Notes under the pieces: model-generated
Seen by the model: only the letters and a program-made list of their open reading frames with translations
The model's database searches: none
Told to the model about the DNA's origin: nothing
Shown here: in pieces, positions 1 through 39,521 of the stretch
Layout of the letters: the number at the start of each line of letters is the position of its first letter
Position numbering within the stretch: the first letter of the stretch is position 1
Source of the DNA: Jannaschia seosinensis
Lineage (GTDB): Bacteria; Pseudomonadota; Alphaproteobacteria; Rhodobacterales; Rhodobacteraceae
DNA: 39,521 bases
Assembly: GCF_001408515.1 (NCBI RefSeq)
Contig: NZ_CYPR01000023.1
Coordinates: forward strand, 1-39,521
Reading direction: 5' to 3'
Position numbers and translations under genes: made by a program

Positions 1-120
1 AGGAATCGAGAACGCCAACATCTTCTGAACGCTGTCGCGCGAAATCCCGAAGTGATGCGCCGCCGCCCGCTGGCTCATGCCCTCCGCACAGGCCAATCGC
101 ACCTTACGATACAAGTCCAC
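1..120 (-). CDS. istA: IS21-family transposase IstA, N-terminal part (runs off the window)
   Basis: Read leftwards from a GTG at 120, the frame gives VDLYRKVRLACAEGMSQRAA followed by an AHHFGISRDSVQKML-type helix-turn-helix. This is the usual start of IS21-family IstA proteins (established family knowledge). A GGGAGG lies about 9 bases before the GTG; an in-frame ATT two codons upstream is another possible start (the family often begins M-F-T-V-D). Only about 40 residues are inside the window, so the DDE domain and istB cannot be judged. The end repeats at 164–231 belong to the same element, which appears to have inserted into the integrase gene to its right. Confidence 0.72.
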   Translation of the reverse strand, partial: MDLYRKVRLACAEGMSQRAAAHHFGISRDSVQKMLAFSIP

Positions 121-163
121 GGTGAAAATCCTCCCGCCCTCCCTGCCGCCAGAGAGGGTAAAG

Positions 164-231
164 GTGGACGACTTTTACGCCGCCCGCAGCAGGCTCATCC
201 CGCCGCTACCGTGGCAGACTTTTGCACCGCC
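164..231. repeat. IS21-type multiple end repeats
   Basis: Two copies of a 21-base repeat, at 164–184 and 211–231, match at 17 of 21 positions and share the core GACTTTT flanked by GTGG on the left and CGCC or CCGCC on the right. Pairs of direct repeats near the end are typical of IS21-family termini. They lie between the istA start and the integrase remnant, so the element's end is close to 231–262. The exact tip and target duplication cannot be set because the other end is outside the window. Confidence 0.6.
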
Positions 232-254
232 GTTCTCAGAAGTTGGTTACGTAA

Positions 255-783
255 CGCTCCCATCCCAAAGAGCTTGGTGATGCTGCTACCAGCCATGCCA
301 CGGGCGACCAAAGCATCACGGAAGGCGTTTGCATCTTTTCGAGTATACGTCGTCAGCGGTTTATCCCCGCACACGTCGATAGCGTAACCGCAGGAACGTT
401 CCGCCGCACGTCGGAACGTCTCCGGCTTCCCGCTCCCCTTGAGGCGGAGGTAAGTCACGACTGCCTCCGATAGTGTTGGAGATGCAGAGTTGACATCGTT
501 TGAACCGACCTGCGCAGACGGTGAGAACCCTCCCCCGTTCAAGCGGAGCATATGCTTGCCCGGCAAGTCAGTATCTCTCGCCCTCAGGTGAAACCAGTAT
601 TCTTCCAACTGACCAGCGGCACGGATGGCGCGCGCAGAAGCTACAGTCCGCGACTTCGTCCGAAGTGACTAGGATATTTTTGCGGACGTATAGTGCTTCT
701 GCAATTCCAGTGAAACGCGCCGCACAAAATAGGAGCCCCCGCCCTTCGTAAACGTGTGGGGGGGCTGAAATGTACTCCGCCAT
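255..783 (-). pseudogene. Disrupted tyrosine recombinase (phage-type integrase), N-terminal half
   Basis: The first part, from ATG at 783, reads MAEYISAPPHVYEGRGLLF, a start typical of integrases of genomic islands in Rhodobacteraceae. After roughly 40 residues the similarity moves to another frame: from about 608 it reads EEYWFHLRARDTDLPGKHML. That is followed by a core-binding-like helical domain (TLSEAVVTYLRLKGSGKPET to SSITKLFGMG). The protein then runs into the IS21-type end near 255, so the catalytic domain with R-H-R-Y is lost from this copy. At least one frameshift and one insertion are therefore present. Its place just past the 3' end of tRNA-Phe, on the same strand, fits an island integrated at that tRNA. 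Confidence 0.7.
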
Positions 784-846
784 GTTCTACGCCTCTGGCT
801 AAAAATCAGTTTAGCTGAGACTTTTCAAAGTGTTGCGCGAAATAAG

Positions 847-921
847 TGGTGCCCGGGGGCGGAATCGAACCACCGACACGCGGATTTTCAATCCGCTGCT
901 CTACCCCTGAGCTACCCGGGC
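847..921 (-). tRNA. tRNA-Phe (anticodon GAA)
   Basis: The minus strand folds into a full cloverleaf. The acceptor stem is GCCCGGG/CCCGGGC (915–921 with 851–857), the D arm is GCTC/GAGC, and the anticodon stem is GCGGA/TCCGC around the loop TTGAAAA. The T arm is GGTGG/CCGCC with TTCGATT in the loop. The discriminator is A and CCA is encoded (847–849). The anticodon GAA reads Phe codons. The integrase remnant begins 64 bases beyond its 3' end. Confidence 0.97.
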
Positions 922-928
922 ACGTATC

Positions 929-947
929 GCGAAGCCGTCGGCTTCGC
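929..947. other. Perfect 8-bp hairpin between yacG and tRNA-Phe
   Basis: GCGAAGCC, the three-base loop GTC, and GGCTTCGC form a perfect stem. It sits 8 bases before the tRNA-Phe 5' end and follows yacG on the minus strand. No T-run follows it, so it could be a processing signal or weak terminator. The rest of the 922–1119 spacer shows nothing else recognisable. Confidence 0.4.
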
Positions 948-1119
948 TGGGGTGGTGATCGTCTAGGATGCGCATGCGGAACTGTCCAGACCGTTTTGCG
1001 CGTCAAATGCAGGTTTGGTCACCCGGTGTGGCCATCCGCAGTGTTGGTGACTCGGAGGCTGCGCCCGACGGCTCCGACAACCCGCCCGAATAGGCGCACA
1101 AGCGCGACACCGAAAAAAA

Positions 1120-1323
1120 TCAATGACGCGTCGGTCCGCCTTCATCCTCCTCGGAGGCGCGGCGTTCTAAAGCATCGATGACCTCGTCGGCATCATCCGG
1201 ATCGGCGGAAGGTACGGCATAGCTGCCGGTCAACCACTTGCCCAAATCAATATCCGCGCATCGACGCGAACAGAAAGGGCGATACTTCAGATCAGTCTCG
1301 CGGTCGCAGATCGGGCAGGTCAC
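1120..1323 (-). CDS. yacG: DNA gyrase inhibitor YacG
   Basis: A 67-residue zinc-binding protein. Cysteines C3, C6, C18 and C22 give the C-x2-C…C-x3-C pattern of YacG, followed by the family signature ADIDLGKWL and an acidic tail. Known YacG binds the GyrB subunit and inhibits gyrase; that role is inferred here from family membership. The start is GTG at 1323, and it overlaps the stop of the upstream RNase gene in a GTGA, which indicates translational coupling. It is the last protein gene of the minus-strand run before tRNA-Phe. The length is normal for the family. Confidence 0.9.
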   Translation of the reverse strand: MTCPICDRETDLKYRPFCSRRCADIDLGKWLTGSYAVPSADPDDADEVIDALERRASEEDEGGPTRH

Positions 1324-2330
1324 AGCAGGTCCTCGAGGTGTCGGCGTTCACGTCGGCGGGTCAACTCGAAATGGCCCAACGGGGTCCAGCCGATCAGCGA
1401 CGTCTCGACCGGATCGGCGCGAAAGGCGGCCCGAAGCGCGGCCTCCAACGTCTTGCGGTCCTTCTTGGGCATGGGGGCAAGGTCCAGCACGATCTGCCCC
1501 CCCAGACCACGTAGCCGAAGCTGCCGCGGCAGCGCCTTGGCCAGCGCAAGATTGGCCTTCAATCCACCGGCTCCACCCTCAGGTGTGTTCACATCCACGG
1601 CCACCAGGGCCCGCGTCGGCTCGACATAGGCGGTGGCCTGCCCGAGCGACACCTCCGGCGAACGCAGCGCGTCCACCTGATCGGCGACGAGGTCCCAATC
1701 CTCGGAAACCGAATCCGCATCCCAGTCGCGCCATGCAAGAGTCTGGGCATCGGGTCCATCGACCAGCCGCTCCGGACCGTCTCCCTCGTCTCCGATTACC
1801 CGCATCGCCAAGTCCCACGTCGCCGCGACGTCTTCGGCAATTACATCTGCCTCCACACCGTCGCAGGCGGTCCGCAGGATGATCCCATGCGCCCCCCGTT
1901 CCGGAACGGCGTCATGCGCGATCTCCAACAAGCGATCCCGCTCCGCATCGTCGGTCAACGACCGCGCAACATTCAACCCCGGCGCATCGGGCGTGACAAT
2001 GCAGAAGCGCGACTTGAAGAGAACACGATCGGTCACAGGAACAGCCTTGCCCGGTTCAGCATGGCCCGTCACCTGCACCAGAAGTGCCTGCCCCGGAGCC
2101 ATTCCCTTGGCGTTGCGGTGCCAGCCCGTAAGCCCGTCGCTCAACCGGACGAACATGCCACCCTGCCCCTTTGCGGGCCGGTCGCAAACCGCACGGAACA
2201 CCGTGCCGGGGACCGGCAGGTCATCATCGGCATCTATCAGCAGATCATCGAGCCGCCCATCGACCATCCGGGCCGCCGCCGTTCGACCTTCGTGGCGGCC
2301 GAGAATTACCTGCACGCCCTTCATTGCCAT
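1320..2330 (-). CDS. Ribonuclease E/G family protein (short form)
   Basis: A 336-residue relative of RNase E/G. The catalytic-core features are visible near the C-terminus: [13 protein letters not shown], then [17 protein letters not shown]. These correspond to the two metal-binding aspartates of the family. It is much shorter than E. coli RNase G (about 490 residues), and the CPxC zinc-link segment is missing. The order maf–RNase E/G–yacG is common in proteobacteria. The start is ATG at 2330 (MAMKG) or ATG at 2324, which overlaps the maf stop as ATGA. It probably processes RNA, but activity cannot be assumed for this short form. Confidence 0.85.
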
Positions 2331-2908
2331 ATCTCCAATCCGGCCGCCTGCAGCAGGTTCGCCGTCTCATGCACGGGAAGTCCCATCACGCCGGTATAGC
2401 TCCCCTCGATCCAGGTCACGAACGCACCGGCCGGCCCCTGAATCGCGTAGGCCCCGGCCTTGCCATGCCAATCCTGCGTCGCGAGGTACCCCTCGATCTC
2501 CGCATCGGACAGCCGCTTGATCTTCACGCTCGTCGCTGAGGTGCGACGCCAGGATTGCCCAGCCCGCCGCACACCGATTGCGGTGAAAACCCTGTGCCGC
2601 CGCCCCGAGAGAAGCCGAAGGAATGCAGCAGCTTCCTGTGCATCCTGTGGCTTGCCCAAGATACGTCGCCCGACCGCGACGGTCGTATCGGCGCACAACA
2701 CCACGTCCTCCGCCTCTGCTGTGACGGCGGCAAGCTTCGCGACCACGATCCGCTCGCAGTAAACACGCGGCGATTCCGCTTTCCGGGGCGTCTCGTCGAT
2801 GTCGGGGGGCCGCACATCATCGGGCACCACACCGAGCTGTGCCAGCAATTCCAGCCTGCGCGGCGAACCCGACCCGAGGATCAGGCGCGGCCTGCCCGAT
2901 AAAGGCAC
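2321..2908 (-). CDS. maf: Maf-family nucleoside triphosphate pyrophosphatase
   Basis: A 195-residue Maf/HAM1-like protein. The N-terminal substrate motif [12 protein letters not shown] (residues 11–22) and [18 protein letters not shown] with its catalytic aspartate are clear. Maf proteins hydrolyse non-canonical or modified nucleoside triphosphates to monophosphates and have been linked to septum control. It starts with GTG at 2908, one base after the infA stop, and its end overlaps the RNase E/G start, so the three genes are cotranscribed. Length is normal. Confidence 0.93.
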
Positions 2909-2909
2909 G

Positions 2910-3128
2910 TCACTTGAAGCGATAGTTGATACGTCCCTTGGTCAGGTCGTAGGGGGTCATCTCCACCTGCACCTTGTCGCCGGCAAGGACTCGGATCCGG
3001 TTCTTGCGCATTTTGCCTGCCGTATGCGCGATAATCTCATGGCCGTTCTCGAGTTCGACCCGAAATGTCGCGTTCGGCAGGAGCTCCTTCACGACGCCGG
3101 GGAATTCGAGCATCTCTTCCTTGGCCAT
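2910..3128 (-). CDS. infA: Translation initiation factor IF-1
   Basis: A 72-residue S1-like OB-fold protein beginning [20 protein letters not shown] and containing [22 protein letters not shown], matching IF-1 over its full length. It binds the 30S A site during initiation. The ATG at 3128 is preceded by AGGAGAG, a strong ribosome binding site. A small hairpin (GCCGCC 3147–3152 with GGCGGC 3161–3166) lies in the leader. It is followed directly by maf. Confidence 0.97.
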
Positions 3129-3270
3129 GGTCTCTCCTGATGTCAGGCCGCCAAAAAAGAGGCGGCGGATGCGGGTAGATGGTGCAGATTTCTGGATTCT
3201 TCAAGGGTCAAGGTGAGAGGCTGCGGCAAACAGATCCCGCACGCCCCGGCGGCAGGCTTGATGCGCCCGC

Positions 3271-3720
3271 TCAACCGAAGCGCCGCTCCAGCCGTTCCGC
3301 GATCTGTTCGCGCGTCTGGCGGTAGCTGCGAAGCTTCTGCTCCCGCGTCTCGCCCACACCGGTCGGATCCATGACCGGCCAGTATTCAACTTCGACATGC
3401 GCATGACGCGCCAATTCGCGGGCTACACGCCGCGACGCGGCGGTCAGCGCCACGATCAGGTCGAACTGCTCCAGATCGTCGCCCAGATCACGCATTTCAT
3501 CAAAGCTGCGAGTTCGGTGACGCGACAACTCCACCCCGATCTCGGCGCAGACGGCGATCGCGAACCCGTCGATCTCGAGGTCGTTCATCACTCCCGCGGA
3601 TTGCACGTAGATCGAATGACCATGACGCTTTTTCATCAAGCCTTCCGCCATGGGGGATCGAACGGCGTTGTGATCGCAGCAGAACAGAACCGCCTGCGGC
3701 TTGCCTTCAGCCGCCGGCAT
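3271..3720 (-). CDS. Low-molecular-weight protein tyrosine phosphatase family protein
   Basis: A 149-residue protein with the phosphate-binding loop C-x5-R at C15–R21 (CDHNAVR) followed by SPMAEG, as in low-Mr phosphatases and ArsC-like reductases. VMDPTGVGETREQ near the C-terminus supplies the general-acid DP seen in this fold. The exact substrate is unknown; in this gene neighbourhood it is normally annotated as a low-Mr phosphatase. Its start overlaps the UPF0262 end by 14 bases, so the two are coupled. About 140 bases without a gene separate it from infA. Confidence 0.85.
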   Translation of the reverse strand: MPAAEGKPQAVLFCCDHNAVRSPMAEGLMKKRHGHSIYVQSAGVMNDLEIDGFAIAVCAEIGVELSRHRTRSFDEMRDLGDDLEQFDLIVALTAASRRVARELARHAHVEVEYWPVMDPTGVGETREQKLRSYRQTREQIAERLERRFG

Positions 3721-4177
3721 GGAGCACGCAGATCAAGGTGAAGAGCCGGCGCGCCGTCGGATGATCCACCTCCGCCTTGCCCTCGAGCCGCTCGACTAGG
3801 ATGCGGGCGCCCTCGTTATGGATACCGCGCCGGGCCATGTCGATCGCCTCGATCTGGCTCGGCGGCAACTTCTTCACCGCGTCGAAATAGGCTTCGCAAA
3901 TCTGCCAATAATCCTTCACGACCTGCCGGAAGGGACCGAGCGCCATGTGAAACGCCCCCGCCAGGCCAGCATCCGTAGCGACCTCGAACACCAGACGACC
4001 GTCGCGAATCGCCAGAGTCAGGTAATAGGGTCCGTCCGGTGCCCCCTCGGCCAGAGGCGCGAAGCGGTTGTCCTCCAGCAGGTCGAAGATCGCCACCGCC
4101 CGCTCCTGCTCGATCTCGGGAGTGGGCTTGGGCAGGTCGGGCGCGTCGATGTCGATACGGGCAATGCGGGCGTTCAT
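3707..4177 (-). CDS. UPF0262 family protein
   Basis: From the ATG at 4177 the protein begins MNARIARIDIDAPDLPKPTP and is about 156 residues. An in-frame upstream ATG at 4195 would add six residues. It matches UPF0262, a conserved alphaproteobacterial family of unknown function (for example PYYLTLAIRDGRLVFEV and the FRQVVKDYWQICEAYFDAVK block). It lies just downstream of hisD and upstream of the phosphatase gene, which is the usual place of this family. No catalytic motif or membrane segment is seen. Confidence 0.88.
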   Translation of the reverse strand: MNARIARIDIDAPDLPKPTPEIEQERAVAIFDLLEDNRFAPLAEGAPDGPYYLTLAIRDGRLVFEVATDAGLAGAFHMALGPFRQVVKDYWQICEAYFDAVKKLPPSQIEAIDMARRGIHNEGARILVERLEGKAEVDHPTARRLFTLICVLHAGG

Positions 4178-4216
4178 GTCCCGTTGATGCCGCAATGCGG
4201 CGCGCTCGGCAATGGC

Positions 4217-5518
4217 CTAGCGGTTGAGCCGGTCCAGTCGCGCCTGCACGCTGAGCCCGTGCGCCTCGAGCGATTCCGATCCGGCCAACGCGACCGCCGA
4301 CGGGCCCACGGCGCGCAAGCTTTCCGGCGTCATCCGGGCCAGCGTCGTCCGCTTGAGGAAATCGAGAACCGACAGGCCAGACGAGAATCGCGCCGACCGC
4401 GCCGTCGGAAGTACGTGGTTCGGCCCGCCGACATAGTCGCCGACCGCCTCGGGGGTCCAGGCCCCCAGAAAGATCGCACCCGCATGCGTGATCCGGGCCG
4501 CAAGCGCGTCCGGATCGGCCACGGCCAGTTCGAGATGCTCCGGCGCGATTCGATTCGAAAGGCTCGCGGCCTCGGCCAGATCGCGCACCACGATCACCGC
4601 ACCGAAATCGCGCCAGGACGCCCCCGCGATGGCCCGTCGCGCCAGCGTCTTCAGCCGGGCCTCCACCGCCTCCGCGACGGCGCGCCCGAAGGCCGCGTCA
4701 TCCGTGATCAGGATCGACTGCGCGCTCTCGTCGTGCTCTGCCTGGCTCAACAGATCCAGCGCGATCCAATCGGGATCGTTATCGGCATCCGCAATCACCA
4801 AAATTTCGGACGGCCCCGCGATCATGTCTATGCCAACCCGGCCAAAGACACGTCGCTTGGCCGCGGCGACATAGGCATTGCCCGGCCCGGTGATCAGGTC
4901 CACCGGTGCGATGCTCTCGGTCCCGTAGGCCATCGCCGCAACCGCCTGCGCGCCGCCGATGCGATACACCTCGTGAACCCCCGCGATCCGCGCGGCCAGC
5001 ATGACTAGCGGGTTCACCACCCCGTCCGGCGTCGGCACGCACATGACCAACCGCTCCACACCCGCGACCTGCGCGGGAACGGCGTTCATCAGGACGCTCG
5101 ATGGATAGGAAGCAAGGCCGCCGGGCACGTAAAGCCCGGCCGCCGAAACGGCCGTCCAACGCCAGCCCAACGTCGCACCGGCCTCGTCCGTCCAGGATTC
5201 GTCCGACGGCATCTGTCGCGCGTGATAGGCTTGGATCCGCGACGCGGCGAGTTCCAGCGCCTCGCGCTCCGCCTCGGGCACACGGGCTGCATGTTCGTCG
5301 ATTTCGGCATCCGGGATGCGCAAGCCGCCCTCCGCCACCTGAAGCCGGTCGAATCTCGCAGTCAGATCGCGAACCGCCGCATCCCCCTCTGCACGAACCC
5401 GCGCGATTATCGCGGCCACGGCTTCGTCGACGTCGGGCGCATCCTCCCGCTTCATCGTCAGGAGCGCGGCGAAGCGGTCCTCGAAATCGGCGTCCTTGGC
5501 GTCGAGAAACTGCGGCAT
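4217..5518 (-). CDS. hisD: Histidinol dehydrogenase
   Basis: A 433-residue enzyme catalysing the last two steps of histidine synthesis (L-histidinol to L-histidine with 2 NAD+). Family blocks are clear: GLYVPGGLASYPSSVLMNAVPA, the long GPGNAYVAAAKRRVFGRVGIDMIAGPSE signature region, LSQAEHDESAQS with a zinc/catalytic histidine, and APEHLEL. Length is normal. It is in a minus-strand operon between DUF2948 and UPF0262 genes, about 16 kb of other genes away from hisB-hisH at the far end of the window, in effect an unlinked his gene as in many alphaproteobacteria. Confidence 0.97.
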   Translation of the reverse strand: MPQFLDAKDADFEDRFAALLTMKREDAPDVDEAVAAIIARVRAEGDAAVRDLTARFDRLQVAEGGLRIPDAEIDEHAARVPEAEREALELAASRIQAYHARQMPSDESWTDEAGATLGWRWTAVSAAGLYVPGGLASYPSSVLMNAVPAQVAGVERLVMCVPTPDGVVNPLVMLAARIAGVHEVYRIGGAQAVAAMAYGTESIAPVDLITGPGNAYVAAAKRRVFGRVGIDMIAGPSEILVIADADNDPDWIALDLLSQAEHDESAQSILITDDAAFGRAVAEAVEARLKTLARRAIAGASWRDFGAVIVVRDLAEAASLSNRIAPEHLELAVADPDALAARITHAGAIFLGAWTPEAVGDYVGGPNHVLPTARSARFSSGLSVLDFLKRTTLARMTPESLRAVGPSAVALAGSESLEAHGLSVQARLDRLNR

Positions 5519-5625
5519 GGCCCTCTGTGGCCCAGCGGGCCGTCTTTCGATGGTTGCAACGGGTTCCTGCAGGCCGATCGTTCGGCCTCAAGGTCGGCTA
5601 CCCTGCGGGTCGCGGCGCCTCAAGC

Positions 5626-6090
5626 TCACTCCGGATGGTCCGGCACCTTTCCCGAGGGCGCGAGGTAAGGCTGAGTGACGTCGCGCAACGTCACGTCCAG
5701 ACATTCGCAGTCGATCTCCACCACACCGTCACCGGCAAAGGTCAACCGCAACTGACCTTCGGCATCCGCGCCAGGCTGCCATTCAAGCGCGAGGAGCGAC
5801 AAAACCGTCTCCGCATCCCCCGGCACCACGCCCTGCCCGCGCACGCCGCGCGCCTCCGTTACCGTGAGGACAGAACGAACCCGCTGCGGCGGTCGGGTGC
5901 GGCCTTCCCAGCGAAAGCGGTTGAGCAGAAATGCCACCTCCCGCCGCCCCTTGGACCAGCGCATCTCCGAGGCAGGGAGCACCGCATCCTGAACCAGAGC
6001 GGAAATTACCTGCAGGTCGCCCGCCTCCGTCGCCCAGAGGCGTAACGGTCCCGCGCCCGCACTGTCTGCAAAACTGGCGTCGTCGCTCAT
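5626..6090 (-). CDS. DUF2948 family protein
   Basis: A 154-residue protein with the family blocks PLRLWATEAGDLQVISALVQ, EMRWSKGRREVAFLLNRFRWE and FAGDGVVEIDCECLDVTLRDVTQPY. The function is unknown; it is a conserved alphaproteobacterial family usually found just upstream of hisD, as here. The ATG at 6090 overlaps the stop of the upstream small gene in ATGA. About 107 bases separate it from hisD. No signal peptide or membrane helix is visible. Confidence 0.85.
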   Translation of the reverse strand: MSDDASFADSAGAGPLRLWATEAGDLQVISALVQDAVLPASEMRWSKGRREVAFLLNRFRWEGRTRPPQRVRSVLTVTEARGVRGQGVVPGDAETVLSLLALEWQPGADAEGQLRLTFAGDGVVEIDCECLDVTLRDVTQPYLAPSGKVPDHPE

Positions 6091-6236
6091 TCCTCGTCCC
6101 CTTTCGTCCCGTCATCCCGGTCGGACGCATCGGCATCGCGCGCCCGCTTCTGCGCCTTGCGTCGGCTCATGTTCGCCTTCAGCGCCGCCTTGAGGCGATC
6201 CTCACGTGCGGGCGGCGGCGTCTTCTCTTTCGCCAT
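6087..6236 (-). CDS. Small basic hypothetical protein (49 residues)
   Basis: From ATG at 6236 it reads MAKEKTPPPAREDRLKAALK and continues with NMSRRKAQKRARDADASDRDDG. It has a lysine/arginine-rich middle and an acidic tail. A longer reading from an upstream ATG has an unlikely N-terminus, and the MAKEK start is preferred. It overlaps DUF2948 by four bases, so translation is coupled. Similar short charged proteins are commonly annotated at this place in Rhodobacteraceae (from memory); the function is unknown. The charge pattern would suit nucleic acid or ribosome binding, but that is speculation. Confidence 0.7.
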   Translation of the reverse strand: MAKEKTPPPAREDRLKAALKANMSRRKAQKRARDADASDRDDGTKGDEE

Positions 6237-6359
6237 CGTTGACAGGCCTCTTCCCGTTGCCGCTGGTCCACATAGCGGGACCGGATCACCCGGTCCACCC
6301 GAACGCTGCAATCTGGGGGTTGCGGGACCGTTCCATCCGGTCTAATCGGCGCCCCGGAC

Positions 6360-6434
<75 letters not shown>

Positions 6435-6483
6435 CAATCCCGACCGATCGGCGCAGGCAGCAGCCTTTTAAAGCTGAAACCCC

Positions 6484-7581
6484 TCAGTCGCCCGTCACAT
6501 CCGCATCGTAGAGCCAGCGGAGCCCCCTGAGCGGCACATCCGGCGCGACCCGGTTCATGGCACGCAACGCAGAATGCCCGACAACCCGCGACACCCCCGA
6601 TAGGTGATAGTTTCGCGCATTACTCGCCGCAGCCCGCAGCGCACGCGTCACACGGGGCCGACGCACGGCCTCCCATCTGGCGGGTTCGTCGAGGGAAGCG
6701 GCCAACGTCCAAGCATCCTCCAGCGCCAGATTCGCGCCTTGCGCGAGGAACGGCAACGTCGGATGCGCCGCATCCCCGATCAGCGTCACCGCCCCGCGCG
6801 ACCATTGCGGCGTAACGCCATGGTCCATCAGGCCCCAAAGGTTCACCCACTCGACCCGCGCCAGGATCTCCCGGATCGGCACGTCGAAGCGTGCGAAAGC
6901 CGCACGCAAATTCTCCGGGTCGTCCTCAGTCGACCACCCCTCGACAACCCAATCCGACCGCTCCTCGACTGCGACGACATTCAGGGCCGATCCATCGCGC
7001 AGCGGGTAAAGGACAAGATGTCGCCCCGCCCCCACATGAACCTGCGCCTCTGCCGGCCAGTTTTCCACCGGCACAATGGTCCGCCAGGCAACTTGGCCGG
7101 TATATCGGGATGCGTGATCAGGAGCGACATACTCCCGCGCCACCCCCCGTACGCCATCGGCACCCACCAGGCGCTTGACCGGGTGCAGAGCGCCATCCTC
7201 AAACGTAATGTGATCGACCCCGATCGCAGCCACGCGACGCCCCAGCCGGATCGCAACGCCGACCTCCCTCGCCCGGGCAGCGAGCGCATCGATCAGATCG
7301 GCCCGGTGCACCAACCGGAACCCTTCGCCCAGCGGCATGCGGATCAGGTTTCGCCCCGTCGACCCGTCGATCAGATGGACGGCCCGCGACGCCAAGGCGC
7401 GCGGCGCGACCCCCAGCGCATCGAGCACCCGCCCGCCATTCGGCGCGATCTGCAACCCTGCACCCACCTCGGTCAGCGCGGGTGCCTGCTCGATCACCTC
7501 GACGGAACGCCCCCGCAGGCGCAGGGCGATCGCACAGGCAAGCCCGGCGATGCCCGCACCCAGAACGGTGACGTCACTCGT
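6484..7581 (-). CDS. FAD-dependent monooxygenase (UbiH/salicylate-hydroxylase type)
   Basis: A PHBH-fold flavoprotein of about 365 residues. It has the N-terminal dinucleotide motif VTVLGAGIAGLACAIALRLR, the middle motif LVGADGVRG, and the FAD ribityl motif LIGDAAHPTLPFLAQGANLA followed by LEDAW. It should hydroxylate an aromatic or similar substrate with NAD(P)H and O2, but the substrate is not evident. No ATG or GTG precedes the FAD motif in frame. The only family-like start is ACG at 7581 (giving M-S-D-V-T-V), overlapping the dksA stop, with AGAAGG about 12 bases upstream. A GTG at 7497 would remove the FAD-binding loop and is rejected. A CTG at the L of VLGAG is another option. Confidence 0.85.
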   Translation of the reverse strand, partial: TSDVTVLGAGIAGLACAIALRLRGRSVEVIEQAPALTEVGAGLQIAPNGGRVLDALGVAPRALASRAVHLIDGSTGRNLIRMPLGEGFRLVHRADLIDALAARAREVGVAIRLGRRVAAIGVDHITFEDGALHPVKRLVGADGVRGVAREYVAPDHASRYTGQVAWRTIVPVENWPAEAQVHVGAGRHLVLYPLRDGSALNVVAVEERSDWVVEGWSTEDDPENLRAAFARFDVPIREILARVEWVNLWGLMDHGVTPQWSRGAVTLIGDAAHPTLPFLAQGANLALEDAWTLAASLDEPARWEAVRRPRVTRALRAAASNARNYHLSGVSRVVGHSALRAMNRVAPDVPLRGLRWLYDADVTGD

Positions 7582-7996
7582 CGCGATGGACCTTCTCGCG
7601 ACGTTCGTGCTTTTCCTGCGCCTCGACCGTCATCGTCGCGATCGGGCGTGCGTCGAGACGCTTGAGCGAAATCGGGTCGCCCGTCTTCTCGCAATAGCCG
7701 TATTCCCCCTCCTCGATCCGCCGGAGCGCGGCGTCGATCTTGGAGATCAGCTTGCGCTGCCGATCCCGTGTCCGCAGCTCCAGCGCACGGTCGGTCTCCT
7801 CGCTGGCGCGGTCGGTGATGTCGGGAATGTTGCGCGCCGCCCCCTGCAGCCCCTCGATCGTGCGCTCCGTCTCGTCGACAAGCTCGGCCTTCCAGGCCAG
7901 CAGCTTGCGGCGGAAATACTCCACCTGCCGGTCGTTCATGAAGGGCTCGTCCTCGGCTGGGGTGTAATCGTTCGGAAGAAAGGTCTCGGCTTTCAT
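7574..7996 (-). CDS. dksA: RNA polymerase-binding transcription factor DksA (single-cysteine type)
   Basis: A 140-residue DksA/TraR protein. The coiled-coil tip carries the D-x-x-D-x-A motif as DITDRA (D59, D62, A64), which is needed for action on RNA polymerase with ppGpp in E. coli. The globular part retains only one of the four zinc cysteines (C102, in YGYCEKTGDPIS). The other positions are replaced, as reported for a functional DksA of Rhodobacter sphaeroides. It is divergent from the MoxR gene, with about 180 bases between, and its stop overlaps the start region of the monooxygenase. Confidence 0.95.
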   Translation of the reverse strand: MKAETFLPNDYTPAEDEPFMNDRQVEYFRRKLLAWKAELVDETERTIEGLQGAARNIPDITDRASEETDRALELRTRDRQRKLISKIDAALRRIEEGEYGYCEKTGDPISLKRLDARPIATMTVEAQEKHERREKVHRDE

Positions 7997-8176
7997 CGGG
8001 GCTCCCTTATACCGGCAGGTTGCAGGCAGGACGGTGTCTGCGGAGCCGCCCTACGCCGGTCTCTGGCGGCGCGCTTACATTACGTCCGGCGAGTTGTCAC
8101 GCCCTGCGACCCCTATGTTGGCGAAGTGTCATCCGCCTGTTAATCGGTGCGAAACACACGCGGATGGGACGAAGCG

Positions 8177-9019
8177 ATGCGGTTCGAGGGAACGAAAGAC
8201 TACGTGGCGACCGGCGACCTGAACGTGGCGGTGAATGCCGCCATCGCGCTTCAGCGGCCACTACTGGTCAAGGGCGAGCCGGGCACCGGCAAGACCGAAC
8301 TGGCCCGCCAGGTCGCCGCCGCACTCGGTGTTCCGATGCTCGAATGGGCGGTGAAGTCCACCACCCGCGCGCAGCAGGGTCTTTACGAATACGATGCCGT
8401 CTCGCGCCTTCGCGACAGCCAACTTGGCGACGAGCGTGTCCACGACATCTCCAACTACATCCGTCGGGGCAAGCTTTGGCAGGCCTTCGAGGCGGAGGAG
8501 CGCGTCGTCCTTCTGATCGACGAGATCGACAAAGCCGATATCGAATTCCCCAACGACTTGCTGCAGGAACTCGACCGGATGGAGTTCCACGTCTACGAGA
8601 CCGGCGAGACCGTGCGCGCCAGGCACCGGCCCATCGTCATCATCACCTCCAACAACGAGAAGGAGCTGCCCGACGCGTTCCTGCGGCGGTGCTTCTTTCA
8701 CTATATCCGCTTCCCGGACATGGACACGCTGAAGGCGATCGTCGAAGTCCACTTCCCCGACATCAAGCAGACCCTGCTCGCGACCGCGCTGACGCAATTC
8801 TTCGCCGTCCGCGATCAGCAGGGCCTCAAGAAGAAGCCGTCCACGTCGGAGATGCTCGACTGGCTGAAACTTCTTCTGGCGGAGGATCTGACCGCCGAAG
8901 ACCTCAAGGCCGACCCCCGCACGACCCTGCCCCGGCTGCACGGTGCGCTGCTGAAGAACGAGCAGGATGTGGCGCTGTTCGAACGCTTGGCCTTCATGGC
9001 GCGCAGCAGGGGGAGATAG
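8177..9019 (+). CDS. MoxR-family AAA+ ATPase
   Basis: From ATG at 8177 (MRFEGTKDYV) the protein is 280 residues. Walker A is GEPGTGKT (33–40), Walker B is LLIDEID (112–118), and sensor-1 is ITSNNEKELP followed by the FLRRCFF arginine finger region. MoxR ATPases act as chaperones for cofactor insertion or complex assembly and are paired with VWA-domain proteins. A CoxE-like VWA gene lies 1.6 kb downstream on the same strand, so this is a likely functional pair. The ORF can be extended ten codons upstream but that part is not family-like. Confidence 0.93.
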   Translation: MRFEGTKDYVATGDLNVAVNAAIALQRPLLVKGEPGTGKTELARQVAAALGVPMLEWAVKSTTRAQQGLYEYDAVSRLRDSQLGDERVHDISNYIRRGKLWQAFEAEERVVLLIDEIDKADIEFPNDLLQELDRMEFHVYETGETVRARHRPIVIITSNNEKELPDAFLRRCFFHYIRFPDMDTLKAIVEVHFPDIKQTLLATALTQFFAVRDQQGLKKKPSTSEMLDWLKLLLAEDLTAEDLKADPRTTLPRLHGALLKNEQDVALFERLAFMARSRGR

Positions 9020-9049
9020 GAAATCCGCCAACCGCTGACGCGTCAAGTG

Positions 9050-10447
9050 ATGGGCAGGCTCTTCGCCTCGCTCATCCTTGCCGCGCTGATTGCATGCACG
9101 CCCGCGGACGTGGCGCCCAGCAGCGGCCCCGATGTCGCGCGTGCCACGCCCGCCGCCATGGCCGTCGACCTTCTGCCAATGCGCCGCTTCGACGGTCCAC
9201 CCCGTTTGCGAGAACCCGTCTACCCCAATGGACAGCTTGCACGCGATATTCTGGCGCTGACCTTTCAGCTCGAGACGGGTCCAAAGCTGCCAATTCTGAC
9301 CCGGTTCGAAGGACCCATTCCGGTTTCAGTCGAGTCGGTGGGCGCCCCTCCCCCGCAAACGCTTGCCTCCGATCTGGCCGACCTGCTCGACCGCCTGCGC
9401 CGCGAGGCCGGGATCGATGTGCGCCGCACCCGGCTTGGCGAAATGGGCTCAATCACCATATGCGCGCTGCCCCGCACGACGTTGCAGCGTCATGCTTGCG
9501 GTGCCGCCTGTTTCGCCGTGCCGCGTGTGGCGGGTTGGCGCGATTACCTGCGGCGGCCCGGCGCGGATACGGATTGGACCACGCTGGAGACCCGCAACCG
9601 GGCCAGCATCTTTCTGCCCGCCGATGTCAGCCCGCAGGAGCTGCGCGATTGCCTGCACGAAGAGCTGGCGCAGGCGCTCGGCCCCCTCAACGACCTCTAT
9701 CGGCTCCCGAACTCGGTCTTCAACGACGACAACGTTCATTCCGTCCTGACCGATTTCGACATGCTCGTCCTGCGCGCAATTTACCATCGGGACCTGCACT
9801 CTGGCGTGACTCGTGCCGAAGTCGCCGCACCTCTTCCGGCCATCCTCGATGAGATCAACCCGCGGGGTCATCGTGCCGATACGCGTCCGGTCGCCGAATC
9901 CCCAATGGGCTGGAACATGGCGATCGGCAAAGCGCTCGCTCTTCGCCAGGCAGCGGCCGTCCGCCGCACCAGCGCTCGGGAGGCCGTCCGCATCGCCCGT
10001 GCCGAAGGGTGGCAAGACGATCGGCTGGCAATGTCACTTCTGGCCTTCGGTCGTGCGGCGATGACCGGACCGGACGAGGAGAATGCCCGGATCGCCGTCA
10101 CCTCGTTCCTCGACGCGGCCAGAATCTACCGCAACCTCCATGGCACCGGAGCGCTGCAATCGGCGCAGGTTACCGTCCATCTCGCCGTCCTCGTGCTCGG
10201 CTCAGGTGAGGTGGATGAAGCCATTGCTCTCCTCGACAGCGCGATCCCGACGGCCAGGGGCGCGCAGAATGCGGCGCGGTTGTCGACGCTGCTGATGCTG
10301 CGGGCGCGAGCTGCGCACCTGCAGGGTGCGGAGGACGAGGCCGCGGGCCTCCGGCGCGAGGCGCTGTCCTGGGGCCGCCACGCTTGGGGCGACCGCTTCG
10401 TGACCCTGCGCGCCGCCGAGGTTGCGGGGCTGCGTCTGGACGCGTAG
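9050..10447 (+). CDS. DUF2927 domain lipoprotein
   Basis: About 465 residues. The N-terminus MGRLFASLILAALIAC ends in a lipobox (LIAC), so it is predicted to be a lipoprotein. The middle carries the DUF2927 hallmark LRDCLHEELAQALGPLNDLY followed by VFNDDNVHSVLTDFDMLVLR, a histidine/glutamate pattern resembling a degenerate metallopeptidase site. The C-terminal 170 residues are helical and repetitive (RTSAREAVRIARAEGW, LDSAIPTARGAQ), resembling TPR repeats. GTG at 9047 directly precedes the ATG. It lies between MoxR and VWA genes on the same strand. The function is unknown; a cell-envelope partner of the MoxR/VWA pair is an inference from position. Confidence 0.85.
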   Translation: MGRLFASLILAALIACTPADVAPSSGPDVARATPAAMAVDLLPMRRFDGPPRLREPVYPNGQLARDILALTFQLETGPKLPILTRFEGPIPVSVESVGAPPPQTLASDLADLLDRLRREAGIDVRRTRLGEMGSITICALPRTTLQRHACGAACFAVPRVAGWRDYLRRPGADTDWTTLETRNRASIFLPADVSPQELRDCLHEELAQALGPLNDLYRLPNSVFNDDNVHSVLTDFDMLVLRAIYHRDLHSGVTRAEVAAPLPAILDEINPRGHRADTRPVAESPMGWNMAIGKALALRQAAAVRRTSAREAVRIARAEGWQDDRLAMSLLAFGRAAMTGPDEENARIAVTSFLDAARIYRNLHGTGALQSAQVTVHLAVLVLGSGEVDEAIALLDSAIPTARGAQNAARLSTLLMLRARAAHLQGAEDEAAGLRREALSWGRHAWGDRFVTLRAAEVAGLRLDA

Positions 10448-10456
10448 ACGGCCCTC

Positions 10457-10618
10457 ATGTTGCCTATCGTCCTCGCCACGCTCGGCGCCATCCTTGGCGC
10501 ATTCACCGCCCGTCGCCGCAAGGGGAACGGGTTCGACATTGCCCAGTGGGCCGTGGTCTGGGCGATCATTGGCGGGCTGATCGGGCTTTTCCTGTCGGTC
10601 CTCATCGCCCGGCTCTAG
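10457..10618 (+). CDS. Small two-helix membrane protein (53 residues)
   Basis: A short gene starting ATG at 10457, nine bases after the DUF2927 stop, and ending TAG directly abutting the VWA ATG. The protein reads MLPIVLATLGAILGAFTARR, a short polar loop RKGNGFDIAQWA, then [21 protein letters not shown]. That is two hydrophobic segments separated by a basic loop, consistent with an inner-membrane hairpin. Tight packing between two conserved genes and a clean hydrophobic pattern support it as real. The family is not recognised; a helper or anchor in the MoxR/VWA system is a guess from context. Confidence 0.75.
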   Translation: MLPIVLATLGAILGAFTARRRKGNGFDIAQWAVVWAIIGGLIGLFLSVLIARL

Positions 10619-11800
10619 ATGTTTCTGCGCTTCTTCGAGCAGCTGCGCGAAGCCGGCATTCCCGTCTCCCTGCGCGAACATCTCACCTTCCTCGAGGCCC
10701 TCTCCGCCGATCTGGTCACCCACGATGTTGAGGCGTTCTACTACCTCGCCCGCGCCGCGCTGGTGAAGGATGAACGTCATATCGACCGTTTCGACCGCGC
10801 CTTCGCCGCCGCCTTCGACGGGCTGGATGCCGTCACGCCCGAGCAGGTTCTCAAGGCGATGGATCTTCCGCCCGACTGGCTGGAAAAGCAGGCCGAAAAA
10901 CTCCTCAGCGATGAGGAAAAGGCCGGGCTTTCGGCACTTGGTGGCTTCGATAAGCTGATGGAGACGCTCCGCGAGCGGCTGCGCGAGCAACAGGGCCGTC
11001 ACCAAGGCGGCAGCAAGTGGATCGGCACCGCCGGCACCTCTCCCTTCGGCGCCTACGGTTACAATCCCGAAGGCATCCGCATCGGTCAGGACGAAAGCCG
11101 CAACCGGCGCGCCGTCAAGGTCTGGGACAAGCGAGAGTTCCGCGATTACGGCGACGAGGTCGAACTCGGCACCCGCAACATCAAGGTCGCGCTCAAACGC
11201 CTGCGCGCCTGGGCTCGCGAGGGCGCGGCAGACGAGTTGGACCTCGACGACACCATCCGCTCAACCGCCCGGAACGGCTATCTCGACGTCATCACGCGGC
11301 CCGAACGGCGGCTGGCCAGCAAGGTCCTGCTCTTTCTCGATGTCGGCGGCTCCATGGACCCGCATGTGCGCGTGGTGGAGGAGCTGTTCTCGGCCGCCCG
11401 CACCGAATTCCGGACGCTGGAGCATTTTTACTTCCACAATTGTCTCTACGAGGGCGTCTGGCGCGACAATCGCCGTCGCTGGGAGGCGGTCACTTCGACG
11501 TCGGAGGTGCTCAACACCTACGGCCCCGACTACCGCTGCATCTTCGTCGGCGATGCCGCGATGTCACCCTACGAGATCACGCATCCCGGCGGCGCCAACG
11601 AGCATTGGAATGCCGAAGCCGGTCATGTCTGGCTGGAGCGGGCCCGTGCACAATGGCCGATGAACGTCTGGATCAATCCGGTGCCCCGGGAGCAGTGGGA
11701 CTACACCCATTCGACCCGCATGATCCGCGAAATCTTCGAGGAGCGCATGGTGCCGATGACGCTGGCCGGTTTGACCGAGGGGATGAAGCTGCTGACCTGA
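10619..11800 (+). CDS. CoxE-like VWA domain protein
   Basis: A 393-residue protein. The helical N-terminus (FLRFFEQLREAGIPVSLREH) precedes a charged middle and a C-terminal von Willebrand A domain beginning LLFLDVGGSMDPHVRVVEEL. The metal-ion site motif, normally D-x-S-x-S, is D-V-G-G-S here, losing one serine. Later blocks are YFHNCLYEGVW and FVGDAAMSPYEI (the last aspartate of the site). Such proteins partner MoxR ATPases; the MoxR gene is two genes upstream. Start ATG 10619 touches the preceding stop (TAGATG), so the genes are coupled. Acts in the cytoplasm; the client complex is unknown. Confidence 0.88.
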   Translation: MFLRFFEQLREAGIPVSLREHLTFLEALSADLVTHDVEAFYYLARAALVKDERHIDRFDRAFAAAFDGLDAVTPEQVLKAMDLPPDWLEKQAEKLLSDEEKAGLSALGGFDKLMETLRERLREQQGRHQGGSKWIGTAGTSPFGAYGYNPEGIRIGQDESRNRRAVKVWDKREFRDYGDEVELGTRNIKVALKRLRAWAREGAADELDLDDTIRSTARNGYLDVITRPERRLASKVLLFLDVGGSMDPHVRVVEELFSAARTEFRTLEHFYFHNCLYEGVWRDNRRRWEAVTSTSEVLNTYGPDYRCIFVGDAAMSPYEITHPGGANEHWNAEAGHVWLERARAQWPMNVWINPVPREQWDYTHSTRMIREIFEERMVPMTLAGLTEGMKLLT

Positions 11801-11802
11801 CG

Positions 11803-12324
11803 CTAGAGGCTGCCCGTCGGGCCGGGCGGCGGCGCACCGATCCCGCGTAGTTCGGCCACAAGCGTGTCCTCCGGAGGCTCGGTAAGGACGCTGACATCAC
11901 CCGTCGTCTCCAGAACCACCAAGGCGGCATCCGCCATGCGCGTCACACCCGCTCCGCGCAGCTTCTGGCGCAGATCGTCGCGCGTCATGCGCGCCTCGAC
12001 TAACGCTTCCTCCCGCACCAGCCCGTCGCGCATCAGGACCAACGGCTCGTTATCGGTCCAATGCTGCGCCCGCTTCACGCGCACGCGAAACGCGCCGATC
12101 GCCGTCTGCACGGCGAGGAGCGCAGCCAACGCCAGAAGGCCCATTGACCAAGGCGTCGACGGGTTCACAACGGTCGACGCCACGACCGAACCGGTCGCGA
12201 CCGTTACGGCAAAATCGTGCGCCGACATCTTGGCGAAACTGCGAAGGCCGGCGATGCGCACGAAAAGCATCAGCGCCGGCAGCAGAATCACGGCGTCGAG
12301 AAGAATTGTCATCCAGTCAGGCAT
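11803..12324 (-). CDS. DUF421 (YetF-like) membrane protein
   Basis: A 173-residue protein with N-terminal hydrophobic segments (ILLDAVILLPALMLFVRIAG, TVATGSVVASTVV, MGLLALAALLAVQTAIGAF) followed by the cytoplasmic DUF421 domain (PLVLMRDGLVREEALVEARM, LRQKLRGAGV). RSFAKMSAHDFAVTVATGSV is the family signature near the second helix. The role of DUF421 proteins is not established. It is convergent with the VWA gene (two bases between the stops), so it is a separate transcription unit. Confidence 0.88.
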   Translation of the reverse strand: MPDWMTILLDAVILLPALMLFVRIAGLRSFAKMSAHDFAVTVATGSVVASTVVNPSTPWSMGLLALAALLAVQTAIGAFRVRVKRAQHWTDNEPLVLMRDGLVREEALVEARMTRDDLRQKLRGAGVTRMADAALVVLETTGDVSVLTEPPEDTLVAELRGIGAPPPGPTGSL

Positions 12325-12360
12325 GCCATCTTACGCATGCGCGACGCTGCGGTTCCCCGG

Positions 12361-12507
12361 TTAACGCGGCGCGGAGCGATCCGATGACGCGGAGAGAAGG
12401 AGATAGCGCAGGTTCGTCTCCCGCAAGGCGAGGCGCAAACGCATCTCGGCGTTCGTCCGTTGCGACGCGGCCGCCTTGCGGAACAGCCCATGGAGCCATG
12501 TAAACAT
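12361..12507 (-). CDS. Possible small protein (48 residues)
   Basis: ATG at 12507 is preceded by GGAGG eight bases upstream, a good ribosome binding site. The product reads MFTWLHGLFRKAAASQRTNA and continues EMRLRLALRETNLRYLLLSAS to a TAA at 12361–12363. It looks like an amphipathic helical peptide. No family is recognised. It lies 37 bases upstream of the DUF421 start on the same strand. Support is limited to the ribosome binding site, composition and position. Confidence 0.45.
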   Translation of the reverse strand: MFTWLHGLFRKAAASQRTNAEMRLRLALRETNLRYLLLSASSDRSAPR

Positions 12508-12642
12508 CCGGACCTCCGTCGGAAAAAGCAGCCTCATCTTCTATTGGACGCCGCAGCGACCGCGAGGTTCCCGCGCCGCCGCACTTTATTTTGACCTTCG
12601 ATCCAACTGGACGCGGGGCGGCGCGATCCCCACATTATCCGC

Positions 12643-13338
12643 ATGATCAAATTTCCGGCCCTTCTCCTGGCCATCGGCTACGGACTCGTCATGTGGGTCT
12701 TTTCCGCTTGGCGGCTGAAGCGCCAGATGGATGAGTCCTCCACCCCTCTCGCCGATCCCCGGCTTGAACCGGTTTTTGCGCGGATGGCGCAGGTACTGGA
12801 AGTGGAGCGCATTCGCGTGCACGTGCATGAGGTCGACCCGGTCAATGGCCTTGCCGCACCCGATGGCCGCATCTTCCTGACGCGCGGTTTCCTGCGCAAG
12901 TTCGAGACCGGCGAGGTCACCGCCGACGAGATGGCGAGCGTCGTTGCTCACGAGCTCGGCCACGTCGCACTCGGCCACGCACGCCGGCGGCTGATCGACT
13001 TCTCGGGACAGAACGCGATCCGGGTGGCCTTGGCGGGCGTCTTGGGCCGCATCATTCCCGGCGTGGGTCCGTGGATCGCCAACGCGCTCGCCTCGCTCGT
13101 CGCCGCAAGATTGTCGCGGCAGGACGAGTACGAGGCCGACACCTATGCCAGTGCGCTTCTGGTCAAGGCCGGGATTGGTACGCAACCGCAGAAGAGCATG
13201 TTCGAAAAGCTGTCGCATCTGACTGGCACGGGCGGACATGGCATGCCCGCATGGCTGATGAGCCACCCGAAGACCGACGAGCGCATCGCCGCGATCGAGG
13301 CGAACGAGGCCAAGTGGGGGCTGTCCGCACAGTCCTGA
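12643..13338 (+). CDS. M48-family zinc metallopeptidase
   Basis: A 231-residue peptidase with one N-terminal hydrophobic segment (IKFPALLLAIGYGLVMWVFS), so probably inner-membrane anchored. The zinc site is HELGH (103–107), and the third ligand is in SRQDEYEAD (E162). An N-terminal substrate region LAAPDGRIFLTRGFL and a C-terminal SHPKTDERIAAIEA block are standard for M48 peptidases. It is shorter than HtpX (about 290). The target is unknown; a role in membrane-protein or envelope quality control is a family-level inference. Confidence 0.92.
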   Translation: MIKFPALLLAIGYGLVMWVFSAWRLKRQMDESSTPLADPRLEPVFARMAQVLEVERIRVHVHEVDPVNGLAAPDGRIFLTRGFLRKFETGEVTADEMASVVAHELGHVALGHARRRLIDFSGQNAIRVALAGVLGRIIPGVGPWIANALASLVAARLSRQDEYEADTYASALLVKAGIGTQPQKSMFEKLSHLTGTGGHGMPAWLMSHPKTDERIAAIEANEAKWGLSAQS

Positions 13339-13340
13339 CA

Positions 13341-13472
13341 TCAGGATCGGATCAATAAACTTTCAGATGTCGCTTTGAAGGCTTCGTAGGCCGACGCCCC
13401 CGTCACGACCCGATAGAGGGTCCGGGCGGGGGCGCCGGCAGGAAACTCGGGGGCGTCTCCTTGCGCGGGCAT
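13341..13472 (-). CDS. Possible small protein (43 residues)
   Basis: ATG at 13472 with AAGG six bases upstream. The product contains APARTLYRVVTGASAYEAFK and ends SESLLIRS. Codon and residue composition look coding, unlike most random frames here. It ends two bases from the M48 stop (convergent). No family is recognised. If real, it may be cotranscribed with the ORF at 13485–13610, 12 bases upstream. Confidence 0.42.
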   Translation of the reverse strand: MPAQGDAPEFPAGAPARTLYRVVTGASAYEAFKATSESLLIRS

Positions 13473-13484
13473 GGACCTTGCAGC

Positions 13485-13610
13485 CTATCCCGCGCGGCCC
13501 TCTTTGCGCCGCAATCGTTGAAAAACGATTAACGCCCCGGCCCGCTCCAGATTTTCCACGCCGACACCGGACACCCTTGCCGCCGCGCCGCAGGTCGGGC
13601 ACCTCTGCAT
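13485..13610 (-). CDS. Possible zinc-ribbon-like small protein (41 residues)
   Basis: Reads MQRCPTCGAAARVSGVGVEN and ends FQRLRRKEGRAG. The CPTCG start resembles one half of a zinc knuckle. The ribosome binding site is weak, and the start lies only three bases from the divergent PfkB start, which is unusually tight. For that reason it is only a candidate. Confidence 0.3.
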   Translation of the reverse strand: MQRCPTCGAAARVSGVGVENLERAGALIVFQRLRRKEGRAG

Positions 13611-13613
13611 TCC

Positions 13614-14480
13614 ATGACGCCAGACCTTCTCTGCATCGGCGCCGTCCTGTGGGACGTGATCGGCCGCTCGAACGCCTATATGGAGCGCGGCTCCGACGTG
13701 CCCGGCCGCATCACCCGCATCCCGGGCGGCGTGGCCCTCAACATCGCGATGGCGGCGCGAGCCTACGGGATGACGCCCACGCTCCTGTCGGTCGTGGGCC
13801 GCGATGCGGAGGGCGATGCCCTCGTGGCCGCCTGCGCGCGGCTCGGATTGTTGACCGACACCCTCTACCGCTCGGATGACCTGCGTACCGATGTCTACAT
13901 GGCCGTCGAAGGTGCGAACGGACTGATCGCCGCCATTGCCGACGCCCATTCGCTGGAAGCGGCGGGCGACAAGATCCTGTCACCCCTCGCGGACATGCCG
14001 GACTGGTCCGGGCCGATTGCCTTGGACGGGAACCTGACGCTGGACCTGCTGGCCCGGATCGCGACCGATCCCGCCTTCGCCCGCACCGATCTGCGCGTGG
14101 CGCCCGCCTCCCCCGGCAAGGCGGAGCGGTTGATCCCGTTCCTGTCGCATGCGGCCGCCACGCTCTACGTCAATCTTGAGGAGGCAGGGCTGCTGCTGCA
14201 TGCACCACAAGCCAACGCAATCACCGCCGCCGAGGCGATGCGCGCGCGTGGCCTCTATCGTGCGATCGTTACCGATGGCCCGCGCCTCGCCGCTTGCGCA
14301 GGCCCCGGAGGCACCGTCACACGACACCCACGCCGCGTTATGGTCACGCGCGTGACCGGCGCGGGCGACACGTTCATGGCCGCCCATATCGCCGCCGAAG
14401 CGAGCGGTGCGAGTTCGGACGCCGCGCTCGAACGCGCCTGCGAAGCGGCCGCAACCTATGTGTCCGGCGACACCTACTGA
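13614..14480 (+). CDS. PfkB-family sugar/nucleoside kinase
   Basis: A 288-residue ribokinase-fold kinase. The N-terminal signature is IPGGVALNIAMAARAYG, and the C-terminal signature VTRVTGAGDTFMAAHIAAE carries the catalytic aspartate of GAGD. In related genomes a PfkB kinase of this type is often next to pseudouridine-5'-phosphate glycosidase, which would make it a pseudouridine kinase. No glycosidase gene is found here, so the substrate remains open. The start is the ATG at 13614. Confidence 0.87.
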   Translation: MTPDLLCIGAVLWDVIGRSNAYMERGSDVPGRITRIPGGVALNIAMAARAYGMTPTLLSVVGRDAEGDALVAACARLGLLTDTLYRSDDLRTDVYMAVEGANGLIAAIADAHSLEAAGDKILSPLADMPDWSGPIALDGNLTLDLLARIATDPAFARTDLRVAPASPGKAERLIPFLSHAAATLYVNLEEAGLLLHAPQANAITAAEAMRARGLYRAIVTDGPRLAACAGPGGTVTRHPRRVMVTRVTGAGDTFMAAHIAAEASGASSDAALERACEAAATYVSGDTY

Positions 14481-14650
14481 CCACGTGCATGCGAGCGTAA
14501 TCCAGTAAGCAACGTAGCTCATCCGCGCGGACCTGTTCTCCGGAACCTCTTCAGGCACATTGCGCCCGCATGCCCATCCCGGACTGCGCCTTGTTCCCAT
14601 CAATCCAGCGTCCTATGTCGGGTCGAACCTCCCCGCATGGACCGCCCGCA

Positions 14651-15370
14651 ATGCAACTTGGCGACGATCAGCTTCCGCGACCGCAGCGTCCCGGCTTCAT
14701 CGGGCGGCTCAGAAACAACTTCCTGACCGGGCTCATCGTGATCGCGCCGATCGGTCTGACGTTCTGGCTTATCTGGTCCGTCATCGGCTGGATCGACGGC
14801 TGGGTTCTTCCCTTCGTGCCGTTCCGCTACCGGCCGGATATCTGGCTTCTGGACCAGTTCGGCCTCGACCTCGACATCCGCGGCATCGGAGTGGCGTTCT
14901 TTCTGATCTTCACGCTGCTCGTGGGATGGGTCGCCAAGGGGCTCATCGGCCGGTCGATCCTGCGCTACGCCGAGAACCTCGTGCAGACCATGCCCATCGT
15001 GCGCTCCGTCTACAGCGGGCTCAAGCAGATCGCGGAAACTATCCTCGCACAGGACCAGTCAAGCTTCGAGCGCGCCTGCCTCGTGGAATATCCGCGACAG
15101 GGCATCTGGGCGATCGGGTTCGTATCGACCAACGCAAAGGGCGAAATCCAAGCCCGCGCCGAGGTGCCGATGATGTCGATTTTCCTGCCGACCACGCCGA
15201 ACCCGACTTCGGGATTTCTCTTGTTCGTGCCGGAATCGGACGTGATCTATCTCGACATGACCGTCGAGGACGCGGCGAAGCTCGTGATCTCGGCAGGTCT
15301 GGTATATCCGGGAGCCAGGAAGGCGGACGGCACGCCGGTCATTCCCGACCTCGACACGGCGGCGCAATAG
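14651..15370 (+). CDS. DUF502 family membrane protein
   Basis: From ATG at 14651 (MQLGDDQLPRPQRPGFIGRL) the protein is 239 residues. Upstream in-frame ATGs at 14615 and 14570 exist but add no recognisable sequence. Two membrane segments are clear: NFLTGLIVIAPIGLTFWLIW and IRGIGVAFFLIFTLLVGWVA. The DUF502 soluble part follows (ENLVQTMPIVRSVYSGLKQI, FLPTTPNPTSGFLLFVPESD). The function is not established. The 170 bases before it show nothing clear. Confidence 0.88.
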   Translation: MQLGDDQLPRPQRPGFIGRLRNNFLTGLIVIAPIGLTFWLIWSVIGWIDGWVLPFVPFRYRPDIWLLDQFGLDLDIRGIGVAFFLIFTLLVGWVAKGLIGRSILRYAENLVQTMPIVRSVYSGLKQIAETILAQDQSSFERACLVEYPRQGIWAIGFVSTNAKGEIQARAEVPMMSIFLPTTPNPTSGFLLFVPESDVIYLDMTVEDAAKLVISAGLVYPGARKADGTPVIPDLDTAAQ

Positions 15371-15674
15371 GTCTTGGCGGCGGCGCAGGCTGATCGAGGA
15401 CCAAGAGCTACCGGGTTGATCCTTCCAAGACAGAACTCTGTCCGTCCGCATCGAAATGGGGACGCCAGACATCCACGTCGCTCAGCGGCATAGACGTCCA
15501 GCGTGTACTCACCCCTACAGCGTCGACCGGCAGCGACGCCATTTGCTGCCACTCGACGGTTATAGAGTATGACGTTCAGGGGGGATCAGTCGGCAACGCT
15601 CTTGAACCTTGACCCGCCGCTCGCGCGCGGAACGGCGTGTTCAGCATAATCCAAGACGCGTTGCCGAATGCGGC
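15371..15674. other. Spacer of about 304 bases without a recognisable gene
   Basis: Only short frames are present. One on the minus strand, about 15410–15580, reads protein-like (TRWTSMPLSDVDVWRPHFDA), but it has no clear start signal and is not recognised. It could be the eroded end of a lost gene. No terminator with a T-run or RNA gene was found. Confidence 0.4.
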
Positions 15675-15947
15675 TCAGGCCGCTCCGCCCTGATCCGAAG
15701 GGTTCCGAAACTCGCCGTCGTGAATGTGGTCGAGACGCGCCTGAAGGTCCCCGGGCAGCGTGTCCGGCTTGACCATCACCTTACCGTCATGGGCCGAAGC
15801 GATCTGATCGGGTCCTATCTCGACTTCGCCGTAGCCCTCGAAATGAACGACAAGCGTGTCGGGCCGGACCATGCGCACCGCACCGACACCGGTCTCGCCG
15901 TCGCGGATGAAGACCTCGTCTTCGGTCTGGATAGTGGACAGCGGCAT
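15675..15947 (-). CDS. Small PRC-barrel-like conserved protein (90 residues)
   Basis: From ATG at 15947, preceded by AAGGAG, it reads MPLSTIQTEDEVFIRDGETG, then VGAVRMVRPDTLVVHFEGYG and EVEIGPDQIASAHDGKVMVK. The beta-rich pattern and the 'I.S.HDGKV' element resemble PRC-barrel or DUF2171-type domains, which is a fold-level guess. A longer reading frame upstream is arginine/proline-rich and rejected. It lies 43 bases downstream of murD on the same strand, in the place where ftsW would be expected. Confidence 0.72.
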   Translation of the reverse strand: MPLSTIQTEDEVFIRDGETGVGAVRMVRPDTLVVHFEGYGEVEIGPDQIASAHDGKVMVKPDTLPGDLQARLDHIHDGEFRNPSDQGGAA

Positions 15948-15990
15948 GATTTTCTCCTTTCTTGCTAAGCGACAAGATACGCCGCGCAGA

Positions 15991-17376
15991 TCAGTCGTCC
16001 AGCGCAGCCACCCTCTCGGCGAAGTCCTGCCCCCGTGCTTCGAAGCTGTCGTATTGGTCAAAGCTGGCCGCCGCGGGGGCGAGCAGAACGGTTTCACCCG
16101 GACGGGCCTCGGCGGCGGCGCGCGCGACCGCGGTCGCCATATCGGTGCAGACTTCCGCCTCGATCCCCGGCCCAAGCGCCAGCGCGAACCCCTCCGCCTC
16201 ACGCCCGATCACATAGGCCTTGGCCACACGCCCGAGATGCGGGCGCAGGGCGTCGAGCCCGCCCTCCTTCATCAAGCCGCCACAGATCCAGCGGATGTCC
16301 TTGAAAGCCTGCAATGCCTGCGCCGCGGCGTCCACATTCGTCGCCTTCGAGTCGTTGACGAAGACCACCCCGCCGCGCTCCGCAATCCGCTGCGACCGGT
16401 GGGGCAAACCGGGGTAGGAGCGTAACCCCGCCTCGATGTCGCGCGGCCCGAGGCCCAGCGCGCGCGCCGCACCCCAGGCGCAGCAGGCGTTCTGATGGTT
16501 GTGCCGTCCCGGCAGGCCGGGCACATCGCGCAGATCGACCGAGGCTACCTGCCGGCCCATCCGCGTCTCCGCCAGCCAACCCTTGCGCACCGTGACCTGC
16601 CAGCCCGGTGCTTCGATCCGTCCTGTCGCCACCCGGATCACGCGCGGATCCCCGGTCGCCTCGGAGAGCTGATTGGCGAGGTAGCGGCCCTCGTCCTCGT
16701 CCACGCCGATCACTGCCCGCTCCGGTCCCCCCTCGGCAAAAAGCCGGCGCTTGGCCGCGAAATAACCGCCATGGCCGGCGTGGCGATCCAGATGGTCGGA
16801 GGAGAGATTGGTAAACACGCCGATATCGGGCGTCAGCGAACGGGCAAGGTCGGTCTGGTAGCTGGATAACTCCAGCACCACGATATCCGCTTCGCCCAGC
16901 GGGTCGAGGTCGAGGACCCCGCGCCCGATATTGCCTGCCAGATGCGCACGCTTATGCGCACGGATCAGCACGTGATGCAGCAGCGCCGCAGTCGTCGATT
17001 TGCCGTTCGACCCGGTGATCGCGACGACGCGCGGCGCTTCCCCCTCATGACCCAGTGAGCGGAAGAACAGGCCGATATCGTTGTCCACGGCCACCCCCGC
17101 ATCCCATGCCGCGCGAATGGCGGGATGCGGCGCCGGATAAAGATGCGGAATCCCGGGGGAGGTGACGAGGCAGGCTATGCCATCGAACGCCCCCGCTCGC
17201 GTCAGATCGCGAAGCGCAAAGCCCTCCGCCTCGGCCGCCTCACGCCCCTTGGCGCCGTCGTCCCAAGCGACGACCTCCGCCCCCCCGGCCCGCAACGCAC
17301 GCGCCGCCGTCAGCCCGGAGCGGCCGAGGCCGAGGACGGCGACGGTGTCGCCGACAAAGCCCCGAACGGGGATCAT
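15991..17376 (-). CDS. murD: UDP-N-acetylmuramoylalanine–D-glutamate ligase
   Basis: About 461 residues, starting at ATG 17376 ([20 protein letters not shown]). An extension to 17415 is possible but not family-like. It has the N-terminal Rossmann motif LGLGRSG (15–21), the ATP loop TGSNGKST (121–128), and the Mur-ligase blocks [31 protein letters not shown] and [12 protein letters not shown]. It adds D-glutamate to UDP-MurNAc-L-Ala in the cytoplasm. It is the last gene of the dcw run in this window; no ftsW or murG follows. Confidence 0.97.
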
Positions 17377-17602
17377 TGGGACGCTCCGGATTCGCCATCG
17401 ATCAGGTGCATCCAAAACACACTCGAAACGCCCACGGATGACGCACCATCATGCAAGGCAGGGGCCGGGCATATCACCGGGCTCGTCGCTCGTCCCCCCC
17501 GATCCACAGGGACCGGACGGGGACGTGCGATGCGCACGTCGAAAGCGCAACCAATCATCATCTCAGAAACCGGGCCCGCAGAGAGCCGCCGACAACACGG
17601 CA

Positions 17603-17998
17603 TCAGGCATCCGGCGCCTCCTCCGCCGCACGTATACGCAGCAGCTCCACCGCGCGCTCCGCATCTCTCTCCGGGACGAAAATATGGTCGTGATGGTGCC
17701 CCGCCACAATGTTGCAGGCGATGCCGCCACCCGCCAGCGTATCGGCCACGGCCGCCGTCAGCCCGACGCCGTCAAGGGCAGAGTGAACGTCGAGCGCGAT
17801 CCAAGCCAACGGCGCCGAAGCATCGAGCCCCGCCGCCCGCGCCGCCGAAAGCGGCAGGATCAGCGACATGCCCTCCGTCTCACGCATGGTGGCGATCGCC
17901 GCCTCCCGCAGGTCCGGATCCTCGGACGTCGCGAAAACGAACGTCCCCTCGATCCTGCGCGGCGACATGTTCGCGATCATTGCTGTGGTATCCGCCAT
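17603..17998 (-). CDS. ACT-domain protein (COG3602-like)
   Basis: From ATG at 17998 (MADTTAMIANMSPRRIEGTF), with GGAGG placed just upstream, about 131 residues. A second ATG at 18010 overlaps the mraY stop but is less well placed. The C-terminal block WIALDVHSALDGVGLTAAVA, followed by GIACNIVAGHHHDHIFVPER, is the ACT domain of the COG3602 type. ACT domains usually bind amino acids; the ligand is unknown. It sits between mraY and murD inside the dcw cluster. About 227 bases follow before murD. Confidence 0.82.
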   Translation of the reverse strand: MADTTAMIANMSPRRIEGTFVFATSEDPDLREAAIATMRETEGMSLILPLSAARAAGLDASAPLAWIALDVHSALDGVGLTAAVADTLAGGGIACNIVAGHHHDHIFVPERDAERAVELLRIRAAEEAPDA

Positions 17999-18009
17999 AG
18001 GTTCCTCCA

Positions 18010-19098
18010 TCACCGCACCTTCAACGTCGCCAGCCCGATCGACGCGAGGATCAGGGCTATGATCCAGAACCGGATGACGACCTGCGGCTCGGCCCAACCC
18101 TTCTTTTCGAAATGGTGGTGGATCGGGGCCATCAGGAAGACACGTTTTCCGGTGGATTTGAAGTAGAGGACCTGGACGATGACGGACAGCGCCTCGACCA
18201 CGAACAGGCCGCCGATGATCGCCCAGACAAGCTCGTGCTTGGTAATGACCGCGATCGTTCCCAACGCCCCGCCCAGCGCGAGCGACCCGGTATCGCCCAT
18301 GAACACCGCCGCCGGCGGTGCATTGTACCACAAGAACCCGAGGCCCCCTCCGATCAGGCCCGCGGCGAAGATCAACATCTCGCCGGTTCCCGGCACGTAA
18401 TGGACGTCAAGGTAGTTGGTGAAATCCACGCGCCCCACCGCATAGGCAATGACGCCCAACGCTCCTGCGGCGATCATCACCGGCATGATGGCCAGCCCAT
18501 CGAGGCCATCGGTCAGGTTCACCGCATTGGCCGACCCCACGATGACGAGCATCGCGAAAGGCACGTAGAACCAGCCGAGGTTCAGCAGAACATCCTTGAG
18601 AAACGGGAAGGCCAGCTGCGCGGAAAGCGGTTCGGGATGGGTGACGAGCGCGACAACCCCCGCGACCAGCGCGATGACGAAACCCACCGCAAGGCGCACC
18701 CGGCCGGGCACGCCCTTGTGGTTGCCGGCCGAGACCTTGGCGTAATCATCCACGAACCCGATCGCCCCGAAGGAAATCGTCACCATCAGGACAAGCCAGA
18801 CATACGGGTTGTCGAGCCGCCCGAACAGCAGCGTCGCGACCGTCACCGCCCCGAGGATCAACACGCCGCCCATGGTGGGGGTGCCGGCCTTGACGAAATG
18901 CGTCTCGGGACCGTCGGTGCGGATCGGCTGCCCCCTGCCCTGCCGTCGGCGCAGCAGGTCGATCAGCGGCGGGCCGAACAGGAACCCGAAAAGGAGCGCC
19001 GTCAGGAATGCGCCCCCCGCGCGCACGGTGATGTAGGTGAACAAATTGAGCAGGCCGCCCGCAGCGGGGTCGGAAAAGGTGGAAAGCCAGTAGAACAT
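18010..19098 (-). CDS. mraY: Phospho-N-acetylmuramoyl-pentapeptide-transferase
   Basis: A 362-residue polytopic membrane enzyme making lipid I from UDP-MurNAc-pentapeptide and undecaprenyl phosphate. Hallmarks are FVDDYAKV (catalytic aspartates), [25 protein letters not shown] and the HHHFEKKGW loop near the C-terminus. About ten hydrophobic helices can be traced. The start MFYWLSTF is typical. It is five bases after murF, so the genes are cotranscribed. Confidence 0.97.
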
Positions 19099-19103
19099 CG
19101 CGT

Positions 19104-20498
19104 TTATCCTTTATCGCCCTGCGCCCGCAGCCCGTCGACCAGCACGCCCATGCGCATCGACAGCGACCCTTTGACGAGAACCGCATCGCCGGGCGCGACC
19201 GCGTCCCGCAGCGCGGCCGCCATTGCTTCGGCGTCCGGGGCATGATGGCCTCGCCGGTCCGGCGGCAGCGCGTCATGCAGGTGTTGCATCAGAGGCCCGA
19301 CCGTATGCACGACGTCGACGCCCGCCATCGCGGGATGGTTGGCCAGTGCCGCGTGCAGATCCGGGCCGGTGGGACCAAGTTCCCGCATGTCCCCCAGCAC
19401 GGCGACTCGGCGCGCGCGGACTGGCACCTCCGCCGCAGCCAGCAGGTCGAGCGCGGCGCCGACGGATGCCGGGTTCGCGTTGTAAGCGTCGTCGATCAGG
19501 TCGAGAGCCGGGCGATCGGGGTGCAGACGCACGGCATGGCGGCGCCCGCGCCCCTCCGGCGGGGTCCAGTCGGCCAGCGCCAGCGCAGCCTCTGCCACAT
19601 CCGCGCCAAGCGCGTGCGTCGCGGCGAGGACGGCGAGCGCATTGACGGCGAAATGCGCACCTGGCGCCCCGACCCGGTACATGATCGAACCCAGCGGCGT
19701 TTCGGCGGCGCAGGCCGTGCCATCGGGACCGGACCGCGCATCGATCAGGCGCCAATCGGCCGCCTCGGCTCGCCCGAAGGAGATCCGCGTTCGCCCCTCG
19801 GGTACGGCCCCGGCGAGGATGTCGACAACTTCCAGATCGGCGTTCCAGATCGCGCATCCATCCGGCGTCAGACCCTCGAAAATCGCGGCCTTCTCGCGCG
19901 CGATGCCGGACAGCCCATCGTCGAAGGCCTCCAGATGGACAGGCGCGACATTTGTCACCACCGCAACCTGCGGCCGCGCCTGACGGGTGAGGGGGGCAAT
20001 CTCTCCAGGGTGGTTCATGCCAATCTCGATCACGGCAAAGTCCGCGTCGGGCGGACAATTCGCCAGCGTCAGCGGCACACCCCAGTGGTTGTTGTAGGAC
20101 TTGATCGCGGCATGCGTCCGACCTTGCCGCGACAGGCAGTGCCGCAGCATGTCTTTCGTGGAGGTCTTGCCGACGCTTCCGGTAACGGCGACGACCCGCG
20201 CCTGCGTCCGGGCCCGGCCCGCACGACCCAGCGCTTCCAGCGCGGCCTGAACATCGTTCACGACCAGAAGCGGAGCATCCGCGCAGCCCTCCGGCACGTG
20301 GGAGACGAGCGCGGCAGCAGCACCGGCATCCAGCGCGGCGCGCACGAAGTCATGGCCGTCGCGGGCGGCCTTGAGGGCGACGAACATCTCGCCGCCCCGG
20401 ATCGCGCGACTGTCGATGGCGAGCGGGCCGGTCGTCCAAACGCCATGAGCGCGCCCCCCGGTCGCCGCCGCCGCGTCCGATGCCGTCCACAAAGTCAT
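19104..20498 (-). CDS. murF: UDP-MurNAc-tripeptide–D-alanyl-D-alanine ligase
   Basis: 464 residues from ATG at 20498 ([20 protein letters not shown]). The frame extends further upstream across murE, but that part is a shadow. ATP loop TGSVGKTST (106–114), then [34 protein letters not shown] and [11 protein letters not shown] are standard for MurF. It adds D-Ala-D-Ala to complete the UDP-MurNAc-pentapeptide. Start and murE stop overlap by four bases (ATGA). Confidence 0.97.
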
Positions 20499-21964
20499 TC
20501 CCGCCCCTCCAATGCGGCGACGGAAAGCGACGCCTGCTCCGCATCGTCGAAGGGCAGGACCATGTCGCCGACGATCTGGCCGCTCTCGTGCCCCTTGCCC
20601 ATGACGAGGAGCGCGTCGCCCGGCTCCAGCATGCCGGCACCGCGCAGGATGGCCTCGGCCCGGTCGCCGATCTCGACCGCATTTGGCGCGCCTTCCATCA
20701 CGGCGGCGCGAATGGCCGCAGGATCCTCGGAGCGGGGGTTGTCGTCGGTGACGATCACCACCTCGGCATTCTCGGTGGCGGCCCGGCCCATCAACGGACG
20801 CTTCCCACGATCGCGATCGCCGCCCGCACCGATCAGTGCCACGATCCGGCCCATCACGTGCGGGCGAAGCGCGCGCAGCGCGGTGGCGACCGCGTCGGGC
20901 GTGTGGGCGTAGTCCACGAATACCGCCGCGCCATTCTCGCGCGTGGCGGCCAATTCCATGCGTCCTCGAACCCCTATCAGCGTCGGCAGCGCGGAAAACG
21001 TCGCCTCCGCCTCCTCGCCCGCACCGATCACGAGACCGGCGGCCAGCAGCGCATTCGCGGCCTGGAACCCGCCGATCAGCCCGAGGCGCGCGGATCGGGC
21101 GCGGCCTTGCCAACGGAACAGAACCTCCTGCCCCGTCGCATCGAAGCGCTGTCCGGTCAGGCGGATGCGCGCCGCCTCGTTCGCGCCGATGCCGATGACC
21201 TCCTGGCCCCGCGCCTCGCAGGCGGCGGCAAGGTCGGGCCCCCGCGGATCGTCGAGGTTGATGACCGCCACACCGTCCCCGGGCAGCAGCCGGTGAAACA
21301 GCCCTGCCTTGGCTTCGAAATAGGCTTCCATCGTGCCGTGATAATCGAGGTGGTCCTGCGTCAGGTTGGTGAACCCGGCCGCGGCAAGCCGCACCGCCTC
21401 CAGCCGCCGCTGGTCGAGCCCGTGGGACGACGCCTCCATCGCGGCATGGGTGATGCCGAAGGAGGCCATCTCCGCCAGCAGGCGGTGGAGCGTGATCGGC
21501 TCGGGCGTGGTGTGGGCGGCGGGGGCATGGAAGGCGCCCTCGACTCCGGTTGTGCCGATATTGACCGCCTGAAGCCCCAGCCGGTCCCAGATCTGGCGCG
21601 TGAAGCTGGCCACGGAGGTCTTGCCGTTGGTGCCGGTGACGGCGACGACCACCTCGGGCTGCGCACCCGCGAAGAGCGCGGCGGCGAAGGCGAGCGCGGC
21701 GCGCGGATCCTCGGCCACGATGACGGGAGCCGCGACCGCGTCGAGCATGGTGGCCCCCGCGCGATCGGTCAGGACCGCAGCCGCCCCGCGCGCCACGGCG
21801 TCGGGAGCGAAGCGGGCGCCGTGGGCCTTACTGCCGGGTAGCGCGGCAAACAGATCGCCGGGCCGCACATGCCGGTTGTCGACGGCCAGCCCGGTGACGC
21901 CGAGATCCGCGTGATCCTGCGCCACGGGGCCCGTCAGGCCCAGCTCGCCGAGTGTTTTCTGCAT
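20495..21964 (-). CDS. murE: UDP-MurNAc-L-alanyl-D-glutamate–2,6-diaminopimelate ligase
   Basis: 489 residues. The ATP loop is TGTNGKTSV (110–118), then NIGTTGVEG and FTNLTQDHLDYHGTM. The substrate-specificity motif DNPRSEDP is the form that selects meso-diaminopimelate rather than lysine. It adds the third residue of the stem peptide. It lies 75 bases downstream of ftsI and overlaps murF. Length is normal. Confidence 0.97.
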   Translation of the reverse strand: MQKTLGELGLTGPVAQDHADLGVTGLAVDNRHVRPGDLFAALPGSKAHGARFAPDAVARGAAAVLTDRAGATMLDAVAAPVIVAEDPRAALAFAAALFAGAQPEVVVAVTGTNGKTSVASFTRQIWDRLGLQAVNIGTTGVEGAFHAPAAHTTPEPITLHRLLAEMASFGITHAAMEASSHGLDQRRLEAVRLAAAGFTNLTQDHLDYHGTMEAYFEAKAGLFHRLLPGDGVAVINLDDPRGPDLAAACEARGQEVIGIGANEAARIRLTGQRFDATGQEVLFRWQGRARSARLGLIGGFQAANALLAAGLVIGAGEEAEATFSALPTLIGVRGRMELAATRENGAAVFVDYAHTPDAVATALRALRPHVMGRIVALIGAGGDRDRGKRPLMGRAATENAEVVIVTDDNPRSEDPAAIRAAVMEGAPNAVEIGDRAEAILRGAGMLEPGDALLVMGKGHESGQIVGDMVLPFDDAEQASLSVAALEGRE

Positions 21965-22039
21965 CGCGCTGTCCTCCGACCGGTCTGTGCCGCACAGGCC
22001 CTACGCCCGGCCATTCACGGCGTCCATCGGCCTGTCCGT

Positions 22040-23845
22040 TTACCGCAGCGCGGCCTGTGTCAGATATGCACCGAGCGTCTCGGCCTCCGCCCCGAAATCG
22101 GGCCGCATCCCCATGAGCGGCGCGATCCGCCGGATCACTTCGGCCGCGACGGGCACGGCGGTCCAGCCGGCGGTGCGGCGGTTTTCGCCCGCGGCAAAGA
22201 TTTCCGGTTCGTCCAGCGTGACGACGATGACATATTCGGGATCCTGCGCCGGAAAAACGCCTGCGAACGTGGTGATGACCTTGTCCTCGTAGTAGCCGCC
22301 GGTCGGGCTGGGCTTGTCGGCGGTCCCGGTCTTGCCCGCCACCTGATAGCCCTCGACCTCGGCCAGCGAGGCGGTGCCGCGCGTGACCACCTGGCGCAGC
22401 ATCTGGCGCGCGCCAGCCGAGACGCGGTCGCTGACGATGCGCGACCCCTGCGCGGGCGGCACTTCGCGGGCAAGGAGCGTGGGGACGACCCGCGTGCCGC
22501 CGTTGAGAAGTGACGCATACGCTGTCGCGAGGTGCAGCGGCGAAGCCGAGAGGCCGTGGCCGTAGGAGACGGTCGCGGTGGTGATGTCGGGCCAGCGTGA
22601 CGGCGTGATAGGCCGGGCACCGGGTGCCTCAGTCAGCTCCACAGGCGAGGGCTCGAAGAAGCCCAGCGATTCGAGGAAAGCCCGCTGCCGCGTTGCACCG
22701 ATGGCCAGCGCCATGCGGGCGGTGCCACGGTTCGAGGACTGCACGATCACGTCCGTCACCGAAAGCTGCTTGCCGTAATCGTGAAAGTCCCGGATCGGAA
22801 ACCGGTTCACCCGAAGCGGCGACGTGTCGATCATCGTGTTCGCGTTGGTCAGGCCCAGTTCCAAAGACTGGGCGGCCGCGAAGATCTTGAACGTCGAGCC
22901 CAGCTCATAGACACCCTGCACCGCCCGGTTGAAGAGCGGATTGTCCCCCGGATCGCCTTCGATCGCGGGGCGCGGCCGCTCATTGGGATCAAAATCCGGC
23001 AGCGACGCGATCGAAACGATCTCGCCGGTATGGACATCCATGATGATGGCGGCGGCACCCTTGGCATCCGTCAGCTTCATGCCCGCAGCCAGCACCCGCT
23101 CCACGGTGGTCTGGACCGACAGATCGAGCGACAGGCGCAGCGGCGCCCCCTCATGCGTGGGGTCGGAGAGATAGTCGTCGAACACAGCCTCGACACCCGC
23201 CACGCCCATGATCTCGGCGGCGCGCACGTCCTGTGCGCCATAGCGGGCGCCGCCGAGGACGTGGGCCATGACCGGGCCGTTGGGATAGACGCGCATCTCG
23301 CGCTCGCCGAAGAGAAGTCCCGGCTCGCCCAGATCGAAGACGGCCTGCTGCTGCTCCGGCGAGATGTTCCCCTTTATCCAGAAGAACTTGCGATCCGACG
23401 TGAAGCGCTTCTCCCACGTGTCCGCATCCATGTCCGGAAAGATCGCCGCCAGACCATGGGCCGCGGCGACGGGATCTACCATCAGGTGCGGCTGGGCGTA
23501 AAGCGCACGCGCGTCGACATTGGTCGCCAGAACCCGGCCCGCGCGATCGGTGATGTCGGCGCGATCGTTGACGATGGCGGCGCCGGCGCGGCTCCCCGTC
23601 CGGGGCTCCTGCGCATCCGAAGCGGCGATCGTGCCCATCTTGAGACCGACCACCGCAAAGCCCGCGACGAAGCAGGCGGCGGTGAATTTGAGCCGACGCT
23701 CGGCGCGGGCGCGCACCCGCTCGGGCGGTTCGCGGCGCGCGGACGTTGCCGGCTCCGGCCTCGGTGCGGCGGGTCCCTGAACGCGCACGAACGGATCGGT
23801 GGCATAGGTGGCCCTGCGGCGGCGGAAGAGGCGAAGAAGATTCAT
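22040..23845 (-). CDS. ftsI: Division-specific penicillin-binding protein (FtsI/PBP3)
   Basis: A 601-residue class B transpeptidase. A basic N-terminus and one membrane helix (KFTAACFVAGFAVVGLKMGT) are followed by the pedestal domain (residues about 90–230) and the transpeptidase domain. Active-site motifs are S317-TFK, S370-SN and KTGT (505–508). It crosslinks septal peptidoglycan in the periplasm. It overlaps ftsL by four bases (23842–23845). Confidence 0.96.
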   Translation of the reverse strand: MNLLRLFRRRRATYATDPFVRVQGPAAPRPEPATSARREPPERVRARAERRLKFTAACFVAGFAVVGLKMGTIAASDAQEPRTGSRAGAAIVNDRADITDRAGRVLATNVDARALYAQPHLMVDPVAAAHGLAAIFPDMDADTWEKRFTSDRKFFWIKGNISPEQQQAVFDLGEPGLLFGEREMRVYPNGPVMAHVLGGARYGAQDVRAAEIMGVAGVEAVFDDYLSDPTHEGAPLRLSLDLSVQTTVERVLAAGMKLTDAKGAAAIIMDVHTGEIVSIASLPDFDPNERPRPAIEGDPGDNPLFNRAVQGVYELGSTFKIFAAAQSLELGLTNANTMIDTSPLRVNRFPIRDFHDYGKQLSVTDVIVQSSNRGTARMALAIGATRQRAFLESLGFFEPSPVELTEAPGARPITPSRWPDITTATVSYGHGLSASPLHLATAYASLLNGGTRVVPTLLAREVPPAQGSRIVSDRVSAGARQMLRQVVTRGTASLAEVEGYQVAGKTGTADKPSPTGGYYEDKVITTFAGVFPAQDPEYVIVVTLDEPEIFAAGENRRTAGWTAVPVAAEVIRRIAPLMGMRPDFGAEAETLGAYLTQAALR

Positions 23846-24297
23846 GGAAGTTGCTCTCCATCTCCGGCCAGCGTCGGCGGCGTGATGACGCGCGGGGCGG
23901 CATTGGCACCGTAGACGTGGTTCATGATGATGACACCGTCGACCTCGTCACCCAATTCGACATCCGCCCAATCGGCGGCAGACGGTGCCTCGGGCGGGGG
24001 CGGCGGCGCGAGCGGGGGATAGCCGACCTGCTCGGCCAACGCGTAATGCGCGGGCGTCAGCGCCATGAGGCCCAGACGCTCGAAATTCATCTCCGCCAGC
24101 GCATGCAGGCGGTCGGGACGGTTGAGATAGGCCCATTCCGCACGCAGCATCGACATCTCCTGATGGAGCGCGCCGATCCGGCGTTCGAGCTTGGCAACCT
24201 CACGTTCCGTCGCGCGGGTCTCGTAGCCCTGATCGTAGGCCCAGTAGGCCAGCCCGACCAGCGCGACGATGGATGCGGCGTAAAGTACGGCCCTCAT
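23842..24297 (-). CDS. ftsL: Cell division protein FtsL-like
   Basis: 151 residues from ATG at 24297, which overlaps the rsmH stop (ATGA). One N-terminal membrane helix ([20 protein letters not shown]) is followed by a periplasmic coiled coil ([20 protein letters not shown]) and the typical '[19 protein letters not shown]' block, split here from its flanks. The proline-rich C-terminal tail ([13 protein letters not shown]) is longer than in E. coli FtsL. The known role is bridging FtsB/FtsQ with FtsW/FtsI at the septum. Identification rests on topology and position as well as sequence. Confidence 0.9.
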
Positions 24298-25307
24298 CTC
24301 TGCCCCCCCAGTCTGACAGGTTCGGGCAGACCCAGCACACGGCGCTCGATCCCGCCGGAGGGGGCGTCCGTGCGGCGCGCGATTCTCAGACGGGCGGAGC
24401 GGGCGCGGGGGTTGCGGGCAATCTCCGCCTCGCTCGGGGCGATCGGCTTCTGCAAGGCGTCGAAGGCGGGCAGCCGGGCGGCCCGTGGCGCGGCGTGGCG
24501 CGATCCGCCCCCGCCGGTATCGGCACGGTCGGCGAGGAAGCGCTTCACCGCACGATCCTCGATCGAGTGGAAAGTGACGACCGCAAGCCACGCCCCGGGA
24601 GCGAGCGTCCGCTCCGCCGCCTGCAGGCCATCGGCCAATTCCCCGAACTCGTCGTTCACCGCGATGCGCAGGGCCTGGAACGTGCGCGTGGCGGGGTGGC
24701 TTTGGCCCGGCTTCGGGCGCGGCAGGCTGGCGGCGACGGTCTCGGCAAGGTCGTGGGTTGTCATAAAAGGAGTTTCGTCGCGGCGACGGACGATATTGCG
24801 TGCAATCCGACGCGCGGCGCGCTCCTCTCCGTAGCGGTGGAGGATGTCGGCGAGCGCGCTCTCCTCCATCTCGTTGACCAGGTCGGCCGCCGTGGGCCCC
24901 TCATCGCCCATGCGCATGTCGAGCGGGCCATCGCGCATGAAGGAGAAGCCGCGATCGGCACGGTCGAGCTGCATCGAACTGACCCCGAGATCCAGAACGA
25001 CGCCACCATCGACGCGGACACCGACGCCTTCGGCCGCCTCGTCCATCTTCGAGAATACGTTTTTCACAAATATGACCCGCCCGTCCGCGAAATCGCCCGC
25101 CCAATCGGCCGCCATGAGGTGAGCCAGCGGATCGCGGTCGAGACCGATCACCCGATCCGCGCCCGCCTCCAGCAGCCCCCGCGTGTATCCGCCGGCGCCC
25201 ATGGTGCCATCCAACCACGTCCCGCGAATCGGGGCGAGCGTCTGCAAGATCGCATCGAGAAGAACGGGCAGATGTGGCTGTGAGGACTCACTTTGCGGCA
25301 AAGACAT
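24294..25307 (-). CDS. rsmH: 16S rRNA (cytosine(1402)-N4)-methyltransferase
   Basis: 337 residues. The SAM-binding motif is [20 protein letters not shown], then [39 protein letters not shown], and the [15 protein letters not shown] block, all typical of RsmH (MraW). It methylates C1402 in the ribosomal decoding centre. It begins five bases after the mraZ stop. The order mraZ-rsmH-ftsL-ftsI is the canonical start of dcw clusters. Confidence 0.97.
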
Positions 25308-25312
25308 GGCGA

Positions 25313-25819
25313 TTATTCCGCTGCCGGACGCTTTTTGGGCAGACGGGCCGTGATTGGTGTGCCCTCGGGCAACTCATCGAGAACCGCGCGCAGGCGGCTG
25401 GTGGCCGCGACCGGCGCCTCGGGGGAGTGGATGCGAAAGGACGTGCCCCGACCCGCGAATGTAAGCTGATCGGTCACGCCGATCCGCTGACGCAGCGGTA
25501 AAGACAGCAAAAGACGGCCGGCATCGTCGATGCTGAGCGTCACGGCCAGCGTATAGAAATGCTCCTCCAGCGCCTCGCGGTCGGGGCTGCCTTCGTCGAG
25601 CATCTCGATACGGTTGCCGATCTCCTCGAGCTCCTTCATCGAATAGCAGGTGAAGTAGGGCACGCGGTCATCGCCGTAGCAGATCGTCACGCGCGGATTG
25701 GTGCCGGCATCGCGGTCGGCATCGCAGGCGTCGAGAACGCGCCGGAAATCGGCCGGGATCGAGACCCGTCCCTTCGCGTCCACCCTGTGGGTGTCATTAC
25801 CTCGAAAGCGATGCTCCAA
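25313..25819 (-). CDS. mraZ: Transcriptional regulator MraZ
   Basis: About 168 residues if started at TTG 25819 ([20 protein letters not shown]). It has two SpoVT/AbrB-like MraZ repeats: [20 protein letters not shown], and later [20 protein letters not shown]. There is no ATG close to this point. The frame stays open far upstream (to 25999) but that part overlaps the structured leader and is arginine/proline-rich. MraZ binds repeated TGGGN sites before its own gene and represses or tunes the dcw cluster; a matching triple repeat is at 26167–26191. First gene of the cluster here. Confidence 0.93.
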
Positions 25820-25904
25820 CGTCTGGCCCCGTGCGGCGGCGGGTGGGCCCGCCGGATGTGGCCCCCGCCGGACCCGACCCCGTTTCGGGTGTCGGAACGA
25901 AGAA

Positions 25905-25939
25905 GGGCGGATCGGGAGTCTGCCAATCCCGATCCGCCC
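25905..25939 (-). terminator. 13-bp hairpin in the mraZ leader, probable partial terminator
   Basis: A perfect inverted repeat, GGGCGGATCGGGA (25905–25917) with TCCCGATCCGCCC (25927–25939), and a nine-base loop. Read on the minus strand it is followed by TTCTTCGTT, a weak T-tract, which would allow partial termination about 85–90 bases before the mraZ start. No T-tract follows on the plus strand. It would release the 5' leader as a separate RNA. Confidence 0.72.
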
Positions 25940-25945
25940 TGTGAT

Positions 25946-25977
25946 CCCACCCCGACCTCCGTAGAGATCGGGGCGGG
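25946..25977 (-). other. 10-bp stem-loop in the mraZ leader
   Basis: CCCACCCCGA (25946–25955) and TCGGGGCGGG (25968–25977) pair with one irregular position. As minus-strand RNA that position is a G·U pair, so the stem is complete. As plus-strand RNA it would be an A·C mismatch. This favours the minus strand as the functional RNA. The loop has 12 bases. Confidence 0.65.
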
Positions 25978-26166
25978 CGTCCTCTTGGCACGTGGTCACC
26001 TGGGGGGATGCTGCTCAACACGCGCCGGTTCGGATCTTTCATCGTCTACAGAGACGTCCTTGGGGGGTTGCCTGTTTTGACCTGCCTCATTTTGGGGTCT
26101 GAGGTCTTCGCCTCTTGCCTCCCCGTGCTCTGTGAGGATGTGATGCCATGAGCAGACGGGCCTGTC

Positions 26167-26191
26167 ACCCACTTTATGCCACCTTGCCCCA
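26167..26191 (-). promoter_or_regulatory. Candidate MraZ operator (three TGGNN repeats, 10-bp spacing)
   Basis: On the minus strand the order is TGGGG (26187–26191), TGGCA (26177–26181) and TGGGT (26167–26171), each separated by exactly five bases. MraZ operators in other bacteria are direct TGGGN repeats with five-base spacers upstream of mraZ. The middle copy is imperfect. No convincing -35/-10 pair could be placed around it. It lies about 350 bases before the mraZ start, in agreement with a long leader. Confidence 0.55.
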
Positions 26192-26225
26192 CAAATCTTA
26201 TCCACACCCTGTGGGTGATTTGTGG
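26189..26225. promoter_or_regulatory. Nested inverted repeat holding a consensus DnaA box
   Basis: Outer arms CCACAAATC (26189–26197) and GATTTGTGG (26217–26225) are perfect. Inside, CCACA and TGTGG (26202–26206, 26210–26214) form a second palindrome. TTATCCACA at 26198–26206 is an exact consensus DnaA box. The site overlaps the end of the TGGGG repeat. It could be a DnaA site or an operator at the dcw promoter. Confidence 0.5.
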
Positions 26226-26230
26226 AAAAC

Positions 26231-26565
26231 AGACTAAAACCACCAGATGTGGTGCGAACAAAACAAGGCTTCCCGCAGGTTTATGGCCTTCCCCCAGGGC
26301 GTTTCGATCGGCAAAACGTGGCCGATCCTCCACATCCCACAGCCGTTCCGCAGGGGGTCTCGGGGGTCACTTTACAGGTGCCCCAACCTGCGGCAGGCCA
26401 CCGCACCGCACGCGGATCTCGTGCCATCAAGGGCTTAGCCGAATTCCCGGCGATTCCGAATCGATACGGTGCGTCCGTCGCGACGAATCGTGGCGTGCCG
26501 GGTGTGATGCGCGCCCAACTTCCGGCGCGCAGGGGGACGAAGTGGAATCTCCGCCCACCTCCCGG
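26231..26565. other. Spacer between mrp and the mraZ operator region
   Basis: No gene is seen in these 335 bases. Visible items are a 7-bp GC hairpin (26509–26515 with 26524–26530), 36 bases beyond the mrp stop and possibly its terminator although no T-run follows, and three GANTC sites at 26452–26456, 26458–26462 and 26485–26489. Two of these make the palindrome CGATTCCGAATCG. Confidence 0.5.
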
Positions 26566-27642
26566 TCAGGCGTGGCCGTTCTCCACCAGCCGCCGCGCCA
26601 GATCGGCAAAGGCCTCGGACATCGCCCCCTCCCCCGCCGCGATCGGAACGCCCCCATCGCCGGACAGCCGTGTCTCCAGATCGATGGGCAGCGCACCAAG
26701 GAACGGCAGTGACAGCCGCTCCGCCTCGGCGGCGACGCCGCCATGCCCGAACACATGCGCCTCGTGCCCGCAGGCGGGGCAGTGGAACGTACTCATGTTC
26801 TCCACCAGTCCAATCACCGGCGTCTTGAGTGTGGCGAACATGTCGAGCGCCTTGCGCGCATCAAGCAGCGCCACATCCTGAGGTGTGGAGACGACGATCG
26901 CGCCATCCACCACCGTCTTGGTGCCGAGCGTCAGCTGCACATCGCCGGTGCCGGGCGGCAGATCGACGATCAGGACATCGAGCGCACGGCCCGCATGATG
27001 CGTCCAATCCGTCTGCCCCAGCATCTGCTGAAGCGCGCCCATCAACATCGGCCCGCGCCAGATGACGGCCTTCTGCGGATCGACCATCAGGCCGATGGAC
27101 ATGAGCGTGACCCCGTGGGCCGAGAGCGGGATTATCCTCTTTCCATCCGGCGAGGCGGGACGGGCCGACACCCCCATCATTCGCGGCTGGGAGGGGCCGT
27201 GGATATCGGCATCCAACAGCCCCACCGCCCGCCCCTGCCGCGCAAGCGCCACGGCGAGATTGGCCGACAGCGTGGACTTGCCCACCCCGCCCTTGCCCGA
27301 TGCCACGGCGATAACGCGCGCGACGCCGGGAACCCGGAGGGGCCCCTCCTGCGGCTTGGGATGGCCGCCGATCTTGAGCGACGGAGGCGCCTTCTCGGAG
27401 GTCGGCGCGGTGAGGACGGCCTGCACCCGCGCCACGCCCGGCACGCGTGCCACGGCCGCCTCGGCGGCGGCGCGCATCGGCTCCATCACCTTGGCGATCT
27501 CAGCCGACGGCGCCTCGACGACGAAGCGCACGACATCGCCCTCCACCGCAAGCGCGCGGATCATGTCGCGACTGACGAGCGTGCCGTCATCCGGAGTGCG
27601 GATGGTGTCGAGTGCAGCGAGAACGGCGTCGCGGGTTGTCAT
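26566..27642 (-). CDS. mrp: Mrp/ApbC-family iron–sulfur cluster carrier ATPase
   Basis: 358 residues from ATG at 27642 (MTTRDAVLAALDTIRTPDDG). The N-terminal 80 residues form a MIP18/DUF59-like domain. The P-loop is the deviant Walker A SGKGGVGKST (115–124), and the family block DVLIVDLPPGTGDVQLTL follows. The ENMSTFHCPACG segment has the CxxC that bridges clusters between monomers. It delivers Fe-S clusters to apoproteins in the cytoplasm. A much longer frame upstream is a shadow of the MFS gene, which ends two bases before this start. Confidence 0.95.
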   Translation of the reverse strand: MTTRDAVLAALDTIRTPDDGTLVSRDMIRALAVEGDVVRFVVEAPSAEIAKVMEPMRAAAEAAVARVPGVARVQAVLTAPTSEKAPPSLKIGGHPKPQEGPLRVPGVARVIAVASGKGGVGKSTLSANLAVALARQGRAVGLLDADIHGPSQPRMMGVSARPASPDGKRIIPLSAHGVTLMSIGLMVDPQKAVIWRGPMLMGALQQMLGQTDWTHHAGRALDVLIVDLPPGTGDVQLTLGTKTVVDGAIVVSTPQDVALLDARKALDMFATLKTPVIGLVENMSTFHCPACGHEAHVFGHGGVAAEAERLSLPFLGALPIDLETRLSGDGGVPIAAGEGAMSEAFADLARRLVENGHA

Positions 27643-27644
27643 GG

Positions 27645-28853
27645 TCAAGGCTCCTTTGTCACCGAACTGGACCTGGATCGGCGGCGGGGCAAGACCAACC
27701 ACGCGGCCAGCACCGCCCCCGCCGCCCCCGCGACCGTCAGCGTCGCGGGCAAGCCGAAGGGGCCCGCGAGCCAGCCGAGAAGCCCGGAGCCCACCGCCAC
27801 CGCACCGATACCCACCACGACCCACAAGGACATGACGCGGCCACGCAGATCGTCGGGCAACGCCTCCTGCACGGCGGCCTGAAGCGAAACGCCGGTAAAG
27901 GTCGACGCGAAGCCGGCCGCCGCAGTCCAGAAGAGGGCGCCAGCCCAACTCTCCGATAGACCCAGCGCGGCAAGCGCGGCGACGCCGGCCACCAGAACCG
28001 CGCGCGTCAGCGGCGGAATTCCCCCCTGCCCGGCACCGACCGTCTTGGCCAGCGCGGCCACAAGCGCACCCGCCCCCGCCGCAGCGGTCAGGATGCCGAG
28101 CCCCTCGGCACCACGCTGATGGACGCCTTCGGCCATGACGGGCAGAAGCTCCAGATAGCCGCGCACGAGGATCGCCATCGCCGCCGTGAGTATCAATGCC
28201 TGTCGCGCAACCGGCGTGGCGGCGAGGAAGCGTGCAGCCTCCGCCAGTCCCTCGCGAACCGAAGCACGGGTACGTGTCGGCAGGGGGCGAGGATCCATCC
28301 AATGCACCGCGACCAGCATCGGTAGATAAAGCGCCGCCGACATCCACAGCGTCGCCACCGCGCCCACGGAAGCCAGCGCGAGCCCCGTCAGCACCGGCGC
28401 CGTCATCCGCCCCAGGTTGAAGTTGAGCGCCGACAGCGCGACGACATTGGGCACGTCGGGTCGGGGAACAAGACGGGGCCCAAGCGACATGCGCACGGGA
28501 TGATGCGCCGCGGTGACAAGTCCGACCGCAATCGCCACGACGATCAGCCCCCACCGCCCCAGGCCCGGCCCGCCGGCAACGAGCGCGGCCAGCGCCAGCA
28601 GCACCGCCATCGAACCGGAAGTGAACAGCAGCGCACGGCGGATGTCGGCGCGGTCCACAAGCACCCCGAAGACCGGCCCCGCGAAAATCATCGGCGCAAG
28701 TCCCAGCGCCGCGACCAGCCCGACGAAAGGCGCCGAGCCCGAAACCTCCCACGCAAGCCATCCCAGAGTGACTCGCTGCGCCCAGAGCGCCTGGACCAAG
28801 GGAATTGCAGCGAAGAAGTACGCACGGAAGCCGATATGGGAGAGTGCACTCAT
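27645..28853 (-). CDS. MFS transporter (EntS-like exporter)
   Basis: 402 residues with about twelve hydrophobic helices. The start is MSALSHIGFRAYFFAAIPLV, and the motif-A-like loop between helices 2 and 3 is GPVFGVLVDRADIRRALLFT. A C-terminal DDLRGRVMSLWVVVGIGAVA block is typical of the EntS/DHA3 type of MFS exporter. The substrate is unknown. It is coupled with mrp (two bases between). It is divergent from the DUF1127 gene, with about 230 bases between the starts. Confidence 0.88.
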   Translation of the reverse strand: MSALSHIGFRAYFFAAIPLVQALWAQRVTLGWLAWEVSGSAPFVGLVAALGLAPMIFAGPVFGVLVDRADIRRALLFTSGSMAVLLALAALVAGGPGLGRWGLIVVAIAVGLVTAAHHPVRMSLGPRLVPRPDVPNVVALSALNFNLGRMTAPVLTGLALASVGAVATLWMSAALYLPMLVAVHWMDPRPLPTRTRASVREGLAEAARFLAATPVARQALILTAAMAILVRGYLELLPVMAEGVHQRGAEGLGILTAAAGAGALVAALAKTVGAGQGGIPPLTRAVLVAGVAALAALGLSESWAGALFWTAAAGFASTFTGVSLQAAVQEALPDDLRGRVMSLWVVVGIGAVAVGSGLLGWLAGPFGLPATLTVAGAAGAVLAAWLVLPRRRSRSSSVTKEP

Positions 28854-28967
28854 GCACGTACCGCAACGTAAGGCCGTGTTACGACCCTAAGCTGGGCCGA
28901 AATATGTTTAAAATTAGAAGCTTCTGCTCCCCGCCATGCAAATGCTGCATAGCGGCATTGTCCGCTC

Positions 28968-29000
28968 GAAGGATTGTGCACCTGCGGCGACGAGGCCATG
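28968..29000 (+). promoter_or_regulatory. Weak candidate promoter for the DUF1127–sRNA unit
   Basis: TTGTGC and CATGTT are separated by 17 bases in the 230-base spacer before the DUF1127 gene, within about 28974–29003. They only loosely resemble the TTG-type -35 and C-rich -10 boxes used by alphaproteobacterial RpoH factors. The related R. sphaeroides locus is RpoH-dependent, which is the main reason to look here. The call is tentative. Confidence 0.2.
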
Positions 29001-29083
29001 TTCAGTCCAACGAAACGAGACGCGAGCCGGCAATGGGGCTGGATCGCATGGGGCCAAAGCGGCCCTGATGAAAGGAAGACATC

Positions 29084-29302
29084 ATGGCTACCACGACCTA
29101 CGGCAACGCCACCGCCATCACCACCCTCCGCGAAAGCTTTGCGGCACGTATCGCCACGGCCCGCGCCAACCACGCCCGCTGGCGGACCTATCGTCGGACG
29201 CACGACGAGTTGTCGGCGCTTTCGGACCGCGATCTGGCCGATCTCGGCATGAGCCGGTCCGGCATCCGCGCGGTGGCCTACGAGGCGGCTTACGGCGCCT
29301 GA
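29084..29302 (+). CDS. DUF1127 small protein, CcaF1-like
   Basis: 72 residues: MATTTYGNATAITTLRESFA, a basic helical middle (ARANHARWRTYRRTHDEL), then the DUF1127 signature LSALSDRDLADLGMSRSGIR. AAGGAAG precedes the ATG. In R. sphaeroides a DUF1127 protein (CcaF1) is encoded directly upstream of the CcsR sRNA cluster and is an RNA-binding protein that affects sRNA maturation. The same arrangement is seen here, since a hairpin array starts 11 bases after the stop. A role in RNA binding is therefore inferred from context and family. Confidence 0.93.
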   Translation: MATTTYGNATAITTLRESFAARIATARANHARWRTYRRTHDELSALSDRDLADLGMSRSGIRAVAYEAAYGA

Positions 29303-29313
29303 CGGAATTCCCG

Positions 29314-29340
29314 CATTGCCCTCTCCTCCCTTGGGCAATG
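29314..29340 (+). ncRNA. CcsR-type hairpin 1
   Basis: Stem CATTGCCC (29314–29321) with GGGCAATG (29333–29340), eight perfect pairs. The 11-base loop TCTCCTCCCTT exposes the anti-Shine-Dalgarno motif. Confidence 0.88.
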
Positions 29341-29348
29341 TGGGTAAC

Positions 29349-29381
29349 GCGGCGGCGATCTCCTCCCGATCCAACCGCCGC
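29349..29381 (+). ncRNA. CcsR-type hairpin 2
   Basis: Stem GCGGCGG (29349–29355) with CCGCCGC (29375–29381). The 19-base loop contains TCTCCTCCC (29359–29367), flanked by GATC on each side that could pair inside the loop. Confidence 0.85.
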
Positions 29382-29388
29382 ACCTATT

Positions 29389-29416
29389 CCTGGCCTTTTC
29401 CTCCCATTGGGCCAGG
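29389..29416 (+). ncRNA. CcsR-type hairpin 3
   Basis: Stem CCTGGCC (29389–29395) with GGCCAGG (29410–29416), extendable by one T–A pair. The loop TTTTCCTCCCATTG carries CCTCCC at 29400–29405. Confidence 0.87.
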
Positions 29417-29420
29417 ATGT

Positions 29421-29454
29421 ACCGGAACCCCTCTCCTCCCTTGGGGTTTCCGGT
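29421..29454 (+). ncRNA. CcsR-type hairpin 4
   Basis: Stem ACCGGAACCCC (29421–29431) with GGGGTTTCCGGT (29443–29454), eleven pairs with one bulged T. The loop is TCTCCTCCCTT, identical to that of hairpin 1. Confidence 0.89.
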
Positions 29455-29466
29455 AGAACGAAGGCC

Positions 29467-29502
29467 GGCGGCGCCCCTCTCCTCCCAATAAGGGGCGTCG
29501 TC
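29467..29502 (+). ncRNA. CcsR-type hairpin 5
   Basis: Stem GGCGGCGCCCC (29467–29477) with GGGGCGTCGTC (29492–29502), eleven pairs including two G·U pairs that exist only in plus-strand RNA. The loop TCTCCTCCCAATAA carries the motif at 29478–29486. Confidence 0.89.
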
Positions 29503-29556
29503 GGAACCTTTGGAAATTTTCCGGTTGCCACCCGTTACGGTCGCCCGAACGAAATT

Positions 29557-29591
29557 CGCGAAGCGGTCTCTCCTCCCTCGGCCGTGACGCG
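29557..29591 (+). ncRNA. CcsR-type hairpin 6
   Basis: Inner stem GCGGT (29563–29567) with GCCGT (29581–29585), two of the pairs G·U, plus a possible C29568–G29580 closing pair. A 2×2 internal loop follows (AA opposite GA), then outer stem CGCG (29557–29560) with CGCG (29588–29591). The loop holds TCTCCTCCC at 29569–29577. Weaker than the others. Confidence 0.75.
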
Positions 29592-29596
29592 ATCCC

Positions 29597-29630
29597 CGAG
29601 GCCGCCCTTCCTCCCAAGAGGCGGACCTCG
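29597..29630 (+). ncRNA. CcsR-type hairpin 7
   Basis: Stem CGAGGCCGCC (29597–29606) with GGCGGACCTCG (29620–29630), ten pairs with one bulged A. The loop CTTCCTCCCAAGA carries CCTCCC at 29610–29615. Confidence 0.88.
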
Positions 29631-29640
29631 ATCAAAGAGA

Positions 29641-29672
29641 CGGCGGCGCTTTTCCTCCCTTAAGCGTCGCCG
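29641..29672 (+). ncRNA. CcsR-type hairpin 8, also the array terminator
   Basis: Stem CGGCGGCGCTT (29641–29651) with AAGCGTCGCCG (29662–29672), eleven pairs with one G·U. The loop is TTCCTCCCTT. It is followed at once by TTTTCTGTT (29673–29681), so this hairpin fits an intrinsic terminator as well as an sRNA module. Confidence 0.9.
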
Positions 29673-29813
29673 TTTTCTGTTCCGCACCCCGTGAATGAAC
29701 TGACGCTTCTGCATCATGCCCTGCCCGTCATCCGGCAGGTGAGCGGAGCGATGTCGTTGACGGGCCGTACCGCAGGTGACGCAGACCGTCCCGACCGGCA
29801 TCCACTCGATTCG

Positions 29814-32237
29814 TCAGAACGGAACGTCAGCCTGATCCTCCGGAAGCAAAAACCGCCCGACGATCTTCTTTGTCCCGGACTTGTCGAACTCGACCTCGAG
29901 CTTGTCGCCCTCGACCCCCATGACCTCGCCATAGCCGAACTTCTGGTGGAACACCCGGTCCCCCTCGACGAAGGCGCTCACTGCGCTGGCATCGATGACG
30001 AGGTTCTTGGCCTCCGCAGGCTGGCGCATGGGCCGGGATCCGCGGGACTGCAGGCGCCGCCAGCCCGGCGAATTGTAGACGTCGGCCGAAGCCGCCTGCT
30101 CCTGAAGGTGGCTCTCGACACCGCCTCCCATGGCGGCCTGTTGCGCCGCGGCCATGCCAGATGCGCCAAACCCACCACCATAAAGACCCGGCGGCGTCAG
30201 AACCTCGACATGCTCCTCGGGGAGCTCATCAATAAACCGCGACGGCATCGCCGATTGCCACTGGCCGTAGACGCGACGGTTGGCGGCAAAGGAAATCGTG
30301 CAGACCTCTTCGGCGCGGGTGATCCCCACATAGGCGAGCCTGCGCTCCTCCTCCAAGCCCTTCATGCCGCTTCCGTCCATGCTGCGCTGTGACGGAAACA
30401 GGCCGTCTTCCCAACCGGGCAGGAAGACGACCGGGAATTCGAGGCCCTTGGCGGCGTGAAGCGTCATCAGCGTGATCTGCGGCTCGCCCTCGCTCTGCTC
30501 GTTGTCCATGATGAGCGAGACATGCTCCAGAAAGCCCTGAAGGTTCTCGAACCCCTCCAGCGCCTTGATCAGCTCCTTGAGGTTTTCCAGCCGGCCCGGC
30601 GCCTCGGGCGTCTTCTCGTTCTGCCAGAAGGTCGTATAGCCGCTCTCGTCGAGGATTTCCTCGGCAAGGCGGATATGGTCGCGCCCGTCCAGAAGTTCCG
30701 CGCGCCAGCGATCGAAACCGTCGCACAATTCCTTGAGCGCCGCGCCCCCCTTGCCGCCGATCGTCTTCGTGCGGACGCAAAGCTTCGCCCCTTCCAGAAG
30801 CGACACGCCGTTGGAGCGCGCCATACGCTGGATCGTCTGCTGCGCCTTTTCGCCGAGCCCTCGCTTGGGCGTGTTCACGATCCGCTCGAAGGCGAGATCG
30901 TCATCCGGGCTGATCGTGACGCGAAAATACGCCATGGCATCCCGTATTTCGAGCCGTTCGTAAAAGCGGGGGCCGCCGATCACGCGATATGGCAGGCCGA
31001 TCGTCAGGAACCGGTCCTCGAATGCGCGCATCTGGTGGGCGGCCCGCACGAGGATCGCCATCTGATCCAGCGCGAAGGGCTTCATCCCGCGCGTGCCCGA
31101 CTGCATCGCCTCGGCTTCCTCGCCGATCCAGCGCGCCTCCTCGTCACCGTCCCAATGGCCGATGAGGCGAACCTTCTCCCCCTCCTCCGCGACGGTCCAG
31201 AGGGTCTTGCCCAGCCGGCCCTTGTTGCCGGCGATGACGCCCGAAGCAGCGCCAAGAATATGAGGCGTGGAGCGGTAATTCTGCTCCAGCCGGATGATCT
31301 CCGCCCCCTCGAAATCCTTCTCGAAGCGCAGGATGTTGCCCACTTCCGCACCGCGCCAGCCGTAGATCGACTGGTCGTCATCGCCCACGCAGCAGATGTT
31401 GCGATGCCCGCCCGCCAGAAGCCGCAGCCACAGGTACTGCGCGACGTTGGTGTCCTGATACTCGTCCACGAGGATGTAGCGGAACCACCGGCGATACTGC
31501 GCCAGAACATCGTCGTGGGTCTGGAAGATCTGGATGACGTGCAGCAACAGGTCACCGAAATCGACGGCGTTGAGCGTCAGCAGCCGGTCCTGATACTCAC
31601 GGTAAAGCCGCACGCCGCGCCCGTCAAACGCCTCCGCCTCGTGGGCTGGCACCTTGTCGGGGGTCCAGGCGCGATTCTTCCAGTGATCGATGATCCCGGC
31701 GAGCATCCGCGGCGGCCACCGCTTTTCGTCCATGCCCGCGGCTTGGATCAGTTGCCGAAGGAGGCGGTTCTGGTCGTCGGTGTCCAGAATGGTAAAGTTC
31801 GACTTCAGATGCAGGTCGCGCGTCCCCGTCTCGAGCAGCGGATCGGGAACCGTGCGGCCGATAAGTTCCGCATGCCGGCGCAACAGCTTGACGCAGATCG
31901 AGTGGAAGGTGCCGAGCCAAGGCATGCCCTCGGCCACTTCGCCCATCATGGCACCCACCCGATGGCGCATCTCGCGCGCGGCCTTGTTGGTGAAGGTCAC
32001 GGCCAAAATCTCGTTCGGGCGCGCCTTGCCCTGCGCCATGAGGTGCGCGATCCGCGCAGTCAGGGCGCGGGTCTTGCCTGTACCCGCACCTGCCAGCATC
32101 AGGACCGGACCGTCGAGGCGCTGCACCGCCTGCATCTGGGCAGCGTTCAGACCGTCGAGATAGGGAGCCGGCCGCGAGGCCATTGCGCGGGCCGAGAGGC
32201 TCGCGGCCTCCATCGGGTCGGATTCGTACTCGTCCAT
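29814..32237 (-). CDS. uvrD: UvrD/PcrA-type ATP-dependent DNA helicase
   Basis: 807 residues from ATG at 32237 (MDEYESDPMEAASLSARAMA). A longer frame upstream is not family-like. It is an SF1A helicase: Q-motif NAAQMQAVQRLDGP, Walker A AGAGTGKT (49–56), AVTFTNKAAREM (motif Ia), LVDEYQDTN (motif II), VGDDDQSIYGWRGA (III), and YRST and LMTLHAAKGLEFPVVF (V). The C-terminal RVFHQKFGYGEVMGVEGDKL is the Tudor-like RNA polymerase-binding tail of PcrA/UvrD. It unwinds DNA in excision and mismatch repair. It is divergent from pyc. Confidence 0.95.
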   Translation of the reverse strand: MDEYESDPMEAASLSARAMASRPAPYLDGLNAAQMQAVQRLDGPVLMLAGAGTGKTRALTARIAHLMAQGKARPNEILAVTFTNKAAREMRHRVGAMMGEVAEGMPWLGTFHSICVKLLRRHAELIGRTVPDPLLETGTRDLHLKSNFTILDTDDQNRLLRQLIQAAGMDEKRWPPRMLAGIIDHWKNRAWTPDKVPAHEAEAFDGRGVRLYREYQDRLLTLNAVDFGDLLLHVIQIFQTHDDVLAQYRRWFRYILVDEYQDTNVAQYLWLRLLAGGHRNICCVGDDDQSIYGWRGAEVGNILRFEKDFEGAEIIRLEQNYRSTPHILGAASGVIAGNKGRLGKTLWTVAEEGEKVRLIGHWDGDEEARWIGEEAEAMQSGTRGMKPFALDQMAILVRAAHQMRAFEDRFLTIGLPYRVIGGPRFYERLEIRDAMAYFRVTISPDDDLAFERIVNTPKRGLGEKAQQTIQRMARSNGVSLLEGAKLCVRTKTIGGKGGAALKELCDGFDRWRAELLDGRDHIRLAEEILDESGYTTFWQNEKTPEAPGRLENLKELIKALEGFENLQGFLEHVSLIMDNEQSEGEPQITLMTLHAAKGLEFPVVFLPGWEDGLFPSQRSMDGSGMKGLEEERRLAYVGITRAEEVCTISFAANRRVYGQWQSAMPSRFIDELPEEHVEVLTPPGLYGGGFGASGMAAAQQAAMGGGVESHLQEQAASADVYNSPGWRRLQSRGSRPMRQPAEAKNLVIDASAVSAFVEGDRVFHQKFGYGEVMGVEGDKLEVEFDKSGTKKIVGRFLLPEDQADVPF

Positions 32238-32485
32238 ACGGCGACAGATAGAGCGGGCGCGGAGCAGATGGAACCCCGCGTTCCCCTTGCGTTCACCTGC
32301 CGCGACGAACCGCCGTCCACGCGCGGGCGAGCCTCGCCGCACAGACGACGCGGACGGCCGCCCTGACCATCGCACGACGCAAGCCGAATCGCCCACAAAG
32401 CCCGATCATTGGCGAATGATCCGCCCCCGATCTTGCCGCGTCGCAGCACGGAGTCTACCAATCGGGAACCGACGGGAGGGACCAG

Positions 32486-35400
32486 ATGGCCGAGTTCAAG
32501 AAAATCCTCATTGCCAACCGGGGCGAAATCGCAATCCGCGTGATGCGCGCGGCCAACGAAATGGGGAAACGCACCGTCGCCGTCTATGCCGAAGAGGACA
32601 AGCTGTCGCTCCACCGGTTCAAGGCGGACGAGGCCTACCGGATCGGTGAGGGCATGGGCCCGGTGGCGGCCTATCTGTCGATCGAGGAGATCATCCGGGT
32701 GGCCAAGGCGTCGGGCGCCGATGCGATTCACCCCGGCTATGGCCTGCTCAGCGAAAATCCCGATTTCGTCGATGCCTGCGCCGCCGCAGGCATCACCTTC
32801 ATCGGCCCGAAGGCCGAGACAATGCGCGCTCTGGGCGACAAGGCCAGCGCACGTCGGGTGGCCATTGAAGCCGGCGTGCCGGTCATTCCGGCGACCGAAG
32901 TGCTCGGCGACGACATGGATGCCATCCGCAAGGAAGCCGGCGAGATCGGCTATCCCCTGATGCTCAAGGCATCCTGGGGCGGTGGCGGCCGGGGCATGCG
33001 CCCGATCAGGTCCGAGGACGAGCTTGAGGAGAAGGTGCTTGAGGGCCGCCGCGAGGCCGAGGCCGCGTTCGGCAACGGCGAGGGTTATCTCGAGAAGATG
33101 ATCCTGCGCGCCCGCCACGTCGAGGTGCAGATCCTCGGGGACAGCCACGGCAACATCTACCACCTCTACGAGCGCGACTGCTCCGTCCAGCGGCGCAACC
33201 AGAAGGTCGTGGAGCGCGCACCCGCCCCGTATCTCAGCGAGACGCAGCGGGAGCATATCTGCGCCCTGGGCCGCAAGATCTGCGAGCACGTGAACTACGA
33301 ATGCGCCGGAACGGTCGAGTTCCTGATGGACATGGATTCCGGTGAATTCTTCTTCATCGAGGTCAATCCCCGCGTCCAGGTCGAGCATACGGTGACCGAG
33401 GAAGTCACCGGCATCGACATCGTGCGTGCACAGATCCTGATCGCCGAAGGCAAATCCCTGACCGAGGCGACGGGCGTGGCTTCGCAATACGACGTCACGC
33501 TGGACGGCCACGCGGTGCAATGCCGGGTGACGACCGAGGATCCGCAAAACAACTTCATTCCCGATTACGGCCGGATCACCACGTACCGTTCGGCCACCGG
33601 CATGGGCATCCGTCTCGACGGCGGCACGGCCTATTCCGGCGCCGTCATCACCCGCTACTACGACAGCCTTCTGACCAAGGTCACGGCCTGGGCGCGCACG
33701 CCCGAGGCGGCGATTAAGCGGATGGACCGCGCCCTGCGGGAATTTCGGATCCGGGGCGTGGCGACCAACATTCCCTTCGTCGTGAACCTGCTGAAGCATC
33801 CGAAGTTTCTGAGCTACGAATACTCGACCAAGTTCATCGACGAGACGCCGGAGCTTTTCGACTTCCCCGTGCAACGTGACCGGGCGACGAAGATCCTTAC
33901 CTACATCGCCGACATCTCGGTCAACGGCCATCCCGAGACCGAAGGCCGCCCCCGCCCCGCCCGCGACGCCCGTACGCCCCGGCCACCCGAGCGGTTGGTG
34001 GACACGCCTCCCGACGGCACGAAGCAGATTCTGGAGCGCAGCGGGCCGAAGGCGCTGGCCGAGTGGATGCTGGCGCAGGACCGGCTGCTTCTGACCGACA
34101 CGACGATGCGCGACGGGCACCAATCGCTTCTGGCGACGCGGATGCGCTCGATCGACATGGTCCGCGTGGCGCCTGCCTATGCCACGAACCTCCCCGAATT
34201 GTTCAGCGTGGAATGCTGGGGCGGCGCGACCTTCGACGTGGCCTACCGGTTCCTGCAGGAATGTCCGTGGCAGCGGCTGCGCGATCTGCGCGCGGCGATG
34301 CCGAACCTGCTCACCCAGATGCTGCTGCGGGCCTCGAACGGGGTCGGGTACACCAATTATCCCGACAACGTCGTCACGAACTTCGTACATCAGGCCGCCG
34401 ATACCGGGATCGACGTGTTCCGGGTGTTCGACAGCCTCAACTGGGTCGAGAACATGCGCGTCGCAATGGATGCGGTGATCGAGACGGGCCGCGTGTGCGA
34501 GGGGACGGTCTGCTACACGGGCGACCTGCTGGACCCCGACCGGGCGAAATACGACCTGAAATACTATGTCGGCATGGCCAAGGAGTTGGAGGCCGCCGGG
34601 GCGCATGTGCTGGGCCTCAAGGACATGGCGGGCCTGATGAAGCCGGCGGCGGCGCGCCTTCTTATCCGCGCGCTCAAGGACGAGTTGTCGATACCGGTCC
34701 ATTTTCACACCCACGACACGGCGGGCATCGCCTGTGCGACGATTCTCGCCGCGACCGAAGCGGGCGTGGATGCGGCCGACGTGGCGATGGACAGCTTCTC
34801 CGGCAACACGTCGCAGGCGACGTTCGGCACGATCGTCTCTGCGCTCAAGGATGACGCACGCGACACCGGGCTCGACATCGCCGCCGTGCGCGGGCTCGAC
34901 ACCTACTGGGATGCGGTGCGTGCGCAGTATCTCGCCTTCGAAAGCGGACTGCAGGCGCCGTCCTCGGAGGTCTACCTGCACGAGATGCCCGGCGGCCAGT
35001 TCACCAACCTCAAGGCGCAAGCCCGCTCCATGGGGCTGGAGGAGCGCTGGCACGAGGTTGCGCAGATGTATGCCGACGTGAACCGGATGTTCGGGGATAT
35101 CGTGAAGGTCACGCCCTCCTCGAAGGTGGTGGGCGACATGGCACTGATGATGGTGGCGCAGGGCCTGACCGTGAATCAGGTGCTCGACCCGAAGGTCGAG
35201 GTAAGCTTTCCCGACAGCGTGGTCGACATGATGCGCGGCAATCTGGGCCAGCCGCCGGGCGGATGGCCGAGCGCGTTGCAAAAGAAGGTCCTCAAGGGCG
35301 AAAAGCCCCTGACCGACCGGCCTGGCAAGCATCTCAAGCCCGTGGACCTGGAGGCCGTGCGCGCCGAAGTGGCTCAGAAGCTCGATTGCGAGATCGACGA

Positions 35401-35926
35401 CGAGGACCTCAACGGCTACCTGATGTATCCCAAGGTCTTCAGCGACTACGCGGAGCGGCATGCGACCTACGGCCCCGTGCGGGCGCTGCCGACGCCGGTC
35501 TTCTTCTACGGGATGGAGCCGGGCGACGAGACCCATGCCGAGATCGATCCCGGCAAGCGGCTGGAGATCCGCTGCGTCGCGCGGGGCGAAACGAACCCGG
35601 ATGGCGAAGTACGCGTGTTCTTCGAGCTCAACGGCCAGCCGCGCACGATCCGCGTCCCGGACCGGCGCGTCGCCGGAACCGCGGCCAAGCGCCCGAAGGC
35701 CGAACCGGGCAACGACGCGCATGTCGGCGCCCCGATGCCGGGCGTCATCGCATCGGTCGCGGTTCAGCCCGGCGCACAGGTCAAGAAGGGCGACCTCCTC
35801 GTGACGATCGAAGCGATGAAGATGGAGACCGGGATCCACGCCGACCGCGACGCTAAGATTTTGGGCGTTCATGTGACGCCCGGTGCCCAAATTGACGCAA
35901 AGGACTTGCTCGTGGAACTGGGCTGA
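32486..35926 (+). CDS. pyc: Pyruvate carboxylase
   Basis: 1146 residues, full length for the single-chain enzyme. The biotin carboxylase domain is residues about 1–450 (ILIANRGEIAIRVMRAANEM, the ATP-grasp SWGGGGRGM loop, EVNPRVQVEHTVTE). The carboxyltransferase domain starts LLLTDTTMRDGHQSLLATRM at about 530. The C-terminal biotinyl domain has EAMKMET with the biotin lysine at K1112. It makes oxaloacetate from pyruvate, HCO3- and ATP. GGAGGG lies upstream of the ATG (GACGGGAGGGACCAG). The 248-base spacer to uvrD should hold both promoters. Confidence 0.98.
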   Translation: MAEFKKILIANRGEIAIRVMRAANEMGKRTVAVYAEEDKLSLHRFKADEAYRIGEGMGPVAAYLSIEEIIRVAKASGADAIHPGYGLLSENPDFVDACAAAGITFIGPKAETMRALGDKASARRVAIEAGVPVIPATEVLGDDMDAIRKEAGEIGYPLMLKASWGGGGRGMRPIRSEDELEEKVLEGRREAEAAFGNGEGYLEKMILRARHVEVQILGDSHGNIYHLYERDCSVQRRNQKVVERAPAPYLSETQREHICALGRKICEHVNYECAGTVEFLMDMDSGEFFFIEVNPRVQVEHTVTEEVTGIDIVRAQILIAEGKSLTEATGVASQYDVTLDGHAVQCRVTTEDPQNNFIPDYGRITTYRSATGMGIRLDGGTAYSGAVITRYYDSLLTKVTAWARTPEAAIKRMDRALREFRIRGVATNIPFVVNLLKHPKFLSYEYSTKFIDETPELFDFPVQRDRATKILTYIADISVNGHPETEGRPRPARDARTPRPPERLVDTPPDGTKQILERSGPKALAEWMLAQDRLLLTDTTMRDGHQSLLATRMRSIDMVRVAPAYATNLPELFSVECWGGATFDVAYRFLQECPWQRLRDLRAAMPNLLTQMLLRASNGVGYTNYPDNVVTNFVHQAADTGIDVFRVFDSLNWVENMRVAMDAVIETGRVCEGTVCYTGDLLDPDRAKYDLKYYVGMAKELEAAGAHVLGLKDMAGLMKPAAARLLIRALKDELSIPVHFHTHDTAGIACATILAATEAGVDAADVAMDSFSGNTSQATFGTIVSALKDDARDTGLDIAAVRGLDTYWDAVRAQYLAFESGLQAPSSEVYLHEMPGGQFTNLKAQARSMGLEERWHEVAQMYADVNRMFGDIVKVTPSSKVVGDMALMMVAQGLTVNQVLDPKVEVSFPDSVVDMMRGNLGQPPGGWPSALQKKVLKGEKPLTDRPGKHLKPVDLEAVRAEVAQKLDCEIDDEDLNGYLMYPKVFSDYAERHATYGPVRALPTPVFFYGMEPGDETHAEIDPGKRLEIRCVARGETNPDGEVRVFFELNGQPRTIRVPDRRVAGTAAKRPKAEPGNDAHVGAPMPGVIASVAVQPGAQVKKGDLLVTIEAMKMETGIHADRDAKILGVHVTPGAQIDAKDLLVELG

Positions 35927-35959
35927 GCGTCTGGACGGACTCATCTGCGGAACGATGCA

Positions 35960-35989
35960 GCGAACCGGCATGAACTAATGCCGGTTCGC
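35960..35989. terminator. 12-bp perfect hairpin after pyc
   Basis: GCGAACCGGCAT (35960–35971) pairs fully with ATGCCGGTTCGC (35978–35989) around the loop GAACTA. It lies 33 bases beyond the pyc stop. There is no T-run, so it may act as a Rho-assisted end or as a 3' stabiliser of the pyc message. Confidence 0.55.
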
Positions 35990-36082
35990 GGACACAGCGC
36001 CTTGTTCTGGCCCCGGAATCTCCGTCCAAGTGACGCAGAGTGAGGTTAGCGGTCGTGGAAACGCACGATTGCGAGGACTGCC

Positions 36083-36829
36083 ATGTCATTCGTTCCAGAA
36101 GCCGTATGCCGTTTCGCAGGTAACGAAAAAGGCGCCGTCACGGTCGAGTGGGTCGTCCTTGCCGGCGCCGTCACGGGGCTCGGCCTCGCGATGAGCGCCG
36201 TCATCAACGAAGGCTTCCTCTCCCTCTCCGGAACCGTCGACAGCGAATTGCGCGGCAAGAAATACGCCACCGCCGGCACCACCTATACCGACGGGTTCGA
36301 TCACGGCGCCGGCGGCTGGGACAATGGCCGCGTCTCCGACATTCCCGGAATCGGAAACGTGCTGGGCCCGTTGCCACGCACCGGCGGGGCCGAATCGACA
36401 AGCCGCACCTTTTTCACCGATCCCGACGCGGCGGACGTCTCGTTCGAGTTCGACATGCTCGGGATGGACGAGCTCGAAGCCGACGATTCGAGCACGATCT
36501 ACATCAACGGCGCCGCCGTCGGCTCCATCAGCGTCTCCGGCGGCCACGCCACCTTCACCGCCTCCGAGGGGAACGCGGAGCGCAACATCTCTGTGCGCAC
36601 GCAAAATATCGACAGCGGCGTGAACCTTGGCGGGGGCTCCGCGCCCGACGCCCGCACCGCCGTTCAGGTCACGATCGGCAACGACGGCTCCGGTCAGGTC
36701 AGCATCGGCTTCGGCAGCGATACGAGCACCGGCGCAGACAACGAATCCTTCGCGGTCGACAACTTCTCGGCGCTCGGGATCGACGACGGCCTGAACAATT
36801 CTTCCACCGAGACGGGCGCGGGCGCCTGA
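36083..36829 (+). CDS. Type IV pilin-like secreted protein with a lectin-like C-terminal domain
   Basis: 248 residues with GAGGA before the ATG. Residues 1–17 end in NEKG, followed by AVTVEWVVLAGAVTGLGLAM. That is a prepilin peptidase site (G17/A18) with the +5 glutamate (E22) and a hydrophobic helix, as in Flp/TadE-type proteins. The rest is acidic, glycine- and serine-rich and beta-like (GFDHGAGGWDN, VSFEFDMLGMDELEADDSS, TIYINGAAVGSISVSGGHAT), resembling a LamG/concanavalin jelly roll. It is much longer than Flp pilins (about 50–70 residues). No tad genes are nearby. An inverted repeat, GGTGCAAG/CTTGCACC (36840–36847, 36875–36882), follows the stop. Confidence 0.7.
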   Translation: MSFVPEAVCRFAGNEKGAVTVEWVVLAGAVTGLGLAMSAVINEGFLSLSGTVDSELRGKKYATAGTTYTDGFDHGAGGWDNGRVSDIPGIGNVLGPLPRTGGAESTSRTFFTDPDAADVSFEFDMLGMDELEADDSSTIYINGAAVGSISVSGGHATFTASEGNAERNISVRTQNIDSGVNLGGGSAPDARTAVQVTIGNDGSGQVSIGFGSDTSTGADNESFAVDNFSALGIDDGLNNSSTETGAGA

Positions 36830-36920
36830 CCGCACGTCAGGTGCAAGATACTCGCCGAAAGGCTGCGTTTTTCACTTGCACCCGCTTTGCCGTTTTCCTA
36901 TTTCCGCGTCACCGAAGCGG

Positions 36921-36995
36921 GCGGGCGTAGCTCAGGGGTAGAGCATTACCTTGCCAAGGTAAGGGTCGTGAGTTCGAATCTCATCGCCCGCTCCA
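36921..36995 (+). tRNA. tRNA-Gly (anticodon GCC)
   Basis: A cloverleaf with acceptor stem GCGGGCG/CGCCCGC (36921–36927 with 36985–36991), D arm GCTC/GAGC, anticodon stem TTACC/GGTAA around TTGCCAA, and T arm GTGAG/CTCAT with loop TTCGAAT. The discriminator is T and CCA is encoded (36993–36995). The anticodon GCC reads GGC/GGT. Confidence 0.97.
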
Positions 36996-37015
36996 TTTCG
37001 GATCGTATGACATGC

Positions 37016-37048
37016 GAAAAGCCCTCGACCTAACGGTCGGGGGTTTTC
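37016..37048 (+). terminator. Intrinsic terminator after tRNA-Gly
   Basis: CCCTCGACC (37022–37030) and GGTCGGGGG (37035–37043) form a nine-pair stem with one T·G and the loop TAAC. It is followed by TTTT at 37044–37047; the AAAA before the stem could pair with it. It ends the tRNA-Gly transcript 87 bases before hisB. Confidence 0.75.
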
Positions 37049-37134
37049 GCATTCCGAGCGTCGGCAATCGGCCTTCCCCGCACGCCGCAGGCCCGCTAGA
37101 CGAAGCGCATCCAACCCCGCCGGAGACCATTTCG

Positions 37135-37722
37135 ATGCGCAAAGCCAGCCTGACCCGAAAGACCGCGGAGACCGACATTTCGGTCGCGCTGAACCTCGAC
37201 GGCACCGGCCTGTGCGACATTCGTACAGGGGTCTCATTCTTCGATCACATGCTCGATCAGCTCGGCCGCCACGCGCTGATCGACCTGGAGGTTCGGTGCG
37301 ACGGCGACACGCATATCGACGACCATCACAGCGTCGAGGATGTCGGCATCGCCATCGGACAGGCGCTGACCCAAGCCGTTGGCGACAAGCGGGGCATCCG
37401 GCGCTACGGCTCGTGCCTGCTGCCGATGGACGATGCGCTGGTACGTGCGGCGCTCGACCTGTCGGGACGCCCCTACCTCGCATGGGAGGTTCCGTTCACC
37501 GCGCCGCAGATCAAGGGATTCGACACGGAGCTCGTGCGGGAGTTCTTCCAGGCGCTCTCGACGCATGGGGGAATTTCGCTCCACATCGATGGGCTGCGCG
37601 GGATCAACAGCCATCACATCGCCGAGGCCGCGTTCAAGGCGGTCGCGCGCGCCCTCCGCGATGCGCTGGAGACCGATTCGCGCCGAGCCGACGCAATTCC
37701 ATCCACGAAGGGATCGCTCTGA
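37135..37722 (+). CDS. hisB: Imidazoleglycerol-phosphate dehydratase
   Basis: 195 residues from ATG at 37135 ([20 protein letters not shown]). The upstream in-frame extension crosses the terminator and is rejected. Manganese-binding motifs are [28 protein letters not shown] and [19 protein letters not shown]. It catalyses the dehydration to imidazole-acetol phosphate in histidine synthesis. There is no phosphatase domain, as is usual outside enterobacteria. The hisH GTG follows one base after the stop. Confidence 0.97.
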
Positions 37723-37723
37723 C

Positions 37724-38362
37724 GTGCTCACGGTTCTGATCGACTACGACAGCGGCAACCTGCATTCCGCCCGCAAGGCCTTCGAACGTATGGCGCGGGA
37801 GGAGGATGCTGGCGCAATCCTCGTATCGTCCCGCCCCGAAGACGTCGCGCGTGCGGACCGCGTCGTCCTTCCCGGTGACGGCGCCTTCCCGGCGTGTCGA
37901 CGCGGGCTGCGAGGATACGAAGGCCTCGACGAGGCGGTGCTGGAAGCGATCGACCGGCATGGCCGGCCGTTCATGGGAATCTGCGTCGGCATGCAGATGC
38001 TCGCCACGCGTGGGCTGGAATACGAAGAAGTCGCGGGCTTCGACGCCATCGGCGGGACCGTTCGGCGGATCGAGCCGGACGACCGGACGCTCAAGGTGCC
38101 GCATATGGGCTGGAACGACCTCGTGGTCACGGGCGCGCATCCGGTGTTGGAAGGCGTGCAAACGGGTGATCACGCCTATTTCGTACATTCCTACCAGATG
38201 GAGGTCGACGAACCCGCCGACAGGCTTGCCCATGTGGAATATGGCGGACCCGTCACCGCCATCGTCGGGCGCGACACGGTGATCGGCACGCAGTTCCACC
38301 CGGAGAAGAGCCAGCGGACCGGCCTGCGCCTCATCGGCAATTTCCTGCGCTGGACGCCTTGA
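37724..38362 (+). CDS. hisH: Imidazole glycerol phosphate synthase, glutaminase subunit HisH
   Basis: 212 residues from GTG at 37724 (LTVLIDYDSGNLHSARKAFE). It is a class I glutamine amidotransferase with the nucleophile C87 in GICVGMQML, oxyanion segment LPGDGAFPAC, and the H-x-E pair in GTQFHPEKSQ. It supplies ammonia to HisF. hisF and hisA usually lie downstream, but here the next gene is on the other strand, so its partner is encoded elsewhere. Confidence 0.96.
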   Translation: MLTVLIDYDSGNLHSARKAFERMAREEDAGAILVSSRPEDVARADRVVLPGDGAFPACRRGLRGYEGLDEAVLEAIDRHGRPFMGICVGMQMLATRGLEYEEVAGFDAIGGTVRRIEPDDRTLKVPHMGWNDLVVTGAHPVLEGVQTGDHAYFVHSYQMEVDEPADRLAHVEYGGPVTAIVGRDTVIGTQFHPEKSQRTGLRLIGNFLRWTP

Positions 38363-38368
38363 CCCCGC

Positions 38369-38755
38369 CTACTGAACCTTCACCCAGTTCTGACGCGCAC
38401 AGATGAGCCCCCCGGCCACGCAGCCGCGCAGTGCCATCTGGTCGCCCGACAGCGCAATCTTGCCGAGATAGACCTTGTCGTTCGACGGCCGCCAGACCCG
38501 CCCCTCATAGGCCCCGCCGCCGACGGGGCTCATGTCGCGGACGATTTGCTTGCCGATACCCTCCGACCGATATTCGCCGTCCCTGTTGAAGGTGCGAGTG
38601 ATCGTGCCGCAGTAATTCGTGCCGCAGGGCGCGATGGTGACATGGGCAAAGCTGCCATCGTCCACCTCGGTCTGCCAGACACCCTCGATTGGATCGGCCG
38701 CGGCCATGCCTGCCAGACCAAGCGCGGCGGCGAGCGTCAGTGCGAAACGTTTCAT
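38369..38755 (-). CDS. DUF2147 secreted protein
   Basis: 128 residues from ATG at 38755. The signal peptide is MKRFALTLAAALGLAGMAAA, with cleavage likely before DPIEGVW. The mature part follows the DUF2147 pattern: GVWQTEVDDGSFAHVTIAPC, CGTITRTFN, and KVYLGKIALSGDQMALRGCV followed by ICARQNWVKV. Four cysteines could form two disulfides in the periplasm. The function is unknown; the fold is a small lipocalin-like barrel in characterised relatives. It is convergent with hisH. Confidence 0.88.
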   Translation of the reverse strand: MKRFALTLAAALGLAGMAAADPIEGVWQTEVDDGSFAHVTIAPCGTNYCGTITRTFNRDGEYRSEGIGKQIVRDMSPVGGGAYEGRVWRPSNDKVYLGKIALSGDQMALRGCVAGGLICARQNWVKVQ

Positions 38756-38876
38756 TGCGATATCCTTCCAGAAGCAGCACGAGCGTCGCGCATCGCACCC
38801 GCCCCTGTCCACCGTGACGTTCCGATAAAGATCGGAAAGCGTTGAGGGGCAATTAACCCGCATAATACCAACGGCA

Positions 38877-39265
38877 TCATCCGCTGACCTTCGCCCAATC
38901 TCGGGAGGTTATCGAGGCGACCCGCTCCGGGATTGCGATGAGCGCGTTCCACGCCTCGCAGCAGGCGCCGACGATGGCGTCGTAGCTCTCGAAGACGCGG
39001 TTCGCGAGGTGGTTCTGGCGGAGAAATTGCCAGATGTTTTCGACCGGGTTCAGCTCGGGGCTGTAGGGCGGAAGCGTCAGTAGGGTGATGTTCGCCGGCA
39101 CGACGAGCTCCCTGGAGCTGTGCCAGCCGGCGCCGTCAACGACGAGGATGGCGTGCGCGCCGGGCGAAACGTGCCGGGCGATCTCGGCGAGGTGGTCGCT
39201 CATCGCACCTGTGTTGGCGTAGGGCATGACAAGCGCGGCGCCGGTCGCGCGGGCCGGGCAGACGG
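38877..39265 (-). pseudogene. IS630-family transposase, C-terminal fragment
   Basis: From about 39265 the frame reads AVCPARATGAALVMPYANTG, then HAILVVDGAGWHSSRELVVP and PPYSPELNPVENIWQFLRQN, ending at 38877. These are the second aspartate (DGAGWH) and the glutamate region (SPELNPVE) of the IS630 DDE domain. The N-terminal helix-turn-helix and first aspartate are missing. Upstream of AVCPAR the sequence departs from the expected 'YLFG' in every frame, so the element is truncated at a junction near 39265. Not functional by itself. Confidence 0.8.
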
Positions 39266-39521
39266 CTTCTTTGGCTGCCGCCCGTGATGCAAGTAGCTTT
39301 TGACCCTTTTGACGTGTGATCGAGTGCGAACTTCTTTAAGGCCTCGATGTGCGGCACTTCCAGAAGCCGCGGGCCGATATGGTGATCTGCGGAGCGGGGC
39401 CAAATCTCCAAAACGAGCTCTTGGCTCTGAGCCAACTACTGGTTTCCCCATTCCAGATCTGTTCGATCGTTGCGCCCATTCAGGTCGTCGGCTTCTCACA
39501 CTCCCCTTGGCACCGACGCTG
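39266..39521. other. Unrecognised sequence beyond the IS630 junction
   Basis: About 256 bases to the window end. A minus-strand frame reads ELVLEIWPRSADHHIGPRLL followed by EVPHIEALKKFALDHTSKGS, which looks like real protein sequence but is not recognised and changes frame into the transposase fragment. It is likely part of another gene or element cut by the same rearrangement. Confidence 0.35.

Follow-up and report, generated by a model that had tools for sequence, protein, structure and literature searches.

Eight tandem plus-strand hairpins (29310-29676) lie directly 3' of a short DUF1127 gene in Jannaschia seosinensis, and the locus is the Jannaschia form of the known ccaF1-CcsR locus (CIN1, cuckoo RNA). 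We consider it very likely that this locus gives rise to stress-induced 3'-UTR sRNAs which would block several GGGAGGA ribosome-binding sites. The features of the locus and its neighbours in the window (the whole stretch of 39,521 nucleotides analysed) are as follows.

27648-28853, minus strand: MFS gene, upstream flank
28937..28950, plus strand: LysR-type box 1, TGCAAATGCTGCAT, fitting the LsrB motif TGCA-N6-GCAT, at -147 from the ATG
28974..29001, plus strand: place of box 2 and promoter TTGTGCA...CCATGT, which we take to be RpoH-like only by its resemblance to the RpoH consensus
28977-28990, plus strand: degenerate box 2 of the window, TGCACCTGCGGCGA
29084..29302, plus strand: gene for a 72-aa CcaF1-like DUF1127 protein (Pfam PF06568, E 5e-11)
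29310..29344, plus strand: hairpin 1, from folding around CCTCCC
29349..29381, plus strand: hairpin 2, GGCGGCG-type stem, from folding, Rfam (hairpins 1-2 match CcsR1) and arm comparison
29388..29417, plus strand: hairpin 3, from folding around CCTCCC
29420..29455, plus strand: hairpin 4, from folding around CCTCCC
29465..29504, plus strand: hairpin 5, GGCGGCG-type stem
29505..29555, plus strand: 51-nt linker, in the window with only a poorly spaced EcfG-type candidate
29556..29592, plus strand: hairpin 6
29597..29630, plus strand: hairpin 7, from folding around CCTCCC
29637..29676, plus strand: hairpin 8, by appearance also a Rho-independent terminator
29817-32309, minus strand: UvrD/Rep helicase gene, downstream flank, convergent

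Folding of the hairpin array

The eight CCTCCC motifs of the array (at 29325, 29362, 29400, 29435, 29481, 29572, 29610 and 29654) all lie in terminal loops, and 50-nt folds around them range from -17.9 to -28.7 kcal/mol. None of the other 27 CCTCCC sites in the window (19 on the plus and 8 on the minus strand) is loop-enclosed in a fold better than -14.8; the site at 30124 gives a fold of -16.1 with the motif outside any loop. By a second folding measure the eight hairpins range from -15.7 (hairpin 3, the weakest) to -27.4; of 4000 folds of base-shuffled arms, 3.1% reach -14 and 0.8% reach -16.3. The eight tandem CCTCCC-loop hairpins described in an earlier note on this DNA are thus real: they fold strongly on the plus strand, and the remaining CCTCCC sites of the window fail to do so. 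The G·U pairs noted in hairpins 5, 6 and 8 are present by inspection. A tandem-repeat scan of the window reported a single short row at 29284-29305, and no tandem repeats over the array itself.

The same note held that structure rather than sequence is kept, and this is borne out among 12 eight-hairpin arrays of the genus. Swapping stem arms between these arrays weakens the mean fold from -21.3 to -14.3 kcal/mol, every hairpin class losing 2.5 to 10 kcal/mol, while the left arms are merely 43-68% identical; since swapped arms fold worse, the hairpin structure is kept. The arm-swap test was used because the alignment slips at the loops when the whole of it is given to RNAalifold, a run in which hairpins 1, 3, 4, 6 and 7 were not recovered. 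In a 10-array alignment, both sides have changed in 17 of 61 predicted pairs, some of the 61 coming from misaligned loops.

All eight loops of the window contain the core UCCUCCC. The textbook loop CCUCCUCCC is found exactly in none of them, with C-to-U changes at the 5' end of the motif, and over 20 Jannaschia arrays (window included) it is exact in 56 of 159 loops. The stems had been called unrelated, which describes most pairs of left arms (0.52-0.62 mean identity) but not those of hairpins 2, 5 and 8, which have a GGCGGCG-type left arm in common and a mean identity of 0.68-0.72. Other similar left arms are those of hairpins 7 and 8 (0.69), 5 and 7 (0.66), and 6 and 8 (0.64). The proposed terminator on hairpin 8 has the expected appearance, with TTTTCTGTT directly 3' of the hairpin; it went unreported by a simple terminator scan, probably because the loop is longer than the 8 nt the scan allows.

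Family identity and array size

The Rfam CcsR1 model (RF02791) matches 29306-29386 (E 3e-5), 29591-29678 (E 2.9e-4) and 29417-29509 (E 0.16), covering hairpins 1-2, 7-8 and 4-5, with a best score of 30.3 bits against a gathering score of 65.3. The ar14 model (RF02344) matches 29551-29679 (E 4.8e-6), with 41.4 bits for hairpins 6-8 and 30.8 bits for hairpins 3-5, against a gathering score of 58.8. Comparison with covariance models of the CcsR family therefore yields matches, all of them below gathering. Weak matches to ar7, ROSE (on the minus strand), Scr3202, 6C and others were set aside as related hairpins or chance. Genome-wide, the CcsR1 model has its two strongest matches within the hairpin array (E 2.8e-5 and 2.7e-4), and the next one elsewhere has E 0.018. 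In a search of 295 genomes of the taxonomic family, using stricter filters and E<=1e-6, CcsR1 was found in 202, the window's own genome giving no match under these settings; 10 of the 295 pass the gathering score.

A second array was sought elsewhere in the genome and rejected. Among 17 loci examined, which cover 12 of the 15 other places (two on C78 and one on C185 were left out), a cluster occurs only in L005, and there is one overlapping pair of folds (-16.3 and -12.4). Two further DUF1127 genes of this genome, L009 (C162:56319) and L011 (C200:14791), have no anti-Shine-Dalgarno (aSD) hairpin cluster within the stretches examined.

The DUF1127 gene and the array occur together in each of the 19 further Jannaschia genomes searched, with the loop core kept and stems that vary yet pair, so the conservation among related genomes holds. 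DUF1127 genes with CcsR-like RNAs are known as the CIN1 locus, frequent in alphaproteobacteria (PMC10253847), and the window has the same arrangement, a short DUF1127 gene directly before same-strand aSD-loop hairpins. Cuckoo RNAs are defined as having 2-4 hairpins per RNA (PMC4504443); the stems here are likewise unconserved but pairing, with the aSD loop core kept, and the eight hairpins would fit this range if split 2+3+3. The GGCGGCG-type left arms of hairpins 2, 5 and 8, together with the Rfam matches, suggest such a 2+3+3 grouping. The link drawn by the earlier note to DUF1127/CcaF1, CcsR and cuckoo RNAs is supported by the Rfam matches and by the gene and array in 19 of 19 genus genomes.

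The array is not an expansion, as had been supposed. We take RS0680a and CcsR1 to be the same RNA. RS0680a has two aSD stem-loops (PMC3927594) and R. sphaeroides carries four such RNAs, CcsR1-4 (PMC8625941, PMC10253847), so that CcsR1-4 already amount to eight hairpins. The 19 other genus genomes have 8 hairpins in 11 cases, 7 in four, 9 in two, and 6 and 11 in one each. When the module number was compared at 80 loci of relatives in the Rhodobacteraceae (nine from Jannaschia; three, L094, L108 and L114, cut by contig ends), it ranged from 0 to 15, with at least eight hairpins in 34 and more than eight in 24, as counted by a motif scan, which may miss individual hairpins or add spurious ones. 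Two genus loci with 5 hairpins under a 130-nt gap rule had 8 and 9 on recount, and ten loci outside the genus have 11, 11, 15, 0, 4, 2, 9, 7, 0 and 2. Five genomes of the best-scoring genus have 4, 4, 5, 7 and 8 CcsR1 matches (the 8 on two contigs), and one of these five, G338, has exactly eight motif hairpins. Array size thus varies widely and eight is common, which corrects the idea of a special expansion.

Genome G094 (locus L130) is presumably R. sphaeroides 2.4.1, and L130 and L168 are presumed to be Cereibacter loci. G094 has the highest CcsR1 score, 106.2 bits, a value shared by two further genomes of its genus. Its array comprises seven two-hairpin units, each a CcsR1 match, with 18 motif hits (14 of them the exact nine-base motif), and is partly a 114-bp repeat of 5.4 copies. 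We note that L130 (G094:C4:691706-692456) has seven CcsR1 matches compared with the four RNAs given in papers; the copy number may be undercounted or unstable.

The window resembles ccaF1-CcsR1-4 of R. sphaeroides (CIN1, RF02791) in its DUF1127 gene (71-72 aa), the downstream aSD-loop hairpins, the paired upstream boxes and the RpoH-like promoter. In contrast to L130 and L168, which have regular two-hairpin units and exact CCUCCUCCC loops, the window array is interrupted by a single long gap and appears to group as 2+3+3; its loops show just UCCUCCC, and its Rfam scores stay below gathering. It likewise resembles ar14/NfeR1 of Sinorhizobium meliloti (RF02344), which has three aSD-loop hairpins and an LsrB box TGCA-N6-GCAT upstream. 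NfeR1 differs in having its own RpoD promoter, and a DUF1127 gene is unmentioned in the accessible text of the source (PMC10746234).

Predicted action and candidate targets

By analogy with the relatives in R. sphaeroides and S. meliloti, a stress-activated promoter would give a single transcript that spans the DUF1127 gene and its 3' UTR and terminates at hairpin 8. RNase E, with help from the DUF1127 protein, would then cleave this UTR to release stable sRNAs that each carry two to three hairpins, as CcsR1-4 are matured by RNase E and CcaF1 (PMC8625941, PMC10253847). The UCCUCCC loops are predicted to pair with GGGAGGA ribosome-binding sites and so block translation of several mRNAs, much as ntrB is silenced by the aSD loops of NfeR1 (PMC10746234), and the number of hairpins would set dose and redundancy.

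This preferred reading has to be weighed against two others. The hairpins could be chance or by-products of coding sequence, given the GC-rich genome and a mechanical 252-aa ORF (28936-29694) that runs through the array, but the shuffle and arm-swap controls, the conservation in relatives and the Rfam matches leave this a negligible probability. The array could instead titrate another RNA or a protein without acting on mRNAs, and many similar loops on one transcript would suit such a sponge. However, the RNA family is published as mRNA binders, the R. sphaeroides arrays are reported to be cut into pieces, and the 80 loci have anything from 0 to 15 hairpins, so we regard a sponge as highly unlikely. 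The earlier suggestion of a sponge or a multi-target regulator is therefore best kept in its second half, a multi-target binder of Shine-Dalgarno (SD) sites.

Candidate targets were sought as GGGAGGA-N3-9-ATG, which occurs 91 times compared with 21 for a reversed control; one of the 91 is the antisense of the array, and two are one site with two ATGs. AAGGAGA, a usual SD, occurs 87 times compared with 9 in its control, and GGGAGGA is therefore simply one common SD here. Beyond the first 30 loci, 61 places remained, from which 11 repeats (of three start contexts) and one double were removed, leaving 49 that were fetched. ORFs of at least 100 aa numbered 18 in the first batch (a 146-aa ORF at L215 was omitted) and 37 in the second, 48 of the 55 having a Pfam domain. 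For AAGGAGA, 61 of the 87 places were taken in list order, skipping C101 and C141, and gave 45 ORFs, 37 of them with Pfam. The Pfam threshold was E 0.001 in the first batches and 1e-5 in the second.

Transport parts (ABC, TRAP, tricarboxylate) make up 17 of the 48 Pfam-positive GGGAGGA genes compared with 5 of 37 for AAGGAGA (Fisher p 0.026), a class that was picked after the first batch had been seen. The first batch gives 6/17 vs 1/17 (p 0.085) and the second alone 11/31 vs 4/20 (p 0.35); p becomes 0.054 if one control symporter is counted, and is 0.17 for solute-binding proteins alone. Among the genes behind these counts, the control transport gene L237 begins within its domain, and L208 and L293 appear to be copies; L296 (RbsD/FucU) was left out of the transport class. 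The excess agrees with the transporters given as targets of NfeR1 and AbcR (PMC10746234), and GGGAGGA-led transporter genes are perhaps, on a weak indication, predicted targets. Target prediction for GGGAGG sites thus returned more places than the control, from what is one common SD, with a weak transport excess.

Two further observations were made on GGGAGGA genes of this genome. A PhaR-type regulator of PHB accumulation (L313, C253:10095) lies behind GGGAGGA and is a possible target. The three start contexts that recur do so five to six times each on several contigs, and probably belong to insertion-sequence genes; one of them, L216, has transposase-type HTH domains.

Upstream boxes and the gap within the array

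Paired boxes TGCR-N6-GCAW, 39 or 40 bp apart, are present in 61 of the 80 loci compared with 0 of 385 control windows, and single boxes in 76 of 80 loci compared with 6% of controls. The pair is also found upstream in L130, L168 and L131, from CcsR1-bearing genomes; none was found in L132, where the script took a longer ORF. In relaxed form the boxes fit the LsrB motif TGCA-N6-GCAT, which lies upstream of NfeR1 (PMC10746234). Box 1 is intact and box 2 degenerate in the window, and the strict paired-box pattern is absent from the window's whole genome. TTGTGC, which box 2 overlaps, is followed by bases resembling CCCATCT, in keeping with an RpoH-type promoter; an RpoH-like pattern occurs in 23 of 80 loci compared with 1.8% of 330 controls, and an RpoHI/II promoter has been reported for the R. 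sphaeroides locus (PMC3320616, PMC10253847). The fixed spacing of the pair in 61 of 80 loci suggests that one and the same regulator acts on CcsR-like RNAs throughout the Rhodobacteraceae, just as NfeR1 is under LsrB control in rhizobia.

The longest gap of the Jannaschia arrays, mostly after hairpin 5, often holds GGAAC-N17/18-GTT, and the EcfG consensus is GGAAC-N16-CGTT (PMC3892343). Since 11 of the 19 sister genomes have an EcfG-type promoter resembling that of nepR in this gap, the terminal hairpins could form an RNA of their own. One genus array would then contain two RNA genes: the DUF1127 transcript would supply the first hairpins, and those at the end, with the terminator (6-8 of eight), would have their own EcfG promoter, like the separately transcribed three-hairpin ar14/NfeR1 RNA. 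We consider the case for this evenly balanced. When scored with a matrix built solely from 19 nepR promoters (null of 3200 windows, 99.9th percentile 14.0), the gap reaches 15.6-19.6 in 11 of the 19 relatives, the -10 lying in each of them 29-34 nt ahead of the following CCTCC, but the other eight do not score (-6.4 to 7.4). GGAAC-N14-18-GTT is present in 12 of 20 gaps, one being the doubtful site of the window, compared with a mean of 0.29 in 200 shuffles. NepR is encoded in all 20 Jannaschia genomes, 19 of which have the same promoter geometry before nepR, and hairpins 6-8 match ar14, though below gathering. On the other side, GGAAC and GTT may arise as a hairpin stem, as the part of the window array before the gap also scores 14.3. 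In the Yoonia-type arrays L054, L088, L116, L120 and L121, a GGAAC..GTT has a fixed place, roughly +145 to +147 relative to the DUF1127 stop; by position it overlaps a hairpin, and it resembles a stem more than a promoter. That the gap is a ninth hairpin which has lost its motif was considered and rejected: folds of six such stretches gave z values of 0.62 to -1.92 relative to shuffles, at best a mild gain, and what is conserved is GGAAC and GTT, with a variable spacer between them. The window's own gap scores 14.3, just above the 99.9th percentile of the null. An inner promoter is not claimed there because the spacer is 15 nt and the -10 lies at 49 nt instead of 29-34 nt; it has probably not been retained.

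More tentatively, with the balance tipping slightly against it, the CcsR array of many Jannaschia (11 of 20 genomes) may be split into two stress circuits with one aSD output. The first hairpins, on the DUF1127 transcript, would be under a paired LysR-type site and an RpoH-like promoter, and an EcfG promoter inside the array would yield the final three or four as an independent RNA; in the window's species this inner promoter would have decayed or moved. The last hairpins of the sister species compare with GsrN of Caulobacter, a C-rich-loop sRNA under an EcfG/sigT promoter; GsrN differs in that its reported BLAST relatives are only in Caulobacteraceae, and in that it raises KatG expression by pairing with the katG 5' leader.

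Both the paired LsrB-like boxes upstream of DUF1127 loci and the inner EcfG-type promoter of the sister genomes look like new observations. Among the literature matches listed, which include little of the subscription literature, none reports that CcsR/cuckoo RNAs linked to DUF1127 genes are controlled by EcfG or by a LysR-type regulator. The box pair offers a predicted, testable regulation for the whole RNA family. The inner EcfG-type promoter of the sister species would link these RNAs with the general stress response and, if the split into two circuits is true, two stress pathways would feed the same anti-Shine-Dalgarno output.
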